Below, piece after piece: positions 1 through 64,000 of a stretch of DNA of 64,000 nucleotides (within the stretch, counting starts at the first letter, position 1; each line of letters starts with the position of its first letter). The translations under genes were made by a program, and so were the position numbers. The stretch spans positions 1,984,001 to 2,048,000 of the forward strand of contig NZ_CP042172.1 in assembly GCF_005937985.2 (NCBI RefSeq). The letters are read 5' to 3'. Under the pieces are notes generated by a model, which ran no database searches, was not told the origin of the DNA, and saw only the letters and a program-made list of their open reading frames with translations. Source of the DNA: Arthrobacter sp. KBS0702 (GTDB lineage: Bacteria > Actinomycetota > Actinomycetes > Actinomycetales > Micrococcaceae).

Positions 1-3000
1 CACGCACCCGGTGCCGTCGTCGATGCTGATGAACACCACGCGGCGGCCGCCACGCATCGGCGGGGTCTGGGTGGCCACCCGCACCCCGGCCACCAGCACT
101 TCCGTGCCGTTGCGCAGACCCAGTAGCTTATCCGCCGTCGTGACGCCCAGCCGGTCCAGCAGCGGCCGGTGGCTGGCCATTAGGTGTCCGCTGACATCCA
201 GGGCCATCAGGTCCAGTTCCGCCCGGACGGTCTCCACCAGCGTGGGGGCCGGCAGGCCGCCCTTGAGGTTCCTGAGCTCGACGTCGCCCAGCGGCAAGGC
301 CAGCTGCCCCTCGATGACCTCGGCGCCCTTGCGCTGCGGCCTGCCCTGCAGCTGCTGCAGGTGCTGGACCAGGTCTGCCCGGTTGGCCGTTCCGCCGGAC
401 GAACGGTGCAGCGAGTCGAAGGCCCCCAGCTGGGCCAGGCGCTGGATGCTCGGTTTGCTGATCCGGGAGCGGGCGCGCAGGTCCGCGAGGGAGTCGTAGG
501 GCTGGCCGGCCACGATCCGCTTCAGCTCGGCGCCGGAGAGCCCGAAGATGCCGTTGATGCTCAGCCGGATGCCGAGCTTGCCCCGGTCCGGTCCGGTTTC
601 CACCCGCTCCACCCGGTATTCGGCCTGGCTGCGGTTGATGTCCAGCGGCAGGATGGGAATTCCCAGCCGTCGGGCCTCTGCCACCAGCAGGCGTTTGGGG
701 TACATGCCGGGGTCATGTTCCCAGAGCCCGGCCAGGAAGGCCTCGGGGTGGTGGGTCTTGAGCCAGGCAGACTGGTAGGTGGGCACGGCGAAGGCGGCGC
801 CGTGGGCCTTGCAGAAACCGAAGCTGCCGAAAGCCTTCAGGGTCCCCCAGACCTTGTCCACCACCTCGGGCGTGTAGTTCCGGGTCCGGGCTTCGCGGCG
901 GAAGAATTCCTCCACCTTCGCTTCGAGCACCTCGTTGCCGAGCGCACGCCGGAATTCGTCGGCCCGGGCCAGCCCGCAGCCGGTCATGACGTCGAAGGTC
1001 TTGAGGATCTGCTCGTGGAAGACGGTCACGCCGTGGGTCTCCTTGAGCACCGGTTTGAGGTCCGGGTGCGGGTAGACCTCAGGCGCGAAGCCGTGCCGGT
1101 GCTCCAGGAAGGGCCGGACCATGTCCGACTTCATCGGACCGGGCCGGAACAGGGAGATGTCGATGATGAGGTCGTTGAATTCCCGGGGCGCCAGCTTTCC
1201 GATCAGTTCCCGCTGGCCCGGGGATTCGATCTGGAAACAGCCCAGGGTGTGGGTGCTGCGGATCAGCTCATAAGTGGGTTCGTCGTCGAGCGGGACGGCG
1301 TTGAGGTCGATCGTCCCGTCCGCGGCGATGTAATCCGGGCCGGTGCCGCCCGGCCCGGTTTGGTGGCGGCCGGCAGCCACCACCTCGGCCTTGGAGGGGT
1401 GCAGCCGGATCACCTCACGGACCGCGAAGGCCATGGCGCTCTGCATGCGGACACCCAGGACGTCGAGTTTGAGCATGCCCATCGGGTCCATGTCGTGCTT
1501 GTCGAACTGGCTCATCGGGAGTCCCAGGCCGCTGGGCTGCACGGGGGTGCGGTCCAGCAGGGTGGCATCGCCCAGGATCACCCCGCACGGGTGCATCGAA
1601 ATGTGGCGCGGCAGCCGGTCCAGCCGCTCCGTGAGGTCCACCAGGAGGTCCAGCTGCTGGTTTTCGGTGAAGTCCCGCTGCTCCACCCGGCCGGCGAATT
1701 CCTTCAGCTCCGGTTTCTCCACGAGGGCCTCGCGGAAGTTCCGGGCCGAAAACCGCCACAGCTGCTTGGCGATCTCGTCGATGTCGCCGCCGTCCATGCC
1801 CAGGGCCAGGCCGGCGTCGCGGACGGCCCCGCGGGCGCGGTAGCCGTTCTGCATGCTCATCAGCGTGACGCGTTCGGAGCCGAAGCGCTCGAAGATCTTG
1901 CGGTAGACGTTGTGCCGTTCGGCGCTTTCGACGTCGATGTCGATATCCGGCAGGGTGGCGCGGTCCCGGGACAGGAAGCGTTCGAAGATCAGGTCGTGCT
2001 GCAGCGGGTTCACCTGGCTGACGTCGATCAGGTAGTTGACCAGGCTGGACGCGCCGGAGCCGCGGGCTGCCGCCCGGACCCCCATCTCAAGGATCATCCG
2101 GGAGACCTCGGCGACGGTGAGGAAATAGGAGGCGAAGCCCAGGCTGTCGATGATCCGCAGCTCATGCTCCAGCCGGGCGCGCATCTCTTCCGCCGGTTTC
2201 CCGGTGATTCCGGGGAAGCGACGGCTGATCCCCGCCTCGCAGCGCTGCGTGAGCTCCACGAGCGGGTCCCCCGCAATCCCGATCACTGAGGCTTCCGGAA
2301 CCACGGGCTGCTTCCAGCCCATGTCGGTGACCGGATCCATCCGGCACCGGTCCGCGAGCGCCTCGGTGTGCGCCAACAGGCTTTTCAGGTCCGCGGCGCC
2401 GTACCCGGCGGTGTGCATGATTTCCTTGCCCAGCTGCAGCATCTGGGCGGAGGATTTCAGCCAGCCCTGTCCGTTGGGTTGCAGCTGCGGTGCGGCGGAG
2501 AGCTCCGGCAGGGACTTCAGCGCCCGGGCGGAGTCCAGCACGTCCGCCGTCGCGGCGCCGTCCTCGGCACAGTACCGTACGGCGTTGGTCAGCACCGCGG
2601 GAACAGCGTGTTCCGCTGCGAGTTTGAGCATCCGCACGGCGTGGGCCGTGCTCAGCGGTTCGCCGGGCGGGCTGAGCTGCGAGACGACCTCGGCGGCGAG
2701 GGTTCCGGCCGGCATGGCCTCCAGCCAGCGTTTGAACAGGGTGCGGGGGCGAAGGTAGCGCCGCCCGCCCATGGAACGCCCGACGTCGGAGTCCGGGCCG
2801 AGCAGGACAGTCAGGACCGGCTTGAGGGTCTGCGGATCCATGGTGCGCGAGGCCAGCTCCGCCCGGGTCACGGCCACGGGCACCGCTCCCCCGGCCTTGC
2901 CGGTGGTGCGTGCGTGGGCGTCGGAGACCAGCCGGCACAGCGCCCGGTACCCTGCGCCGTTGTTCTGCCCGTGCGCCAGCACGACGACGCGTCCCCCGAC

Positions 3001-3237
3001 CTGGGTGCGGAGGTCGCCGTCGTCGTCGTAGACCGCAAGGTCCACCCCGACCACCGGGTCCAGGCCCGCCGCCATGCAGGCTTTCAGGTGCTTGACCGTG
3101 CCGTAGAGCCCGTCGCGGTCCGTGCAGGCGAGCGCCGTGGCACCGTCCGCGGCAGCGGCAGCGGCCAGTTCTTCCGGCCAGGACACCCCGTAGTGGGCGC
3201 TGAATGCGGTGGAGACGTGTAGATGGGTGAAGCTCAT
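1..3237 (-). CDS. dnaE2: Error-prone DNA polymerase III alpha subunit DnaE2 (3' end outside window)
   Basis: C-family polymerase for translesion synthesis and SOS mutagenesis. The reading frame is open from ATG at 3237 to base 1 (1079 codons), so the C-terminus lies off the left edge. The N-terminus reads THLHVSTAFSAHYG, a PHP-domain start. The polymerase active site LPDIDIDVESA lies near 1930-1955 and carries the catalytic Asp residues. The last visible residues (ATQTPPMRGGRRVVFISI) are the OB-fold region of DnaE. The ATG overlaps the stop of the upstream DUF6504 gene (ATGA), so translation is probably coupled. DnaE2 rather than DnaE1 is inferred from the DUF6504 partner and the upstream SOS box. 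Confidence 0.93.
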   Translation of the reverse strand, partial: MSFTHLHVSTAFSAHYGVSWPEELAAAAAADGATALACTDRDGLYGTVKHLKACMAAGLDPVVGVDLAVYDDDGDLRTQVGGRVVVLAHGQNNGAGYRALCRLVSDAHARTTGKAGGAVPVAVTRAELASRTMDPQTLKPVLTVLLGPDSDVGRSMGGRRYLRPRTLFKRWLEAMPAGTLAAEVVSQLSPPGEPLSTAHAVRMLKLAAEHAVPAVLTNAVRYCAEDGAATADVLDSARALKSLPELSAAPQLQPNGQGWLKSSAQMLQLGKEIMHTAGYGAADLKSLLAHTEALADRCRMDPVTDMGWKQPVVPEASVIGIAGDPLVELTQRCEAGISRRFPGITGKPAEEMRARLEHELRIIDSLGFASYFLTVAEVSRMILEMGVRAAARGSGASSLVNYLIDVSQVNPLQHDLIFERFLSRDRATLPDIDIDVESAERHNVYRKIFERFGSERVTLMSMQNGYRARGAVRDAGLALGMDGGDIDEIAKQLWRFSARNFREALVEKPELKEFAGRVEQRDFTENQQLDLLVDLTERLDRLPRHISMHPCGVILGDATLLDRTPVQPSGLGLPMSQFDKHDMDPMGMLKLDVLGVRMQSAMAFAVREVIRLHPSKAEVVAAGRHQTGPGGTGPDYIAADGTIDLNAVPLDDEPTYELIRSTHTLGCFQIESPGQRELIGKLAPREFNDLIIDISLFRPGPMKSDMVRPFLEHRHGFAPEVYPHPDLKPVLKETHGVTVFHEQILKTFDVMTGCGLARADEFRRALGNEVLEAKVEEFFRREARTRNYTPEVVDKVWGTLKAFGSFGFCKAHGAAFAVPTYQSAWLKTHHPEAFLAGLWEHDPGMYPKRLLVAEARRLGIPILPLDINRSQAEYRVERVETGPDRGKLGIRLSINGIFGLSGAELKRIVAGQPYDSLADLRARSRISKPSIQRLAQLGAFDSLHRSSGGTANRADLVQHLQQLQGRPQRKGAEVIEGQLALPLGDVELRNLKGGLPAPTLVETVRAELDLMALDVSGHLMASHRPLLDRLGVTTADKLLGLRNGTEVLVAGVRVATQTPPMRGGRRVVFISIDDGTGCV

Positions 3238-3563
3238 GCCGATTCGGGTTTCCGGAGATGGGGCAGGGCATCGTGGATCCGCAGCAGCCGCCAGCGCCCG
3301 CTGCCTACGTGCCGGCTCAGGTCAAGGGTGAGGGTCCGCGCCGGACTTTCTGCGTCCCGGACTTGGACGCGCCAGATTTCGTGGTCAACCAGCCCCGGTC
3401 CGCCTCCCAGCGGCGCCCGCTGTTCCTCTGCCCACCACTGGCGCCGCTCGAACCAGCGGACCGGTTCGGCGCAGACCTCGAAGTGTTGCCCTGCCCAGAC
3501 AAGGGACTCTGGCTGGCCCTCCGGGGTGCAGGCGACGTCCACGGACTCGCTGAACATCCCCAT
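3234..3563 (-). CDS. DUF6504 family protein, DnaE2 operon partner
   Basis: A 109-residue soluble protein of unknown biochemical role. The family usually sits beside imuB/dnaE2 in actinobacteria. Visible marks are a Trp-rich core (RWFERRQWWAEE) and a C-terminal LDLSRHVGSGRWRLLRIHD. I chose ATG 3563 (MGMFSESVDV) because GGGAGG lies just upstream; ATG 3557 is also possible. The frame stays open upstream to 3764, but that stretch contains the SOS box and a tandem repeat and is better read as promoter and leader. The stop overlaps the dnaE2 start by 4 bp. It appears to be the first gene of the operon. Confidence 0.85.
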   Translation of the reverse strand: MGMFSESVDVACTPEGQPESLVWAGQHFEVCAEPVRWFERRQWWAEEQRAPLGGGPGLVDHEIWRVQVRDAESPARTLTLDLSRHVGSGRWRLLRIHDALPHLRKPESA

Positions 3564-3602
3564 AACGCCTCCCGGAAAGTGCTGACCCCAGGCGAGAACC
3601 CA

Positions 3603-3630
3603 CGTAGGTAAACAAGCGTAGGTAAACAAG
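3603..3630. repeat. 14-bp perfect tandem duplication in the dnaE2 operon leader
   Basis: CGTAGGTAAACAAG occurs twice head-to-tail (3603-3616 and 3617-3630), between the SOS box and the DUF6504 start. It is AT-richer than its surroundings and probably arose by slippage. Whether it affects promoter or leader function is unknown. Confidence 0.9.
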
Positions 3631-3637
3631 CCTTTAT

Positions 3638-3653
3638 TCGAATATATCTTCGA
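3638..3653 (-). promoter_or_regulatory. LexA (SOS) box upstream of DUF6504-dnaE2
   Basis: TCGAATATATCTTCGA matches the actinobacterial and Gram-positive LexA architecture TCGAA-N6-TTCGA with perfect outer arms. It lies 75 bp upstream of the DUF6504 ATG, in an AT-rich patch suitable for a promoter. This implies LexA repression and DNA-damage induction of DUF6504-dnaE2. Confidence 0.85.
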
Positions 3654-3734
3654 ACACTTCCAGTCTACGCCGGGCCGGGGACAAAACATAGATCGGGGGT
3701 GGACGGACGCAGGCGCAGGTAGCAGGATTGAGCC

Positions 3735-4121
3735 ATGAGCTCCCACAGCGCACTCCTGAAGCACGTAAGCATCGCCGCCAAGGATTCAACCTTGGTGGCG
3801 AAGTTCGATATAGACGGGAACATTCCTAGTTCCGGTGCCTACGTGGTCGGGCTCGTGGCCGCCACTCCTGACCATTCGCACCAGCGCCGGATGGAAATCG
3901 AGTTCATGAACGGCGAGGCCGTGTCCTTTTTCTGCTTCAGCCATGACGGCACGGAGGAGAACTTTGACCTCAAGGGCGTGGAGCACTCCGGCAATACCAT
4001 CACCGGGAACTTCCCCATCAGCACGGTGATGGGGCTGACCAAGGGCCACCTGATGACGGCGTACAGCGATTGCGAGGGCAGGGAGTACCAGGCCAATGTG
4101 CCCGTCGAGGAGTCGCTCTAG
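3735..4121 (+). CDS. Conserved hypothetical protein, 128 aa
   Basis: A soluble 128-residue protein with no signal peptide or membrane segment and no family I recognise. It has alternating beta-type segments (TLVAKFDIDGNIP, GAYVVGLVAATPD, RRMEIEFMNGEAVSFF) suggestive of a small beta-sandwich, and ends in an acidic PVEESL tail. ATG 3735 is the first in-frame ATG; the ribosome site is weak (CAGGA). It is transcribed away from the SOS promoter and converges with chorismate mutase. Function unknown. Confidence 0.75.
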   Translation: MSSHSALLKHVSIAAKDSTLVAKFDIDGNIPSSGAYVVGLVAATPDHSHQRRMEIEFMNGEAVSFFCFSHDGTEENFDLKGVEHSGNTITGNFPISTVMGLTKGHLMTAYSDCEGREYQANVPVEESL

Positions 4122-4136
4122 CCGGGTCGGCCAGCC

Positions 4137-4463
4137 CTAGCTGGAGGCTTTGTAGACGTCCAGTTCCAGCCGGATGAAGGCGTCGATCATCGCCCGGTAG
4201 GTCTGTTCGACGATCTCCGGGTCAATGTCTTTCTGCTCCGCCGTGGCCTTGACGTGTTCGAGGACCCGCTCCACGCGGCCCGGGGCGCGGACTTCGGCGC
4301 TGTCTGCCTTGAGCGTCCCGGCAATCCGGATCAGCCGTTCGCGCCGGCCGATCAGTGCGACGATCTGCTCGTCCACTTCGTCGACAGCCACCCGCACGGC
4401 GGCGAGCTGTTCCTTGTCGGCCTGGGCGTCTTTGTCGTCTCCGTGATTTGTGGACATGTGCAT
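4137..4463 (-). CDS. Chorismate mutase, AroQ class
   Basis: Converts chorismate to prephenate in Phe/Tyr synthesis. The pattern LAAVRVAVDEVDEQIVALIG, then RRERLIRIAGTLKA, then a C-terminal helix with YRAMIDAFIRLELD is the three-helix AroQ fold, with Arg/Lys positions for the carboxylates. About 108 residues is normal for a stand-alone enzyme. The start is uncertain: ATG 4463 and ATG 4457 are both possible and neither has a clear ribosome site. The frame also extends to a GTG at 4487, which would overlap the divergent VOC gene. The 15-bp gap to that gene suggests leaderless or overlapping promoters. Confidence 0.82.
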   Translation of the reverse strand: MHMSTNHGDDKDAQADKEQLAAVRVAVDEVDEQIVALIGRRERLIRIAGTLKADSAEVRAPGRVERVLEHVKATAEQKDIDPEIVEQTYRAMIDAFIRLELDVYKASS

Positions 4464-4477
4464 GACAGTATCGAACG

Positions 4478-4900
4478 ATGCAACCACGAGTCGACTTCAT
4501 CTCATTGGGCGTCCGCAGTGTTGACGCCTCACGCCGTTTCTATGCCGAGGGCCTCGGCTGGCCGGTGCACCGAGAGGTGCCGGGCGAGGTGGTCTTCCTG
4601 CAGGCCAACCACGGGCTCATCCTTTCACTCTGGGACGCCGGACAGATGCAGGCCGAGGCGGGGACCGACGCCCCGGCCGGTGTCCCCTGCATCACCCTGA
4701 GCCACAACGTGGGCAGCGCCGAGGAGGTGGACCAGGCGATGCGCCAGGCGGAGGCCGCGGGCGCCGTCATTGTTGCGGCGCCCAAGACCCAGCCATGGGG
4801 CGGCTACACCGGCTACTTCGCCGACCCGGACGGTTTCCGCTGGGAGGTCGCTTTCAACCCCACCTGGACCGTCGACGCCGCCGGCAGGGTCACGGTCTAG
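4478..4900 (+). CDS. VOC (glyoxalase/bleomycin-resistance fold) family protein
   Basis: A 140-residue vicinal-oxygen-chelate protein. It begins with VDFISLGVRSVDASRRFYAEGLGWPV and ends with GGYTGYFADPDGFRWEVAFNP, the typical two beta-alpha-beta-beta-beta modules and the DPDG-x-xWE motif. The substrate cannot be told from sequence; members include dioxygenases, isomerases and resistance proteins. It starts 15 bp from chorismate mutase on the opposite strand and converges on the SRAP gene, whose stop is 9 bp beyond its own. Confidence 0.85.
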   Translation: MQPRVDFISLGVRSVDASRRFYAEGLGWPVHREVPGEVVFLQANHGLILSLWDAGQMQAEAGTDAPAGVPCITLSHNVGSAEEVDQAMRQAEAAGAVIVAAPKTQPWGGYTGYFADPDGFRWEVAFNPTWTVDAAGRVTV

Positions 4901-4908
4901 GGCATCCC

Positions 4909-5667
4909 CTAGAACAGGCTCCCCACGGGCTGGATCAGTTCCGGGGAATCTTTCTTCACGTTTCCGACGGCGGTACCGACGGCGTCGATCGTCCAGCCCT
5001 CCGCGACATCGTGCGCGCCGGCCCGCACCAGCCCCACGAGGCCGGCGGCGTCATCGGCCCGCGGATCCAGCCACATCGCCATCGTCTCCCGGTCCATGGG
5101 CAGCGGAACCCGGTCATGCAGGGCCGTCAGCTCGGCGAGCATGCCGCCGGCGTAGCCCTCCGGCGGGGAGTCGGTGGTCAGGATCGACGTCGAGAGCAAC
5201 CAGCGCTCCGGATCCCCCTCGGCTTTGGACGGGTCCTTCCACCATTCATAAAGGCCCGCAAAGACCACCGGGCTGCCGTCCTTCGGGTGCACGTAGTACG
5301 GCTGCTTGCCGCGGCCTTCGCCCTTCCACTCGTAGTAGCCGTCCGCCGGTACGGCGCAGCGCCGGGTGCGGGTGGCCTTGCGGAACGCGGGTTTCTCCAG
5401 CACGCTCTCACTGCGCGCGTTGATCATCTTCGAGCCGATGCCGGGGTCCTTGGCCCAGGACGGCACCAGTCCCCAGCGCGCAAGGTGCAGCTGCCGCACC
5501 CGCCGGGCGGACGACTCGCCGTCCACCAGCCGCTCGAGGAGGATCGGTACGTCCGCGGTAGGGGCGACGTTCCACGACGGGGGGATGACCACCTCCTCCT
5601 CGAGTTCGGCGTCGAATTCGGCCAGCAGGTCCCCGACGGCCCGGGCCATCACGTAGCGTCCACACAT
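4909..5667 (-). CDS. SRAP-family abasic-site processing protein (YedK/HMCES-like)
   Basis: SRAP proteins use their N-terminal Cys2 to form a thiazolidine crosslink with abasic sites in single-stranded DNA. The start is fixed by this chemistry: ATG 5667 gives MCGRYVMAR with Cys at position 2, although the frame is open 44 codons further upstream. Other family marks are WNVAPTADVPIL (Asn), INARSES, CAVPADGYYEW (Glu) and LTALHDRVPLPM (His). The 252-residue length fits the family. It shares the neighbourhood with dnaE2, but no SOS box was seen in front of it. Confidence 0.92.
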   Translation of the reverse strand: MCGRYVMARAVGDLLAEFDAELEEEVVIPPSWNVAPTADVPILLERLVDGESSARRVRQLHLARWGLVPSWAKDPGIGSKMINARSESVLEKPAFRKATRTRRCAVPADGYYEWKGEGRGKQPYYVHPKDGSPVVFAGLYEWWKDPSKAEGDPERWLLSTSILTTDSPPEGYAGGMLAELTALHDRVPLPMDRETMAMWLDPRADDAAGLVGLVRAGAHDVAEGWTIDAVGTAVGNVKKDSPELIQPVGSLF

Positions 5668-5845
5668 GGCACCAGCATGCCACCGGCCCAATTCCTTGTC
5701 ATCCGCCCGTCGCCGGGTCGCGCCCTGCGGGAATAGCGGCTCCCGGGTTACGGTTATGGCAGATGACGTACGACTTTTGTCGGCAACGGGCGCTGTCACT
5801 CATCACCGTCAGCCAGCGCCGTCAACCAGCTTTGAGGAGAATTTC

Positions 5846-6103
5846 GTGGACTTCACCCCCGATTCCGGCACCATCACCATGTTTTCGACCACCTGGTGCG
5901 GCTACTGCAACCGGTTGAAGAAGCAGCTTGATGCCCAGGGCATCGGGTACACCGAGATCAACATCGAGGAAGTCGAAGGCACCGCCGAACTCGTGGAGAA
6001 GCTCAACGGCGGCAACCGCACCGTGCCCACGGTGCTCTTCCCGGACGGCACCGCGGCCACCAACCCCTCCGCGGCCGAGGTCAAGACCCGCCTCGCGGCC
6101 TAA
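5846..6103 (+). CDS. Mycoredoxin / glutaredoxin-like protein
   Basis: An 85-residue thioredoxin-fold protein that reduces mycothiol mixed disulfides in actinobacteria. The active site is WCGYC (Cys18, Cys21), the mycoredoxin-1 signature, followed by the TVPTV cis-Pro motif. Start GTG 5846 is preceded by GAGGAG at good spacing; the frame extends upstream into the SRAP gene region, which is not credible coding. It lies about 110 bp before the mycothiol-dependent dehydrogenase, a sensible functional neighbour. Confidence 0.88.
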   Translation: MDFTPDSGTITMFSTTWCGYCNRLKKQLDAQGIGYTEINIEEVEGTAELVEKLNGGNRTVPTVLFPDGTAATNPSAAEVKTRLAA

Positions 6104-6214
6104 GCTTCTCAGGACACACCACCACACCACGTGCGGCGCGGACTCCCGGCTAACCCCAGGAGCCCGCGCTGCGCCGTTTCCCCCGACGGAAGCGGTGATG
6201 AAAGGAGCCACCCC

Positions 6215-7300
6215 ATGGTCCACAAAGTCAAGGGCGCCGTCGTCCGTTCCAAGAACGCCCCCGTCACCCTCGAGACCATCCTGGTCCCGGATCCCGGACC
6301 CGGAGAGGCGCTGGTGGACATCCTCACCTGCGGCGTCTGCCACACCGACCTGCACTACAAGCAGGGAGCCATCAACGACGACTTCCCGTTCCTGCTCGGC
6401 CATGAGGCCACCGGTGTGGTCAGCGCCGTCGGCCCCGGCGTCACCGAGGTGGCCCCCGGTGACCGGGTGGTGCTGAACTGGCGCGCCGTCTGCGGCGAGT
6501 GCCGCGCCTGCCGCCGCGGCGAACCGCAGTACTGCTTCAACACGCACAACGCCGCGCAGAAGATGACCCTTGAGGACGGCACCGAACTCACCGCCGCCCT
6601 CGGCATCGGCGCCTTCGCCGAGAAGACCCTCGTCGCCGCCGGGCAGTGCACCAAGGTGGACCCCGCCGCCGACCCCGCCGCCATCGGCCTGCTCGGCTGC
6701 GGCGTGATGGCCGGCCTCGGCGCCGCCATCAACACCGGCAACGTCCAGCGCGGCGATTCCGTCGCCGTGATCGGTTGCGGCGGGGTGGGCGTGGCGGCCG
6801 TCGCCGGTGCCGCGCTCGCCGGCGCCACCACCGTGATCGCGGTGGACATCGACGCCAAGAAGCTCGAACGCGCCAAGGAACTCGGCGCCACCCACACGGT
6901 GGACTCCTCCGCCGTCGACCCGGTCGAGGCGATCCGCGAACTGACCGGCGGCTTCGGCGCCGACGTCGTGATCGACGCCGTGGGACGGCCCGAGACGTAC
7001 AAGCAGGCCTTCTACGCCCGCGACCTCGCCGGCACGGTCGTGCTGGTGGGCGTCCCCAGCCCGGAGATGACCCTGGAACTGCCGCTGCTGGACGTGTTCG
7101 GCCGCGGCGGCTCACTGAAGTCCTCCTGGTACGGCGACTGCCTTCCGTCCCGCGACTTCCCCATGCTGATCGACCTCTACCGGCAGGGCCGGCTGGATCT
7201 GGACGCGTTCGTCACCGAGCGCATCACGATCGACCAGATCGAGGAAGCCTTCGAGAAAATGCACTCCGGCTCGGTGCTGCGCTCGGTGGTTGAGCTGTGA
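6215..7300 (+). CDS. S-(hydroxymethyl)mycothiol dehydrogenase
   Basis: A 361-residue zinc-dependent class III alcohol dehydrogenase that oxidises the formaldehyde-mycothiol adduct with NAD. Visible features are the catalytic zinc ligands [10 protein letters not shown] and GHEATGVV, the structural zinc cluster [15 protein letters not shown], and the Rossmann motif [14 protein letters not shown] 6215 follows AAAGGAG. The stop overlaps the GTG of the next gene (GTGA). The mycothiol form rather than glutathione is inferred from the mycoredoxin upstream, the coupled MBL gene and the actinobacterial host. Confidence 0.92.
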
Positions 7301-7944
7301 GCGGCACCTCGGTGGACGGGCTCCGGATCGAGCAACTGGTCACCTCAGGGACGTTCTCGCTCGACGGCGGCACCTGGGACGTCGACAACAACGTCTGGAT
7401 CGTCGGCAACGATCAGGAATGCGTCGTGATCGACCCGGCCCACGACGCCGGTGCCATCGCGGCCGCCGTCTCCGGCCGGACCGTCAAGGCCATCCTGCTC
7501 ACCCACGGCCACGACGACCATATCGCCGCGGTGGGCGCATTCCGCGGCCTGGTCAACGCTCCGGTCTACCTGCACCGGGACGACTGGATGCTCTGGGACC
7601 GGGTCTTCCCCGGGACCGAGCCGGACCGCGCGATCGAAGACGGCGACACGTTCGACGTCGCCGGCGCCCGCCTGGTGGCGCTGCACACGCCGGGGCATTC
7701 CCCCGGCTCGGTCAGCTTCCAGCTGGAAAGCGAAGGCACGGTCTTCACCGGCGACACGCTGTTCCAGGGCGGCCCCGGCGCCACCGGACGTTCCTTCAGC
7801 GACTTCCCCACCATCATCGAGTCGATCAAGGCCCGGCTGCTCACACTGCCCGCGGACACGGTGGTGCGCACCGGGCACGGGGACACCACGACGATCGGCG
7901 CCGAGGCCCCCCAGCTTGCGGACTGGATCGCGCGCGGCCACTGA
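7297..7944 (+). CDS. MBL-fold hydrolase coupled to mycothiol formaldehyde dehydrogenase
   Basis: A 215-residue metallo-beta-lactamase-fold protein. Metal ligands are THGHDDH, the HTPGHSPG histidine, GDTLF and the C-terminal TGHGDTT. Start GTG 7297 overlaps the preceding TGA by 4 bp, so the two genes are translationally coupled. The pairing is common in actinobacteria, and the enzyme is a plausible candidate for hydrolysis of the S-formylmycothiol product; that role is inference. Confidence 0.88.
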
Positions 7945-7979
7945 CGCCGTCCCGCTCCCGCGTACTAGGCTGTCGGCCC

Positions 7980-8486
7980 ATGAGCACGTCTCCCAGCATG
8001 GACCCAGGCATCTTCACGGCGGACCCGAAGGCGCAGTTCGACGCCTTCCTCGACGAGCACCGGGCCGCCCTGCACGACTGCCTTGACGGGCTAAGCGAGC
8101 CGGAGGCGCGGGCTTCCCTGGTCCCCTCCCGAACGACGCTGCTGGGCCTGGTCAAGCACGCTACGTTCGTGGAGAAGGTCTGGTTCGACGAAGCCCTCAC
8201 CCGCCGGAGCCGACAGGAGATCGGCATTCCGACGACGCCGGACGAATCCTTCATCCTGGCCGACGGCGACACCATCGCCGGCGTCCAGGCCGCCTACCGG
8301 CGGGCGTGCGCGGAGTCCCGCAGCCGGACCGAACACCTCGGGCTGGACGATCTTGTCACCGGGAACCGCCGCGGACCGCTGCCGTTGCGCTGGGTCTACC
8401 TGCACATGCTGCGCGAACTCGCCCAGCACTGCGGGCACGCCGACATTCTGCGCGAGCAACTCCTCGCGGCACGCACCACCCGCTGA
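7980..8486 (+). CDS. DinB/DUF664 family protein
   Basis: A 168-residue four-helix protein of the DinB/mycothiol-dependent enzyme superfamily. The family marks are the helix TTLLGLVKHATFVEKVWFDEAL, with a metal-binding His, and the C-terminal HMLRELAQHCGHADILREQL, with two further His, as in DUF664 proteins. ATG 7980 begins 35 bp after the MBL stop with no clear ribosome site. The substrate is unknown. Members may act in thiol-dependent detoxification, which fits the adjacent mycothiol genes. Confidence 0.85.
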   Translation: MSTSPSMDPGIFTADPKAQFDAFLDEHRAALHDCLDGLSEPEARASLVPSRTTLLGLVKHATFVEKVWFDEALTRRSRQEIGIPTTPDESFILADGDTIAGVQAAYRRACAESRSRTEHLGLDDLVTGNRRGPLPLRWVYLHMLRELAQHCGHADILREQLLAARTTR

Positions 8487-8502
8487 GCCCGCCGGCCAGG
8501 CG

Positions 8503-9252
8503 CTAGGCCCGGAGGCTGCCGAAGTCGCCGTCGTTGAGAGAGGCATAGCGGCCGTAGGCGCCCAGCACGGCCGTCTCGATGGCGTCCACGTCCAGGTGCG
8601 GGACCAGATCGTTGACCGCACCCGCTGTCGCGGGATCCCACTCCAGCCCAAGGGCCGCGTAGCTGGCCTCGAGCACTGCCCGGATCGGCGCGGAATTCTC
8701 CACGATGATCACCGAACTGAACAGCCAGCCGCCGGCGACCACGCGCTGGGCGGTGCCGATGAGCTTGAGCTGGTGCGACGCGTCGGCGGCGTCGGTGCCG
8801 TGGACGCTGAACTCCCCCGGGCAGTACTCGCCGGGGATCTCCCCGACGCCCGCCTGGACCCCGGCGTCGCGCAATGCCTGCGCCAGCAGCTCGCCGAAAA
8901 AGGAGAACCGCCCCTTGGCCCCGGCGATCGCATCGGCGTCCGGCTCCAGGTGGTCGATCACCAGGGTGCCCTCGTGGTAGGCGGCGGCCCGCCCGCCGGC
9001 CTTCCGGACCAGCGGCTCGAACCCGAGCTCGCGGCAGGCCTGCGCCGCGGCGTCGTAGCCCGGCAGGTGCGTGTCCCGCTGTCCGAAAGCCACGGTCGGC
9101 GCGGGCCGGTAAAGGCGCAGCATGGGCCCCAGCGCGCCCGTCTTCACCCGCTGCAGCAACTCCAGGGCGAAGTCCAGGTCTTCCGCGGCGCCGAGTGAGT
9201 GCTCCTGCCGGAACACCGTCAGGGTCCGGGGTCCGGCCGCCGCCTGCTGCAT
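8503..9252 (-). CDS. Lipoate/biotin protein ligase family protein (LplA-like)
   Basis: A 249-residue BPL/LplA/LipB-fold protein. Motifs are RPAPTVAFGQRDTHLPGY, RKAGGRAAAYHEGTLVIDH and KLIGTAQRVVAGGWLFSSVI; the last carries the conserved Lys that holds the acyl-adenylate. I chose ATG 9252 (MQQAAAG) because AAGGGAG precedes it. The frame is open to 9345 but would overlap the divergent DUF2177 gene. Whether it attaches lipoate, octanoate or another acyl group cannot be told. Confidence 0.83.
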   Translation of the reverse strand: MQQAAAGPRTLTVFRQEHSLGAAEDLDFALELLQRVKTGALGPMLRLYRPAPTVAFGQRDTHLPGYDAAAQACRELGFEPLVRKAGGRAAAYHEGTLVIDHLEPDADAIAGAKGRFSFFGELLAQALRDAGVQAGVGEIPGEYCPGEFSVHGTDAADASHQLKLIGTAQRVVAGGWLFSSVIIVENSAPIRAVLEASYAALGLEWDPATAGAVNDLVPHLDVDAIETAVLGAYGRYASLNDGDFGSLRA

Positions 9253-9268
9253 GTTGTTATGCTCCCTT

Positions 9269-9652
9269 ATGGTCATTCTGCAATTCCTGGTGGTAGCCGC
9301 CGCATTCGCCGTCATTGACGCCGTCTGGCTCAAGTCGATGAACAAGTTCTACCGCCGGCACCTGGGACACCTGATGGCTGACAAGCCCCATCTAGGGTAC
9401 GCCGTCGTGTTCTACGTGCTGTACATCGCCGGAATTGTCTTCTTCGCCCTGCGTCCGGCGCTCGACGGCGGCAGCTGGCTGACCGCCCTGGGCTACGGCG
9501 CAGCGCTGGGCGGGTTCGCCTACGCCACCTACGACCTCACCAACGCCGCGACTCTCAAGCGCTGGCCGCTGGCGATCGTGGTCGCGGACATCCTGTGGGG
9601 CGCTTTCCTGACCGGCCTGGCCACCGTCGTCGGCTGGCTCGTCTTCCACTAG
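9269..9652 (+). CDS. DUF2177 family membrane protein
   Basis: A 127-residue integral membrane protein with four hydrophobic segments. The family marks are FAVIDAVWLKSMNKFYRRHLG near the N-terminus and YGAALGGFAYATYDLTNAATLKRWP in the middle. Function is not known for the family. I chose ATG 9269; an in-frame ATG at 9251 is also possible but would overlap the divergent ligase start. Only 16 bp separate the two start codons, so the promoters must overlap. Confidence 0.85.
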   Translation: MVILQFLVVAAAFAVIDAVWLKSMNKFYRRHLGHLMADKPHLGYAVVFYVLYIAGIVFFALRPALDGGSWLTALGYGAALGGFAYATYDLTNAATLKRWPLAIVVADILWGAFLTGLATVVGWLVFH

Positions 9653-9681
9653 CCGGATCAGCGGGGCGGCCGGCCCCCCGG

Positions 9682-10509
9682 TCAGCTTTTCCGCAGCGTC
9701 AGGATCTGTTCGGCGCGCCCAAAGGGGCCCTGCAGGTCATGCAGCACCGTGGAGGTAAGGCCGATGCCGTCGGTGCCGAAGGACACCTCGTTGTCCAGGC
9801 CTAACCACTCGCCCTCGGGGCGGCGGTACATGTGGATCTGCAGGTCCAGGTTGGGGAAGGCGTAGCTGCCCTTGCCCGGCGGAACCCGCGCGGCGATCCC
9901 GTTGGCGGTATCCACCAGGCCGACCAGCCGGGCCAGGTCGCTGCTGTCAGCCCGGTCGGTGAGCGGGTGGTCGGTGTGCAGCCAGACGGTGCCGGAGCCG
10001 GCCCGGTGGCCCTCGGCAATGCGCATCTTCAACGAGGCAATGTACCCGCCGGGCCAGACCGTTGCGGCGTCGTAGGGCTCACAGTCTTCCGGCGCAGGGA
10101 TCCGGGGGTCCTCGACCGCCGCGACGGCGGAGGTGTCGGAGGTGATCATCCGCCAAGCCGTCGCCCGGATCGCCACGCGGCCGCCGGCAACCAGTTCGGC
10201 CTGCAGCAGCTCGATGGTCCGCCCGGGGCGCAGCGTGGTGGTGGTGACCTCAAATTCGCCGCCCGGGATGAGGCCGAGGATCTCGTAGCTGATCCGGGCC
10301 ATCCGCATGTCGTCCCGCGGCTCGTGCCGGGCCAGGCAGTCGGCCAGGATGCCGGACGCAGGCGCCATATGCTGCTCGTGCGCGTTCCAGGCGCCCTGGG
10401 CGTGGATTGTGGAGCGGAAACGCCCGTCCCCCAGCACCTCATAGTAGAAATTGCCCTCGGCCAGCACCGGTAGTTCAGCAGTCAACGTCGACCCTTTCGC
10501 AGCATCCAT
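9682..10509 (-). CDS. Acyl-CoA thioesterase, TesB-like double hot-dog
   Basis: A 275-residue protein with the double hot-dog arrangement. The N-terminal half holds GDGRFRSTIHAQGAWNAHEQHMAPASGILA. The C-terminal half holds GTVWLHTDHPL, DTANGIAARVPPG and NLDLQIHMYRRPEGEWLGL. Such enzymes hydrolyse acyl-CoA to free fatty acid and CoA. ATG 10509 (MDAAKG) is preferred to an upstream TTG at 10521. It converges with the DUF2177 gene. Confidence 0.85.
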   Translation of the reverse strand: MDAAKGSTLTAELPVLAEGNFYYEVLGDGRFRSTIHAQGAWNAHEQHMAPASGILADCLARHEPRDDMRMARISYEILGLIPGGEFEVTTTTLRPGRTIELLQAELVAGGRVAIRATAWRMITSDTSAVAAVEDPRIPAPEDCEPYDAATVWPGGYIASLKMRIAEGHRAGSGTVWLHTDHPLTDRADSSDLARLVGLVDTANGIAARVPPGKGSYAFPNLDLQIHMYRRPEGEWLGLDNEVSFGTDGIGLTSTVLHDLQGPFGRAEQILTLRKS

Positions 10510-10631
10510 CAGAGAATCCAATCCACCCTATCGTCTCGGTCGGCCACGTATTCTCCGCGTCCTTGGTCTCCCTCGATCCACCGGACTGGGTAGACTCGGG
10601 AGCAGGCTTACCCCGACTATCGTGCGAAGAG

Positions 10632-11339
10632 GTGCTCCCCCTGATCCGAGTTATCAGCTACAACCTCCGCAAACACAAGGCCAGCGGCGAACTGAAGGCT
10701 TTGGCCAGCAGTTTCGATATTGACGCGCTTTGCCTCCAGGAATGCGACACCGAGGACCTGCCCGAGAGCATTGGCGACCTTCACCTCGCCGATGCTACGA
10801 AGGGCAACCGGCTGGGCCTGGCGATCTACTATCGCAAGGACCGGTTCACGGCCTACGACACCAAGACCTTTGCGCTGAAGAAATCGCTGCACGACCGGGT
10901 GCTCGCGCCGGCCCACGAGCGGCTCATCGGCACCCGCGTGGTCGATAACGAGACGGACCACGACCTCGTTATCGCGTCCTTCCACGCCGCGCCGCTGACG
11001 GCCTCGAACTCACTGCGCCGGAACCAGATCCATGCCGCCCACGCAGAACTGCTGAGCATGGGCGGAGGGCTGATGACGCTGATGGTGGGCGACTTCAACT
11101 ACCCGTTCTTCACCAAGTACCTCACGGAACAGATGAAGGATGCCGGCTACGAGCTCTCGCTCAGCGACCGCCGCACCTACACGCGCTACAAGGTATTCAA
11201 GGGCCACTTCGACTTCGCCACCTCGCAGGGCCTCATGATAGAAAACGTGGAAACACTCCCGCGCGGAGCGTCCGACCACCTGCCGATCCTCATCACGGCG
11301 GAGTACGGCCAGGACGCCCCAGGGTCTTCCGCAGGCTGA
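10632..11339 (+). CDS. Endonuclease/exonuclease/phosphatase (EEP) family hydrolase
   Basis: A 235-residue DNase I-like fold metallohydrolase. All EEP motifs are visible: ISYNLRKH (Asn), CLQEC (metal Glu), SFHAAPL (His), VGDFNYP (Asp and Asn) and GASDHLPI (catalytic Asp-His). I chose GTG 10632, which gives MLPLIRVISYN. The frame extends upstream through the divergent thioesterase start, which is not credible coding. The substrate (nucleic acid, phospholipid or sugar phosphate) is not determinable. Confidence 0.85.
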   Translation: MLPLIRVISYNLRKHKASGELKALASSFDIDALCLQECDTEDLPESIGDLHLADATKGNRLGLAIYYRKDRFTAYDTKTFALKKSLHDRVLAPAHERLIGTRVVDNETDHDLVIASFHAAPLTASNSLRRNQIHAAHAELLSMGGGLMTLMVGDFNYPFFTKYLTEQMKDAGYELSLSDRRTYTRYKVFKGHFDFATSQGLMIENVETLPRGASDHLPILITAEYGQDAPGSSAG

Positions 11340-11382
11340 GGGCCCACGCCCCTTCGCCGCCCCAGAGAACGGACAACTTCCA

Positions 11383-12258
11383 GTGGCTTGGCACCCAAAC
11401 CGGCGGTCATTCCTGCTGACCGCGGCAGCCGCCCTCGTCCTGCCCGGCTCCGGCCCCGAGCACCTGCAAACCAGGGCCGCCGGAACCGCAGAACAGGCAC
11501 TGCCCACTCCGGTCCTGCCGGAACCGCCGGCCGGCCGCCCGGCGCCGTCGGTGACGGCGCTGAGCCGTGCTGACGTGACGAAGGCGTTCACCGGGCGCAC
11601 CGCGAAGTACTGGGGACTGGAAGCACCCGGTGTACTTACCCGGCTGCCCTCCGCTGCGGGCGGGGTGGCGCTGACCGCTGATTTTTGCGGCGGGCCCGAC
11701 GGCAATGGGGCCGATCTGGCTCTCCTGGCCCTGCTGCGGCAGCAGCACGTCCCCGCCACCTTGTTCTTGAACTCGCGATGGATCGCCGCCAACCTTGCCC
11801 TCGCCAAGGACCTGGCCGCCGACCCGCTCTTCGAGCTCGCCAACCACGGCACCACCCACCGGCCCCTGTCCGTTGCGGGCAAAAGCGCCTACGGGATCAC
11901 CGGCACCGCAAATGCCGGCGAGGTCTACGACGAGGTCATGGCCAACGACGTCCGCCTCACCGAACTCACCGGACAGCGGCCCCGCTACTTCAGGCCCGGC
12001 ACCGCTCACCTGGACGAAGTCGCCGCAGAAATTGTCCGCGCCTTGGGCGTCATCCCGGTCGGATTCAGCGTCAACGGCGACGGCGGCGCCACCTTCCCCG
12101 CCGCGACGGTCACCCACGAGGTCTCCCGCGCCCACGCCGGCGACATTGTCATCATTCACGGCAACCACCCCGCCGGCGGCACCGCCGCCGGACTTGCCCG
12201 TGCCCTGGCGTCCATGAAGGACCGCGGCGAAACCTTCCTCCCGCTCCCCCGGAGCTGA
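11383..12258 (+). CDS. Tat-exported polysaccharide deacetylase (NodB) family protein
   Basis: A 291-residue carbohydrate esterase family 4-type protein. The N-terminus PNRRSFLLTAAAALVLPGS is a twin-arginine signal. NodB motifs follow: ALTADFCGGPDG (catalytic Asp), LANHGTTHRPLS (metal His pair), RYFRPGTAHL (Arg), and IVIIHGNHPAGG near the end. It probably removes acetyl groups from cell-wall or extracellular polysaccharide. Start GTG 11383 is close to the upstream EEP stop, and no strong ribosome site was seen. Confidence 0.85.
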   Translation: MAWHPNRRSFLLTAAAALVLPGSGPEHLQTRAAGTAEQALPTPVLPEPPAGRPAPSVTALSRADVTKAFTGRTAKYWGLEAPGVLTRLPSAAGGVALTADFCGGPDGNGADLALLALLRQQHVPATLFLNSRWIAANLALAKDLAADPLFELANHGTTHRPLSVAGKSAYGITGTANAGEVYDEVMANDVRLTELTGQRPRYFRPGTAHLDEVAAEIVRALGVIPVGFSVNGDGGATFPAATVTHEVSRAHAGDIVIIHGNHPAGGTAAGLARALASMKDRGETFLPLPRS

Positions 12259-12344
12259 CTTTCTGACCTCCCCGGCACTTCGCGTCGTCCGCCCCTGAGG
12301 CGGCTGCTCGCGGTTGCCGTCGGGTGAACCCGGCCGGCCTGAGC

Positions 12345-12372
12345 GCGAACGTGCGGTGAATTCCCCGTGAAC
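12345..12372. promoter_or_regulatory. Candidate PHO box (11-bp direct repeats)
   Basis: GCGAAC (12345), GTGAAT (12356) and GTGAAC (12367) recur exactly every 11 bp. On the minus strand they read GTTCAC/ATTCAC/GTTCGC, the direct-repeat architecture bound by actinobacterial PhoP. A further GTGAAC lies at 12324. The repeats sit about 170 bp before the GTG of a secreted phosphoesterase operon, a typical phosphate-starvation target. Function is inferred. Confidence 0.65.
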
Positions 12373-12431
12373 TGGCCCCGATATCGACTCGGGACGTAAC
12401 CGTTTCGTGATCTACTTTTCGACGTGAAATG

Positions 12432-12443
12432 TACCCGCGAGTA
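12432..12443. promoter_or_regulatory. Near-palindrome TACCCGCGAGTA upstream of phospholipase
   Basis: A 12-bp near-palindrome (one mismatched pair around CGCG), 98 bp before the phosphoesterase start. The identical 12-mer occurs at 25081-25092 upstream of the secreted lipase. TetR-type regulators often bind such sites; the regulator is unknown. Confidence 0.5.
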
Positions 12444-12541
12444 ACTTGCCGGGCCCCGCCAACGATTACCCATGTGGCCGCCCGACCGAGCCTCTTCCGG
12501 TGACGCGGGAAGTCAGCCCTGAGACGATCAAGGAATCCGAC

Positions 12542-13810
12542 GTGAATTTTTCAAGACGCAACTTTTTGGGCGCGGCAGGGACCGCAGCCGCCACGGCCCT
12601 GGCCACCGGCGCCACGCTCCGGGCCGCAACAGCCGCGACGCCCGCGCTGCCGGCGCCCGCGGCCTCCGGCATCGACCACATCATCGTGGTGATGATGGAG
12701 AACCGCTCCTTCGACCACTTCCTCGGCTGGATGCCGGGGGCCGACGGGAAACAGTCCGGGCTGAGCTACATCGACCGCTACGGCATTCCGCACTCAACCC
12801 ACCACCTGACGGACTTCCAGGGCTGCGGCCACCCGGACCCGGACCACTCCTACGAAGGCGGCCGGATCCAGTACAACAACGGCAAGAACAACGGCTGGCT
12901 CCGGGCCGGCGAGAACGACGAGTTCGCCGTCGGGTACTACGACGCCGCCGACCTCGACTTCTGGCGCCAGGCCGGCCCTGACTGGACGGTCTGCGACCAG
13001 TACTTCGCGGCGACCATGGCCGAAACCTACCCCAACCGGTTCTACCAGCACGCCGCCGCCACCGACCGGATCCACAACTCCTCAGCCACCAGCTCGCTAA
13101 CCACGATCTGGGACCGCTTGGCCGCCGCTGGCGTCTCCGGCAAGTACTACTACGGCGACATCCCGTTCACCGCGCTGTGGGGCACCAAGTACCTGGGGAT
13201 TTCGCACCACTACTCCGAGTTCCTTTCCGACGCGAGTGCAGGGACCCTGCCTGCGGTGTCCTTCGTGGACCCGCGCTTCACCGATGAGGGTTCCGGAACC
13301 TCCGGCGACGACCACCCGCACGCCGACATCCGCTCCGGCGAGACGTTTCTGGCCGAGGTCTACAACGCGGTCACCTCCGGTCCGGGCTGGGCCAACACCA
13401 TGCTGGTGGTCAACTACGACGAGTGGGGCGGCTTCTACGACCACGTCGCGCCGACGACGGCTCCGGACACCAGCCAGGAGACCGCACTGCGCGGCTTCCG
13501 GGTTCCTTCCCTGGTGGTCTCGCCCCGCGCCCGGCGCCGCTATGTCGCGCACGACGTCTACGACCACACCTCGGTCCTCAAAGCCATCGAGTGGCGCTGG
13601 AACCTGCCGCCGCTCACCCCGCGGGACAAGGCCGCGCGCAATATTGCCGAGGTTCTCGACTTCGGCGCACCGGCAAACCTTGCCGCCCCCAAGTACCTGG
13701 TCCCGCCTTTTGTGGCCGGCCCGGCCTGCACCCCTGTGGGACCGCCGCCGGCCGAGGAATGGTCCGGACTGAAAGAGAAAGCACTCGCCGACGGATGGAA
13801 GCTCCCGTGA
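12542..13810 (+). CDS. Tat-exported phospholipase C / acid phosphatase-type phosphoesterase
   Basis: A 422-residue member of the bacterial phosphoesterase family (phospholipase C, AcpA). The N-terminus SRRNFLGAAGTAAATALATG is a Tat signal. Hallmarks are IDHIIVVMMENRSFDHFLGWMPG (metal Glu-Asn), DPDHSYEGG, FVDPRFTDEG, DDHPHADI and VNYDEWGGFYDHVAPT. Members release phosphate-containing headgroups from phospholipids or phosphomonoesters outside the membrane. GTG 12542 follows AAGGAA at 8-nt spacing. It is coupled to the next gene through a GTGA overlap. Phosphate-starvation control is suggested by the upstream repeats. Confidence 0.92.
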   Translation: MNFSRRNFLGAAGTAAATALATGATLRAATAATPALPAPAASGIDHIIVVMMENRSFDHFLGWMPGADGKQSGLSYIDRYGIPHSTHHLTDFQGCGHPDPDHSYEGGRIQYNNGKNNGWLRAGENDEFAVGYYDAADLDFWRQAGPDWTVCDQYFAATMAETYPNRFYQHAAATDRIHNSSATSSLTTIWDRLAAAGVSGKYYYGDIPFTALWGTKYLGISHHYSEFLSDASAGTLPAVSFVDPRFTDEGSGTSGDDHPHADIRSGETFLAEVYNAVTSGPGWANTMLVVNYDEWGGFYDHVAPTTAPDTSQETALRGFRVPSLVVSPRARRRYVAHDVYDHTSVLKAIEWRWNLPPLTPRDKAARNIAEVLDFGAPANLAAPKYLVPPFVAGPACTPVGPPPAEEWSGLKEKALADGWKLP

Positions 13811-14994
13811 ACCCCACTACCCCAACAGCACCGCCCGCGCACGAACGCCGCGGCCGCCGCACGCTGCGGCGGCTCGCCGCTGCCGCCCTGGTGGTGCTCG
13901 CCGCCGCCTCGCTTAGCTATGGCCCGCAGGCTGCCACGGCTGGAACGCCGGCCACCGCCGCCCCGGCCGCCACCACCGCCGGTGGCGGCTACCTGCCAAG
14001 GGCCAAGCACGTCTTTGTGATCAACCTTGAGAACAAGGGTTACGACGAGACCTGGGGTCCGGCATCAGCCGCGCCGTATCTCTCGCAGACGCTGCGCAGC
14101 CAGGGTGTGCTGCTGAACCAGTACTTCGGCACGGCGCATAACTCCCAGCCCAACTACGTGGCGCAGATTTCCGGCCAGGGTCCGAACCCCCAGATGCAGG
14201 CAGACTGCCAAAGCTACTCACCGTTCGTCGGCAGCGGCACCGCCAGCCCAGGCCAGGCAGTCGGGGACGGCTGCGTCTTCCCGGCCAGCGTCCCCACCGT
14301 CGCGGGGCAGCTCAAGGACGCCGGGAAGACCTGGAAAGGCTACATGGAGGACATGGGAACCCCTTGCCGGCACCCCGCGCTGGGCGCCGTTGACGACACC
14401 CAGAAGGCCAAGGTCGGCGACCAGTACGCGGCGCGGCACAACCCGTTTGTGTACTTCGCCGGCATCACCGGATCCCCGGATTGCGCCAACAACGACGTCG
14501 ACCTGTCCGCCCTAAAGACGGATCTCGCCTCAACCGCCACGACGCCAAACCTGTCGATGATCACACCGAATCTCTGCCATGACGGACACGACTCCCCGTG
14601 TGTCGACGGGCAGCCCGGCGGCCTGGCCAGCGCCGATGCGTGGCTCAAAGAATGGGTTCCGGCCATCACCTCCTCCCCCGCCTTCAAGCAGGACGGGGTC
14701 CTCGTCATCACCTTCGACGAGTCCGACGGGCCGCAGAGCGACGCCAGTGCGTGCTGCGGCGAGGGACCCGGACCGAATTCGCCGCAGCCGGGCATCACCG
14801 GCCCGGGCGGAGGCCGCGTCGGTGCGCTGGTCCTCTCTCCCTTCACCAAGGGCGGCACCTGGTCCACCACCCCCTACAACCACTACAGCCTGCTCGCCAG
14901 CATCGAGGACACTTTCGGCCTGCCCTACCTCGGGTACGCCGGGACGCCGGGGCTGAACCGCTTCGGGCTCGACGTCTACAACGCCGGGGTCTAA
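13807..14994 (+). CDS. Secreted phosphoesterase (acid phosphatase-like)
   Basis: A 395-residue exported hydrolase of the same phosphoesterase superfamily but a distinct subfamily. After a signal segment (RRLAAAALVVLAAASLSYG) come KHVFVINLENKGYDETWGP, GTAHNSQPNYVAQISGQ, FASI-type blocks, ITPNLCHDGHDSPC and LVITFDESDGPQ, which supply the metal-binding Glu, Asn, Asp and His. GTG 13807 overlaps the preceding stop by 4 bp and follows GGATGGA; ATG 13795 is an in-frame alternative. A strong terminator follows. Coupling suggests joint release of phosphate from organic sources. Confidence 0.88.
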   Translation: MNPTTPTAPPAHERRGRRTLRRLAAAALVVLAAASLSYGPQAATAGTPATAAPAATTAGGGYLPRAKHVFVINLENKGYDETWGPASAAPYLSQTLRSQGVLLNQYFGTAHNSQPNYVAQISGQGPNPQMQADCQSYSPFVGSGTASPGQAVGDGCVFPASVPTVAGQLKDAGKTWKGYMEDMGTPCRHPALGAVDDTQKAKVGDQYAARHNPFVYFAGITGSPDCANNDVDLSALKTDLASTATTPNLSMITPNLCHDGHDSPCVDGQPGGLASADAWLKEWVPAITSSPAFKQDGVLVITFDESDGPQSDASACCGEGPGPNSPQPGITGPGGGRVGALVLSPFTKGGTWSTTPYNHYSLLASIEDTFGLPYLGYAGTPGLNRFGLDVYNAGV

Positions 14995-15015
14995 GCCAGA
15001 TCCCGCAAAAACGGC

Positions 15016-15053
15016 AAACGCCCGGCCGGTGCTCCTGCACCGGCCGGGCGTTT
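15016..15053. terminator. Bidirectional intrinsic terminator
   Basis: A perfect 16-bp stem (AAACGCCCGGCCGGTG and its complement) with a CTCCTG loop, ending in TTT on one strand and preceded by AAA on the other. It lies between the convergent phosphoesterase and DUF1345 genes and can serve both. Confidence 0.88.
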
Positions 15054-15084
15054 GTGTTCCAACGGAGGTCGTTCACCCGCCGGG

Positions 15085-15759
15085 TCAGTGGATCAAGCCG
15101 GCCACGAGGTTGATGGTGGTTGCCAGCACAATGGCGCCGAGCAGATACGAGAGCAGCGCCTGGCGCAGCACCGTCGTGCGGATGGCGTCCGTCTTGAGAT
15201 CGGTATCCGAAACCTGGAACGTCATTCCGACGGTGAAAGCCAAATAGGCGAAATCGAGGTAACGCGGGAGCTTGTCCTCATTGAAGTCGACGCCGGTCTT
15301 GTCCCGGTAGTAGATGGACGCGTAGCGCAGCGTGTACAGCGTATGCACGAGCAGCCAGGACAGGGCCACACTGCCCAGAGCCATCCCGACAATGGCTGCC
15401 TTCGTCCCGCCCTCGGCATTGGATGCGTCCAGCAGGATCAAGGCGACCCCGCCGAAGCTGGCCACCGTCGCCGTCAGGACAAGAACATCGGACACTCCCC
15501 GGCTGGGATCCTCGCGCCGGGCGTGCGCCGCCGTTGCCTCGGCCTGCAGCCCTGCGATGACCGCCCAAACCCAGATCAGGTAGGTCAAGGACGCCGCCGC
15601 CCACCCCATCGCGGGCGCATAGGCCCAGGACTTCAATGCCCCGACCGCCAGCCCCGTCCCCAGGCCCACGACGGCCATGACCAGCACCCGGAGCCGCGAA
15701 TGATGGGCCCGGCTATTGAAGCTTCCGCCGCGGCTCCCCGACAATCTGTCTGCACTCAT
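15085..15759 (-). CDS. DUF1345 family membrane protein
   Basis: A 224-residue membrane protein with about five hydrophobic segments and a short cytoplasmic N-terminus. Family motifs are WAAASLTYLIWVW near the second segment, RREDPSRGVSDVLVL in the loop, and the C-terminal DKLPRYLDFAYLAFTVGMTFQVSDTD. No biochemical function is established. ATG 15759 is the natural start. It is probably monocistronic, ending at the shared terminator. Confidence 0.87.
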   Translation of the reverse strand: MSADRLSGSRGGSFNSRAHHSRLRVLVMAVVGLGTGLAVGALKSWAYAPAMGWAAASLTYLIWVWAVIAGLQAEATAAHARREDPSRGVSDVLVLTATVASFGGVALILLDASNAEGGTKAAIVGMALGSVALSWLLVHTLYTLRYASIYYRDKTGVDFNEDKLPRYLDFAYLAFTVGMTFQVSDTDLKTDAIRTTVLRQALLSYLLGAIVLATTINLVAGLIH

Positions 15760-15840
15760 GCTGCGATCATTCCATTTTGCCCCGCCACACGCCGCCTAAC
15801 AGCGGGCGTGTTGGTCCGGAACAGGGTGTCTTGGGCAGGC

Positions 15841-18456
15841 TCAGCCCTTCGCGGCACCGGACCGGGACCCGGCTTTGGCGCCGCGGCGGAGGACGCTGCG
15901 GGCCAGCCGGAAGCGCTCCCGGACGGAAAGGTCGGGCAGGTAGGCACGGGTGAGCGCGTTGGCGATGCCGGGCAGCGCCGCAGAGTCCGGATAGACCATG
16001 TACAGCGGGGCATAGAGCGGACGGAACTTCCCCTTGAAAGCCAGGAGTGAACGGAAGCCGTAGACGGGCTCCAGCGCCGACCCCAGCCGGTCGAGCAGGC
16101 GCTCCAGGCGTCCGGTCTCGTCCGGTCCGGCATCGTGGAGCCGGATTTGGCCCTCCCCGGGGGCATGGGCCAGGGGCGCCCCGGAGAGGCTGACGAAGTC
16201 GAAACCCTCGTCCCGGAAGCTCAGCGCAGCGGAGGCGATGAGGAACTCGATCCCCGGCCGGAATCCTGAGCTTCGACCCCGCATGAAGTCCAGCGTCCAT
16301 CCCGCAACGCGTCCGTCCCGGTAGACCGGCAGCCATGACGTCACGGTGTGGACGTGGCGCCGGACGTCGACGGCGAGAAGGCAGCGGACTTCGGGGTCGT
16401 TGAGCTCTTCGACGCCCCCAAGGGTGAAGCCCATCTCGGGCATCTTCCGGTCGGCCACCCATTCCTCGGAGATGGCCTGGATCTGCGCCTGGATTGCCAG
16501 CGGCGCGGCGGGATAGCGCACCCACTCGGCGCTGATGCCTGCCTTGGCGGCGTTGTTCATGGCCGTCCGGATGTCCTGGAACTGCTTGCCGCGGAAGGAC
16601 AGGCCGGCCAGGGGAAGAATGGTCTCCTGGGCGACCTGCACCGAATCCCAGCCAAGCGCGGACGCGGCGTCCCGGACCTCGGCGTGCACGGAGTAGAAGC
16701 ACGGACTCCATCCGTTGGACCTGCAGTACGCGGCGAATTCCTCCACCGCATCGCTGGTCCCGGACGCCGGGCCGACCGGGCCGCCAAGGGTGAGCGCGAT
16801 GCCGGCGATGACGCGGTAGGCGACGAAGCTCTCGCCGCTGCCCGAAAACCAGTAAACGTTGCCCGGCCAGGTCGTCATCCACGAGATGGAGCTTCCCTGG
16901 CCGGCCCGGAGGATCGCCCGGGCCCGGTCAATATCGGCACCGTTGCGGGCGTGCGCCGGACGCAGGAACGACGTCAGGACCCACCCCCCGCTGATGACCC
17001 AGAAAACGATCCCGACCCCCTCATAAAGCAACACGGCCGGGGTGCTCTCGGGGAAGAACGCGGGCGGCAAGTCCACGGTAAAACCCAGCGGAAGGAATCT
17101 GTCCGGGACGTCCGCCACCAGGTCCGCGAGCGTCGGGGCTGGGTTGAATCCCGGAGCCAGCGCCACGCCGAGCAGGACGTAGGCAACACCGAGTACTCCC
17201 GCCAGGCCCAGGATGCGCAGTGCCAGCCGCCGGTACGTCCCGCGGGGCGCAGCAACCGGAAACATCGGCTGGCACGCCAGCAGCACCGCAAAAAGAATGA
17301 CCGGCAGGAGCAGCGGGAGCACCAAGGTCAGCGGATGGGACCGGCCGCCCACCCGGCTGGCGTCGACCAGCTCCCCGGCGACCGTGTTGGGGCCCGCCGC
17401 CTGCAGGACCCCGACCATCGTAATGAGCGCCAAGACCGACAACGCGGCCTGGACCACCACGGCACCAAGCCAGGCGGCACGCCGCCCCCGGCGCAGTCCT
17501 TCAGCCAGCAGCAGCAACAGGAACGACGGCACAATCGCCATGAAGATGGCCCCGCCCCCGGCCCTCAGCTGCAGGAGCATGGCCTCGCACTCCCGGTGCT
17601 GCGCGGGGATTGCACACACGCTCTGCAGCGTCTGGGGATCCACAGGCTGGATATCGGTAAAAATCAATCGCAGCACCGCGAGGGGACCCGCCGCGTGCGG
17701 GGTCAGGCCGGCAACCACCGGTCCCACCGCCGACACCGCGACCATCAGCGCTATCAGCACCCGCCCTTCGTGCCGGGAGCTGACCGGCCGCCGGAGCCGG
17801 GGTCTGCGGCCCAGGAGCACGGGGCCGAGCAACGCGCCGGCAGAGCCGGCCCCAAGACGGACCAGATCCGTGAACCCGCCGCTGTAAAGCGCCAGCAGGA
17901 TCAGCAGGCCGAACAGTGCCAGCCGGATCCGGCGCCTCCACAGCGGCCCCATGGACGCCGTAGCAGCGAGGAGGGCGCCGTAGACCATGGCGCTCGGACC
18001 CAGGAAGTAGGTTGCGTCCAGGCCCCGGGCCCAGCTCCCCATCAGGAGCCTTGTTGCCTCCCAGATGCCGGTGGCGGCCAGGACACCCGCAACCTGGGCC
18101 GCACTGGCGGCGATCGCCAGCTTCAGGCTTCCAATCTGGCGTTCCACCGGTACCCCGACAAGCAGCACGAGCGCCGTTCCCAGAATGTAGCCTGGCAGGT
18201 TCCGGGCCCAAAGGGCGGAAGCCAGCACGGCCGGCCAGTGATCGGGCCAGAAATGCGCCGTCGCGGCCACCTCTGCCTTCCACCCCGGTGCCGGGCCCTC
18301 GAAGAGGCTCGACGACGCGACGCCGGCGATCCAGAAGACAGCGACGTACCCCAGGGTGACCGGCGCGCTCCGCAGTGACGAGAAAACCGACCGCGGCCAC
18401 CCGCGGCGACGCGTCCGCTTGGCCCCGTGGACGGGCGTCGACACTGGCGCTGACAA
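15841..18456 (-). CDS. Phosphatidylglycerol aminoacyltransferase-like protein (rhomboid-like membrane domain plus DUF2156)
   Basis: An 871-residue protein. Residues 1 to about 520 hold many membrane segments, beginning with a rhomboid-like block (LPGYILGTALVLLVGVPVERQIGS, GPSAMVYGALLA). Residues about 530-850 are a DUF2156 aminoacyltransferase domain (GNVYWFSGSGESFVAYRV, GFTLGGVEELNDPE, GWTLDFMRGRSSGFRPGIEF, YGFRSLLAFKGKF). The architecture matches MprF-type enzymes that move an amino acid from aminoacyl-tRNA to phosphatidylglycerol and so reduce surface negative charge. TTG 18456 is chosen because AAAGGAG precedes it by 7 nt. It is divergent from a membrane esterase, a likely functional partner. 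Confidence 0.85.
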   Translation of the reverse strand: MSAPVSTPVHGAKRTRRRGWPRSVFSSLRSAPVTLGYVAVFWIAGVASSSLFEGPAPGWKAEVAATAHFWPDHWPAVLASALWARNLPGYILGTALVLLVGVPVERQIGSLKLAIAASAAQVAGVLAATGIWEATRLLMGSWARGLDATYFLGPSAMVYGALLAATASMGPLWRRRIRLALFGLLILLALYSGGFTDLVRLGAGSAGALLGPVLLGRRPRLRRPVSSRHEGRVLIALMVAVSAVGPVVAGLTPHAAGPLAVLRLIFTDIQPVDPQTLQSVCAIPAQHRECEAMLLQLRAGGGAIFMAIVPSFLLLLLAEGLRRGRRAAWLGAVVVQAALSVLALITMVGVLQAAGPNTVAGELVDASRVGGRSHPLTLVLPLLLPVILFAVLLACQPMFPVAAPRGTYRRLALRILGLAGVLGVAYVLLGVALAPGFNPAPTLADLVADVPDRFLPLGFTVDLPPAFFPESTPAVLLYEGVGIVFWVISGGWVLTSFLRPAHARNGADIDRARAILRAGQGSSISWMTTWPGNVYWFSGSGESFVAYRVIAGIALTLGGPVGPASGTSDAVEEFAAYCRSNGWSPCFYSVHAEVRDAASALGWDSVQVAQETILPLAGLSFRGKQFQDIRTAMNNAAKAGISAEWVRYPAAPLAIQAQIQAISEEWVADRKMPEMGFTLGGVEELNDPEVRCLLAVDVRRHVHTVTSWLPVYRDGRVAGWTLDFMRGRSSGFRPGIEFLIASAALSFRDEGFDFVSLSGAPLAHAPGEGQIRLHDAGPDETGRLERLLDRLGSALEPVYGFRSLLAFKGKFRPLYAPLYMVYPDSAALPGIANALTRAYLPDLSVRERFRLARSVLRRGAKAGSRSGAAKG

Positions 18457-18679
18457 AGGGCACTCCTTTCAGGGCATCGCAGCTCCAAGCTGCTGCCCCG
18501 TCCTGTAGGTACCATTTGACCACTCCGGCCAGCAGGGCAACAGGGCGACCCCCTACGGGCGGCCCTCGGCGCCACCGGAAGGCCCAAAGGCGGCCCGGCA
18601 TCCATCCAACTCCCAGCGTTTCCCGGGGTCTGGGGTGTTATAACTGCCTGAGACGGACGCGCTTGATGGAGGGGACCTC

Positions 18680-19984
18680 ATGCAGCAGCTGCTCGGCCTG
18701 AACGTCGTCGATAAAGCGCTGCTCTACGCCTTCTACGGCCTGTCGATACTCGCCTGCCTCTACCTCGCGGTCCGGAGACCGCTTCCGCCGCGCTGGTTGC
18801 TGGTGGCGTTTGCGGGGCTGGCCGGCGGCGCCCTCGCCGGGGCCATCACGCTCTTTGTCTGCGAAGTCGTGATCAATGTGTTCGGACTGCCGCTGGAGCC
18901 CGATACCCGCGCCTGGGTCATCTCTGCCTTCGCCGGCGTCGGCCTCGCCGTGGTCAACCTGTGGCGTTCCCGCTGGTGGCGGAAGGCGGCCGCCGTGATC
19001 GCCGTGCTGGTCTTCGTCTCGACGGCGGCCCTGGGCATCAACGCCGGCTACGGGCTGAACCCCACCCTGGGTGCCATGCTCGGGCTGAACCAGGCCCAGC
19101 ACCTGGCCCTGCCTGCGCTCAACCCGAAGGCCCGGCAGGACAGCGGTGTTCCGCTGTGGCAGAGCTGGACGCCCCCGGCCGGGATGCCGGCCACGGGGCG
19201 AAGCGGGGCCGTATCGATCCCGGCAACGGCCTCGGGTTTCCGCGCCCGGGACGCGTATCTGTACCTGCCGCCCGCGGCCCTGGTCGCCGACCCGCCGCCC
19301 CTGCCGATCGTCATCATGATGATGGGCCAGCCGGGAGGACCTGAGCAGAACAAATCCGCCGTCCAGGAACTCAACGCCCTCGCCCAACGCAACCACGGGC
19401 TGGCCCCGCTCTTCCTCACCATCGACCAACTGGGCAATCCCTACCAGAATCCCGTCTGCGTGGACTCCGACAAGGGCAAGGTCTACACCTACGTCACCAC
19501 CGACGTCGTCAATTTCATCCGCACCAAGCTCAATGTGGCGACCGCCCGCGTCCAGTGGGCGGTCGCGGGCTACTCCAACGGCGGCGAGTGCGCCCTCTCC
19601 TTCGGGGCCAAGAGGCCGGAGCTCTTCGGGTCCCTGCTGGACATCTCGGGCGAGCTTGAGCCGATTGACGGCTCTCCCGACAACACCGTGAAGACTATTT
19701 TCGGGGGCAGCCAGGCGGCGTTCACCGCGGAAAAGCCAGCCACCATCCTCAAGGCGCACCAGTACAGCGACTCGCTCGCCATCTTCACCAGCGGCGCCCT
19801 GGATCCGGTGTACGGGCCGCAGGCCGCCGCCGCCGAGGCGTTGGCCAAGGCCGCCGGCATGACAACCCGCCGGTTCGTCGGCGAAGGCATCGGCCACCGG
19901 GGCGACTCGGTGGATTACGGGCTCAAGACCGGGCTGCCGTTGCTTTTCGAGAGGTTCGGACTGATGCCGCCGGGAAGTTCTTAA
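18680..19984 (+). CDS. Membrane-anchored alpha/beta-hydrolase esterase
   Basis: A 434-residue protein with four N-terminal membrane segments (to about residue 125) and a C-terminal esterase/mycolyltransferase-like hydrolase domain. The nucleophile motif is VAGYSNGGECAL. The C-terminal GHRGDSVDYG supplies a candidate catalytic His. The ribosome site GGAGGGG precedes ATG 18680, and a TATAAC hexamer lies about 40 bp upstream. Its divergent position next to the aminoacyl-lipid synthase suggests it may hydrolyse aminoacylated lipids, as esterase partners do in other bacteria; that is inference. Confidence 0.82.
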   Translation: MQQLLGLNVVDKALLYAFYGLSILACLYLAVRRPLPPRWLLVAFAGLAGGALAGAITLFVCEVVINVFGLPLEPDTRAWVISAFAGVGLAVVNLWRSRWWRKAAAVIAVLVFVSTAALGINAGYGLNPTLGAMLGLNQAQHLALPALNPKARQDSGVPLWQSWTPPAGMPATGRSGAVSIPATASGFRARDAYLYLPPAALVADPPPLPIVIMMMGQPGGPEQNKSAVQELNALAQRNHGLAPLFLTIDQLGNPYQNPVCVDSDKGKVYTYVTTDVVNFIRTKLNVATARVQWAVAGYSNGGECALSFGAKRPELFGSLLDISGELEPIDGSPDNTVKTIFGGSQAAFTAEKPATILKAHQYSDSLAIFTSGALDPVYGPQAAAAEALAKAAGMTTRRFVGEGIGHRGDSVDYGLKTGLPLLFERFGLMPPGSS

Positions 19985-20060
19985 GCGTTTCTTAAGCCGG
20001 GGGGCGAAGACTTGGACAGGACGCGTAACCGCGCGCCGCTGCCCCGAACCGGAGGATTCC

Positions 20061-20822
20061 ATGGCTGGACCCGCCCCTGTCGACCGATCCGCACAGCACC
20101 CCGTTCCCGACGGCCGCCCCGCTGCGGCGCCGCGGTTCCGGGCCCTTCCGCAGGCCCGGCACTGGCTGCTGCTGGGCATCCTGCTCTGCGCCGCCGTGAT
20201 CGCGCTGGGCATGGCTGTGCAGCTGGTGCCCGGGGACACCCGGGCCGAACTGGGCGTGGACCAGGACCTCAGCCAGCACCACTCCGCCGCGCTGACCGCC
20301 GTCGCGATGGGCATCAACGTGCTGTTCGGGCCCGTGGTTGGACTCGTCCTGATCGGCATCGTCGCGCTGTTCCTCTGGCTGGTCGGCCGCGATCTGGTCA
20401 AGGCCGTCGCTTTCGGCCTGGTGGCGTGTTCGGGCTGGGTGGCCAGCGAAGTCTTCAAGCTCATCATTGCCCGCCAGCGGCCCAACCCGGCCATGCTGGT
20501 GGACCCGCTGTCCCCGGAGACGGGTTCGAACAGCTTCCCGAGCGGCCACGTCTCCTTCGCCGTCGCGCTGGCGTTCGCGCTCTACTTCCTGGCCCGGGGG
20601 ACCCGCTGGTCCAAGGTGATCGCCGCCGCCGGCGCAGCTTTGGCCCTGGTCGTGGCCTGGTCGCGGCTCTACATCGGGGTGCACTACCCCAGCGACGTGG
20701 CAGCCTCGTTCCTGGCCGCCAGCGCAGCGGTGGTCCTGCTATCCGGGCTCTGGAACCGCTTCGGCCCCCGGCTCGTGGAGCGTCTGCCGTCCGCCGTGTT
20801 CCTCCGATCAAACCGAGCGTAA
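20061..20822 (+). CDS. PAP2-family lipid phosphatase
   Basis: A 253-residue membrane phosphatase with the full three-part signature: KLIIARQRP, PSGH (FPSGHVSFA) and SRLYIGVHYPSD. There are about six membrane segments after a Pro-rich N-terminus. Such enzymes dephosphorylate phosphatidic acid, phosphatidylglycerol phosphate or undecaprenyl pyrophosphate at the outer face. A CCGGAGG ribosome site precedes ATG 20061. It begins a tight run with DedA and a two-component system (7, 5 and 8 bp gaps). Confidence 0.92.
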   Translation: MAGPAPVDRSAQHPVPDGRPAAAPRFRALPQARHWLLLGILLCAAVIALGMAVQLVPGDTRAELGVDQDLSQHHSAALTAVAMGINVLFGPVVGLVLIGIVALFLWLVGRDLVKAVAFGLVACSGWVASEVFKLIIARQRPNPAMLVDPLSPETGSNSFPSGHVSFAVALAFALYFLARGTRWSKVIAAAGAALALVVAWSRLYIGVHYPSDVAASFLAASAAVVLLSGLWNRFGPRLVERLPSAVFLRSNRA

Positions 20823-20829
20823 GGACCTG

Positions 20830-21579
20830 ATGGTGCACAGTATCGACATTTCGGGACTGGCCCCGGCCCTGGCGGCCGCCGGAGGATCTCCTTCCCTGCT
20901 CGACCCCGCCAGCCTGCTCGCCGGGCTCGGGCCGGCCGCGCTGGGCGTCATCGCCGCGATGGTGTTCATCGAATCGGGCGTGCTCTTCCCCTTCCTGCCC
21001 GGCGACTCCCTGCTCTTCACCGCCGGACTCCTGCATCAGCAGCTGCAGCTGACGCTGCCCGTGCTGATCGGCGTCGTCACGGCGGCGGCCATCGCGGGCG
21101 ACCAGGTCGGCTACCTGCTGGGGCGTACCTTTGGCCGGCGGTGGTTCAAGGATGACGCCAGGGTGCTGAAGACAGCCCACCTGGCCACAACGGAAGAGTT
21201 CTTCCGCCGCCACGGCGGCGCCGCCGTCGTGCTGGCCCGATTCGTACCCATGGTCAGGACGTTCGCGCCGCTGACCGCAGGCATCGGCCGCTACGAGTAC
21301 AAGGCCTTTACCCTCTGGAACATCGTCGGGGCGCTGGCCTGGGCCACCTCCGTGACCTTGCTGGGCACCTGGCTGGGACACTATGAGATCATCGCCCAGA
21401 ACATCGACGTCATCGCCGTGGTGATGGTCCTCGTCTCCGTCGTGCCGTGGCTGATCCAGTTGCTCAAGCGCCGCCGCAGCAACCGCCGCGACGCCGGTGC
21501 CCCGCCGGAGGCCGAGCACGGAACCGCCCACGACACGGGCGACGCCGGACTCCACCGGGAACCGGCCGCGAAAGAATAA
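20830..21579 (+). CDS. DedA family membrane protein
   Basis: A 249-residue DedA/SNARE-associated protein. Motifs are FIESGVLFPFLPGDSLLFTAGLL, GDQVGYLLGRTFG, and FVPMVRTFAPLTAGIGRYEYKAFTLWNIVGALAW. DedA proteins include flippases for C55-P or phosphatidylethanolamine and support proton-motive-force homeostasis. That fits with the PAP2 phosphatase 7 bp upstream, since dephosphorylation and recycling of lipid carriers are linked. The C-terminus is a charged cytoplasmic tail. Confidence 0.9.
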   Translation: MVHSIDISGLAPALAAAGGSPSLLDPASLLAGLGPAALGVIAAMVFIESGVLFPFLPGDSLLFTAGLLHQQLQLTLPVLIGVVTAAAIAGDQVGYLLGRTFGRRWFKDDARVLKTAHLATTEEFFRRHGGAAVVLARFVPMVRTFAPLTAGIGRYEYKAFTLWNIVGALAWATSVTLLGTWLGHYEIIAQNIDVIAVVMVLVSVVPWLIQLLKRRRSNRRDAGAPPEAEHGTAHDTGDAGLHREPAAKE

Positions 21580-21584
21580 GTGTC

Positions 21585-22259
21585 ATGACACTTGCTGACC
21601 GGCCGGCCCTGCTGCTCGTCGAGGACGACCCCGTACTGGGCCCGCTGATCGCCGAACTGCTGGAGCCGGACTACCGGGTCCGCCTGGTCGCCAACGGCCA
21701 GGACGGCCTGCACCTGGGCCTGACCGAGCCGTGGGACGTGCTGGTCATTGACCGCGGCCTGCCCGTGATGGACGGAATTGCCGTGATCGCGGCTCTGCGG
21801 TCCAAGGGGATCGCCACGCCGATCCTGATACTGACGGCGCTGGGCGACCCGGACGAGAAGGTCCGGGGGCTGGACGCGGGTGCCAACGATTACGTGACCA
21901 AGCCGTTCGACGCCGGCGAACTGGCCGCTCGGCTGCGCGCCCTGACCCGGAGCTACGCCCGGGCCGCGGACACCATCAGCATCGGCGACTGGGAACTTGA
22001 TCCGGCGTCGCGGTTGGTCCGCTCTGTCTACGGCGGCACGGTAACCCTCACGGCCAAGGAGACCGAGGTGCTCGCGGCGCTTGCCGCCGAACCCGGAAGG
22101 GTCTTTACGCGCGATGAACTGCTCGCAGGCTTCTTCGACCCCACGGACCAGCCCGGCGTGATCGACACCTACGTCCACCACCTGCGCCGGAAAATCACCA
22201 GGACCGTCATCCGCACCGTCCACGGCGTCGGCTACCAGCTCGGCGAGGCCAATGACTAG
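21585..22259 (+). CDS. Two-component response regulator, OmpR class
   Basis: A 224-residue regulator. The receiver has acidic residues at 14-15 (VEDD), phospho-acceptor Asp56 (VIDRGLP), Thr84 and Lys106 (VTKPF). The effector is a winged helix ending VDTYVHHLRRKI-like, then VIRTVHGVGYQLGE. ATG 21585 sits in the palindrome GTGTCATGACAC; the frame continues upstream into dedA but that part is not receiver sequence. Its histidine kinase follows after 8 bp. Targets likely include the co-transcribed envelope genes. Confidence 0.92.
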   Translation: MTLADRPALLLVEDDPVLGPLIAELLEPDYRVRLVANGQDGLHLGLTEPWDVLVIDRGLPVMDGIAVIAALRSKGIATPILILTALGDPDEKVRGLDAGANDYVTKPFDAGELAARLRALTRSYARAADTISIGDWELDPASRLVRSVYGGTVTLTAKETEVLAALAAEPGRVFTRDELLAGFFDPTDQPGVIDTYVHHLRRKITRTVIRTVHGVGYQLGEAND

Positions 22260-22267
22260 GGCAGCAC

Positions 22268-23266
22268 ATGACTAAGGAAACGCCCCCGGGAGGATCGCCG
22301 GACCAGTCCACCCTGCGCCGGGCCTCGCTCAAGGTGGCCGTCCGCATCAGCGCGGCCTGCGCGGTAATGGTGTTGTGCCTGCTCGCCGTCGCCGCCTTCT
22401 ACCTCATGAACAAGCTGGCCCACCCGGAGTTGCCGGCCCCCACGGCGGCCGGGACGACCTACGCGTACCTTGATTCCCGGGACCTGCTGGAGGCGATGAT
22501 CATCGCCGGGCTGGCCGGCGTCGCACTGGCCGGGCTCGTGGGATGGCTCAGCGCCCGCAGCGCCATCCGCCCGCTGGGCGAGGCGCTGGCCCTGCAGCGC
22601 CGGTTCGTCCAGGACGCCAGCCACGAACTCCGCACCCCACTGGCCATCCTGGACACCAGGATCCAGCTCGCGCAGCGTAGCGCCGAACCCGATTCCAAGC
22701 AGGGACGGGAGCTGGCCCGGATCCGCGAGGACGCCGCCACGCTCACCGGCATCGTCAACGAACTGCTGCTTGCCGCCACTACGGAGGCCCCGGACCCCGC
22801 GGCCGAACCTGTCGATCTGGCCGACGTCGCCGGCGCCGTCGCCCAAAGCCTCGAGCAGTTGGCGGCGGCCAACGACGTCCGCCTGGCATTCTCCGCCGCC
22901 GGCCGCCCGCGCGCCAGGATCGACCGGAATGCCCTCCGGCGCGCGATCCTGGCACTGGCGGACAACGCACTGGCCCACACCCCGCCCGGCGGGCTCGTCA
23001 CCATTTCAACCGCCGCCGAGCAGCAGCAGGCGGTTATCACGGTGGCGGACACGGGTGCCGGGATCACCGGCGTCGACCAGAACAGGATTTTCGACAGTTT
23101 CGTCAGGACGGCCGGCCCCGACGGGACACGCGGGCAGCGCAGCTACGGCATCGGCCTGTCCCTGGTCCGCGAAATCGCCATGGCGGCCGGCGGCACCGTT
23201 GTGGTGGCCCGGACCGGCCCGGAAGGCACCGTCATGAGGATCGCCCTTCCCGCCACCGGCCACTGA
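22268..23266 (+). CDS. Two-component sensor histidine kinase
   Basis: A 332-residue kinase with two membrane segments (about 27-49 and 75-96) enclosing a very short extracytoplasmic loop of about 25 residues. A HisKA domain follows (DASHELRTPLAIL, phospho-His119), then the HATPase_c motifs ADNALAHTP (N box), DTGAGI and GIGLSLV. The short loop suggests intramembrane sensing of envelope or membrane stress rather than a soluble ligand. This is inference from architecture and from the neighbouring PAP2 and DedA genes. Confidence 0.92.
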   Translation: MTKETPPGGSPDQSTLRRASLKVAVRISAACAVMVLCLLAVAAFYLMNKLAHPELPAPTAAGTTYAYLDSRDLLEAMIIAGLAGVALAGLVGWLSARSAIRPLGEALALQRRFVQDASHELRTPLAILDTRIQLAQRSAEPDSKQGRELARIREDAATLTGIVNELLLAATTEAPDPAAEPVDLADVAGAVAQSLEQLAAANDVRLAFSAAGRPRARIDRNALRRAILALADNALAHTPPGGLVTISTAAEQQQAVITVADTGAGITGVDQNRIFDSFVRTAGPDGTRGQRSYGIGLSLVREIAMAAGGTVVVARTGPEGTVMRIALPATGH

Positions 23267-23279
23267 GGCCGCGGCGGGC

Positions 23280-23636
23280 TCAGTTGGCGGACGCAGCCCG
23301 GGAGCCGGCCGGCTCGTTGACCGCGGCGCCTGCCGGCTCCACATTGGTCCTGGCCAGCAGCGCTGCCACCACTTCCGCCACAATGTCTTCCTTCTCCCGC
23401 TTCTTCGCGTCCTCCATCTGGGCCACTTCGACGCGGGCCGCCTGCCAGGCGGACCAGTGGCCGGAGACGAGGGCCCAGAGCGAGAGGGCCGACACGTACA
23501 CCACCGAATCCAGCCAGCCCATCGTCAACGAAATCGGGATCATGACGATCCACAGGATCGCCAGCCAGCCGTTGACCCGCCGCATAAAGACGGGATCCCC
23601 CTGAACCATCGCCCACAGGCTCTTTACCGGGCCCAC
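23280..23636 (-). CDS. Small two-helix membrane protein
   Basis: A 118-residue protein with two hydrophobic segments (NGWLAILWIVMIPISLTMGW and VVYVSALSLWALVSGHW) and a charged helical C-terminus (QMEDAKKREKEDIVAEVVAALLA). GTG 23636 follows GAGGAGA by 6 nt. It converges with the histidine kinase gene at 13 bp. The function is unknown; I recognise no characterised family. Confidence 0.72.
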   Translation of the reverse strand: MGPVKSLWAMVQGDPVFMRRVNGWLAILWIVMIPISLTMGWLDSVVYVSALSLWALVSGHWSAWQAARVEVAQMEDAKKREKEDIVAEVVAALLARTNVEPAGAAVNEPAGSRAASAN

Positions 23637-23854
23637 GCATTCTCCTCACCTCAACGGCCGGACGGTCCTGCCGACGGGACTGTATCCGCGGACTCTGTGA
23701 AGAAGCTGAAAGCGCGCAGGAGCAACCACGGCGCCTCCCCCGCGCGTCAACAACAGTCAGGGCACGTCAGCACGGGTATCGGGCCCGGGTAGGACTAGTC
23801 TCGTTCCATGGCGAGAGACTATGGCACGACGGCGCGCGCCGCCGCCAGCGCGCG

Positions 23855-24997
23855 GTGACCTTCCTGTCCCTGGCGCTGATCGCCGTCGTCGCCCTGGCCG
23901 GCCCCCTGCTCGCGCTCCCGGTCCGCTGGAGCTTGCCGGTGGTCCTCGGTGAATTGTTGGCCGGCGTCCTGATCGGACGCACGGGACTGGCGCTGGTGGA
24001 CTCGGCGGACCCCACCTTCAGCCTGCTGGCCAACATCGGCTTCGCGCTAATGATGTTCGTGGCCGGAACGCACGTGCCGGTGAGGGATCCCGCGATCCGC
24101 TCGGCCCTGGGCCAGGGGGCACGACGCGCCGTCCTGGCGGCCGCCGCTGCTGCTCTCCTCGGGACCGCCCTCGGCCTGGCCTTCGGCACCGGGCACGCAC
24201 CGCTCTACGTGGTGCTGCTGGCCTCTTCCTCGGCCGCGCTGGTGCTGCCGATTGTCGACTCGCTCCGCCTCGGCGGACCGCAGGTGGTGGCCATGACGGC
24301 ACAGGTGGCGATCGCTGACATCGCCTGCATCCTCGCCCTGCCGCTGGCGGTAGATCCGCCCAATGCAGTCCGCACCGCCCTCGGGGCGCTCGCGGTGGGT
24401 ATCTGCGCCGCCGCGATCTTCTTCGCGCTGCGCTCGCTGGAGCGCCGCGGCACCCGCCAGCGGATGCATCGTCTCTCTGAGGACCGCAAGTTTGCCCTCG
24501 AACTCCGCATCCAGCTGGCGCTGCTGTTTGCCCTGGCCGGAGTGGCAAGCTTCGGCGGCGTCTCGGTGATGCTGGCCGGCTTCTCCTTCGGCCTGGTGGT
24601 GGCGGCAGTGGGCGAACCACGACGCCTGGCACGGCAGCTCTTCGCCGTCAGCGACGGATTTCTCGGCCCGATCTTCTTTGTCTGGCTGGGTGCCTCCCTG
24701 AACCTGCGCGACCTCGCCGGTCATCCGGAGATGGCGGCGCTGGGCCTCTCGCTGGGTGCCGGTACCATACTGCTGCACGCCGCCCTGAGGGCGTCCGGCC
24801 TGCCGCTGCCGCTGGGTGTGCTCTCCGCAGCCCAGCTGGGGATCCCCGTCGCCGCCGCCAGCATCGGGACACAGCTCCAGGTGCTGCAACCCGGAGAGGA
24901 TGCCGCGTTGCTCCTCGGTGCGCTCGTCACCATCGCTGCAAGCTCGTTTGGCGGAGCACGTGCCGCCCGGTCCTTCGCCACGCCTCTCAAGGCCTGA
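23855..24997 (+). CDS. Cation:proton antiporter, CPA2-like
   Basis: A 380-residue protein with about 11-12 membrane segments. Family features are VVLGELLAGVLIGRTGLALVD near the N-terminus, NIGFALMMFVAGTHVPV, MTAQVAIADIACILALPLAV and FLGPIFFVWLGASLNL. It likely exchanges Na+ or K+ for H+. It lacks a C-terminal TrkA-N domain, so it is of minimal length. GTG 23855 was used; the exact start is uncertain. Confidence 0.82.
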   Translation: MTFLSLALIAVVALAGPLLALPVRWSLPVVLGELLAGVLIGRTGLALVDSADPTFSLLANIGFALMMFVAGTHVPVRDPAIRSALGQGARRAVLAAAAAALLGTALGLAFGTGHAPLYVVLLASSSAALVLPIVDSLRLGGPQVVAMTAQVAIADIACILALPLAVDPPNAVRTALGALAVGICAAAIFFALRSLERRGTRQRMHRLSEDRKFALELRIQLALLFALAGVASFGGVSVMLAGFSFGLVVAAVGEPRRLARQLFAVSDGFLGPIFFVWLGASLNLRDLAGHPEMAALGLSLGAGTILLHAALRASGLPLPLGVLSAAQLGIPVAAASIGTQLQVLQPGEDAALLLGALVTIAASSFGGARAARSFATPLKA

Positions 24998-25080
24998 TGC
25001 ACGGCCGCGTACTGGCGCCGGTGCCGACACGGCCCCTTCGCGGCCAAAAATGAACATTCGTGCAGCCGTCGACCGCGTAT

Positions 25081-25141
25081 TACCCGCGAGTAGCCTTCTG
25101 GTGCAAGAAACCCCTGCACAAACGTGCAGAACTGTCTGCAC
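25081..25141. promoter_or_regulatory. Lipase upstream region: shared 12-mer and GTGCA inverted repeats
   Basis: This stretch contains TACCCGCGAGTA (25081-25092), identical to the site upstream of the phospholipase. It also has GTGCA (25101) paired with TGCAC (25115), and a perfect repeat GTGCAGA-ACTG-TCTGCAC (25124-25141). The clustering within 120-180 bp of the lipase start suggests operators for one or two regulators. Confidence 0.5.
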
Positions 25142-25261
25142 GCGCGGGGCCCGTTCCTACGCTGGAACAGTGGGCGTGAGCCGGATCACAGTGGGGACGG
25201 ATCCCTAACTCACCTCCACCTCCCCCAACCCCTCGCCGCTGAGGGGTCCAAACGAAGAGGT

Positions 25262-26155
25262 ATGACCGTGTCCCACCCCAGCAAATCTGCCCGTACCAAC
25301 CGCACCAGGGCCAAGGCTGCAGCACTGGGCGCAATGGCCCTGCTGTGCGGGTCCATGGCTGTCTCCCCGGTGGCCAGCGCCGACACCGTGGATGTCTCTC
25401 CTCCCGGTGCAAACGACTGGTCGTGCAAGCCCACCGCGGCGCACCCCAATCCGGTGATTCTCGTCCCCGGAACCTTCGAGAACATGGCGAAGAACTGGGC
25501 CACGATGGCGCCGGCCCTCAAGAGCGAGGGTTACTGCGTCTATGCCCTGAACTACGGGGCAACCAACGGCGTCGATGCCACCGGCCCGATCGCCGACTCC
25601 GCCGCGCAGCTGGCCCCGTTCGTCGATGCCGTGCTGGCCTCAACAGGTGCAAAGAAGGTCGACCTGGTGGGTCACAGCCAGGGCGGCATGATGCCGCGCT
25701 ATTACATGGGATTCCTGAACGGCGCGAAGAAGGTCAATCAGCTGGTCGGTATCGCCCCGTCCAACCACGGCACCCAGGGGCTGATCACTCCCACGCCGGG
25801 TTCAGTGCCGCCGGCCACCTCGGTGGGCGGCTCCAACTGCCAGGCGTGCGCAGACCAGCAGGCGGGCTCACCGTTCCTGACAAAGCTCAATTCCATCGGG
25901 GATACGGTGGCTGGCCCGGCGTACACCGTCATCTCGACAACCCATGACGAGGTGGTGACGCCTTACCAGAGCCAGTTCCTGGCCGGGCCGGCCCAGAAGG
26001 TCACCAACATCACCATCCAGGACAAGTGCCCCGCGGATGTGATTGAGCACGACCAGACGCCCAATGACCCCGTGGTCCAGCGTCTTGTTTCCAACGCGCT
26101 GGGCCGGCCCGCCGGTGAACCGGCGGACCCGGCGTACCAGCCCAGCTGCATCTAG
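25262..26155 (+). CDS. Secreted triacylglycerol lipase, class 2-like
   Basis: A 297-residue exported alpha/beta hydrolase. The signal peptide spans the first 40 residues (ALGAMALLCGSMAVSPVASA). Then come PVILVPGTFENMAKNWATMAPAL (oxyanion HG-like region), the nucleophile elbow LVGHSQGGMMPRYY, and acid/His elements TTHDEVVTPY and IEHDQTPNDPVVQ. A Cys pair (NCQACADQ) may form a disulfide. ATG 25262 is used, but GTG 25268 has better spacing (7 nt) from GAAGAGG. The upstream region is rich in inverted repeats. Confidence 0.9.
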   Translation: MTVSHPSKSARTNRTRAKAAALGAMALLCGSMAVSPVASADTVDVSPPGANDWSCKPTAAHPNPVILVPGTFENMAKNWATMAPALKSEGYCVYALNYGATNGVDATGPIADSAAQLAPFVDAVLASTGAKKVDLVGHSQGGMMPRYYMGFLNGAKKVNQLVGIAPSNHGTQGLITPTPGSVPPATSVGGSNCQACADQQAGSPFLTKLNSIGDTVAGPAYTVISTTHDEVVTPYQSQFLAGPAQKVTNITIQDKCPADVIEHDQTPNDPVVQRLVSNALGRPAGEPADPAYQPSCI

Positions 26156-26257
26156 GCGCAACATCCGGGCACTCCCGGGCCGGCGGGGGCGGGCGGACGT
26201 AGAATCGAGCATGAATCTCGTCAGCCCGCCCTCCGCCCGGAACTGAGCCGCGCCGCC

Positions 26258-27952
26258 GTGCGCCGCCATTGGATCCGCAGTGCCCCGCCCGGCCTCAAGA
26301 TCGTCCTGAACTACCGGCGGGCCTGGCTGAAGTCGGACCTTGCCGCGGGAGCCGCCCTGAGCGCGGCCCTGATCCCGGCGGGCATGGCCTACGCGGAAGC
26401 TGCCGGGCTGCCCGCCGTCACGGGCCTCTACGCCTCGGTGATTCCCCTGCTCGCCTACGCCGTCTTCGGACCCTCACGGGTGCTGATCGTGGGGCCGGAC
26501 TCCTCCCTGGTTCCGATGATCGCCGCCGCGGTCCTGCCCCTGGCGGCCGCGAAGTCCGGGCATGCCGTGGCCCTGGCGGGGGTGCTGTCCCTCCTGATCG
26601 GCCTGATGCTGATCATCGGCAGGTTCCTCAAGCTCGGGTTTGTCACCGGCCTGCTCTCCAAACCCATCCGCGTGGGTTACCTCAACGGAATCGCCCTCGT
26701 GGTGATCGCCAGCCAGCTGCCCAAGCTCTTCGGCATCCCGGCCGCCGGTGGCTCCCTTGCCGAGAGCCTCGCCGCCACGGCCAGGGAACTGGCGCAGGGC
26801 GCGGCCCAACCGCTGGCATTGCTGTTCGGGGTCGGCACCATCGCAGTCATCCTGGGCTGCCGAGCGCTGCCCTGGCGGGTTCCCGGTGTGCTGCTCGCGG
26901 TACTGGCGTCCATGGCCGTCGCAGCGGCGGCCGGCCTCGGGTCCGCTGTGCCGGTGGTAGGTGAACTTCCGACGGGCCCGACCCCCACGGACCTGGGAAG
27001 CGTCCGCCCGGCGGAAGTGCTTGGGCTGCTCGGTCCAGCGGCCGGCATCGCCCTGATCGCTTTCGCCGACACTTCGGTGCTCTCCAAAAGCCTCGCCCGC
27101 CGCCGCGGCGACCACGTGAACGGGAACCAGGAAATGGGCGCCCTCGGCCTCGTGAACGCCGCCTGCGGGCTGTTTGGCGGATTTCCCGTCTCCGGAAGCG
27201 CCTCCCGCACCCCGATCGCGCTCGAGGCGGGGGCCCGGAGTCCGCTCAGCGGCGTGATTGCGGCGGCTCTCGTGGTGCTGTTTATGACCGCGGCGCCCGG
27301 GGTCACCGCGTTCCTGCCCTCCAGCACCCTGGCTGGCGTCGTGATCGTTGCTGCCGCCTCGGTCATCGACCTGAAGACGCTCGCCCGGCTGGTCAGGATG
27401 AGCCGGACCGAAGCCGCGCTGTTGCTCGCAACGTTCCTCGGAGTTGCCTTCGTGGGCGTCCTCGAAGGCGTTGTGGTCGCGATTGCCCTGTCCCTGATGG
27501 CCTTTGTCCGGCGCGCCTGGGATCCTTACCGGACGGAGCTGGCCAGCGTCGAGGACATACCCGGCTACCACGACCTCAACCGGCACCCGGAAGGCGAGCG
27601 TGTGCCCGGCCTGGTGATCGCACGCTTTGATGCTCCGTTGTTTTTCGCAAACGGCGCGGTGTTTGCCGAGCACATCCGGACGCTCGTGGCGCGTGCCCCC
27701 GCTCCCGTGCGCTGGGTGGTGGTCGCGTCGGAGGCCATCACCGACCTCGACACCACCGCCCTGGACGATGTGGTGGAACTGGACGACGAGCTCGCACAGA
27801 AAGGCATCAGCCTGGTGTTCGCGGAGATGAAGGGCCCGATCAAGGACCGGCTGATCCGCTTCGGCGTGAGCAGCCGGTTCGGCCCGGACCACTTCTTCCC
27901 CACGGTGCATAACGCTGTCCGCAGCTACCGCAGTGAGTTCGGTCTCCCGTGA
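26258..27952 (+). CDS. SulP family anion transporter with STAS domain
   Basis: A 564-residue transporter. The SulP signature is SAALIPAGMAYAEAAGLPAVTGLYASVIPLLAYAVFG. GGFPVSGSASRTPIALEAGARSPL marks the core, followed by further membrane segments and a C-terminal STAS domain from about residue 440 (FDAPLFFANGAVFAEHIR, ITDLDTTALDDVVEL). Substrates in the family include sulfate, bicarbonate and dicarboxylates. The gene is isolated, and GTG 26258 has no obvious ribosome site. Confidence 0.92.
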   Translation: MRRHWIRSAPPGLKIVLNYRRAWLKSDLAAGAALSAALIPAGMAYAEAAGLPAVTGLYASVIPLLAYAVFGPSRVLIVGPDSSLVPMIAAAVLPLAAAKSGHAVALAGVLSLLIGLMLIIGRFLKLGFVTGLLSKPIRVGYLNGIALVVIASQLPKLFGIPAAGGSLAESLAATARELAQGAAQPLALLFGVGTIAVILGCRALPWRVPGVLLAVLASMAVAAAAGLGSAVPVVGELPTGPTPTDLGSVRPAEVLGLLGPAAGIALIAFADTSVLSKSLARRRGDHVNGNQEMGALGLVNAACGLFGGFPVSGSASRTPIALEAGARSPLSGVIAAALVVLFMTAAPGVTAFLPSSTLAGVVIVAAASVIDLKTLARLVRMSRTEAALLLATFLGVAFVGVLEGVVVAIALSLMAFVRRAWDPYRTELASVEDIPGYHDLNRHPEGERVPGLVIARFDAPLFFANGAVFAEHIRTLVARAPAPVRWVVVASEAITDLDTTALDDVVELDDELAQKGISLVFAEMKGPIKDRLIRFGVSSRFGPDHFFPTVHNAVRSYRSEFGLP

Positions 27953-28049
27953 TCCTGGCCGGACGGCCGATAATGCACAGGCTACTGCGGAGCCCGCCCT
28001 CCGGCCAGCGACCCGCCGGCGGATCCGCCAGGGCCGGCACGCGGCCGGC

Positions 28050-29759
28050 TCAGCCGCGCAGCGGAATGACGTCCACGCCTTCGTCGGGTCCGGTGATCAC
28101 AAGGACCCTTTTGGCGCTGACCCCGGCCAAGGCCTCGGCCAGGCGGTCGGCGGACGGCCCGTGTGGCGCGCCCCCACCCGCGGCGGGCACCGGCCCGGCC
28201 TCGGCGGAAGTAGCCGCCAGCGCCCGCACGCCGACGTCGGCCCGGCTCCAGAGGGTGACCCCGGCCCCGGTCAGCTCTTCAACGGCGCGGCGCAGGGGCT
28301 CCGGGTCGGAGCCTGCCACCAGGATGACGTGCCCGATCGTGCGTTTCCGGCCGGCCCCCGCCGCCGCCTGCCGCGACCTGTCCTGCCGCCAGACAGCAAA
28401 GTGGTAGCCGGAAGCCAGGGCTGCCGCGACCAGCAGCCCGAGCGGCGCGCGGATCCGGTCCACCAGGCTGCCACCCGTGACCTCGGCCAGGAAGAACTCG
28501 AACAGCCGGTACCCGATGACGAGCAGGGCCACCAGGGCCACCACGGCGCTTAGTCCGAACACGGCGACGAGGTAGACGCGCCGCCCCATCGTCACCGCGT
28601 CAACCTGCCGGTGCTGCCGCGCCGGCCGCCACGCCAGCCACCAGACGAAGCCGCCCACGGCGAGGGAACTGATCCCGCCCAGCAGCAGGGTCCGGGCATT
28701 GCCGCCGGCCAGCGGTGACACCGCGATGGACAGTGCCGCGTTCAGGATCACGCCGACGCCGGTGGCTGCCGCCGCCAGGGCCACACCCGAAGTCACCAGC
28801 ACCCCCGCCTGCCGGGTCCGTTCGGCCCGGCCGGCGGCCGCAGTGCGGTAATAGCGCCAGACCAGGGAACCGACGGCGGCCGAGGCGATCGCCGGACCCA
28901 GGGGGGCGAGCAGCTCCAGCAGGGAACCCTGCCGGTCAAATGCCAGCCGCAGCAACACAAAGAGCACGGTGCCGGCACCGCCCAGCGCCAGCAAACCGGC
29001 CGCCAGCACGCCGACGACGATCAGCCCCACGTCGGCGAACCCGCCCCGCAGCCGGCGCGCGCCGCCCCGGACCCAATGCCACCACCAGACCAGCGCTCCC
29101 CCGGCCGCCCAGATCAGGTCCTGGAGGATGGATTGCCACCACGGGTCGGCGGTCGAGGTGAGGTCCATGGACCCGCGGATTGCGACGTCCAGCAGGCTGC
29201 CGAGTGCCGTCACCGCCGCACCGACACCCAGGCCCAGCCCGAAGTAGGTACCGATCACGGCCGGCACGGTCGCGAGCTCGAGCGGACCCCGGGCAGGATG
29301 CCGCCACATCCAGCGGTGCCACCACCAGACCAGGGCCCAGACCAGCCCGACGGACAGCGGCGACCGCCAGTCCGGGTTGTCGGCGCCGATGAAGGAGGCC
29401 GCCAGCGCCAGCAGGGACGTCACGAACAGCACCAGGGACATCGTGTAAAGCGCCGCGACGTAGAGGCCCCACGACGGCGCGGACCGCTCCGCCTCCTCGG
29501 GCAGCCGGCGCCAGACGAGCCACCAGAGCAGGGCGGCCAGCGGGCCGCCGATCAGGGTGAACGCCAGCGATAACGCCAGCCCCTCAACGCCCTGCCCGGC
29601 CAGCACCTGCCCGGAGCGCAACAGCCGCTCCAGCAGCCCGCTGAGCCCGTTGGCTGCGATTACCACGAGGGCGAACAGCAGCACGAAGACCACCAGGCGG
29701 CGCACCTTCGCCTGGGCCGAGCCCGTCACGGGGGCGCCGTGAACCCGAGTGTCGCTCAT
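28050..29759 (-). CDS. DUF5671 domain membrane protein
   Basis: A 569-residue membrane protein with about twelve hydrophobic segments. Internally repeated blocks combine an acidic or Trp-rich motif with paired helices (LLWWLVWRRLPEEAE, WALVWWWHRWMWRHP, ALVWWWHWVRGG, GGFVWWLAWRPARQ), typical of tandem DUF5671 units. The C-terminal 100 residues are soluble. ATG 29759 overlaps the stop of the upstream gene (ATGA), so the two are coupled. Function is unknown; the pair may form one membrane complex. Confidence 0.8.
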   Translation of the reverse strand: MSDTRVHGAPVTGSAQAKVRRLVVFVLLFALVVIAANGLSGLLERLLRSGQVLAGQGVEGLALSLAFTLIGGPLAALLWWLVWRRLPEEAERSAPSWGLYVAALYTMSLVLFVTSLLALAASFIGADNPDWRSPLSVGLVWALVWWWHRWMWRHPARGPLELATVPAVIGTYFGLGLGVGAAVTALGSLLDVAIRGSMDLTSTADPWWQSILQDLIWAAGGALVWWWHWVRGGARRLRGGFADVGLIVVGVLAAGLLALGGAGTVLFVLLRLAFDRQGSLLELLAPLGPAIASAAVGSLVWRYYRTAAAGRAERTRQAGVLVTSGVALAAAATGVGVILNAALSIAVSPLAGGNARTLLLGGISSLAVGGFVWWLAWRPARQHRQVDAVTMGRRVYLVAVFGLSAVVALVALLVIGYRLFEFFLAEVTGGSLVDRIRAPLGLLVAAALASGYHFAVWRQDRSRQAAAGAGRKRTIGHVILVAGSDPEPLRRAVEELTGAGVTLWSRADVGVRALAATSAEAGPVPAAGGGAPHGPSADRLAEALAGVSAKRVLVITGPDEGVDVIPLRG

Positions 29760-30292
29760 TTTTTCGGCACCCCGCCCGCGCAGGTCTGGAGGCTGTAGGG
29801 CAGTTCGTTGATCCTCCATGCGCCCGCCACTTTGACCAGCCCAATGACTCCTTCCTCGGCGTACTCCGAGGGGCCGAAGGGACCGTCCGGGGCAGAGTGC
29901 ACAATCGAGACCTTTACCGTCGCGGTTTCGCCCCGTTCGGTGGTAGTGATCAGGACAACCCGGCTTGCCTGGGCGCTGCCATAGTAGTTGGCGCACCGGG
30001 ACCGTGCGTTGTCCGTGAGGTAGGCGTCCGCTGCAGCGGAATCGGCGTCGATGACGGCCTTGCTGTATCGCTGCACGACTCCCGCCGGGGACGATTCGTC
30101 CAGCGGCTGCGGTTCTCCGCGAAGAAACACCACGGCCAGTGCCACCACCACCAGGACGGCGATCGCCGCCACAATGCCCAGCAGGACCCTGTCGGGCCGC
30201 CGGTGTCCGGGAGCCGGCTCCGGGTCCGGAACCTTCTCCGCTTCGTCCTGTGCCGCGGCCGGCGGTCCGGGGTCATACGGCGGTTGACTCAT
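29756..30292 (-). CDS. Single-pass membrane protein with extracytoplasmic domain
   Basis: A 178-residue protein with a Pro-rich cytoplasmic N-terminus (MSQPPYDPGPP), one membrane helix (VLLGIVAAIAVLVVVALAVVF) and an outer domain of about 115 residues. The pattern GVVQRYSKAVIDADSAAADAYLT resembles NTF2-like/DUF4878-type lumicins-like extracytoplasmic domains, but I do not assign a family firmly. It is the first gene of a coupled pair with the DUF5671 protein and is divergent from the DUF5129 gene. Confidence 0.72.
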   Translation of the reverse strand: MSQPPYDPGPPAAAQDEAEKVPDPEPAPGHRRPDRVLLGIVAAIAVLVVVALAVVFLRGEPQPLDESSPAGVVQRYSKAVIDADSAAADAYLTDNARSRCANYYGSAQASRVVLITTTERGETATVKVSIVHSAPDGPFGPSEYAEEGVIGLVKVAGAWRINELPYSLQTCAGGVPKK

Positions 30293-30402
30293 GCCGTCAG
30301 TATGGATGGCCGTCACAGCACCGTCATGGTGTCTTTAGGCCCTTTCAGTGATGGCGCGGGTCGGCGACGCTGGCAGCAAACACTACGCTCATACGGGGAA
30401 CC

Positions 30403-31869
30403 ATGCGGAAAATTTTCGGCCCGAAGCTCCCGGGCTACCTGCTGCTGTTCGTCGGACTGACGGGCATCATGCTGGGCGCCGCGCCGGCCGCGCTCGCTGT
30501 CCCGCCCACCGACGTCGTGGTGGCGGACCGGGCGGGGGTCCTCGACAGCAACACCCTGCTGCCGGCCCTGCGAAAGATCGATTTCTACCAACCCACCAAG
30601 GTGGCCGTCTACACCTACAACGGCAGCGCCGCGGACAACCTCAACGAGGAGGTGCTGCGGTTCGCCCGAATTGAGCACCCGGACTGGATCAGCCCGGACG
30701 GGCAGAAGTGGGCCGACGGCCTCTTCATCTTCGCGCTGGATCCGGTGGGCCGGCACGTCGGAACCTACATGGGCGAGGACCGGAAGGTGTCCCTCGAGCA
30801 GCGCGATGACATCCAGAACGCCTCCAAGGACCTGTTGCGCGATGCGCAGTGGACGGAAGGAACCATTGCCGGCATCCGGCGCGGCGCAGAGCTGATCAAC
30901 CAACCCTGGTACCGCTCCACTGCCTTCCTCGTCACAGCCTGGAGCTCCGCCGGGGCCGTGGTGGCCGGCGCAGGCGCGTGGCTGCTGGTGCGCTGGCGGA
31001 CAAGGGTGGGCAGCCGCCGGGAGATAGCCCGCGGGGACGCGAACTACGCCAACGTGAGCATGGACCTGCAAGTCACCGAACTCAACGCCGGCACCATCCC
31101 CGAGTCCTCGCGCTACGGCAGCACGGTGCTGGAAAAACACCGCACCTTCCTGAGCCGGTACGCCGCCGCCACCGGCCTTTCCAACCAGGTGCACGCGCTG
31201 ACGCGGCGCCAGCTAAGCCGCCGGGCGAGCCTGTCGCTGGCCCGGCAGTATGCGGATGCGGCGGCCGAACTCGATGCCTTGGACGACGTCATCTCCGACA
31301 CGAATGCCCTGCTGAACCGCGGTTCCATCTGGGCGACGGCCTGGGACCGGCAGCTCGCCCCCTTCCGCAGCGACCTGGCCGGCATCGAAGGCCTGCTGGC
31401 GAAGCGCCATGGCGAGGGCGGTTCGGCGACAGCCGCCGCGCTTCGTTCATTCCGGGACCGCAGCCAGCGTGACATCGAACGCTGGACGGCAGAGCTGTCC
31501 GACGGCAGCATCAGCCCGGAGACAGCGCTGGACCGGCTGCGCGACGCCCGGACCGAACTCTCGGAGCTGCTGCGGAGCCATGCGGAGACGGTGATCTCCG
31601 GCTACGCCCGCAATGACCGCGAGGCCGGGCTGATGCGCAAGGAAATGGAGCAGGCCCAGGCCGGGGCCGGCAAGAAGCAGCGGCCCCGCTACGAGCCCAG
31701 CATCCTGGGCACTGTGTACCCGTCCTACTACTTCTTCTCGGTCCCCACGTTCAACACCGGCCTCAGCACCGGCGTCAGTAGCGTCAGCACGGCCCGCGGT
31801 GGCACCACCACGGGATACGGCGGCAGCGGCGGCAGCTTCTCCGGCTCCGGAAGCTCGTCCAGCTTCTAG
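30403..31869 (+). CDS. DUF5129 domain-containing membrane protein
   Basis: A 488-residue protein. A signal peptide (LLLFVGLTGIMLGAAPAALA) precedes a TPM-like outer domain (DVVVADRAGVLDSNTLLPALR, WADGLFIFALDP). A membrane helix (FLVTAWSSAGAVVAGAGAWLLV) follows, then a helical cytoplasmic region rich in Arg and Glu and a Ser/Gly-rich tail (GYGGSGGSFSGSGSSSSF). The tail resembles those of TPM/YgcG-type proteins. Function is not known. It is divergent from the coupled 29756-30292 gene by about 110 bp. Confidence 0.8.
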   Translation: MRKIFGPKLPGYLLLFVGLTGIMLGAAPAALAVPPTDVVVADRAGVLDSNTLLPALRKIDFYQPTKVAVYTYNGSAADNLNEEVLRFARIEHPDWISPDGQKWADGLFIFALDPVGRHVGTYMGEDRKVSLEQRDDIQNASKDLLRDAQWTEGTIAGIRRGAELINQPWYRSTAFLVTAWSSAGAVVAGAGAWLLVRWRTRVGSRREIARGDANYANVSMDLQVTELNAGTIPESSRYGSTVLEKHRTFLSRYAAATGLSNQVHALTRRQLSRRASLSLARQYADAAAELDALDDVISDTNALLNRGSIWATAWDRQLAPFRSDLAGIEGLLAKRHGEGGSATAAALRSFRDRSQRDIERWTAELSDGSISPETALDRLRDARTELSELLRSHAETVISGYARNDREAGLMRKEMEQAQAGAGKKQRPRYEPSILGTVYPSYYFFSVPTFNTGLSTGVSSVSTARGGTTTGYGGSGGSFSGSGSSSSF

Positions 31870-31954
31870 GAAATTCTTATCGACAACGGGCCGCCAAGCG
31901 AGGATTCTTGGCCCCGTAAGCAGTTCATTTCCTTGATCGAAAAGAGGGAGTGCA

Positions 31955-32332
31955 ATGTCCGCAAACGTTGTTACCCAGCTGCAAGTGAAGTCCCACAATT
32001 CCCCCGATGAGAAGCGCCGGCCGGACAAGAGCGAGATCGATATCGTGTCCGTTGGCGACTACACCATCGGCCGGTTCAATTTCGAGCCGGGGTGGCGCTG
32101 GTCCGAATGCATCAAGCCCGTGGTGCACACGGATTCCTGCCAGAACAGCCACGTCGGTTTTTGTGTCTCCGGCAAGCTCACTGTCGAAACGACCGACGGC
32201 GGCCGGATCGACATCGGCGCCGGCGATTCCTACACCATCCCGCCGGGCCACGACGCCTGGGTGGAAGGCGGAGACCCGTTTGTCGGCGTGGAATTCCTGA
32301 GCGCGGCCTCGTTCGCCAAGGGCGCGGAATAG
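31955..32332 (+). CDS. Cupin domain protein
   Basis: A 125-residue single-domain cupin. The conserved barrel motifs are HVGFCVSGKLTVETTDGGRIDIGAGDSYTIPPGHDAWVEG, a degenerate form of the two cupin motifs. VHTDSCQNSH replaces the usual first His pair, so metal binding is uncertain. A GAGGGAG ribosome site precedes ATG 31955. It stands alone between the DUF5129 and beta-lactamase-like genes. Confidence 0.83.
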   Translation: MSANVVTQLQVKSHNSPDEKRRPDKSEIDIVSVGDYTIGRFNFEPGWRWSECIKPVVHTDSCQNSHVGFCVSGKLTVETTDGGRIDIGAGDSYTIPPGHDAWVEGGDPFVGVEFLSAASFAKGAE

Positions 32333-32354
32333 CGGGCCTGCCCGAATAGGAGGG

Positions 32355-33470
32355 TCAGCCAGGGAAAAGCGCGGCCGTGACCGCCCGGGTCAGCTGTTGG
32401 ATGACCCGGGTGCGGCTCGTCATTTCCACGGGACTCCGGCCCAGGGTGTAGACCACAAACGCATAGGCCTTCCCGCCGCGGACCAGGATGCTGGCGTCAT
32501 GGAGGTTGCCGTACAGCAGTCCGTATTTGTGGAACACCACGACGTCGGGCGGCAGCGCCGCAGGGATCAGCGTCTCCAGGTTGGTGTTCTGCATGTAGGA
32601 CAGCAACTCGGCGGTATGGGGCGCGCTGAGCAACTGGCCGCTGTAGAGCAGGGACAGCGTCCGGGCCATCTCGGCCGGCGTTAGCGTGTTGTAGCTGCGG
32701 TCGTAGGTGATGCCGATCGTTTCCGCATAGTCGGCCAGCCGCTGGTCTCCGATCGCCGCCAGGATCAAGGCCCAGGAGTCGTTGTCGCTCTGCTGGATCA
32801 TCTGGCGGATCTGCAAGCCCGCGGTACTTGTGCCCATCGGCTCGGTCAGCGACAACTGCCCGGTTTCGGCTAGCCGGTAGTAGGCCGCCGCGGCGAGGAC
32901 CTTGCCGGTGCTGGCCGCCGTGAATTTGCCGCGCACACCGTATTCGTGCACGGCGCCGTCCGCCACATCGATCAGTGCCACCCCCAACTGGTAGCCCGGG
33001 TATGTCCGGATGATGCCGTTCAGTTTCGCGTCCAGCGCCGGTCCGATGGACGGCGGCTGCGGCGCGGCGGCGGCCGCCGCCAGCGGCGCACCCTGGTTCC
33101 GGGCTTTTTCCGCCGGGACCGGCGGAGCGGCGGCTGCTGACGCGGGCGGCGCGGCGGCGCTTGCTGCTGGGGCCGGCGGGAGGGCGGTCGACGTCGGGGG
33201 CGCCGTCGGTACTGGCGGCTGCACGGCGACCGTCGTCGGGCCGACCGGCGCCATGGAAGCCTTTGCCACCGCAACCGACGGCCGGAGGGCGGAGAACGCC
33301 GCGCCGGACGGAACGTCCGCCTGGCCCACGGCATAGACGGTGGTAGCCAGCACCAGCGAGAGGATGGCCCCGACTCCGGAGAGGGTTTCAGCGCTGGGCC
33401 GTGCGGACCGCTCCGGCCCCGGATGTCGCACCCTGTGCCGGCCTAAGCCGCCCTGCCGCGCCAAACCCAC
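32355..33470 (-). CDS. Exported serine hydrolase, class A beta-lactamase-like
   Basis: A 371-residue protein. A single hydrophobic N-terminal segment (VGAILSLVLATTVYAVG) is followed by about 100 residues of Ala/Pro-rich linker and a beta-lactamase/transpeptidase domain. Motifs are AASTGKVL (SxxK), QQSDNDSWAL (SDN) and FHKYGLLYG (KxG variant). The KYG in place of KTG and the long linker argue for a wall-associated peptidase or esterase rather than a drug-resistance enzyme. GTG 33470 is the first usable start. Confidence 0.82.
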   Translation of the reverse strand: MGLARQGGLGRHRVRHPGPERSARPSAETLSGVGAILSLVLATTVYAVGQADVPSGAAFSALRPSVAVAKASMAPVGPTTVAVQPPVPTAPPTSTALPPAPAASAAAPPASAAAAPPVPAEKARNQGAPLAAAAAAPQPPSIGPALDAKLNGIIRTYPGYQLGVALIDVADGAVHEYGVRGKFTAASTGKVLAAAAYYRLAETGQLSLTEPMGTSTAGLQIRQMIQQSDNDSWALILAAIGDQRLADYAETIGITYDRSYNTLTPAEMARTLSLLYSGQLLSAPHTAELLSYMQNTNLETLIPAALPPDVVVFHKYGLLYGNLHDASILVRGGKAYAFVVYTLGRSPVEMTSRTRVIQQLTRAVTAALFPG

Positions 33471-33570
33471 AGGCCATCATCCCCGGCCGGTCGAGTCGGT
33501 TCGCTGGCCGGTGCCAGTGGGCGCGGATACAGGCATGCAATTCCTCCAGGCCAGGGCAGTTGAACAACCG

Positions 33571-33588
33571 AGGGACTTCAAAGTCCCT
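33571..33588 (-). terminator. Possible weak terminator after hipA
   Basis: AGGGACT-TCAA-AGTCCCT forms a perfect 7-bp stem, 58 bp downstream of the hipA stop and upstream of the beta-lactamase-like start. There is no strong T-run on the minus strand, so termination is doubtful. Confidence 0.35.
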
Positions 33589-33645
33589 GAATTTTGCCCG
33601 CCGGGGGTCGGCGTAGCAAGGGCCGGACCTTGAGAAATCCTTGGC

Positions 33646-34839
33646 TCAGGAACCCAGCTCCAGACGCCTGAACCGCAATTCGCGCTGGGCGCCGCGCAGC
33701 GGGGAGCCGCCAAAGGGCAGTTCCTCCAGGCGGATGGCCCCGGCGGCCGCGAGCGCGGTGCGGTTAGCCCCCGCCGCGGCCCGTGGCGGCAGCCCCAGCG
33801 TGTCAGCGAACTCTGCCCAGTGCCTGGCCTTCAGGTTTTTTGTTTTGCCGGCTACCGGCAGCGCCAGGGTCTCGTCCCCGTACAGCAAGGTGCACGGAAC
33901 GTCGTACACGGGGGCCATGACGAAGCCGCCGGAACCGCCCAGAACCGCCACGTTCTTCGCGTGGAGATCGCCGTTTCCGGTCAGCCACGCGAACAGGAAC
34001 TGCAGGTACAAATTGCGGCTGGCAACCAGCGGCGCCTTGCAAATCCCGGACAGGGCGGCGGCCACCTGCTCGGAGCTCACACCGTATTTGGAGGCCGGGG
34101 GAAGACCCAGGACCTGCGTGCCGTCCTCCAGCGGCAGCCGTTGCCACACGCCGTCGGCTGTCCTGACTCGGTCGAACCGTTCCACGAGAAGCCCGGGCAG
34201 GCCATTCCGGTCCGCGATGACGGAGCTTTTCGCGACGGGGATTTTCAGCGCCTTCGCACCGGCCAGATGGGCTGCCTCGTTTTCCACCAGATGGGGATGT
34301 TCCGGCGGATCCAGCTTCAGCAGGTAGCGGTGCCCGCGCAGGGCCAGCGGCGTCGTCAGCATGGAGGCGCTCGTCTTGCGCTGCACGCCGGGGATGCCGT
34401 GCAGGTCGACGGTGTTGGCAAGGAGGGAGAAATCCAGTTCCCCTGGCCGTGAGGTGTCGGCCAGGACCGCCGGCTCCGCCGGAGGTTCGCCGGCGGGCAC
34501 CACCTGGACGTCGCCGGGCACGTCGGACCCGACGGCGAGCAGCAGGGTCAACTCGTCGTCGAAACTGGTCTTGGTGGCGTTCTTCAGCACCGTGAGCCGG
34601 TGGCCCTCTGGGAGCAGACCGGCAAAGAAGGCGGGCAGCGCGCCGCCGGCGGCTTCCACCGCCGCCTCGGATAGCGGCAGCGACACCGCGACGGACGGGT
34701 GCCCGCCAGCGAGGTAGTCGGCGCGGTAGGAAAAACGCACTCCGCCCTGGCCGGTCCGGGCCAGTTGCCCGGCGAGCAGGCCGTTCTTGTAGACGTCGGC
34801 GGACCGGACGAAGCGAAGATCCTGCAGTTCGGCGGGCAT
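33646..34839 (-). CDS. hipA: HipA-like serine/threonine kinase toxin
   Basis: A 397-residue kinase of the HipA family. Members phosphorylate translation factors, such as glutamyl-tRNA synthetase, and cause growth arrest. The N-terminal subdomain has ADVYKNGLLAGQLARTGQGGVRFSY. The core has GIPGVQRKTSASM (nucleotide-binding loop), HRYLLKLDPPEHPHLVENEA, the catalytic GNGDLHAKNVAVL and metal motif YDVPCT. ATG 34839 overlaps the antitoxin stop by one base (TGATG), giving tight coupling. The likely targets and whether it is still active are unknown. Confidence 0.9.
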   Translation of the reverse strand: MPAELQDLRFVRSADVYKNGLLAGQLARTGQGGVRFSYRADYLAGGHPSVAVSLPLSEAAVEAAGGALPAFFAGLLPEGHRLTVLKNATKTSFDDELTLLLAVGSDVPGDVQVVPAGEPPAEPAVLADTSRPGELDFSLLANTVDLHGIPGVQRKTSASMLTTPLALRGHRYLLKLDPPEHPHLVENEAAHLAGAKALKIPVAKSSVIADRNGLPGLLVERFDRVRTADGVWQRLPLEDGTQVLGLPPASKYGVSSEQVAAALSGICKAPLVASRNLYLQFLFAWLTGNGDLHAKNVAVLGGSGGFVMAPVYDVPCTLLYGDETLALPVAGKTKNLKARHWAEFADTLGLPPRAAAGANRTALAAAGAIRLEELPFGGSPLRGAQRELRFRRLELGS

Positions 34840-35036
34840 CAGGCGACCGCGAGCTTCAGGCCCAGCACGTTCGCCACGGCCACCACGGCCTGGAGCGAGG
34901 GATTGCCGGTCCCGGTCTCGATGGCGCGAACGGTGCGCTCGGACGTGCCGGCCAGGTGTGCCAGGTCCTCCTGCGTCAGGCCGGCCTCCTTGCGGTTCCG
35001 GCGGATCCCTTCGGCAATCTCTGCCACATCGCCCAC
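34839..35036 (-). CDS. hipB: HipB-like HTH antitoxin
   Basis: A 65-residue Xre-type DNA-binding antitoxin: IRRNRKEAGLTQEDLAHLAGTSERTVRAIETGTGNPSLQAVVAVANVLGLKL covers the full HTH. I chose GTG 35036, which has GGAGGGGGAG upstream. The longer ATG at 35078 is unlikely because it overlaps the promoter's TATAAT hexamer and an operator and would lie upstream of the predicted transcript start. By analogy with other HipB proteins it should repress its own promoter together with HipA. Confidence 0.88.
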   Translation of the reverse strand: MGDVAEIAEGIRRNRKEAGLTQEDLAHLAGTSERTVRAIETGTGNPSLQAVVAVANVLGLKLAVA

Positions 35037-35071
35037 TGCACTCCCCCTCCAGACGGGTCCGCCGTCGTTGC

Positions 35072-35089
35072 CCGGCATTATATTGCCGG
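35072..35089 (-). promoter_or_regulatory. hipBA operator 1 enclosing the -10 box
   Basis: CCGGCA-TTATAT-TGCCGG is a perfect 6-bp inverted repeat with a 6-bp spacer. On the minus strand the spacer region contains TATAAT (35077-35082), a perfect -10. Transcription would start near 35070. A regulator bound here would block RNA polymerase directly. Confidence 0.75.
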
Positions 35090-35129
35090 TTCGGGCGGAA
35101 CGTTCCCCCTATGGTGCCGGATTTGTGGC

Positions 35130-35153
35130 GTTTCGGCAAGATACTGCCGAAAC
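35130..35153. promoter_or_regulatory. hipBA operator 2
   Basis: GTTTCGGCA-AGATAC-TGCCGAAAC is a perfect 9-bp inverted repeat with the same CGGCA-N6-TGCCG core as operator 1. Its centre lies 61 bp from that of operator 1. Confidence 0.75.
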
Positions 35154-35192
35154 CGTCGAATACGTTCGGAGCAGTCGCGTCCGCGGACCAAA

Positions 35193-35210
35193 CCGGCGCC
35201 ATGTTGCCGA
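35193..35210. promoter_or_regulatory. hipBA operator 3 (imperfect)
   Basis: CCGGCG-CCATGT-TGCCGA keeps the core arms and spacer length with one change (CGGCG for CGGCA). Its centre lies 60 bp from operator 2 and 80 bp before the divergent RibD/DHFR-like gene, which it might also influence. Confidence 0.55.
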
Positions 35211-35280
35211 TTGGGCTGCGGAAACTACCCTTCCTCCGAACCGTTTCCCCCACCGGGCATTCCGCGCGTAGGCTCGGCCC

Positions 35281-35838
35281 ATGCGGAAGATCATCCTTGC
35301 CCTGCAGGTCTCCCTGGACGGGTATATGGAAGGCCCCAACCGGGACATTGACTGGCACCTGGTGGACGACGAACTCCACGGCCACTTCAACGAGGAGCTC
35401 CGCACCATGGGTGCCTTCCTCGACGGCCGCATCACCTATGAGCTGATGGCCGCCTACTGGCCGACAGCGGACCGGGACCCCTCCAGCACGCCGGCCGAGG
35501 CCGAGTTCGCGGGGATCTGGCGGGAGATGCCCAAGATCGTCTACTCCAAAACCCTGGAGCGCGCCGATTGGAACACAACAGTGGCGCGCGAGGTCGTCGT
35601 CGAGGAGGTGCTGGAACTAAAGGCGCAGGCAGGCGGCGACCTGGCCTTGGGCGGCGCCCAACTGGCAGACAGCTTCCGCCGGCTCGGACTCATCGACGAA
35701 TACTGGATCTACATCCATCCGGTGCTGCTGGGGCGCGGCACACCGCTCTTCAAGCCCTCGGACAGCCGGACCGCGCTCACACTCGCCGAAACGAGGACGT
35801 TCGGCAACGGTGTGCTCCGGCTCCGCTACACCAGCTGA
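35281..35838 (+). CDS. RibD/dihydrofolate reductase-fold family protein
   Basis: A 185-residue protein of the RibD C-terminal/DHFR superfamily. It begins MRKIILALQVSLDGYMEGPN and ends with GGAQLADSFRRLGLIDEYWIYIHPVLLGRGTPLF, both hallmark blocks. The family binds NADPH, but most members have no known substrate. It is divergent from hipBA and shares the operator-bearing intergenic region. A strong terminator follows. Confidence 0.87.
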   Translation: MRKIILALQVSLDGYMEGPNRDIDWHLVDDELHGHFNEELRTMGAFLDGRITYELMAAYWPTADRDPSSTPAEAEFAGIWREMPKIVYSKTLERADWNTTVAREVVVEEVLELKAQAGGDLALGGAQLADSFRRLGLIDEYWIYIHPVLLGRGTPLFKPSDSRTALTLAETRTFGNGVLRLRYTS

Positions 35839-35853
35839 GCCGCACCGTACACG

Positions 35854-35902
35854 CGAAGGCCGGTGGCCGGCTGTCGTGGGGACAACCGGCCACCGGCCTT
35901 CG
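35854..35902. terminator. Bidirectional intrinsic terminator
   Basis: A perfect 17-bp GC-rich stem (CGAAGGCCGGTGGCCGG and complement) with a 15-nt loop, between convergent RibD/DHFR-like and NlpC/P60 genes. Confidence 0.82.
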
Positions 35903-35923
35903 GGAGCAGTGCTTACGAGGTGA

Positions 35924-36670
35924 CTACGCCCCGGCGCGGACGAAGGTCACGCCGCCGGTGGCCGTGAGCCAGGACAGCGGGTGCGAGATCGTCTGGTTGG
36001 ATCCGTTCATGCCGCCGCTGATCGCCTGGCCGTTGCCGGCGTAGATGGCGACGTGGCCGGACTGGACGATCATGTCGCCGGGCTGCGGGTCGGCCACAAC
36101 CTTGCCGTAGTTCATGAACTGCTGGGGACCCAGGTCACCAACCGGGATGCCGGCAGCGCCAAGGGCCTTCTCGACCATGGCAGTGCAGTCCTGGGTGATG
36201 CCGATCTGGCTATAGGCGGCCGAGAGCATCGCGGCGTTGATTCCGCCGGCCGCCGGGGCCGGGGCAACGGCTGCCTGGACGGTGATCTTCGGCGCGGCCG
36301 GCGCCTGAGCGACGGCGGGCGCGGCGGGCGCAGCGGGCGCGACCGGCGCAGCGACGGGCTTGGGCTGCTCGATCACCGGTGCCGGCGTGGTTGCCACCGC
36401 CGGGCGGTCGAAGCTGATCTGCACGGCGGAATCAGCAGTCACCGGTGCGGAGACCTTGCTCGCGACGTCGACGGAGGATGCGGGGGCGGTGTCGCGTTCT
36501 GCGGGTGCGGCGGCCGCGTTGGCAGCCATGCCGCTCGTCAGGACGAGGCCGGAGGCGGCCATAATAACTGCGGCCTGGCGGCCCACTGTGCCTGGCTTAA
36601 CCGAAAATGCCGAGGTCCGTCCGGCAGGGGCGTCGGAACGATGGCGCGCAGCAGTAGTGCTTGAAGTCAT
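35924..36670 (-). CDS. Secreted NlpC/P60 peptidoglycan hydrolase-like protein
   Basis: A 248-residue exported protein. A hydrophobic signal (AAVIMAASGLVLTSGMAANAAA) precedes an Ala/Pro/Val-rich linker and a C-terminal NlpC/P60-type domain: QIGITQDCTAMVEKALGAAG (catalytic Cys), PQPGDMIVQSGHVAIYAG (His). It should cleave peptide stems of peptidoglycan. GGGAGAGG precedes ATG 36670. A c-di-AMP riboswitch forms the leader, as is typical for actinobacterial wall hydrolases. The longer frame to 36766 runs through the riboswitch and is not coding. Confidence 0.9.
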   Translation of the reverse strand: MTSSTTAARHRSDAPAGRTSAFSVKPGTVGRQAAVIMAASGLVLTSGMAANAAAAPAERDTAPASSVDVASKVSAPVTADSAVQISFDRPAVATTPAPVIEQPKPVAAPVAPAAPAAPAVAQAPAAPKITVQAAVAPAPAAGGINAAMLSAAYSQIGITQDCTAMVEKALGAAGIPVGDLGPQQFMNYGKVVADPQPGDMIVQSGHVAIYAGNGQAISGGMNGSNQTISHPLSWLTATGGVTFVRAGA

Positions 36671-36686
36671 GTTTGTAGCCTCTCCC

Positions 36687-36860
36687 AATGCCTGCGAGGT
36701 GAGCTGTCGGATTCGGATGGGAGACACCCGGCCGCGGACCCGCCAGAGCGGGCTATGCGGCTTCACCCCAAGACCTGCCGGAAAGGCAAGTCAAAAGTGG
36801 TTTCCCCGTCTCTGCCAGAAGGTTGCATTCGGATCCCGGGCCGCGGCAGAGTTAGGCAAT
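36687..36860 (-). promoter_or_regulatory. c-di-AMP (ydaO-yuaA) riboswitch
   Basis: The leader RNA, read on the minus strand, contains GCCTAACTCTGCC, then GGCAGAGACGGGGAAACC (stem CTCTGCC/GGCAGAG), TTGGGGTGAAGCC, a CCCGCTCTGGCGGG hairpin, and CCATCCGAATCCGACAGC followed by TCACCTCGCAGGCA. These are the conserved ydaO elements in the right order, closed by TGCCT/AGGCA. It lies just before the NlpC/P60 ribosome site. Binding of c-di-AMP usually turns expression off. Confidence 0.92.
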
Positions 36861-37039
36861 CGGCCCGGAAGCGCCCGTATCGGAAACAAACAGGCACCCA
36901 TCCACGGTAACGGTACCCGGCGGTAATGTCACATTCAGGTAACGACAGGGTGTCCGGGCGCGGAATTTTGCCTAGGGTGCCGGCAGCCGCAACGCATAGG
37001 ATGAGGTCAGCCAGCATTCCTCAAACGGAGGGCCCCGAT

Positions 37040-37294
37040 ATGACCAGGCACTGTGTCGCCATCTGCCAGCTAAGCGATCAGCCGCAGGAAGACTTCGACG
37101 TCAACACGGAGCTATTGGTTCTCGAGGGCGGGGAAATCCACGTGGCGACGTGGGACGCCGAACCGCGCGACGGCGGATTCGACGTCCACGTGCTGAATGA
37201 TCGGGTGGATGCACTCGGATTTATGGTGGTGACCGACTGGCAGTTCCTCGATGGCAAGGCGTACGCCGTGGTGGAGCGCCGGACGGAGCCTTAG
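37040..37294 (+). CDS. Small hypothetical protein, 84 aa
   Basis: A soluble, acidic 84-residue protein (MTRHCVAICQLSDQPQEDF to AYAVVERRTEP) with no signal or membrane segment. CGGAGGG precedes ATG 37040 at 8 nt, so translation is credible. I recognise no family. Its stop shares bases with the convergent lipoprotein gene (TTAG, 4-bp overlap). Confidence 0.7.
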   Translation: MTRHCVAICQLSDQPQEDFDVNTELLVLEGGEIHVATWDAEPRDGGFDVHVLNDRVDALGFMVVTDWQFLDGKAYAVVERRTEP

Positions 37295-38187
37295 GGAAGC
37301 CTGCCGAGGACCTGGTTGACCACGTCCGCGCCCTGCCGGGCCGCGGCGTCGAAGTCGAGCGTGTCCGCAGCATTGCCGTTGACGCTCTGGCGGCAAATGA
37401 CGTCAACGCCGGCCTTTGTCCCGCCCACGTAGATTGCACCGACCCGTACCGGTCCGGACGTGAGTTGGGATACCGCGAAGGATTGAGCCGCTGAAACCTG
37501 GCCGGGCAGCCGGGCGATGTCCATCTGGGGTTTGGCCCCCAGCAGCGAGACCTCCCGGACGGTGCCGCAGGCGCTGTAGGCTTCGAGCCGCTGCCGGAAT
37601 TCGGAGGGTCCCCCAGCAGACGCGGGATGAACGGCGCTCACGGAACGATAGGTCCCGGTCATTTTCATCGCGTTCTGGTCCTCCGGGGTGGAAGGAACCA
37701 GCAGTCCGCTGGCCAGGGTGCCATTGGCAGCGTTAAACATGAGGTAACTCTCGAATAGCTCGCACTGGCCCGGACGGATGCCACGCTTTGGATCAGAGAT
37801 GTCCTGGTAATCGCCCCTTGCCCCGGAGGCGAGCGCCCGGGGATCGTCGACGCGCAGTTCCCCGGCACCTTGGAGCTTCACGCCTTGCAGCAGCGACTGG
37901 AGCTGGGCGTCCGAATAGTCCTGGCCGCCGCCCGTCGTCGGATTCATTGCCGGGGTGCTCTCCGGGCCGGCGCCGGACCCTGCGGTGCCGGAGCCTGCAG
38001 TCCCGGTGCCTGCCGCCTGGGACGCTTCCGTTGAGCCTGCGGCCGCGGTGCTGCTACCGGTCGAAGGGACGCCGACGGTCGGCGGGCCCGTCCCCGGCCC
38101 GCCCGCGCACGCGGCCAGCACGAGCGCTGCCGCCGCGGCGGCGGCACTGAACGTCAAGGCCCGGCGGTTCCCCTGGAATGTCTTCAC
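37291..38187 (-). CDS. Putative lipoprotein
   Basis: A 298-residue secreted lipoprotein. The signal ends in the lipobox ALVLAAC-AGG, then a Ser/Thr/Gly/Ala-rich linker and a C-terminal domain of about 190 residues (DYSDAQLQSLLQGVKLQG, RPGQCELFESYLMFNAANG, EAYSACGTVREVSLLG, GVDVICRQSVNGNAADTLDF) with paired Cys. No family was recognised. GTG 38187 is chosen; the domain organisation resembles that of the larger lipoprotein at 42682-44196. Confidence 0.78.
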   Translation of the reverse strand: MKTFQGNRRALTFSAAAAAAALVLAACAGGPGTGPPTVGVPSTGSSTAAAGSTEASQAAGTGTAGSGTAGSGAGPESTPAMNPTTGGGQDYSDAQLQSLLQGVKLQGAGELRVDDPRALASGARGDYQDISDPKRGIRPGQCELFESYLMFNAANGTLASGLLVPSTPEDQNAMKMTGTYRSVSAVHPASAGGPSEFRQRLEAYSACGTVREVSLLGAKPQMDIARLPGQVSAAQSFAVSQLTSGPVRVGAIYVGGTKAGVDVICRQSVNGNAADTLDFDAAARQGADVVNQVLGRLP

Positions 38188-38243
38188 GGCCTCAGTGTGG
38201 CGCCGGGCCGAGTCGGTGCACGAGGGCACTTAGGCCCGCTCGG

Positions 38244-38912
38244 CTACAGCCGCAGCCCCGGGCGATTCTTGCCCACGTCCGCAAGCACCCGGTGCACCGC
38301 TTCGCGGACCAGGCCACCACCGCCGTCCTGGGTCCCGACGGCGGTGTCCGCCGCAGTGCCAGGACCGTGGGCCAGTGTTCCCTTGGCTTGCCGCGCAAAG
38401 CCCTCCCAGTCGCCGCCCCCGGCACGGAGTCCGCGCAGCGGCGCCAGCAGGGCTGAGCGGCGCAGCCAAGGGTCTGGGTCCTGCAGCCACCGTTCCAGGA
38501 CGGCCTCCGCCCGGCTCCGGCTGAGGCCGTCAAGGCCGGCGATGAGCGGCCCGACGACGTCGACGGCCAGCGGATCTGCCAGCTCGCGAAGGCGCGCGGT
38601 GCGCAGGAAGCCCTCGATCCGGGTCAGGTCCGAGTTGTCCAATTCAGCGAGGCGGGACTGCAGCAGGACAACGGCGGCGAGACGGCGTTCGAAGACGGGC
38701 ACCGCCCACAATTCCGAGCTCAGCGCCGTGATCCCGTCGCGGCCGAGGTGCCGGTAGCGTCGGAGCGCATCCCGGACCGCGCCCCGGACGGCACCGACTG
38801 ATGCACCATAGGACCCGAGTTCCGGACCGAAGCGGGCCTGCGCCTCCTCGGCCCGCTGCCAGGAACTCTCCCGCTGCAGCGCCGCGTCAATGAAGTCACC
38901 GGCCTCGCTCAT
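38244..38912 (-). CDS. AlkD-like DNA alkylation repair / HEAT-repeat protein
   Basis: A 222-residue all-helical protein. DLTRIEGFLRTARLRELADPLAVDVVGPLI and VLERWLQDPDPWLRRSALLAPLRGLRAGG match the AlkD family of HEAT-like DNA glycosylases, where Trp and Arg residues line the DNA groove. DPDPWLRRSALL is the family's strongest signature. It would remove alkylated bases. ATG 38912 (MSEAGDF) is chosen. It follows the anti-sigma gene by 38 bp and may be in the same transcript. Confidence 0.82.
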   Translation of the reverse strand: MSEAGDFIDAALQRESSWQRAEEAQARFGPELGSYGASVGAVRGAVRDALRRYRHLGRDGITALSSELWAVPVFERRLAAVVLLQSRLAELDNSDLTRIEGFLRTARLRELADPLAVDVVGPLIAGLDGLSRSRAEAVLERWLQDPDPWLRRSALLAPLRGLRAGGGDWEGFARQAKGTLAHGPGTAADTAVGTQDGGGGLVREAVHRVLADVGKNRPGLRL

Positions 38913-38950
38913 GGTCCCATTCTGTCGCAGCCGGGGCCGCTGCCGGGAGA

Positions 38951-39808
38951 TCACCCCTGCGCGGCGAACTTTCCGCGTGCGATGCTCTCGGCAGAATGGG
39001 CCGGATTCCCGTCGTAGGGCTCATTGGAGATATCCAACACCGGGTAGTCCGCCAGGTTCAGTCTCCCCGGCAGGACGAAGGACCGGGTCCCCTGGCCCAA
39101 GACCCCCAGGCTGACCATTTTGGACAGGTCGGCGGATCCCACCCAGACCTCGCGGAAGCCCGTAAGTTTCTCCTCCGGAAGGCTGATGACCAGCTGCCGG
39201 GAGCCGTCGGGAAGATCCTCCACCCGGGCGCTTCCACTGGCCGAGTGTCCGGCCAGCGGAGCGAGTGCAGTCTGGGCGATGACGACAGCGGTGGGCCGGG
39301 ACGGGCTGGGTGCGGCCACCGGCGGCGCACCGGGGCCGAGGATGGTCAGGGCTGTCCAGGCCCCGGCAGCGCCAAGCAGGATTCCGGCGGCGGCACCGAG
39401 GAGCCATGGTCCCCGTTGCGGGAAGCTACCGCCACCTTGGCGGCCGCCTCGTTGCCGCCGGGCGCTCGGCCGGGATCCGGGGTCAGCCAGGATATCCCCG
39501 CCAGGCGCAGCGGGGTCTGCGGGCCCGGCGCCCTCGGCCGCAGGACCGGGGGCAGGACCGCCGAGTGGGTCGCCGGCCAGGGACGGGGAGAGCCCCAGGG
39601 CCGCATGAATGGCGGCCCAGTTGTGGCTGGCGGGCGCTTCCAGTTCGACGTGCTCGGGATTGACGGTAGCGACGAACACGGTATGTTGCAGCGCCTCAAG
39701 CGTCGAGGAGCATGCGGCGCAGCCGGCCAGGTGGCGAGCTTCCGACTCGGTAGCCGGCCGTTCGCCGAGCGCCAGCAAGTCAAGGAGATCGTCGTCAAGA
39801 TGATCCAT
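38951..39808 (-). CDS. Anti-sigma factor, RskA-like
   Basis: A 285-residue membrane-bound anti-sigma factor. The N-terminal zinc-binding motif HLAGCAACSSTLEAL (HxxxCxxC) lies in the cytoplasm. A long Pro/Gly linker precedes one membrane helix (GPWLLGAAAGILLGAAGAWTALTI) and an RskA-type outer domain (LPDGSRQLVISLPEEKLTGFREVWV). ATG 39808 follows GGAGGTGG and overlaps the sigma gene by 14 bp, ensuring matched synthesis. Release of sigma would follow regulated proteolysis. Confidence 0.88.
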   Translation of the reverse strand: MDHLDDDLLDLLALGERPATESEARHLAGCAACSSTLEALQHTVFVATVNPEHVELEAPASHNWAAIHAALGLSPSLAGDPLGGPAPGPAAEGAGPADPAAPGGDILADPGSRPSARRQRGGRQGGGSFPQRGPWLLGAAAGILLGAAGAWTALTILGPGAPPVAAPSPSRPTAVVIAQTALAPLAGHSASGSARVEDLPDGSRQLVISLPEEKLTGFREVWVGSADLSKMVSLGVLGQGTRSFVLPGRLNLADYPVLDISNEPYDGNPAHSAESIARGKFAAQG

Positions 39809-40364
39809 GTTCCACCTCCAGCCGTGACCGCAACCGGGCGAGACTGCGGCGGATATGACTCTTGACCGTGCCGAGTGGAAGGTTGAGCCGGGACGAGATC
39901 TGGTCGTGGGTCAGGTCTTCGAAGAATGCCAACCGCATGATGGCAGTTTGCGGGTGTCCCAGTCGCTCGAGCTCGTCTTCCAGCGTGAAGCGGTCCGCCA
40001 GTGCGTCGGCGTTCGGCCGGTCGGCGCCGGGCTGCGGGTCGTTGACCAGGCGCAGGGCGGCACGTTCAACGTCCCGCCGGCGGGACCGGGCGGACAAAGC
40101 ATCGGAGATGGCGTTGCGGGTGATCCCGATCAGCCAGGCGGGCAGACGTGATGCCTCGGGGCGATAGCTGGTCCGCGATTTCCAGGCGCGAATGAAGACC
40201 TCCTGGGTGACGTCGTCGGCGGCGCCATGCTCGCGCAGCGCTCTCAGCGCCAGCGTGTGAATGAGGGGCCCCAGTCTGCGATATGCCTCAGCGAGCGCCC
40301 GTTCCTCGCCCGCGGCGAAGGCGTGGTCAATGGCAACGTTCCATTCACGATCGGCAGCCTCCAT
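39795..40364 (-). CDS. ECF RNA polymerase sigma factor, SigK-like
   Basis: A 189-residue sigma-70 factor of the ECF group. Region 2: AYRRLGPLIHTLALRALREHGAADDVTQEVFIRAWKSRTSYRPEASRLPAWL. Region 4: ERLGHPQTAIMRLAFFEDLTHDQISSRLNLPLGTVKSHIRRSLARLRSRL. ATG 40364 has AAGGAG at a good distance. Pairing with an RskA-like anti-sigma suggests SigK-type control of secreted antigens or stress genes; the DUF4397 protein just upstream is a plausible target. Confidence 0.9.
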   Translation of the reverse strand: MEAADREWNVAIDHAFAAGEERALAEAYRRLGPLIHTLALRALREHGAADDVTQEVFIRAWKSRTSYRPEASRLPAWLIGITRNAISDALSARSRRRDVERAALRLVNDPQPGADRPNADALADRFTLEDELERLGHPQTAIMRLAFFEDLTHDQISSRLNLPLGTVKSHIRRSLARLRSRLEVEHGSS

Positions 40365-40524
40365 CAGGTGCTCCTTAGAGCGGGAATGAGACCCGTGGAA
40401 CGCCATTATTCCCCCGGACCGCCCACCCTGCAATGGAGCCGGGCCGGAACAAGCGGCTGGCGGGGCCGCGATCGCAGCGGTCCCGCCACCCGGTTGGCGC
40501 TCAGTCAGCACCATGCTGGAACCC

Positions 40525-41226
40525 TTAGTCGTCGTGCCTTGACGACTTCACCACCTGCACGGCAACGCCAAGATTGTTGTCGGACAGGCTGCCCCACGCA
40601 TAGACGATCGTGTTCTTGCCCTTGCTGACCTTCACGTCCGCGGGGCCAATCAGGGCCTCTGTGCTGCCCGCCGCCGCCACCGAGGCTGAGATGGTGCCCG
40701 CCTTGAGTGTGAGCTTCTTCTCGTGCGGGTTCTCGAGGCCCCTGATCACGGCTTTCCCACCGGCAAGGACGTCGACGGCGGGGGCTGCGGCTACGTGCCG
40801 GACCGTCAGTTTGCCCTTGCCATCGGGGCTTGCCGAGGTGTCGTTCTTGAAGAGGGTGGCCGTGGGCTTTCCGTCCGCCGTCAGGTGCGCAACGGCTGTG
40901 TAGTCCCGGCCTTCTTTCAGGTCAACTTCAACGGGTCCGATCACGGGGTTGTCGGCGCTCGTGGCATCCGCGCCCGTGATGGCGATCTTGTGCTCTCCCT
41001 CGCGGATGTCCAGCGGACCGGCCAGGCTTCCCGGCGTGAAGTTGTCCAGCGTCAGCTTTCCGTCCACCCAGACGTCCACGGTGAGTCCCGGGACGCCGTG
41101 GAGCACCGAGAGTTTCGCGGTGTCGTGGTCGTGGTGCTTCGCATTTGCCTGCGCGGGGGCAGCGAAGGTCAGTCCGGCCAGCAGCGTCAGCGCGCCGGCA
41201 GCTGCTGAGAGTGATTTCGTGTGCAT
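40525..41226 (-). CDS. Secreted DUF4397 domain protein
   Basis: A 233-residue exported protein with a clear signal peptide (LSAAAGALTLLAGLTFAAPAQA). Two DUF4397-type beta repeats follow: KLSVLHGVPGLTVDVWVDGKLTLDNFTPGSLAGPLDIREGEHKIAI and KLTVRHVAAAPAVDVLAGGKAVIRG. Such proteins are often surface-exposed and located next to ECF sigma loci. GAGGAG precedes ATG 41226. It lies 160 bp upstream of the sigma gene in the same orientation. Confidence 0.86.
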   Translation of the reverse strand: MHTKSLSAAAGALTLLAGLTFAAPAQANAKHHDHDTAKLSVLHGVPGLTVDVWVDGKLTLDNFTPGSLAGPLDIREGEHKIAITGADATSADNPVIGPVEVDLKEGRDYTAVAHLTADGKPTATLFKNDTSASPDGKGKLTVRHVAAAPAVDVLAGGKAVIRGLENPHEKKLTLKAGTISASVAAAGSTEALIGPADVKVSKGKNTIVYAWGSLSDNNLGVAVQVVKSSRHDD

Positions 41227-41576
41227 GTGGAGCTCCTCATTGAGGCCCGAATGCGGGCGTTTTCGCTTACACCCTTACTACCGGCCGCGCCCCTGCCCCG
41301 GATGCAGCTGGCGGCACTTTAATTTCCGGCCCGCACGCGCCGCGGTTACGGACGGCGTTTTGCAAACAAAGGTCACGATCGAGTAACGTTGGCGGCTGGC
41401 CCGAGGGCCAGGCCCGAATGCAGGGCCCCGGATGCCCGCTTTTGCCGGGCACCGCCGCGCCGGCTGGCGCCTGCTCACCCTGTCCGCCCGGCGGGGCTGA
41501 AAGAGGTTGCAAGACTTTCCCCACCGGGTCGATCGCGCCGATCGCTTGCGCCAATTCAATATCCCGGAGGGGTCAC
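41227..41576. other. 350-bp intergenic region with divergent promoters
   Basis: It separates the DUF4397 gene (minus) from the GH16 lipoprotein (plus). On the plus strand TTGCAA near 41358 is a possible -35. The last 170 bp hold several GC-rich inverted repeats (for example GCCCGAGGGC and GGGCCCC), consistent with a structured leader, but I cannot match it to a known riboswitch. Confidence 0.4.
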
Positions 41577-42542
41577 TTGTTCAAGAAAATTGCCATCACC
41601 GTTACCCTCGGTGCCTTATCGCTGACCGGATGCAGTGCCGCGTCCACAACCGGTCCCACCGGGCCGAGCACGGCTGCCAGCCCGACGTCGTCCTCCCGGG
41701 CAGCCGCCCCGGCGTCGACGCCGGCCACGTCTTCCGCGCCCGCTCCCGCCGCGACCACCGCCACCGCAGCGCCGGCCGCTCCGCCCGCAGCCGCACCTCC
41801 CGGCCCCAACACTGCCCCCACGGCGCCGGCGGCAGCACCCGCGGCGCCGGCGTCACCCGCGGTCCCCCCGGCCCCGGCGGCACCCGCGGGCAACGGAGCC
41901 CAGGCCGCCGCCGCCTTCGGGTGGGGTCCAGTACTGGCCGGCGACGAGTTCTCCTACACCGGTGCTCCGGACGCCACGAAGTGGGGCGTCTTCAACGGCA
42001 CCGGCCATGCAGGCAAGGGCGTCCGCAGCCCCCAGGCCTGGTCGGTGGCCAACGGTGTCGCCACGGTCACCGGAGATGCGGCAGGAACCACCGGCGGGAT
42101 GTCGGCAAAGTTCGGCCAGCAAAAGTACGGCCGCTGGGAAACCCGTATGAGGACCAACGCCCGTGACCCCGAATACCACCCGGTGCTGCTGCTGTGGCCG
42201 AACAACAACACTTCGCCCAACTGTGCCGAGGTGGATTACGCCGAAGGCACCTCAAACACGGCTGCCATGAAGTTCTTCCTGCACTACGCCTGCAGCGGCG
42301 GGGACTTCCAGGCGACGGCGGCCACGCCAGTCGACACGACGCAGTGGCACAACTACGCGGTGGAGTGGACTCCGGCCGGCATCACCGGCTACATCGACGG
42401 CGTGCAAACGTTCACCGACAAGAACCCGGCGCACCAGCCCACGGTCGGAATGCACCAGACGATGCAGCTGGACTGGTTCCCCGACGGCACCGCCACCAGC
42501 CCGTCACAGATGCAGGTCGACTGGGTCCGCGTCTACCAGTAG
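41577..42542 (+). CDS. GH16 family glycoside hydrolase lipoprotein
   Basis: A 321-residue lipoprotein with signal KKIAITVTLGALSLTGC (lipobox LTGC). A low-complexity Ala/Pro linker of about 80 residues leads to a GH16-like domain (GDEFSYTGAPDATKWGVF, KYGRWETRMRTNARDPEYH, NCAEVDYAEG, TQWHNYAVEWTPAGITGYIDG). The catalytic ExDxxE is visible as EVDYAE. It likely cleaves beta-glucan-type polysaccharide. TTG 41577 is chosen because GGAGGGG precedes it by 4-7 nt. Its catalytic domain is closely similar to that of the gene at 59887-62088. Confidence 0.87.
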   Translation: MFKKIAITVTLGALSLTGCSAASTTGPTGPSTAASPTSSSRAAAPASTPATSSAPAPAATTATAAPAAPPAAAPPGPNTAPTAPAAAPAAPASPAVPPAPAAPAGNGAQAAAAFGWGPVLAGDEFSYTGAPDATKWGVFNGTGHAGKGVRSPQAWSVANGVATVTGDAAGTTGGMSAKFGQQKYGRWETRMRTNARDPEYHPVLLLWPNNNTSPNCAEVDYAEGTSNTAAMKFFLHYACSGGDFQATAATPVDTTQWHNYAVEWTPAGITGYIDGVQTFTDKNPAHQPTVGMHQTMQLDWFPDGTATSPSQMQVDWVRVYQ

Positions 42543-42681
42543 GACTCGAGCGGCCCGGCAGCGCTCCTAGCGGTTGGATGTGGCCGCGACGCGGTGGGCA
42601 GGGGTCCAAATCCTCTGGTGCCGCAGAAGCACGGGGCGGAGGCTGGGCGCAGCACATCTTTCGACGGCAGGGAGTCCAGTC

Positions 42682-44196
42682 GTGCGCCCAGGTGCTGCAG
42701 CAACCCAAAACCCCAGAAGTTCCTCGCCGAGGCAACGCTGGTCACTGGCGTGCGCCGCTGCCGTGCTGGCGCTGACCGGTTGCACGCCGGGATCGCCGTC
42801 CCCTCCTGCCAGCAGCACCCCCGCCGCGTCCACCCCCGCGGCCGACGCTTCGGCGTCGGCGGCTGAGAGAGTCCTGTCGGACGAGGAACTGATGGCCCTC
42901 GTGGACCGGGCGATCAACGGCGCCCAACAGGGCACCGGGAGGGTGTCGAAAACCGCGGACCTGAGGTCGCGTCTTCAGGGGCGGCCGGAACCCGCGAACC
43001 GGGCCGCCGCCCAGCCCGGCGAATGCGGGGTCTTCCGGCCACGCAGCGCACCGACAAGCCGCGCCGACCTCGACATGAATTTCGCGGCAGGCGTCCTGAC
43101 CCTCACCGGTGCGTGGTCACGCGAGACTGTGGCCTTCGTCCTGGCCAGGAGCGCGCCACGGGACGCCGTGGTCGCCGCGGATTTCGCCTATGCCGAAGAA
43201 CAAGCCGTCGCCTGCGCAGACTTCCGACAGCTCTCGCCGGACGCGCCGCCGACCACTGTCCGGCTGCGGAGCGTGCCGGAACTCGGGGAACGGGCCTACG
43301 CCACGGTTTCGAGCCCCCAATCAACCCCGGGGACTCCCCCGGCCGCACGCACCGTTTCCCTTCAGGTCCTCAAGGGAACGGTGTCGTTCGGGCTGAGCCG
43401 TCAGGCACCGCCCAGTGCCTCCGCCGACGAACTCACGTCCGCGCTGTCGCCCCTGGTCCAATTGGCCCAAAAACTGGTCGCGGAGTATGCCGCCGACTCC
43501 CCCGCGGCTTCCCCGCCGCCGGCCAGCCCGACGGCCGGCGCGCCATCGAGCCCGAAGCCCAGCCCGCCGTCGGCGTCACAGACACCGGGCCCCACAGCAT
43601 CCCGGCCGGCACCCCAACATCAGACTCCCGAGCAGCTGGCCCGGCTGCTGCAAGGCATTACCGGACCCAGCGGAAGCCCGGCCCAGGTGCTGGAGGGCCG
43701 CTACGCTCCCACCGCGCCGGCAGTCCCACCCGGCCCTTCAGCACAAAGCTGCACGTATGACGACGCCGCGTACCTCGCCTCATTCGGCGGAGCCGCGACC
43801 GTGGTGGCCGAGATCCCCGGCACGGGCCAGGCACTGGACCAGATCAGCCTGCGGCTCATCAGCCTGACCACACCGCCTCCGGACGCATCTGCCTTTGACC
43901 GCCGGGCTGCAGACCTCGGCAGTTGCACCTCGGTTCAGGAGCAGGTGCCGGGCGGCGCACCCCGGACGTGGTCGCCCCTCAAGCACCCCACCGTCGATAC
44001 CAGCGGGCAAACCGGCTACGCCGTGGTGTACATGCTGCCCGACGGGACCGGCATCCGGCACGTTTTGGTCGGCGCCCGCAAAGGAAACCTGTGCGTCGAA
44101 ACCGAAACCAAGACACTGTCCGACAGCGCCGTCCAGCAGGCCGCGGACGGTCTCGCGGCCACCATCAACAAGGTGATGGCCAGGGTGGGCGGCTAG
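42682..44196 (+). CDS. Large putative lipoprotein
   Basis: A 504-residue lipoprotein with lipobox LTGC (ACAAAVLALTGCTPG). Two globular parts of about 180 and 180 residues are separated by a Ser/Pro-rich linker (about residues 270-320). Each part has paired Cys (PGECGVFRP, AVACADFRQ; QSCTYDDAAY, LGSCTSVQEQ, NLCVETETK). No family was recognised. GTG 42682 follows AGGGAG by 7 nt; the upstream extension to 42574 lacks signal character. It stands between the GH16 gene and the CstR regulon. Confidence 0.78.
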   Translation: MRPGAAATQNPRSSSPRQRWSLACAAAVLALTGCTPGSPSPPASSTPAASTPAADASASAAERVLSDEELMALVDRAINGAQQGTGRVSKTADLRSRLQGRPEPANRAAAQPGECGVFRPRSAPTSRADLDMNFAAGVLTLTGAWSRETVAFVLARSAPRDAVVAADFAYAEEQAVACADFRQLSPDAPPTTVRLRSVPELGERAYATVSSPQSTPGTPPAARTVSLQVLKGTVSFGLSRQAPPSASADELTSALSPLVQLAQKLVAEYAADSPAASPPPASPTAGAPSSPKPSPPSASQTPGPTASRPAPQHQTPEQLARLLQGITGPSGSPAQVLEGRYAPTAPAVPPGPSAQSCTYDDAAYLASFGGAATVVAEIPGTGQALDQISLRLISLTTPPPDASAFDRRAADLGSCTSVQEQVPGGAPRTWSPLKHPTVDTSGQTGYAVVYMLPDGTGIRHVLVGARKGNLCVETETKTLSDSAVQQAADGLAATINKVMARVGG

Positions 44197-44232
44197 GCCC
44201 CGCGTTCGCCGCCCACGCCAGCCCCAAGCCGC

Positions 44233-44261
44233 TTGCGTGATACCCCCAGGGGTATTATTAT
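44233..44261 (+). promoter_or_regulatory. CstR/CsoR-type operator within promoter of the MBL-rhodanese gene
   Basis: TTGCGT (-35, 44233) and TATTAT (-10, 44256) are separated by exactly 17 bp. The 16-bp palindrome ATACCCCCAGGGGTAT (44240-44255) occupies that spacer. The palindrome is of the CsoR/CstR class. A bound repressor would cover the promoter. Confidence 0.85.
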
Positions 44262-44318
44262 TGAAGTCAGAGGAGGAAGGAATCCCTTCCCCGTCTACCT
44301 CAAGAAGGAGCACCCTGA

Positions 44319-45743
44319 ATGCTTATCGAGCGCATCTATGACGAAGACCTCGCCCAGGCCAGCTATTTCATCGGCTGCCAGGCCAAGGGTGAAGCGCTGG
44401 TCGTTGATCCCCGGCGCGACATCGCCGTCTACGAGAACCTCGCCGCCGCCAATGGCATGAAGATCGTGGCCGTCACCGAGACCCACATCCACGCTGATTT
44501 CCTCTCCGGCACCCGCGAACTGGCCGCCGCGACCGGCGCGACCGCCTATGTCTCCGGCGAGGGCGGAACGGACTGGCAGTACGGTTTCGACGCCGAGCGC
44601 CTGAACGACAACGACGTCATCACGCTGGGCAACATCACGGTCAAAGCCCTGCACACCCCCGGCCACACCCCGGAGCACCTTTCCTTCCTGATCACCGACG
44701 GCGCGTTCGCCGACCAGCCCGGCTACCTGCTCTCGGGCGACTTCGTGTTCTCCGGCGACCTAGGCCGCCCGGACCTGCTCGACGAGGCCGCCGGCGGCGT
44801 CGACACCCGCTTCCTCGGCGCGAAGCAGCTCTTCGCCAGCCTGCGGGACAAGTTCCTGACCCTGCCGGACCACGTCCAGGTCCACCCGGGCCATGGCGCC
44901 GGAAGCGCCTGCGGCAAGGCTCTGGGCGCGATCCCGTCCTCCACCGTCGGCTACGAACGGCTCTACGCCTGGTGGGGCCCGTACCTCGCGGCCAACGACG
45001 AGCAGGGCTTCATCAACGAACTCCTCGACGGCCAGCCCGACGCGCACGCCTACTTCGCCCGAATGAAGCGTGAAAACCGGGAAGGCCCGGCCGTCATGGG
45101 CAAGCGCACCCCGCTGGCAGAACTCCCCACCGCCGACGTCGCCGCCGGCCTGGCCGAGGACACCCTGACTTTCGTGGACACCCGCCCCAACGGCCAGGTC
45201 CACGAAGGCACCGTCGCCCGGTCGCTGAACATCCCGGCCGGCAAGTCCACCGCCAGCTTCGGCGCCTGGGTCGTGAACCCCGAAACCGACAAGAACCCGC
45301 TCGTCCTCCTGGCCCCCAGCCAGGCTGACGCGCAGGAGATGTGGGACCACCTGGTCCGCGTCGGCATCGACAACGTCGCCGGCTACCTCACGAGCATCGA
45401 GGGCCTGCCCGCCAGCACCCCGAAGCTGATCCAGCCCGAGGAACTCGAGGGCTTCGACGCCGCCATGGTCCTGGACGTCCGGAACCGCACCGAACACGCG
45501 GCCGGGCACATCCCGGGCTCGTACCAGCTCAGCGGCGGCCGCGTGATGTGGCACCTGGACGAACTCCCGGCTGAAGGCACCATCGTGTCCTACTGCCAGA
45601 GCGGCGTCCGGAACTCCGTCGCGGCCAGCGCCCTGCGCCGCGCCGGCTACGACGTCGTCGAACTCGACGGCAGCTACTCGGCGTGGAACGCAAAGGAGCA
45701 GGCCGCCTGGCAGCAGACCCGGGAAGCCCTCCCCGCCAGCTAA
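44319..45743 (+). CDS. Persulfide dioxygenase-like MBL-rhodanese fusion
   Basis: A 474-residue fusion. The N-terminal MBL domain (about 1-240) has THIHADFLSG, HTPGHTPEH and GDFVFSGDLGRPDL, as in ETHE1-like persulfide dioxygenases. A middle rhodanese-like domain (about 265-360) lacks an active Cys. The C-terminal rhodanese (about 375-470) has the catalytic Cys in IVSYCQSGVRNS. Such fusions oxidise persulfide sulfur to sulfite and transfer sulfur. AAGGAG precedes ATG 44319. It is the first regulated gene of the CstR regulon here. Confidence 0.92.
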   Translation: MLIERIYDEDLAQASYFIGCQAKGEALVVDPRRDIAVYENLAAANGMKIVAVTETHIHADFLSGTRELAAATGATAYVSGEGGTDWQYGFDAERLNDNDVITLGNITVKALHTPGHTPEHLSFLITDGAFADQPGYLLSGDFVFSGDLGRPDLLDEAAGGVDTRFLGAKQLFASLRDKFLTLPDHVQVHPGHGAGSACGKALGAIPSSTVGYERLYAWWGPYLAANDEQGFINELLDGQPDAHAYFARMKRENREGPAVMGKRTPLAELPTADVAAGLAEDTLTFVDTRPNGQVHEGTVARSLNIPAGKSTASFGAWVVNPETDKNPLVLLAPSQADAQEMWDHLVRVGIDNVAGYLTSIEGLPASTPKLIQPEELEGFDAAMVLDVRNRTEHAAGHIPGSYQLSGGRVMWHLDELPAEGTIVSYCQSGVRNSVAASALRRAGYDVVELDGSYSAWNAKEQAAWQQTREALPAS

Positions 45744-45774
45744 CCGGGCACCGTCAGCACGGCCGAACAACGCC

Positions 45775-45819
45775 AAGACCATCGGGGGCACCCCTTCAAG
45801 GGGTGCCGCCGATGGTCTT
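45775..45819 (+). terminator. Intrinsic terminator after MBL-rhodanese gene
   Basis: A stem of about 20 bp with one mismatch (AAGACCATCGG...CACCCC against its complement) and a TTCA loop, starting 32 bp after the stop and followed by TTT. Confidence 0.75.
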
Positions 45820-45869
45820 TGCCGTGCCCAGGCCAAGCCCAAATCCGGCCTGCGGCCTGGTGGGGCTCG

Positions 45870-46124
45870 CTATCCGGGACCTTGGCCGAGTTCACGGGCC
45901 GAAGGCCAGGTGGTATAGCCGAGCCGGCGTTCTGCCCTGTATGGCCGGGCCGCGATCACGCAAAGGATGGTCACGGCCACGCCCGTCGCGGCGATCCCCG
46001 CAAAGGCGATGGAGATCAGCCATCCCGGGGCCCTCACCCCCGTCACCGAACAGATGGCCAGTACCGCCATCACTCCAAGGGCCGACAGGACCGCAACGAT
46101 GGCTTCGGGCATCCAAAAAGGCAC
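45870..46124 (-). CDS. Small two-helix membrane protein
   Basis: An 84-residue protein with two hydrophobic segments (AIVAVLSALGVMAVLAICSV and LISIAFAGIAATGVAVTILCVI) and a basic C-terminus (RPYRAERRLGYTTW). Starts GTG 46124 and ATG 46112 are both possible. There is no clear ribosome site and no recognised family. It follows the STAS-like gene on the minus strand. Confidence 0.55.
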   Translation of the reverse strand: MPFWMPEAIVAVLSALGVMAVLAICSVTGVRAPGWLISIAFAGIAATGVAVTILCVIAARPYRAERRLGYTTWPSARELGQGPG

Positions 46125-46158
46125 CGGAGCGGAGGAATCAATCCTCCGACGCTCGGCC

Positions 46159-46542
46159 TCAGCGGGCGTCGCAGGCGGGTTGTGCCGCGAGGCTGTCCAG
46201 CCACGCCAGGGCTTCGGCCTCGGAGGTGAAGTAGGCGTGCGGGCAGTGGTCGTGGCGGCTGAGGGCCGCCCCCATCACGGTGTCCACCACGCTGGAGCCG
46301 AGCATCGCCACCGCCGAGGCGGGCTGGGCGTGGGCGAAGGCGGCCCGGGCGGCGTTGCTCAGGGTCACCCCGGAGATCTCCAGCAGCAGCGGACGGGCCG
46401 TCCCGCCCAGGCCGCGCATCGCCTCGATGGAGGCAAGGGCGTCGTCGGCGTCGACCTGCGACTCCGGCGCCCAGAAGAGGTGAAAGTACGGCCCGCGAAG
46501 TCCCAGCCGGCCCTTCCCGTCTGCAATCAGAATCTCGTTCAT
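46159..46542 (-). CDS. STAS/SpoIIAA-like small protein
   Basis: A 127-residue soluble protein. The order of strands and helices (GRLGLRGPYFHLFW, ARPLLLEISGVTLSNAARAAFA, SAVAMLGSSVVDTVMGAAL, AYFTSEAEALAWLDSL) resembles SpoIIAA-like STAS proteins that sense or relay signals. The fold call is tentative. AGGAGG precedes ATG 46542. It lies beyond the terminator of the TauE operon and so is probably separately transcribed. Confidence 0.7.
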   Translation of the reverse strand: MNEILIADGKGRLGLRGPYFHLFWAPESQVDADDALASIEAMRGLGGTARPLLLEISGVTLSNAARAAFAHAQPASAVAMLGSSVVDTVMGAALSRHDHCPHAYFTSEAEALAWLDSLAAQPACDAR

Positions 46543-46602
46543 TTACACCTCCTGGGCCCAACCTACCCCGCGCGTGTGCCGATACGTGTGGGGGCACGAA
46601 AA

Positions 46603-46631
46603 AGCGCCGGAAGATGATGTCTTCCGGCGCT
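46603..46631 (-). terminator. Intrinsic terminator of the rhodanese-TauE operon
   Basis: A perfect 12-bp stem AGCGCCGGAAGA with a TGATG loop. On the minus strand it is followed directly by TTTTTCG, a classic Rho-independent terminator. It lies 34 bp after the TauE stop. Confidence 0.9.
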
Positions 46632-46664
46632 ATCACGGCGCCAGTGGCGCTGCTGGCGGAGTTG

Positions 46665-47429
46665 CTAGGAGAGCAGTGCCTGCACGCTCACGTAGGCGGC
46701 GACGAGCAGGACCAGTACGCCGAAACTGCGTTTAAGCACCTTGTCCGGGATGTTGGTTCCGAGCCGGCCGGCGACCAGGGAGGCTGCCATGGCTGCGCCC
46801 GCGAACGCGGCCGTCACGGCCCAGTCGATCTGCAGGTCCCCGAGGTGTGCCGCGAAACCAGCGATCGAGTTGATCACGATGATCACCAGCGAGGTGCCGA
46901 CAGTCACCGCCATCGGCAGGCCCAGGACCAGGGTCAGGGCCGGGACGATCAGGAAGCCGCCGCCGACGCCGAGCAGCCCGGTAAGGAACCCGACGACGGC
47001 GCCGGTCGCAATGGCCTTGGGCAGGCAGCTGCGCCAGTGGACGCCGCCGCCCGGCAGGGCACAGGACCCGCCGGACGTTCTTGACGGCAGCATCATCCGG
47101 ATCCCGGCGAAGACCATGATGGCGGCAAAAGCCAGCAGCAGCACCTTCGGGTCGAGCAACCGGTTCACGTAGGCGCCCAGGTAGGCGGTTGCGGTGCCGG
47201 CGGCGCCGATGATCAGCGCCAGCCGCCAGTTCACCCCGCCCCGCAGCCTTGGCAGCACCGCGACGGCGGAGGACGCGCCGACGACAACCAGCGACGTGGG
47301 GATCGCCGCCGCCAGCGGCAATCCCACGCCGTAGACGAGGGCGGGGACGGCGAGAATGGACCCGCCGCCTCCTACCAGGCCAAGGAGGCCGCCAACGATC
47401 AGTCCGAACGCCGCCGCGGTGAGAATCAT
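46665..47429 (-). CDS. TauE/SafE family sulfite/sulfur-anion exporter
   Basis: A 254-residue membrane protein with about eight helices and the paired family motifs VGGLLGLVGGGGSILAVPALVYG and VVGFLTGLLGVGGGFLIVPALTLVLG. In CstR-type regulons it exports sulfite or imports thiosulfate-type anions formed by persulfide oxidation. ATG 47429 overlaps the upstream rhodanese stop (ATGA), so the two are coupled. Confidence 0.9.
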   Translation of the reverse strand: MILTAAAFGLIVGGLLGLVGGGGSILAVPALVYGVGLPLAAAIPTSLVVVGASSAVAVLPRLRGGVNWRLALIIGAAGTATAYLGAYVNRLLDPKVLLLAFAAIMVFAGIRMMLPSRTSGGSCALPGGGVHWRSCLPKAIATGAVVGFLTGLLGVGGGFLIVPALTLVLGLPMAVTVGTSLVIIVINSIAGFAAHLGDLQIDWAVTAAFAGAAMAASLVAGRLGTNIPDKVLKRSFGVLVLLVAAYVSVQALLS

Positions 47430-48034
47430 GCCTTGGCGCCCAGGTTCTGCAGGGCCTGGTGCGCGGTGGGCTCGTTCGCGGAACGGTTCCACGGCATCTT
47501 GGACAGCATCTGGCCCATGGCGCAGCTGTTCGTCGCCGCGGAGAAGGTCAGGCCCGCGCCGATGCCGCCGGCCAGCAGGCCGAGCTTCGGCGAGAGGAAC
47601 TTGCTGCCCACGACGCCGGCCAGGACCAGCGAACCCGCGGTCATCCGGACCTGGCGCTCCAGCGCCCAGGTGTTGCGGCCCTTCACGACGTTGCCGCCGG
47701 CCGCGGCGTAGGCGGGCACCCCGCCGGCGAGCACGCTCGCGCCGCCCAGGCCCACGGCATCCAGATGCTTGCGGGCCTGCTCGGCCCGGTTCCCGGACTG
47801 GCAGACCAGGACCACACGGGTGCCCATCTTGGCGGCGAATTCTTCCGTGTGCTCGCTCAGCATCGGCAGCGGGACATGGTAGGAGCCCTTGATGTGCATG
47901 GAATCAAACTCGGCACCGCTGCGTACGTCGATCACCATCAGGTCATCGTGGTTGTCCTCCCAGGCCTTGAGCGTGGCGGCGTCAATGGACTGGGGAGCGG
48001 ACTCGGTCGTAGAGGTCTTGTTTGAGGAAGTCAT
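47426..48034 (-). CDS. Rhodanese with C-terminal DUF2892-like membrane domain
   Basis: A 202-residue protein. The rhodanese domain (about 20-120) has VIDVRSGAEFDSMHI and catalytic Cys in VVLVCQSGNRAEQ. Two C-terminal hydrophobic segments follow (GSLVLAGVVGSKFL, LGLLAGGIGAGLTF), then ATNSCAMGQMLSKMPWN, typical of membrane-attached sulfurtransferases. AAAGAGA precedes ATG 48034. It may supply sulfane sulfur at the membrane to the coupled TauE exporter. Confidence 0.9.
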   Translation of the reverse strand: MTSSNKTSTTESAPQSIDAATLKAWEDNHDDLMVIDVRSGAEFDSMHIKGSYHVPLPMLSEHTEEFAAKMGTRVVLVCQSGNRAEQARKHLDAVGLGGASVLAGGVPAYAAAGGNVVKGRNTWALERQVRMTAGSLVLAGVVGSKFLSPKLGLLAGGIGAGLTFSAATNSCAMGQMLSKMPWNRSANEPTAHQALQNLGAKA

Positions 48035-48198
48035 AATCTCTTTCGGTATAGCTTGGGCAGTTCTGGCGGCAGCCCGCGGATGCGGGGGCCGCCGTCCACC
48101 CGCCTGGTGCCCCTGGTGCACGGAGGGGCGCGGTCAGGACAGATGGAGGCCCGGGCGGCGCTGGGGGAAAGCGCCGCCCGGTCACTTCATGGGAAGAG

Positions 48199-48501
48199 TC
48201 AGCCGGCGGGGAGCCCGGCGGCGGACCAGTCGAGCATCCCACCGGTCATCGTGTAGGCGGTGAAACCGGCGGCGGCGAGCTGGTCGGCGGCTGCTGCGCT
48301 GCGGCGCCCGCTGCGGCAGACCGCGACGACGGGACGGCTCTTGTCCAGCTCGCCGAGCCGGGTCCGCAGATCACCCAGCGGGATGTGCCGCGCGCCCGCG
48401 ATCATGCCTGCGGCCACCTCATCGGCTTCGCGGACGTCCACGATCTGTGCGTCGCTGCCGTTCTTGAGCTGTTCGTTGAGTTGCTGGGCGGTAATGTCCA
48501 T
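48199..48501 (-). CDS. Single-domain rhodanese
   Basis: A 100-residue sulfurtransferase: IVDVREADEVAAGMIAGARHIPLGDL, then active-site VVAVCRSGRRSAAAAD and TMTGGMLDWSAAG. AAAGG precedes ATG 48501 at 9 nt. Its promoter carries a CstR-type operator, so it responds to sulfane-sulfur stress. The membrane rhodanese and TauE genes follow in the same direction after a 164-bp gap. Confidence 0.92.
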   Translation of the reverse strand: MDITAQQLNEQLKNGSDAQIVDVREADEVAAGMIAGARHIPLGDLRTRLGELDKSRPVVAVCRSGRRSAAAADQLAAAGFTAYTMTGGMLDWSAAGLPAG

Positions 48502-48559
48502 GAGTGCGCACCTTTCGGGAGGCTTTCGGTAGGGGCATGTGGCCGATCCAGCCACCACC

Positions 48560-48588
48560 AATATACCCCCAGGGGTATAACGGTTCAA
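48560..48588 (-). promoter_or_regulatory. CstR-type operator within the rhodanese promoter
   Basis: On the minus strand TTGAAC (-35, 48583-48588) and TATATT (-10, 48560-48565) are separated by exactly 17 bp. The palindrome ATACCCCCAGGGGTAT (48563-48578) fills the spacer and enters the -10, the same design as at 44233. Confidence 0.87.
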
Positions 48589-48650
48589 AATTGACGGCCG
48601 TGCAACGACCCGGCCGGAAGTGCCCGGCGCACCTCGCACGCCCCGGGGCG

Positions 48651-48965
48651 TCAGGTTAGGCGCAGGAAGAGGCCGCGGATCTCCTGAAGCGTGAGCTTCG
48701 GACCAGTTGCGCCACCAGTAGTTGGCCCCTCCGGCACGTCGGCGATGCATTCGCGCATGGCGGCGGAGACCAACTCAAACCCTGCCTTGTCCAGGGCACC
48801 CCGGACGGCCGAGAGTTGCGTCACGACGCTCCGGCAGTCGGATGCGGACTCGACGGCGGCGATCAGCGCCCCGAGCTGGCCATGGGCCCGCTTGAGCCGG
48901 TTGATGGTGCGGCGCCTCGCGGCATCGGGGCCCGGGTTTACCCCCGGCAGGCTGACGGCGTTCAT
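48651..48965 (-). CDS. cstR: CstR-like persulfide-sensing repressor (CsoR family)
   Basis: A 104-residue helical repressor of the CsoR/RcnR family (RRRTINRLKRAHGQLGALIAAVESASDCRSVVTQLSAVRGAL). It has Cys44 and Cys73. The His that lies four residues before the second Cys in copper-sensing CsoR is replaced (SAAMREC). Two Cys without the His ligand is the CstR pattern, where persulfides crosslink the Cys pair and release DNA. It should bind the four palindromes in this region, including one in its own upstream region. Confidence 0.88.
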   Translation of the reverse strand: MNAVSLPGVNPGPDAARRRTINRLKRAHGQLGALIAAVESASDCRSVVTQLSAVRGALDKAGFELVSAAMRECIADVPEGPTTGGATGPKLTLQEIRGLFLRLT

Positions 48966-49023
48966 GCTGATTTCCTTTCAGGCTGCCGGGGAGCCCGGGC
49001 GGTAGCTTCTTCCTTCCATCATG

Positions 49024-49039
49024 ATACCCCCGGGGGTAT
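49024..49039. promoter_or_regulatory. CstR-type operator upstream of cstR
   Basis: ATACCCCCGGGGGTAT, a perfect 16-bp palindrome, 59 bp before the repressor start. TTGCGT on the minus strand just upstream could be its -35, suggesting autoregulation. Confidence 0.85.
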
Positions 49040-49080
49040 TTACGCAAGCCCGGCGCACAGCACGCGCAGGCTTGCCTGCA

Positions 49081-49101
49081 ATACCCCCGGGGGTATATAT
49101 T
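49081..49101 (+). promoter_or_regulatory. CstR-type operator and -10 box of thioredoxin gene
   Basis: A second ATACCCCCGGGGGTAT (49081-49096) runs directly into TATATT (49096-49101). The ATG at 49108 begins 6 nt after this -10, so the transcript is probably leaderless. Confidence 0.85.
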
Positions 49102-49107
49102 TGATGC

Positions 49108-49473
49108 ATGGCAACCATCGACATTTCCGAAAAGACCTTCGAGGACACCATTTCCGGCAACGACATCGTGCTGGTGGACTTTTGGGCAGCCTGGTGCGGC
49201 CCGTGCCGCATGTTTGCCCCGACGTTCAGCAAGGCGTCCGAAGCCCACCCCGACGTCGTCTTCGCGAAGGTGGACACGGAGGCCGAGCCGGGGCTCTCTG
49301 CGGCGGCCCGCATCACGTCCATTCCCACCCTGATGGCCTTCCGCGAGGGTATCCTCGTGTTCTCCCAGCCCGGCGCCATGAATGCGGCAGGCCTGGACGA
49401 GCTCATCACTGCCGTCAAGGCGCTGGACATGGCAGACGTCCGGGCTAAGATGGCCGCCGCGCCCGCGTCATGA
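49108..49473 (+). CDS. Thioredoxin
   Basis: A 121-residue thioredoxin with the classic WCGPC active site (Cys30, Cys33) in VLVDFWAAWCGPCRMFAPTF and the cis-Pro loop SIPTLMAF. The operator-controlled promoter places it in the CstR regulon, where it can reduce persulfides and polysulfides. ATG 49108 appears to be at or next to the transcript start. A Cys-rich microprotein gene follows. Confidence 0.93.
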   Translation: MATIDISEKTFEDTISGNDIVLVDFWAAWCGPCRMFAPTFSKASEAHPDVVFAKVDTEAEPGLSAAARITSIPTLMAFREGILVFSQPGAMNAAGLDELITAVKALDMADVRAKMAAAPAS

Positions 49474-49553
49474 CTGGCCACGGGGCAACACAGCCACTTC
49501 AATAGAAGGCGCGGCCCCTGCCGCACCTGGAATACCAGACTCAAGGAGAAACA

Positions 49554-49670
49554 ATGTGCAGTCCCGTCCGTTGCAATAGCTGTGGAAAGATCACCTGGGC
49601 CGGTTGTGGTGAGCATGTCGAGTCCGTTATGGCCGACGTGCCCACCGAACAGCGCTGCACCTGCAAGTGA
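49554..49670 (+). CDS. 38-residue Cys-rich microprotein
   Basis: Encodes MCSPVRCNSCGKITWAG-CGEHVESVMADVP-TEQRCTCK with six Cys, two of them in a CxxC (RCNSCGK) and two in a C-terminal CTC. A strong AAGGAG precedes ATG 49554. The pattern CxxCGKxTWxGCGxH recurs in small proteins of many bacteria, as far as I recall; a zinc knuckle is likely. It follows the regulated thioredoxin by 80 bp and may be co-transcribed with it, hinting at a thiol or sulfur role. Confidence 0.8.
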   Translation: MCSPVRCNSCGKITWAGCGEHVESVMADVPTEQRCTCK

Positions 49671-49779
49671 TCTTCCCGCGCTGAGGTCTCCGGCGCTGGG
49701 CTAGCATGCTCAGACGGCGTCGTTGCGTTCTGAACGCAGCGGCGCCCACCCGACCGCCAGCCCGAGGAGAACCGAAGCC

Positions 49780-50823
49780 ATGTCAGAGACCGCCGCGACC
49801 CGCTCCGCCGACAGCTCCGACTCCCCCGGCGCCCCTGCGGTATCTGTCCGGTGGGGAATCCTGGGCACCGGACTGATTGCCGGGCTGCAGACATCGGACC
49901 TGGTGGGACACGGCTTCACGGTCCAGGCGGTGGGCTCCCGCAACCTGGTCACGGCACGCGAGTTCGCCGCCAGGTTCGAGCTGCCCACAGCGCACGGCAG
50001 CTACGAGGCACTCGTGAACGACCCCGTCGTCGACGTCGTTTACATCTCCTCGCCGCACCCGTTCCACTACGAGAACGCACTGCTGGCGCTCACCGCCGGC
50101 AAGCATGTCCTGGTGGAGAAGCCCTTCGCCATGAACGAGTGGCAGGCGCAGGAGATTGCGGACCTCGCCGCGTCCAAGGGGCTGGTTGCCCTTGAAGCCA
50201 TGTGGACCCGTTATCTCCCGCACATGGTCCGGATCCGTGAACTGATCGCCTCGGGAGTCCTCGGCGAGGTCCGGACCCTGATCGCGGACCACAACCAGAA
50301 CCTGCCCAAGGACCCGGAACACCGCCTCAACGACCCCGCACTGGGCGGCGGAGCTCTCCTGGATCTGGGGATCTACCCCGTTTCCTTCGCCTTCGACATC
50401 TTCGGGGCACCGGCCACGATCCGGGCTGCCGCCAGCATGACGGTGACCGGCGTCGACCGCCAGACCGCCATGATCTTCGAATACGGGGACGGACAGCAGG
50501 CGGTGCTGCACTGTGCGCTGGATACCGCGGGTCCGAACCGGGCTGCGGTCATCGGCACCGGAGGCAGCATCGACATTGATCCGGTCTGGTATACGCCGAC
50601 CGGATTCACCCGGTACGACGACGGCGGAAACGTCGTCGAGCGCTTCGACGAGCCGGTCACCGGCCGCGGCATGCAGTACCAGGCGTGGGAGATGGAGCGG
50701 CTCGTCGGCGCCGGCGCGACCGCCAACGACATCCTGCCGCCCAGCGAGAGCGTCCAGGTCATGGCGGCGCTGGACGCAGTCCGCAGCCAGATCGGGCTCA
50801 GCTACGCCAGCGACGCCCGGTAG
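49780..50823 (+). CDS. Gfo/Idh/MocA family oxidoreductase
   Basis: A 347-residue NAD(P)-dependent sugar-type dehydrogenase. The Rossmann start is VRWGILGTGLIAGLQTSDLV, followed by VDVVYISSPHPFHYENALLALTAGKHVLVEKPFAMNEWQ (the EKP motif) and ALGGGALLDLGIYPVSFAFDIFG. GAGGAG precedes ATG 49780. The substrate, a sugar or inositol derivative, is not determinable, and no transporter lies adjacent. Confidence 0.9.
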   Translation: MSETAATRSADSSDSPGAPAVSVRWGILGTGLIAGLQTSDLVGHGFTVQAVGSRNLVTAREFAARFELPTAHGSYEALVNDPVVDVVYISSPHPFHYENALLALTAGKHVLVEKPFAMNEWQAQEIADLAASKGLVALEAMWTRYLPHMVRIRELIASGVLGEVRTLIADHNQNLPKDPEHRLNDPALGGGALLDLGIYPVSFAFDIFGAPATIRAAASMTVTGVDRQTAMIFEYGDGQQAVLHCALDTAGPNRAAVIGTGGSIDIDPVWYTPTGFTRYDDGGNVVERFDEPVTGRGMQYQAWEMERLVGAGATANDILPPSESVQVMAALDAVRSQIGLSYASDAR

Positions 50824-50836
50824 CACGGCCGCCGGC

Positions 50837-51472
50837 CTACCGATCCCCGACCTCCCGCCGCGCCCGGTCGACGTCGGCCGCACAGGCGGGCTGCCCGGTG
50901 GCCCGAAGCCCTGCCACAACGCCGTCGATGTCTGCCGCTGCGCGGTTTTGGCTGAGCTTGGTCTTCGCTTCGGTCCTGGTGATCAGCAGTTCGATGCCGA
51001 CGATGGCCCGCAGTTGGCCTTCGATGAACCGCTCCGGGGCATCGTCGACGGACCAGGGCCGGTCTGAACGGGCTTCGTGGAGCTCGGTCAACTGTCGGAC
51101 ATGGCGGCGGAGCCAGGCCGGGTCGTCATGGACCACCAGCGTTCCGTAGACGTGTGCCGTGGAGTAGTTCCAGGTCGGGACAACGCGGCCGTGTTCGGCC
51201 TTTGAGGCAAACCAGGACGGCGAGATGTACGCGTCCGCGCCCTGCAGAATGACCAGCGCCTCGCCGGTGGGCGGTTCGGAGCACTGCGGGTTGTTCCTGG
51301 CCAGGTGGCCGTGCAGCGCGCCGTGCTCGCCGGCCGAGGGAACGTAGACCAGGGGCAACAGGGTGGCGAGAATGCCGCGCGAAGTCATCGTGACAAGGTT
51401 GGCGGCTGCGGGGGCGGCGAGGAGGTCTTGGGTGGCGCCGGGGCTGGCGGCGAAGTGCGCTGGGATGTACAT
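50837..51472 (-). CDS. PaiB-like FMN-binding protein
   Basis: A 211-residue member of the FMN-binding negative transcriptional regulator family. Motifs are MYIPAHFAASPG at the N-terminus, HGHLARNNPQ, DAYISPSWFASKAEHGRVVPTWNYSTAHVYG and RFIEGQLRAIVGIELLITRTEAKTKLSQN. Despite the name, a regulatory role is shown for few members, and heme or flavin handling is also possible. It converges with the Gfo/Idh gene at 13 bp. Confidence 0.9.
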   Translation of the reverse strand: MYIPAHFAASPGATQDLLAAPAAANLVTMTSRGILATLLPLVYVPSAGEHGALHGHLARNNPQCSEPPTGEALVILQGADAYISPSWFASKAEHGRVVPTWNYSTAHVYGTLVVHDDPAWLRRHVRQLTELHEARSDRPWSVDDAPERFIEGQLRAIVGIELLITRTEAKTKLSQNRAAADIDGVVAGLRATGQPACAADVDRARREVGDR

Positions 51473-51515
51473 GGGGCCGTCCTTAGATGTACCGAAATGG
51501 CGGGTTTGGGCGTTT

Positions 51516-52460
51516 TTAGTCGTGCGATGGCGCCGGCTTCAACCGGGCGCGGACGGCGAGGCCGGCGCAGGCGATGACGGCGGCTCCGCCGATCAGGGTG
51601 GTCTCCGTCAGCGATTCGCCGAGGATCAGCGCGGCCCATGCGATGCTCAGCACGGGCTGAACCAGCTGGATCTGGCTGACCTGCGTCATGGGGCCGATGG
51701 CGAGGCCCCGGTACCAGGCGAAGAATCCGAGGAACATGCTGACGACGCCAAGGTAGGCAAAGGAAGCCCACTGCGCGGGGGTAGCCGACGGCGGCTGCTG
51801 GGCCACGGCGAGCGCGGCCAGGGCCACCATCAGCGGCGCCGCAAGGACAAGCGCCCAGGACACGGTCTGCCAGGCGCCAAGCTCGCGGGCCAGCAGTCCA
51901 CCTTCCGCATAGCCCACGGCGGCGGCGGCGACGGCGACGAGGAGCATCAGGTCCGCCCAGTGCAGCTGCCCAAAGCCGCCGGGCTGTGCGAAGGCGAAGC
52001 CGACGGCAGCGGCGGCGCCGGCCAACGTGGCGAGCCAGAACGCCGTCCGGGGACGCTCGTGCCCGCGAAGAACTGCGGCCGTTGCGGTCGCGGCCGGGAG
52101 CAGGGCGATCACCACGGCGCCGTGGCTGGCGGGGACGCTGGTGAGGGCGAAGGAGGTGAGCAGCGGGAACCAGACAACGATTCCGCCGCCGACCACCGCG
52201 AGCCTCGCCCATTGCCGGGGCAGCGGCAAACGCTGGCGGGTAAGGATGAGCGCGACGGACGCCAGAGTTGCTGCCACGACGGCCCGGCCGGAGCCGATGA
52301 ACAGGGGCGAGAGTCAGACGAAGGCAACACGGGTGAACGGAACCGTAAAGGAGAATGCCGCCACGCCGAGCAGGCCCCACCAGAGGCCGGCCGTACCGTC
52401 GGCCGGGGAGGCCAGTATCACTGGGCGAAAAAGGACAGTAGCGCTACTCTTGTCTCTCAT
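51516..52460 (-). pseudogene. EamA-family transporter interrupted by an in-frame TGA
   Basis: The full frame runs from ATG 52460 to 51516 (314 codons): MRDKSSATVLFRPVIL, then GLLGVAAFSFTVPFTRVAFV, stop, LSPLFIGSGRAVVAATLA and nine further membrane segments of a normal EamA (DMT) exporter. The TGA is codon 49 (52314-52316). The sequence on both sides is continuous EamA, so a single nonsense change, not a frameshift, best explains it. Restart at GTG 52277 would give 253 residues but lose the first helices. Sequencing error or recoding must be excluded. Confidence 0.8.
52437..52448. promoter_or_regulatory. Palindrome AGTAGCGCTACT at the EamA-MocR start junction
   Basis: A perfect 12-bp palindrome, 10 bp before the MocR ATG and inside codons 4-8 of the EamA frame. 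It is a candidate binding site for the MocR regulator itself, since MocR proteins usually act on the divergent neighbour. Confidence 0.5.
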
Positions 52461-53871
52461 GGACAACGATAGCAGTTCACGCATTGCGGCGCAGCTGAAG
52501 GAATGGATCGGCCGGGCCGCCCCCGGCGCGCGGTTGCCGTCCACCCGTTCGCTCGTGGCCGAACACCAGGCCAGTCCCGTCACGGTACAGAAGGCCCTGC
52601 AGTACCTCACCTCCCAAGGCCTCATTGAGAGCCGGCCGGGCGTCGGGACGTTCGTTCGGGCGGTCCGGACGGCGCGTCCGTCCGACTACGGCTGGCAGAC
52701 GGCGGCCCTGCGCGCACCGCAGGCGCCACTGCGCTCCGCGTCGGCCGCGATGCGCAGCGCACCCAACGACGTCATTGCCCTGCACTCCGGCTACCCGGCC
52801 CGGGAGCTGCTGCCCGAGCGGCTGGTCCGGGCGGCCCTGATCCGGGCAGCCCGGGGCGAGACGGCGCTGTCCCGCGCACCCGCTGCCGGACTTCCCGAGC
52901 TGCAGTCCTGGTTCGCCCACGAACTCGGTACCTCGACGCCGGCGGGCGTCACCCCACCCGGGGCGAGCGACGTCGTCGTCCTGCCGGGCAGCCAAAGCGG
53001 CCTTAGCTCCATCTTCAGGGCGCTGGTGGGCAGCGGCCAGCCGCTGCTGATGGAGTCCCCCAGCTATTGGGGCGCCATCCTCGCGGCCGCCCAGGCCGGC
53101 GTCCGTGTTGTCCCTGTTCCGAGCGGGCCGGACGGTCCCGATCCTGACGAGTTGGCCAGGGCCTTCGAGGAGACCGGGTCGCGGCTGTTCTATGCCCAGG
53201 CCAATTACGCCAATCCGACCGGAGCACAGTGGACAGTCCGGCGCGGAGACGAGGTCCTGGAGGTGGTGCGGCGGCATGGGGCGTTCCTCGTGGAGGACGA
53301 TTGGGCCCACGACTTCGGCATCAGCAGCGCCCCCTCCCCCGTGGCCGCCCGCGACGATTCCGGACACGTGGTGTACCTGCGGACGCTGACGAAGAGTGTG
53401 TCTCCGGCCATACGCGTGGCAGCCGTCATTGCACGTGGGCCGGCCAGGGAGCGCATCCTCGCCGACCGCGGGGCGGAGTCCATGTATGTCAGCGGCCTGC
53501 TCCAGGCCGCGGCCCTAGAGGTCGTGACCCAGCCGGCCTGGCAGACGCACCTGCGCAGCGTCCGGCACCAACTCCAGACGCGCCGCGACCTGCTCGTGAC
53601 GAGCCTTCACGAGCACGTCCCGCAGGCCCACCTCACACTGGTGCCGAAAGGCGGGCTGAACCTCTGGGTGCGGCTTCCGGACGGGACCGACGTTGAGCAG
53701 TTGAGTGTGGACTGCGAGCGGACCGGCCTGCTGATCGCCGCCGGTACGGAGTGGTTCCCCGCCGAACCCGCCGGCCCCTTCATCCGGCTCAACTACGCCG
53801 GGCCCAACCCCGGCGCGTTCCCGGAGGGTGCCCGCATCCTGGGCCGGGCGCTTGAGCGCCACCGCTTGTAG
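52459..53871 (+). CDS. MocR-family transcriptional regulator (GntR HTH plus aminotransferase domain)
   Basis: A 470-residue PLP-dependent regulator. The N-terminal winged helix is RLPSTRSLVAEHQASPVTVQKALQYLTSQGLIESRPGVGTFV. A fold-type I aminotransferase-like domain follows (VLPGSQSGLSSIFRALVGSGQPLLMESPSYWGA, AQANYANPTG, VEDDWAHDF) with the PLP Lys in RTLTKSVSP. ATG 52459 overlaps the divergent EamA ATG by 2 bp (CATG), so both transcripts are probably leaderless or have promoters inside the other gene. It likely controls the EamA gene. Confidence 0.92.
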   Translation: MDNDSSSRIAAQLKEWIGRAAPGARLPSTRSLVAEHQASPVTVQKALQYLTSQGLIESRPGVGTFVRAVRTARPSDYGWQTAALRAPQAPLRSASAAMRSAPNDVIALHSGYPARELLPERLVRAALIRAARGETALSRAPAAGLPELQSWFAHELGTSTPAGVTPPGASDVVVLPGSQSGLSSIFRALVGSGQPLLMESPSYWGAILAAAQAGVRVVPVPSGPDGPDPDELARAFEETGSRLFYAQANYANPTGAQWTVRRGDEVLEVVRRHGAFLVEDDWAHDFGISSAPSPVAARDDSGHVVYLRTLTKSVSPAIRVAAVIARGPARERILADRGAESMYVSGLLQAAALEVVTQPAWQTHLRSVRHQLQTRRDLLVTSLHEHVPQAHLTLVPKGGLNLWVRLPDGTDVEQLSVDCERTGLLIAAGTEWFPAEPAGPFIRLNYAGPNPGAFPEGARILGRALERHRL

Positions 53872-53907
53872 GGCTCCGCGCTGCAGGGACGCTGGTAGGG
53901 TCTGCGC

Positions 53908-55329
53908 ATGGATGAAAATTTGGGGAAGTTCATCGACAGTTTCGCGCAGCTCGTGCAGCTTGCGCAGGCCGGGCAACACCGTCCGCCGGCGGGACAGCAG
54001 CTGCTGACGACGCTCACCGGGCATCTGGGCGTGCCGGCCGAGTCGGTCTCAGTCGTGGTGGAGGACATTCCGCCACACCGGTTCGTGGACGCCGACATCC
54101 AGATGGCAGAGCTTGCGGGCGAGGATCCGCAGTTCCGGCTGGTCGGCATCGGCGGAGGGGACCAGCGCCACCACCACTCCTTGAGCGACATGCTGCAGCA
54201 GGCGCAGATCTTTCCGCAGTTCCCGCTGTCCCAGCCCGACTACGCCAACTTGGCAACGGGTCCGGACGAGCAGCGCCAGGCGGTGGCGCTGGGGCTCTGG
54301 TTGTTCAGCCACGGCGGCCGCCCGATCGCCGTGCTGCAGCGGGACGCCAACCCCCGGTACGGCCGGCAGGCAGCCCGCCTGGAAGTCCTTGCCGGCGACA
54401 CCGATTCCGCGGCGGCCTTCCTCGCCGACTTCCGGCGTCGAATGCAGCACCACAGCGTCCTCAAGGGGCAGGTCATTTCACTCGTTATGGGTGAATACGG
54501 ACCCAGCGCCGCGGGCGTGACCTTCCACACCCGTCCCACGCTGGCCGCGGCCGACGTCGTCCTGCCTGACGGCCTGTTGCAGAAGGTCTCGGACCACGCC
54601 CTGGGCATCGCCGAGCACCGGGACACCCTCAACCGTTACGGGCAGCATCTCAAGCGAGGCATCCTGCTCTACGGGCGTCCGGGCACCGGAAAGACCCACA
54701 CGGTGCGGTATCTGCTGAGCCGGACCCAGGGTGCCACCGCCATTTTGCTCTCCGGCGGATCGCTTGCCCGGATTTCGGAGGCGGCCACCATGGCCAGGGC
54801 GCTGCAGCCCTCCATCGTCGTTCTCGAGGACTGCGACCTCATCGCCGAGGACCGCAGCTTCGGCCACGGGCCCCAGCCGCTGCTGTTCGAGGTGCTCGAC
54901 GCCATGGACGGCCTCGCCAGCGACGCCGATGTGGCGTTCGTCCTCACCACCAACCGGGTGGACATGCTGGAGCGGGCCCTGGCCCAACGCCCCGGCCGGG
55001 TGGACCTGGCCGTTGAAGTTCCGCTGCCCGCGCAGCCGGAGCGGGTGGCGTTGCTCAAGCTGTATTCCCGCGGGATCGGCTTCAGCACGGCTGCACTCGA
55101 GGAGGCAGCGGACCGCACGGCGGGAACCACGGCCTCGTTCGCCCGCGAGTTGATCCGCCGCGCCGTCGTGGCCGCCGCCCTGGCCGGCGTCCCGGTCGCG
55201 GACGCGCACCTTCAGGGGGCCGTGGGCGCTTTGATGGCCGACGGCGAGGCGCTCACCCGCAGCCTGCTGGGCAGCGGAGCCGGTGCGCGGGGCGACGGCG
55301 GGGGCACCGGCAGCTCAGGCGCTTTCTGA
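53908..55329 (+). CDS. AAA+ family ATPase
   Basis: A 473-residue ATPase. The N-terminal 230 residues form a unique domain. The AAA module has Walker A LLYGRPGTGKTHTVRYLL, Walker B SIVVLEDCDLIAEDR, sensor VAFVLTTNRVDMLERAL and an arginine finger QRPGRVDLAVEV. It resembles FtsH/Cdc48-type AAA modules but lacks a protease domain. ATG 53908 lies 37 bp after the MocR gene. It converges on the SRPBCC fragment with a 15-bp overlap. The substrate is unknown. Confidence 0.87.
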   Translation: MDENLGKFIDSFAQLVQLAQAGQHRPPAGQQLLTTLTGHLGVPAESVSVVVEDIPPHRFVDADIQMAELAGEDPQFRLVGIGGGDQRHHHSLSDMLQQAQIFPQFPLSQPDYANLATGPDEQRQAVALGLWLFSHGGRPIAVLQRDANPRYGRQAARLEVLAGDTDSAAAFLADFRRRMQHHSVLKGQVISLVMGEYGPSAAGVTFHTRPTLAAADVVLPDGLLQKVSDHALGIAEHRDTLNRYGQHLKRGILLYGRPGTGKTHTVRYLLSRTQGATAILLSGGSLARISEAATMARALQPSIVVLEDCDLIAEDRSFGHGPQPLLFEVLDAMDGLASDADVAFVLTTNRVDMLERALAQRPGRVDLAVEVPLPAQPERVALLKLYSRGIGFSTAALEEAADRTAGTTASFARELIRRAVVAAALAGVPVADAHLQGAVGALMADGEALTRSLLGSGAGARGDGGGTGSSGAF

Positions 55330-55680
55330 CTCGGCAAGCCGTTTGAGGTTGGAGAACTGGCGGGTCTGCATGACCCAGTGCGAGGGCTCCAGCACCACTA
55401 TGCTCAGCAGCGGCTGGAGCCATTTCGGCCGGAAGGACCAGTACCCGCTCACAATTAGGCGGCTGCGCCCGCCCGCCGTGTCCTTCAGTTCGAACCCCCA
55501 GAGCGAGTCGGTGAAGTGTCGGGGCCGCATGCCTGCCGGGTCGAACGGACGCCCCCGCAGGTCGAGCGACATGCGAAGGCCAAGGAACTGTTCCGGCTCC
55601 AGCGCCGCCACCTCCCACCACTGGCTGCCGTCGGCAAGCCCTCCGGCCACCGCGAGCCGCGCAGATGCGCTGGGCGTCAT
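55315..55680 (-). CDS. SRPBCC-like protein, N-terminally shortened
   Basis: A 121-residue protein matching the C-terminal part of SRPBCC/polyketide cyclase-like proteins: VAALEPEQFLGLRMSLD, DSLWGFELKDTAGGRSRLIVSGYW, then VLEPSHWVMQTRQFSNLKRLAE. Family members are usually 160-220 residues and begin with a WxW-rich N-terminal strand set, which is absent here. ATG 55680 has GGGGGAG at 5 nt; GTG 55686 would overlap the upstream stop. It may be a remnant. It follows the dienelactone hydrolase gene directly. Confidence 0.65.
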   Translation of the reverse strand: MTPSASARLAVAGGLADGSQWWEVAALEPEQFLGLRMSLDLRGRPFDPAGMRPRHFTDSLWGFELKDTAGGRSRLIVSGYWSFRPKWLQPLLSIVVLEPSHWVMQTRQFSNLKRLAESESA

Positions 55681-55682
55681 TG

Positions 55683-56399
55683 TCACTCCCCCGCCGTGCC
55701 CAGATGTTTCCGGAAAAAGACGAGGATACGCCTGCGCGCGTCCTCTGCCGAGGCCTCGTGGTAGCCGGCGGCGGCCAGCCTCGCCAGCAGCTTGTCGCCA
55801 AAGGTTAGGTCCGCGGGACCATGCTGGTTGAGGAAGCCGTGGCCCGCCCCGGGGTAGACCTTGATGTCGTGGTCTATCCCGGCGGCGGTCAGCAACGGCT
55901 CTAGCCGGGCCGGTACATTGCGCACTCCCGGCCAGCGGTCCTTGGCACCATAGCTCGCAACAATCGGACAGGAGCGCGGCATGGCCTGTGCGGTCGCATC
56001 ATCGAGCCCGCCGTAATTCACGCTGGCCGCGGCGAAGTCGTGGTCCGGGGCGAGCATGAGCGCTAGGCCGCCGCCCATGCAAAAACCGATCACCACAACC
56101 CGGCCATCGCAGTCCTCGCATGCGGCCAGCCAGGCGCGGGTGCGGTCCAGGTCGCCGAGGGGCCGCCACCCGCGGATCAGCGACCACAGACACGTCGCCC
56201 GGCTTCCCCAGTGGAACAGATCCGGCGCCACCGCGAGGAATCCCTCGCGGGCCAGCCAGTCCGCCTGGCTTCGGGTATCGCGGCTCAGGCCCAGCGCGTC
56301 ATGGATGACCACGACGCCGGGCCACGGGCCCGTGCCCTCCGGCTGCGCCAGGTAGGCCGGCATTTCGCCGCGTTCCGTCGCGATAGTCACCTCGGACAT
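55683..56399 (-). CDS. Dienelactone hydrolase family protein
   Basis: A 238-residue alpha/beta hydrolase with a Cys nucleophile in [16 protein letters not shown], Asp in [10 protein letters not shown] and His in [11 protein letters not shown]. The start [28 protein letters not shown] is typical of the family. Such enzymes open enol-lactones in aromatic catabolism, though many act on other esters. GGGAGG precedes ATG 56399. No other aromatic pathway genes are visible nearby. Confidence 0.9.
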
Positions 56400-56581
56400 G
56401 CGCACCTCCCGGAGGCTCGGATTGATCAGGCCTCGACCACCGGTCTACCAGTGCAGCGGCGGGCGCGGGAAGGGCCGAAGGCCACCCACTCTCCTTGATC
56501 TCAGCACCGCGGTCTAGGCTGGATCATGCCAGCGGCGCCCGGACTGCTCCGGCGCCTTCAGCCATCGAGAGCGAGAGCGAG

Positions 56582-57817
56582 ATGCTCATGAGAAACGTCG
56601 CAACAGTCCTGGCCGGCCTCGAATCCGAACTGGGCTGGATACGCGAAACCTACACCGAGTTGCACCGGCATCCGGAACTCAGTTTGGAAGAACACAGAAC
56701 CTCGGCGATGGTCGAAGCCAAACTCACCGCGTTCGGCTATTCGGTGACCCGCATCGGCGGTACCGGCGTCGTCGGCGTGCTGCTGAATGGCGAGGGTCCT
56801 ACGGTTCTGGCCCGGGCGGACATGGACGCGCTGCCCGTGACGGAGGCCACCGGCCTGCCCTACGCGTCGGCGGTGGACGGGGTCATGCACGCCTGCGGGC
56901 ACGACGTCCACGTCAGCACCCTGCTCGGCGCCGCCAAGCTGCTTGCGGAGGGTAGGGACGCCTGGTCCGGCACCTACGTTGCACTGTTCCAGCCGGCCGA
57001 AGAGATCGGGGCCGGGTCCCAGGCCATGATCGACGACGGTCTTGCCGCCAAGGTTCCGCGGCCCGATGTCGCCTTCGCCCAGCACGTGATGCCACTTCCC
57101 GCAGGAACCGTCGCGACCACGGCCGGACCGGTCCTCTCTGCCGCCGATTCACTCAAGATCGTCGTGTACGGAAAGGGGGCCCACGGCTCGATGCCGCACA
57201 TGTCCGTGGACCCGGTCGTGCTGGCTGCTTCAATCGTCGTCCGGCTGCAATCCGTCGTTTCCCGACAGGTCAGGCCCGGGGACTTCGCAGTCGTTACCGT
57301 GGGGGCGCTCAACGCCGGGACGGCGTCGAACATCATCCCGGACCACGCCACGATGCTGCTCAACATCCGTACCTACGATCCACAGGTCCGCGGTACCGTG
57401 CTGGCCGCAATCGAGCGGATCGTCAGGGGCGAGTGCTCCGCCGCGGGTACACCACGGGAACCTGACTTTGAGTATTTCGACCAGTTCCCGCTCACGAGCA
57501 ACGATGCGGCCGTGACGGAGGCCGTGCGCGCCTCGTTCGTGGCCCACTTCGGGGCGGACGCCGTGCACGGGGCCCAGCGGCAGACGGCTTCCGAGGACTT
57601 CAGCCGGATTCCGGACGCGTTCGGTGCGCCCTACACCTTTTGGCTCCTCGGCGGTGCGGACCCGGAGGATTTCCGGACCGCGGCGGCGAAGGGCACGGTG
57701 GCGCAGGACATTCCGGCCAACCACTCCCCTCTTTTTGCCCCGGTCATGGACCCGACCCTGTCCATCGGCGTCCAAGCCCATGTCGTCAGCGCACTGTCAT
57801 CCCTTGCCGCTCAATGA
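56582..57817 (+). CDS. M20D family amidohydrolase
   Basis: A 411-residue zinc/manganese amidohydrolase, IAA-amino acid hydrolase or hippurate hydrolase-like. Motifs are YTELHRHPELSLEEHRTS, ARADMDALPVTEATGLPYAS, HACGHDVHVSTLLGAA, LFQPAEEIGAGSQAMI and ASEDFSRI. It should cleave N-acyl amino acids. ATG 56582 or 56588 starts the conserved part; the frame extends to 56495 but without family similarity. It overlaps the convergent exonuclease gene by 7 bp. Confidence 0.9.
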   Translation: MLMRNVATVLAGLESELGWIRETYTELHRHPELSLEEHRTSAMVEAKLTAFGYSVTRIGGTGVVGVLLNGEGPTVLARADMDALPVTEATGLPYASAVDGVMHACGHDVHVSTLLGAAKLLAEGRDAWSGTYVALFQPAEEIGAGSQAMIDDGLAAKVPRPDVAFAQHVMPLPAGTVATTAGPVLSAADSLKIVVYGKGAHGSMPHMSVDPVVLAASIVVRLQSVVSRQVRPGDFAVVTVGALNAGTASNIIPDHATMLLNIRTYDPQVRGTVLAAIERIVRGECSAAGTPREPDFEYFDQFPLTSNDAAVTEAVRASFVAHFGADAVHGAQRQTASEDFSRIPDAFGAPYTFWLLGGADPEDFRTAAAKGTVAQDIPANHSPLFAPVMDPTLSIGVQAHVVSALSSLAAQ

Positions 57818-58749
57818 CGGCCGTCCAACGCCGCAAGGAGCCGTGTGACCGAGCCGCCAAGGTTCCACTCGGCGGCCAGGGCCTCAAGCTCGGCGCGAGT
57901 ATCGCCGGTGACGGGCCGCAGTTTCGCCCCTACCTCCTCAAGGGTGGGCAATTCAAGGTCGCGCACGACGTTCACGACGTCGGGCGCGACGGAGAGATAC
58001 GCCTCGGCCGCGCCGAGCCTTGAACGAATGGATGGGGACAGTCCGCTCCCCGCATCCGTTGCGGCGGCCAGGAGGCTCTCCAACGTGCCGTAGTCGGCCA
58101 GAAGCGCCGCAGCGGTCTTGTCGCCGATGCCGGTGACCCCCGGCAGCCCATCCGAGGTATCGCCGCGCAGGGTCGCATAATCCGCGTATTGCCCCGGCAG
58201 CACGCGGTACTTGCCGAAAATGACCGACTCGGTGACGACTTCGAGGTTCCGCATGCCCCGCGCGGTGTAGATCACCCGCACCTGGTGGACGTCGTCAACA
58301 ACCTGGAAAAGATCGCGGTCGCCGGTCACCACGTCCACTGGAAACCGGGCGTTGCTGGCATAGCTGCCGACGACGTCGTCAGCCTCGTGTTCCGCCGCCC
58401 CGACGACGGCGATGCCCGCCAGGTGAAGCACCGTGCGGATCATCGGGAGCTGGGCGGTGAGGGCGTCCGGCACGAGCTCGACATCAGGAGCGCCCGCCAC
58501 GGCCTCGGCCACGCGATGCGCCTTGTAACTGGGGATGCGATCGACCCGCCATTGCGGGCGCCAATCATTGTCCCAGCAAGCGATGAGATGCGACGCGTCG
58601 TAGTCGGTGGTGAGCCGCGCGATCATGTCGAGCAGGCCGCGAACGGCGTTCACCGGCGTGCCGTCGGAGCGGTGGATTGTGTCGGGAACGCCGTAGAAAG
58701 CACGGAAATACAGCGAGGCGGTATCGAGCAGCATCAGGCGTTGGCGCAT
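57811..58749 (-). CDS. 5'-3' exonuclease (FEN/Pol I N-terminal-like)
   Basis: A 312-residue stand-alone 5' nuclease. Metal ligands are visible in LMLLDTASLYFRAFYGVP, HLIACWDNDWRPQWRVDRIPSYKAHR, EADDVVGSYASNARFPVDVVTGDRDLFQVV and DYATLRGDTSDGLPGVTGIGDKTAAALL (helix-hairpin-helix). It lacks the polymerase part of Pol I, as is common for the separate actinobacterial protein. It should process flaps or RNA primers. ATG 58749 is chosen over 58764. Confidence 0.93.
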   Translation of the reverse strand: MRQRLMLLDTASLYFRAFYGVPDTIHRSDGTPVNAVRGLLDMIARLTTDYDASHLIACWDNDWRPQWRVDRIPSYKAHRVAEAVAGAPDVELVPDALTAQLPMIRTVLHLAGIAVVGAAEHEADDVVGSYASNARFPVDVVTGDRDLFQVVDDVHQVRVIYTARGMRNLEVVTESVIFGKYRVLPGQYADYATLRGDTSDGLPGVTGIGDKTAAALLADYGTLESLLAAATDAGSGLSPSIRSRLGAAEAYLSVAPDVVNVVRDLELPTLEEVGAKLRPVTGDTRAELEALAAEWNLGGSVTRLLAALDGRH

Positions 58750-58811
58750 AGCCGATCCTTGCACGAATGCGTGCCGACGTCAGCCGGAGGTCCGCATCAG
58801 TCCCAGCCCGA

Positions 58812-59831
58812 TCAGTCCCAGCCCAAGGCAGGGCGCAGGTCGCGGGAAATCGACTCCAGCAGCCGCACGTTGAAGTCGACGCCGAGCTGGTTCGGGACGG
58901 TGAGCAGCACGGTATCCGCTGCCTCCACCGCGGCGTCGCGGGAGAGCTCTTCCACGAGACGATCGGGCTCTCCGACGTAGCTGCGCCCGAACCGGGCCAG
59001 ACCGCCGTCGAGGTAGCCCACCTGGTCGCGGGCCTCGGCCTGGGCTCGAAGTCCGAAGAAGCGCCTCGACTCGTCGTCGATCAGCGGAATGATGCTCCGC
59101 GAGACGGACACCCGTGGAGTCCGCGCGTGCCCGGCCGCCGCCCACGCCTCCCGGTAGCCGGCAATCTGCTCGGCCTGGAGCTGGTCGAACGGGACCCCGG
59201 TGTCCTCGGTCAACAGGGTCGACGACATCAGGTTCATGCCCTGCTCTGCCGCCCACCGCGCCGTGGCACGGCTGCCGGCGCCCCACCAGACCCGCTCGGG
59301 AAGCGTCGCTGATTGCGGCTGTATCGGGGCTAGCCCGGAGTGCCCGCCGGACTGCGGGTTAGAACGGGCAAGGCCCGCGCCGGAGATGGCGCTGCGGAAG
59401 CGCTCGGTATGCCGGCGGGCCATGTCGGCGTCGGACTCGCCCTCGGACGGGAGGTGGCCGAAGGATTCGTACCCGGCCAGCACCGTCTCGGGCGAACCGC
59501 GGCTGATCCCCAGCTGCAGGCGGTTTCCGCTGATGAGGTCGACGGCGGCAGCCTCCTCAGCCATGTACAGCGGGTTCTCGTAACGCATGTCGATGACCCC
59601 GGTGCCCATCTCGATGCGGGAGGTACGCGCGGCGATGGCGGCCAGCAACGGGAACGGCGCAGCCTGTTGCTCGGCAAAGTGGTGGACACGGAAGTAGGCG
59701 CCGTCGATGCCGGCTTCCTCCGCGGCCACGGCCAGGTCAACCGCCTGCAGGAGAGCGTCCCGGGCCGAGCGTGTGCGCGAACCACGGACGTCACCCCAGT
59801 GGCCGAAGGACAGAAAACCGATGCGTTTCAT
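58812..59831 (-). CDS. LLM class flavin-dependent oxidoreductase
   Basis: A 339-residue luciferase-like monooxygenase. Features are the N-terminal MKRIGFLSFGHWGDV, AEEAGIDGAYFRVHHFAEQ, RIEMGTGVIDMRYENPLYMAEEAAAVDLISGNRLQLGISRGSPE, and VWWGAGSRATARWAAEQGMNLM. The cofactor is FMN or F420; the subgroup cannot be told. No partner genes are adjacent. Confidence 0.9.
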   Translation of the reverse strand: MKRIGFLSFGHWGDVRGSRTRSARDALLQAVDLAVAAEEAGIDGAYFRVHHFAEQQAAPFPLLAAIAARTSRIEMGTGVIDMRYENPLYMAEEAAAVDLISGNRLQLGISRGSPETVLAGYESFGHLPSEGESDADMARRHTERFRSAISGAGLARSNPQSGGHSGLAPIQPQSATLPERVWWGAGSRATARWAAEQGMNLMSSTLLTEDTGVPFDQLQAEQIAGYREAWAAAGHARTPRVSVSRSIIPLIDDESRRFFGLRAQAEARDQVGYLDGGLARFGRSYVGEPDRLVEELSRDAAVEAADTVLLTVPNQLGVDFNVRLLESISRDLRPALGWD

Positions 59832-59886
59832 AAGAACTCACACTCTCACAACGGGCTCGATTCCTCCGGGACCATTCACCATCGCC

Positions 59887-62088
59887 TCAGTTGTAGACCC
59901 GCACCCAGTCGACTTGCATCTGGCTCGGTTGCGTCGCGGTCCCGTCCGGGAACCAGTCCAACTGGATGGTTTGATGCATCCCAACAGTGGGCTGATGGGC
60001 CGGGTCCGTATCGGTAAACCACTGCACGCCGTCGATATAGCCGGTGATCCCGGCCGGGGTCCATTGAACCGCGTAATTGTGCCACTGGGTGGTATCGACC
60101 GGCTGGAAAGCCTGGGTCTGGAAGCTTGATCCGGTGCAGGCGTAGTGCAGGAAAAACTTGATCCTGGAAGTGTCGGTCGTTCCCTCGGCGTAATCAATCT
60201 CAGCGCAGTTCGGCGACGTGTTGTTATTCGGCCAGAGGATCAGGACCGGGTGGTACTTCGGGTCCCGGGCGCTGGTTCTCATCCGGGTTTCCCAGCGACC
60301 GTATTTCTGTTGGGCGAACTTGGCTGACATGCCGCCGGTCGTTCCGGCCGAGTCGCCGCTGACGGTGACGATGCTTCCGTCCACGGACCAGGCACCCGGG
60401 CTGCGGATCCCGTTTCCCGCGTGGCCTGGGCTGTTGTAGACACCCCACTTCAACGGGTCGGGGGCACCCGTGTAAGAGAATTCGTCCCCGGCCACCACCG
60501 GGCCCCAGCCGAAGACGACGGCGGCCTGCGTGCCGTCGGGTGATGGTTCGGGCTCGACGTTGATCGTGATCAGCGGCGTGACCGCGTCCGGGCTGACCCC
60601 GTTCGTCGCGGCGACCGTGAACGTCGAGGACCCGGCCGACGTCGGCGTACCGGACAACACCCCGGTCCCGGCGTCCAGGCTCAACCCCGCCGGCAGCGAC
60701 CCCGACACCACGCTAAAGGACGGCGCCGGGTTGCCGGACGCCGCAAAGGTGTAGCTGTAGGCGGTCCCCACCGTGGCGGTTGCCGGCGGCGTCGACGCCG
60801 TGAACACCGGGGCCGCCTGGGCGGCACTGACCGTGATGGTGCGTGCGGGCGTGACCGCGTCCGGGCTTACCCCGTTGGTCGCGGCGACCGTGAACGTCGA
60901 GGACCCCGCCGACGTCGGCGTACCGGACAACACCCCGGTGCCGGCGTTCAGGCTCAACCCCGCCGGCAGCGACCCCGACGCCACGCTAAAGGTCGGCGCC
61001 GGGTTGCCGGACGCCGCGAAGGTGTAGCTGTAGGCGGTCCCCACCGTGGCGGTCGCCGGCGGCGTCGACGCCGTGAACACCGGAGCCGCCTGGGCGGCAC
61101 TGACCGTGATGGTGCGTGCGGGCGTGACCGCGTCCGGACTCACCCCGTTCGTCGCGGCGACCGTGAACGTCGAGGACCCCGCCGACGTCGGCGTACCGGA
61201 CAACACCCCGGTCCCGGCGTTCAGGCTCAACCCCGCCGGCAAGGACCCCGACGCCACGCTAAAGGTCGGCGCCGGGTTGCCGGACGCCGCAAACGTGTAG
61301 CTGTAGGCAGTCCCCACCGTGGCGGTTGCCGGCGGCGTCGACGCCGTGAACACCGGAGCCGCCTGGGCGGGCCTGATCTCGATGAGAGACAAATTCCACC
61401 TGTCGTTCGTCGGGGCGGTGTCATTGATGCGTACCGTCGACGGCGCCGTGGCCGTGCCGGGCGCGGTTTGGCGCTGCGTCCAGAACGTGCCACCCGCGCC
61501 GGCGAGGAACTCGTCGACCTTGGTTTGGCCGGCTCCCACGGTACGGGCGACGGCCCGGCTCCAGTCATTGCCCGCACCCCACACCCAGGAACCGGTGCGG
61601 GTTGTCGTCAGGGAAGCGGTCGGCGCTCCAGTGGGGCCACTCGATCCCCCGACCGCCCCGTCCGTGGACGTGTCCGCGCCCGTGAAGGTGGCTACCGTGA
61701 TGGAGGCTTGGTATGACCCGTTGTGTGTTGCCGTCACTCGTGCGTTCGTGAGGAGGCTGCTCGACACCGCCTGCCAGATTTCGGCCGTCCCGTACTGGAC
61801 GTTGGTGCGTTTCCGCAGACGCCAGGTGAGCCCGCCGCCGGTGACGGAAGTGAATTGCTGGGACCTCGAGATGGCGGGGCCATCAGCGGTGACAAAGGCA
61901 ATCAATAATTCCTTGCTTTGACTGGTGGTAAAGGCAGGAGAGACGACTGACCGGGAAAAGGAGGACTGGTGCGCACTGACCACCTTGTCTGTCGCCAATC
62001 CCCCCGCCGCCTCAGCGGGTAGTGGAACCAGGCTGAAACCGATGATTGCGATAATCAGGACTAAACGGGCAGTGAACGGTCCACGCAT
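59887..62088 (-). CDS. Secreted GH16 glycoside hydrolase with three Ig-like repeats
   Basis: A 733-residue exported enzyme. A signal (LVLIIAIIGFSLVPLPAEA) precedes an N-terminal beta domain of about 210 residues. Three nearly identical 91-residue putative Ig (He_PIG-type) repeats occupy about 242-508 (APVFTASTPPATATVGTAYSYT each). A C-terminal GH16-like domain occupies about 516-733, with catalytic EIDYAE in SPNCAEIDYAEG. This domain is very close to that of the lipoprotein at 41577-42542. GGGGAATTC lies just before ATG 62088. It probably binds and degrades a polysaccharide. Confidence 0.9.
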   Translation of the reverse strand: MRGPFTARLVLIIAIIGFSLVPLPAEAAGGLATDKVVSAHQSSFSRSVVSPAFTTSQSKELLIAFVTADGPAISRSQQFTSVTGGGLTWRLRKRTNVQYGTAEIWQAVSSSLLTNARVTATHNGSYQASITVATFTGADTSTDGAVGGSSGPTGAPTASLTTTRTGSWVWGAGNDWSRAVARTVGAGQTKVDEFLAGAGGTFWTQRQTAPGTATAPSTVRINDTAPTNDRWNLSLIEIRPAQAAPVFTASTPPATATVGTAYSYTFAASGNPAPTFSVASGSLPAGLSLNAGTGVLSGTPTSAGSSTFTVAATNGVSPDAVTPARTITVSAAQAAPVFTASTPPATATVGTAYSYTFAASGNPAPTFSVASGSLPAGLSLNAGTGVLSGTPTSAGSSTFTVAATNGVSPDAVTPARTITVSAAQAAPVFTASTPPATATVGTAYSYTFAASGNPAPSFSVVSGSLPAGLSLDAGTGVLSGTPTSAGSSTFTVAATNGVSPDAVTPLITINVEPEPSPDGTQAAVVFGWGPVVAGDEFSYTGAPDPLKWGVYNSPGHAGNGIRSPGAWSVDGSIVTVSGDSAGTTGGMSAKFAQQKYGRWETRMRTSARDPKYHPVLILWPNNNTSPNCAEIDYAEGTTDTSRIKFFLHYACTGSSFQTQAFQPVDTTQWHNYAVQWTPAGITGYIDGVQWFTDTDPAHQPTVGMHQTIQLDWFPDGTATQPSQMQVDWVRVYN
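60565..61365. repeat. Three 273-bp tandem repeats in the GH16 gene
   Basis: Units 61093-61365, 60820-61092 and 60565-60819 (last one shorter) are nearly identical at DNA level, including third-codon positions. This indicates recent duplication or gene conversion within the gene. Confidence 0.9.
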
Positions 62089-62432
62089 GAATTCCCCACA
62101 ATTCTTCGTTGAATCGGATCACCCATTTCGACCTGGCGTCGAGCCGCGCGGTCACGGTTCAGATGTAGTCCAGGTCCTGGGTGTGCCGGGCTGCGTTTTT
62201 GAAGACCTAGGTGAATTCCAAGGTCGACGATGGCTTCGGGAGGTGGAGCGGGAAGACCGGGGTAACCGCCCCGGGAGCCCTCATCCTAACGAGCCCCGAG
62301 ACGCAACTTCCTCAGTGGCGCGTACCTGTTAACCCCCGCACCATACGCGTTAATGCGGTTGCCTTACTTATCGCCTGCTTGCTCGACATATGGCTAGGCG
62401 CCGCGAGGCATCCCGTGGGCTATCGTGGTGCC
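62089..62432. other. 344-bp intergenic region between divergent GH16 and VOC genes
   Basis: No credible coding sequence is seen. It contains a CCGGGG...CCCCGG inverted repeat near 62258-62274 and must hold divergent promoters. I see no known riboswitch or tRNA. Confidence 0.5.
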
Positions 62433-62810
62433 ATGCCGAGCCAGCTAGCTACAGTTGCCATCGACGCGATCAATCCACAGGTGGTGGCCGACTTCTGGTG
62501 CGCCGTCCTCGGCTGGCATGTCCTCGAAGCGGACACTGGCATCATCAGCATCGGGCCGCGCGACAAGACGCACCCTTCCATCGATGTGATCGCGGTCCCT
62601 GAGCGCAAAACTGTCAAGAACCGGCTGCACTTCGACCTGCGCGCCGACGGCGTGACGACTGCCGAGGAGCTCGGGCGGCTGCTGGCCCTCGGGGCAAGGC
62701 GCAAGGACGTGGGCCAAGGCCCGGACGTCAGCTGGGTGGTACTGGCTGATCCCGAGGGCAACGAGTTCTGCCTGCTGTCCCGCTCCGTCCAGGACGTGGA
62801 CCAAGACTAG
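62433..62810 (+). CDS. VOC family protein
   Basis: A 125-residue glyoxalase-fold protein: ATVAIDAINPQVVADFWCAVLGWHVLEADTGIISIG, then NRLHFDLRADGVTTAEELGRLLALGARRKD, VVLADPEGNEFCLLSR. This is the subgroup often annotated as glyoxalase-like domain; the substrate is unknown. ATG 62433 is chosen, and upstream in-frame sequence lacks family similarity. The SDR gene follows after 10 bp and is probably co-transcribed. Confidence 0.88.
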   Translation: MPSQLATVAIDAINPQVVADFWCAVLGWHVLEADTGIISIGPRDKTHPSIDVIAVPERKTVKNRLHFDLRADGVTTAEELGRLLALGARRKDVGQGPDVSWVVLADPEGNEFCLLSRSVQDVDQD

Positions 62811-62820
62811 GGGGAACTGC

Positions 62821-63588
62821 GTGACACGCATCTTCATCACCGGCTCCGCCGCTGGGCTGGGGCTCGGCGCCGCTGTGACCTTGCTCGACGAGGGCCACGA
62901 CGTCGTCCTTCACGCCCGCACTCCCGAACGGACAAAAGACCTCGGTGCCCTGGCTGCCCGGGCGGCCGGCGTCGTCGTCGGCGATCTCAGCAGCGGAGCG
63001 GAAACCCGTTCACTGGCCAAGCAGGTGAACAGCATCGGCCGCATGGACGCCGTCATCCACAACGCGGGCACCTACCTTGAGCCAACACGTGGTAGCACCC
63101 CCGAGGGGCACGCACGGACGCTGGCAGTGAACACCTTGGCGCCGTACCTGCTCACGGGGCTGATCGAGAGGCCCGACCGCTTGATCTTCCTCAGCAGCGG
63201 CCTGCACCGGAGCGGCGGCGGCCCACTGCAGGACATTGACTGGACCCAGCGGCGCTGGAACGCCGGCCAGGCGTACGCCGAGAGCAAGCTCTACGCCACC
63301 ACGCTCGCCTTCGCGGTCGCGCGCCGCTGGCCCAGCGTGCTGAGCAACGCCGTCGACCCCGGCTGGGTACCCACCAAGATGGGCGGTCCCGGAGCGCCCG
63401 ATGACCTGGAAATGGGGCACCTGACTCAGACCTGGCTGGCCACCAGCTCCGACCCGGCCGCACTCACCAGCGGCGGCTATTGGCACCACCGCACCCTTCG
63501 CAGCCCTGCCGCCGAGGCCCTGGACCCCGGTTTCCAGGACCGGCTCCTGGGTCTGCTCGGGGACCTGACCGGCGTCACCTTGTTCTGA
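62821..63588 (+). CDS. Short-chain dehydrogenase/reductase
   Basis: A 255-residue SDR. The nucleotide motif is TGSAAGLGLGAAV, the structural NAG is in VIHNAGTYLEP, and the catalytic region has LIFLSSGLH and YAESK (Tyr-x-x-x-Lys). GGGGGAA precedes GTG 62821. It lacks the usual IN-PG form and has SNAVDPGWVPTKMGG instead, as in oxidoreductases of the retinol dehydrogenase-like group. The substrate is unknown. Confidence 0.9.
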   Translation: MTRIFITGSAAGLGLGAAVTLLDEGHDVVLHARTPERTKDLGALAARAAGVVVGDLSSGAETRSLAKQVNSIGRMDAVIHNAGTYLEPTRGSTPEGHARTLAVNTLAPYLLTGLIERPDRLIFLSSGLHRSGGGPLQDIDWTQRRWNAGQAYAESKLYATTLAFAVARRWPSVLSNAVDPGWVPTKMGGPGAPDDLEMGHLTQTWLATSSDPAALTSGGYWHHRTLRSPAAEALDPGFQDRLLGLLGDLTGVTLF

Positions 63589-63589
63589 G

Positions 63590-64000
63590 TCAGTACGTAT
63601 AGAAACCTTCGCCCGTCGCGACGCCGAGCTTGCCCTGGTCGATGTAGTTGTCCTTGAGGTACCGGGCGAACGCCTGCGACCCGACGTCCCTGGACGACGA
63701 CGCAATGTTGTACGCGGTTCCCAGGCCCACGACGTCGAAGATCTGGAACGGTCCGCTCGGCGCTCCGGTGGCGATGCGCCACGTCTTGTCGATCGTTTCC
63801 GGGCTGGCCACGCCCTGCAGCAAGAGGCCGGCGGCCGCGTTCAGGAGCGGGACCAGCAGCGAATTCAGGACGTAGCCGGCCTTCTCCTTCCTGATCTCGA
63901 TCGGCTCCAGCCCGCTGTTTTTCGCGAACTCGACGACGGCGTCGAACGCGGCCGGGTCGGTGTCGGCAGTGCCCATCACCTCGGCGATGTTCTGCGCCCA
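63590..64000 (-). CDS. 3-hydroxyacyl-CoA dehydrogenase (3-hydroxybutyryl-CoA dehydrogenase type), 5' end outside window
   Basis: The C-terminal 136 residues are visible, starting WAQNIAEVMGTADTDPAAFD at the right edge. The helical dimerisation domain is clear: GLEPIEIRKEKAGYVLNSLLVPLLNAAAGLLLQG, GAPSGPFQIFDVVGLGTAYNI and the C-terminal GVATGEGFYTY. The NAD-binding half lies off the window. The enzyme acts in beta-oxidation or in butanoate and polyhydroxybutyrate metabolism. Confidence 0.9.
   Translation of the reverse strand, partial: WAQNIAEVMGTADTDPAAFDAVVEFAKNSGLEPIEIRKEKAGYVLNSLLVPLLNAAAGLLLQGVASPETIDKTWRIATGAPSGPFQIFDVVGLGTAYNIASSSRDVGSQAFARYLKDNYIDQGKLGVATGEGFYTY

Follow-up and report, generated by a model that had tools for sequence, protein, structure and literature searches.

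HipBA is a classic persistence module, and the only operator complexes we know of for it are those of E. coli. Work on that system (PMC3376134) describes cooperative binding of HipB to its operators and a HipA–HipB2–HipA complex that bends the operator by 70 degrees, and a second source (PMC6581861) has HipA dimerising via its N-terminal subdomain in DNA-bound complexes. In Legionella HipBST (PMC10653801), three evenly spaced inverted-repeat operators (O1–O3) lie upstream of a hip-type operon and are kept across species, and gel shifts there showed HipB binding to fragments that contain a complete site; even arrays of three sites are thus already known in kind. Here we examine a hipBA locus within a 64,000-nucleotide stretch of DNA (the window), where three palindromes stand at 60–61 bp spacing. 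The array is real and conserved: the original prediction was right in what it observed and partly right in the mechanism it attached to it.

Three palindromes upstream of hipBA

Three CGGCA-N6-TGCCG sites, one with a single change, had been predicted in the hipBA promoter, and all three are present, centred at 35080.5, 35141.5 and 35201.5 with spacings of 61 and 60 bp (Table 1). Operators 1 and 2 are the only exact copies in the window; with up to one mismatch allowed, the pattern occurs 20 times against 9.3 expected. Single exact sites number 43 genome-wide, so that the signal is the ladder, a lone site being unremarkable. Requiring at most one mismatch at every site and both spacings within 55–66 bp, we counted one triple in the window, against no triples and two pairs in 300 dinucleotide-preserving shuffles of it, and a genome scan found no second place for the pair pattern in the window's own genome. 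Across 81 non-redundant ladders, the consensus operator is CGGCARNATNYTGCCG, with A/T-rich flanks and a centre that is not free. Elsewhere in the window, a tandem array at 60575–61370 (273-bp unit, 2.9 copies, 96% matches) yields three one-mismatch copies of the pattern 273 bp apart, unrelated to the ladder.

The genes behind the operators are arranged as in a hipBA type II toxin–antitoxin module, with an HTH_3 antitoxin gene directly upstream of, and overlapping, a HipA gene whose product joins N-terminal and kinase domains (Couple_hipA, HipA_C) in a single chain. HipB falls below the NCBI curated cut-off for Y4mF/couple_hipB TIGR03070 (68.2 versus 71.65 bits, E 4.5e-19). The hipB frame that opens at ATG 35078 probably overshoots the true start: homology starts at about residue 8–15 of that frame and a GGAGG precedes GTG 35036, which together place operator 1 upstream of hipB and not within the gene.

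Since a sigma-70 and terminator scan of 34980–35320 returned neither a consensus promoter nor a terminator, the promoter layout proposed here is putative and draws on weak conservation among relatives. In the 81 ladders, the half of operator 2 that faces hipB reads TTGCCG and is followed, 17 bp on, by a hexamer of weak conservation whose second position is A and whose sixth is T; operator 1 comes after that hexamer, leads into a G-rich ribosome-binding region and keeps its place adjoining the ribosome-binding site. No conserved element was found between operators 3 and 2 in the same set. A TATAAT within operator 1 (minus strand) was set aside as a –10 candidate, as the centre of the site varies in relatives.

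Table 1 Features of the hipBA operator region (window coordinates)
Feature	Position	Strand	Sequence	Remark
Operator 1, hipB-proximal	35073..35088	.	CGGCATTATATTGCCG	exact; in putative hipBA leader
Operator 2	35134..35149	.	CGGCAAGATACTGCCG	exact; overlaps putative hipBA –35
Operator 3	35194..35209	.	CGGCGCCATGTTGCCG	1 mismatch; third rung kept in relatives
hipB, XRE-type antitoxin	34839..35036	-		65 aa from GTG; ORF from ATG 35078 is 79 aa
hipA, HipA-family kinase-like toxin	33646..34842	-		Couple_hipA and HipA_C domains
RBS-like motif	35046..35050	-	GGAGG	9 bases before GTG 35036; read from sequence
Putative hipBA –35	35134..35139	-	TTGCCG	place kept in relatives
Putative hipBA –10	35111..35116	-	CACCAT	17 bp from –35
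Divergent RibD_C-domain gene	35281..35838	+		neighbour; array membership unsupported
–10-like motif	35269-35274	+	TAGGCT	six bases before RibD-like gene ATG

Conservation of the ladder

We searched 295 genomes from the window's family for HipB homologues and took the best 70 matches (down to E 1.3e-10, window included); 49 of these loci bore at least two CGGCA-like rungs at 57–64 bp and 41 bore three, a few of these ladder loci being doubtful (L124) or having another motif (L139). A DNA-only scan of the GTDB species collection for two exact CGGCANNATNNTGCCG at any spacing of 54–66 bp gave 78 stretches, 73 of them bearing Actinomycetota names and the other five comprising three gut MAGs, one uncultured bacterium and one record named Sporosarcina (NZ_JADHDY010000007.1, named Sporosarcina beigongshangi, a name that may be wrong). 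Conservation of the spacing, the check by which the original prediction had offered to stand or fall, was borne out: although the whole range was allowed, 105 of the 110 exact pairs were spaced 60 (58) or 61 bp (47), the others 56 (1), 59 (1) and 62 bp (3). Three rungs were present in 58 stretches, two in 14, four in five and five in one, and the extra site of the four-rung chains carried two mismatches in four cases out of five. Over the 94 ladders of the class, spacing was 60 or 61 bp between operators 3 and 2 in 87 and between operators 2 and 1 in 88.

A HipB homologue was found in 64 of the 78 stretches, with HipA also in 61 of these. Among the 14 without one, four (L050, L074, L085 and L101) are cut off where the fetched DNA stops, and ten adjoin other genes, several within long open frames. 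A Pfam comparison of ladders lacking HipB or HipA (L068, L069, L076, L080, L082, L099, L107, L047 and L084) brought out no common neighbour. Two rungs 61 bp apart and no hipB directly behind characterise L107 (2768-2844, flanked by genes for an AHSA1-domain protein and a glycerate kinase), L099 (5705-5781, before a LigD-like gene) and L082 (3636-3712, past the 3′ end of a hipA); these may be remnants or second targets. L084 (3087-3283) combines a HipB homologue with four exact rungs at 60/60/61 bp, and L047 (3089-3165) likewise has a ladder and a HipB homologue; neither gave a HipA match in the fetched DNA.

Sampled broadly, the strict pair is rare: of 396 Actinomycetota genomes two have it, one being the window's own. 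A 61/60 ladder accompanies hipBA on two Arthrobacter plasmids, and none of eight non-actinobacterial plasmid hipA loci (L333-L340) had a three-rung 60/61 ladder, a fixed stretch having been searched in the three where the hipB start is unannotated.

Spacing, HipA clade and HipB recognition helix

Ladder detection was passed by 162 of 246 loci overall. Uniform ladders fell at 25.5–29 (34), 37–39 (13), 49 (1), 59.5–62 (92) and 23 bp (1), with 21 uneven, in a set where the 60 class is over-represented, many loci having been retrieved through it. In a tree of 122 non-redundant HipA (IQ-TREE quick, LG+G4), all 59 labelled 60-class rows fell within one 72-row group (SH-aLRT 100) that held no ladder of 26–28, 37–39 or 49 bp, those lying across one branch. 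For the 87 rows that have uniform ladders, spacing class needed one change on the tree, versus at least 18 (mean 23.9) in 100 label shuffles. The remaining 13 rows of the group comprised six with a pair at 59–61 bp, one with a pair at 72, one with 72/62/60 and five with no clear ladder or pair. Median HipA length from the profile start was 393 in the 60 class, versus 432 (26–28) and 429 (37–39), medians that include a few cut-off rows. The window's locus (L206/L005) has three rungs at 57–62 bp, and its HipA is assigned to the 72-row clade via the close relatives L006, L056 and L070, as its own row was redundant or not kept.

A de novo detector of three similar palindromes, scored against shuffles with spacing free between 22 and 95 bp and neither motif nor spacing preset, was applied to loci anchored on HipA in two samples, one by class and one by order; 46 of the 246 genomes in the former and 63 of the 248 in the latter have the HipA N-terminal domain. 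It passed 41 of 133 loci: 26 at 25–30 bp, two at 37, ten at 60–62 (window included) and one each at 23/23, 29/69 and 72/62. Half-sites in the 60–62 group include CGGCA, CGGAA, CAGCACG, CCGCACG and GCTTGCG types, and more distant HipB have other palindromes at 60-class spacing (CGGAA, CCGAA, CTGCA and CCGCA types). Among family loci lacking a clean CGGCA ladder, we found CCGAA-N6-TTCGG at 60–61 bp (L134, L135, L137, L147), CTGCA sites at 60/60 (L139) and CGGAA-like sites at 59–61 (L115, L119, L131), and no ladder above shuffles in the others of that search. Three operators at 38–39 bp, several of TTATGCGAACGCATAA type, mark eight hipB-like loci from other Actinomycetota (L164, L165, L168, L170, L175, L176, L180 and L182). 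Palindromes that resemble the E. coli half-site (ATACC..GGTAT) occur in L172, L174, L177 and L179, in combinations of 31, 41–42 and 71–73 bp.

The operators had been attributed to HipB, an attribution now backed by co-occurrence with hipBA and by covariation with the HipB recognition helix. The E of TSERTVRAIE in that helix is replaced by D in 10 of 94 distinct HipB from 60-class loci, and position 4 of the half-site is A in all ten D-type cases versus 3 of the 84 others (Fisher p 3e-11, a value that overstates the covariation since kinship among HipB is ignored). From this tracking of the recognition helix by operator sequence we infer that the sites are read by HipB. The strongest new point is that spacing follows the HipA clade while operator sequence follows HipB.

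Mean ladder spacing is 60.4 bp, which makes 5.76 turns if one turn takes 10.5 bp, and operator 3 mostly stands 120–122 bp (~11.5 turns) from operator 1, which puts the sites off one face of relaxed B-DNA. The predicted regular period holds and is conserved, and its corollary that bound dimers lie on one face would hold only if the DNA were overwound or bent; either the DNA is so deformed in the complex, we reason, or the complex winds round it. Spacing classes lie ~11 bp apart with departures at 72 bp in L126, L127, L200 and L162, which hints at steps of one helical turn. A universal 10.5-bp quantum was set aside and stays an idea only: over 63 ladders (related rows) the best period is ~11.4 bp (R 0.91, versus 0.73 at 10.5 bp), and pairs at 31, 41–43, 45 and 50 bp occur in other lineages.

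A model of repression and known hip operator arrays

On balance we favour the view that these HipB operators form an autoregulatory hipBA array, on whose three sites HipB2–HipA2 represses cooperatively, with the complex of this HipA clade setting the spacing. Each palindrome would be read by one HipB dimer. Operator 2 would cover the putative –35, and operator 1 would fall after the putative start of transcription but ahead of the ribosome-binding site, positions at which occupancy is proposed to block initiation; operator 3, 60 bp further up and free of a conserved promoter element, most likely serves cooperativity. HipB2–HipA2 on adjacent operators may touch via HipA, with the intervening DNA bent or wrapped, and such contact would let the geometry of the HipA-bearing complex fix 60–61 bp and leave HipB free to alter the sequence that it prefers. 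Without HipB the array would come apart and the operon would be derepressed. Binding, HipA–HipA bridging, bending and repression are in this scheme our proposals, built on the observed sites, spacing, conservation, covariation and clade confinement; the cooperative HipB binding, operator bending and HipA dimerisation on DNA known from E. coli speak for them. The scheme is weakened by the lack of a consensus promoter in the region scanned, the non-integral number of turns, the rarity of the pair (2/396), the five of 72 clade HipA without a clear ladder or pair and the 0/8 non-actinobacterial plasmid loci with a three-rung 60/61 ladder; the covariation and spacing counts ignore kinship, and the way loci were gathered enriched the 60-class set.

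Three sites bound by HipB might also be occupied by complexes that never touch, the spacing having been inherited from an ancestral promoter and kept by promoter layout. That the class is one HipA clade makes a single origin possible, and operators 1 and 2 do keep a constant position with respect to the putative promoter; we nonetheless think this account unlikely, as the spacing between operators 3 and 2 is as tight as that between 2 and 1, though nothing is conserved between them, and stays while operator sequence changes. Far less probable still is a regulator other than HipB. Such palindromes can be bound by XRE-type and other regulators, and ten of the 78 stretches, all judgeable, have no hipB nearby; against this stand the covariation of operator and recognition helix, the hipB beside 64 of the 78 stretches and the pairing of ladder and hipBA at both Arthrobacter plasmid loci.

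The original prediction had also noted that the third site faces the divergent RibD-like gene; a role of the site there found no support, and we consider control of that gene by the array improbable. Such a gene lies close to the ladder in 9 of the 78 stretches (L040, L056, L070, L071, L073, L078, L088, L108 and L112) as well as in the window, and in L006 operator 3 adjoins its –10-like motif; the remaining stretches have no RibD-like gene, and in the window TAGGCT lies ~60 bp past operator 3. GCGTAGGCT occurs a few bases before the RibD-like ATG in the window (~60 bp beyond operator 3), L040, L056 and L070, and GCGTACGCT further up from the RibD-like start in L073, L088 and L108.

Returning to the cooperative hipBA array, we offer a bolder version only tentatively, with rather more doubt than belief: HipA could act as a molecular ruler, with each HipA clade having a toxin-bearing complex that dictates an operator distance of ~27, 38, 49, 60.5 or 72 bp. 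In the window's clade it would fold three operators and 120 bp of promoter DNA into one compact complex for repression that differs from the E. coli one, leaving HipB specificity free to change provided the ruler is kept; the clade classes of such a ruler would lie roughly one helical turn apart. Linking spacing to the toxin clade and sequence to the antitoxin tells their roles apart, and the series of 26–28, 37–39, 49 and 60–62 bp is a natural set for probing HipA–HipA contacts in repression. With nothing but sequence to go on, the ladder signature also picks out hipBA promoters and hints at the specificity of HipB.

Searches of open-access literature found no actinobacterial hipBA operator array, 60–61 bp rule, operator change at fixed spacing or link between spacing and HipA clade. 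The closest published array is that of Legionella HipBST, likewise with three evenly spaced palindromic operators. Its gaps are 53 bp (~71 bp centre-to-centre by our own arithmetic, with an 18-nt operator) versus 45 and 44 bp in the window, its operator sequence is another, and its HipA is split into HipS and HipT, whereas the window's is one chain. Shorter actinobacterial hipBA ladders (26–28, 37–39 and 49 bp) also place three regular palindromes upstream of hipB–hipA, but differ in period, palindromes, HipA length (432/429 versus 393) and side of the HipA tree. E. coli hipBA shares several palindromic HipB operators in the promoter, with cooperative binding (PMC3376134); its O1–O4 are four TATCCN8GGATA sites at 28/39/28 bp, in contrast to CGGCA-N6-TGCCG at 61/60 in the window—a HipB specificity distinct from that of E. 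coli, as had been predicted—and its 440-aa HipA lies on the opposite side of the HipA tree from the window's class.
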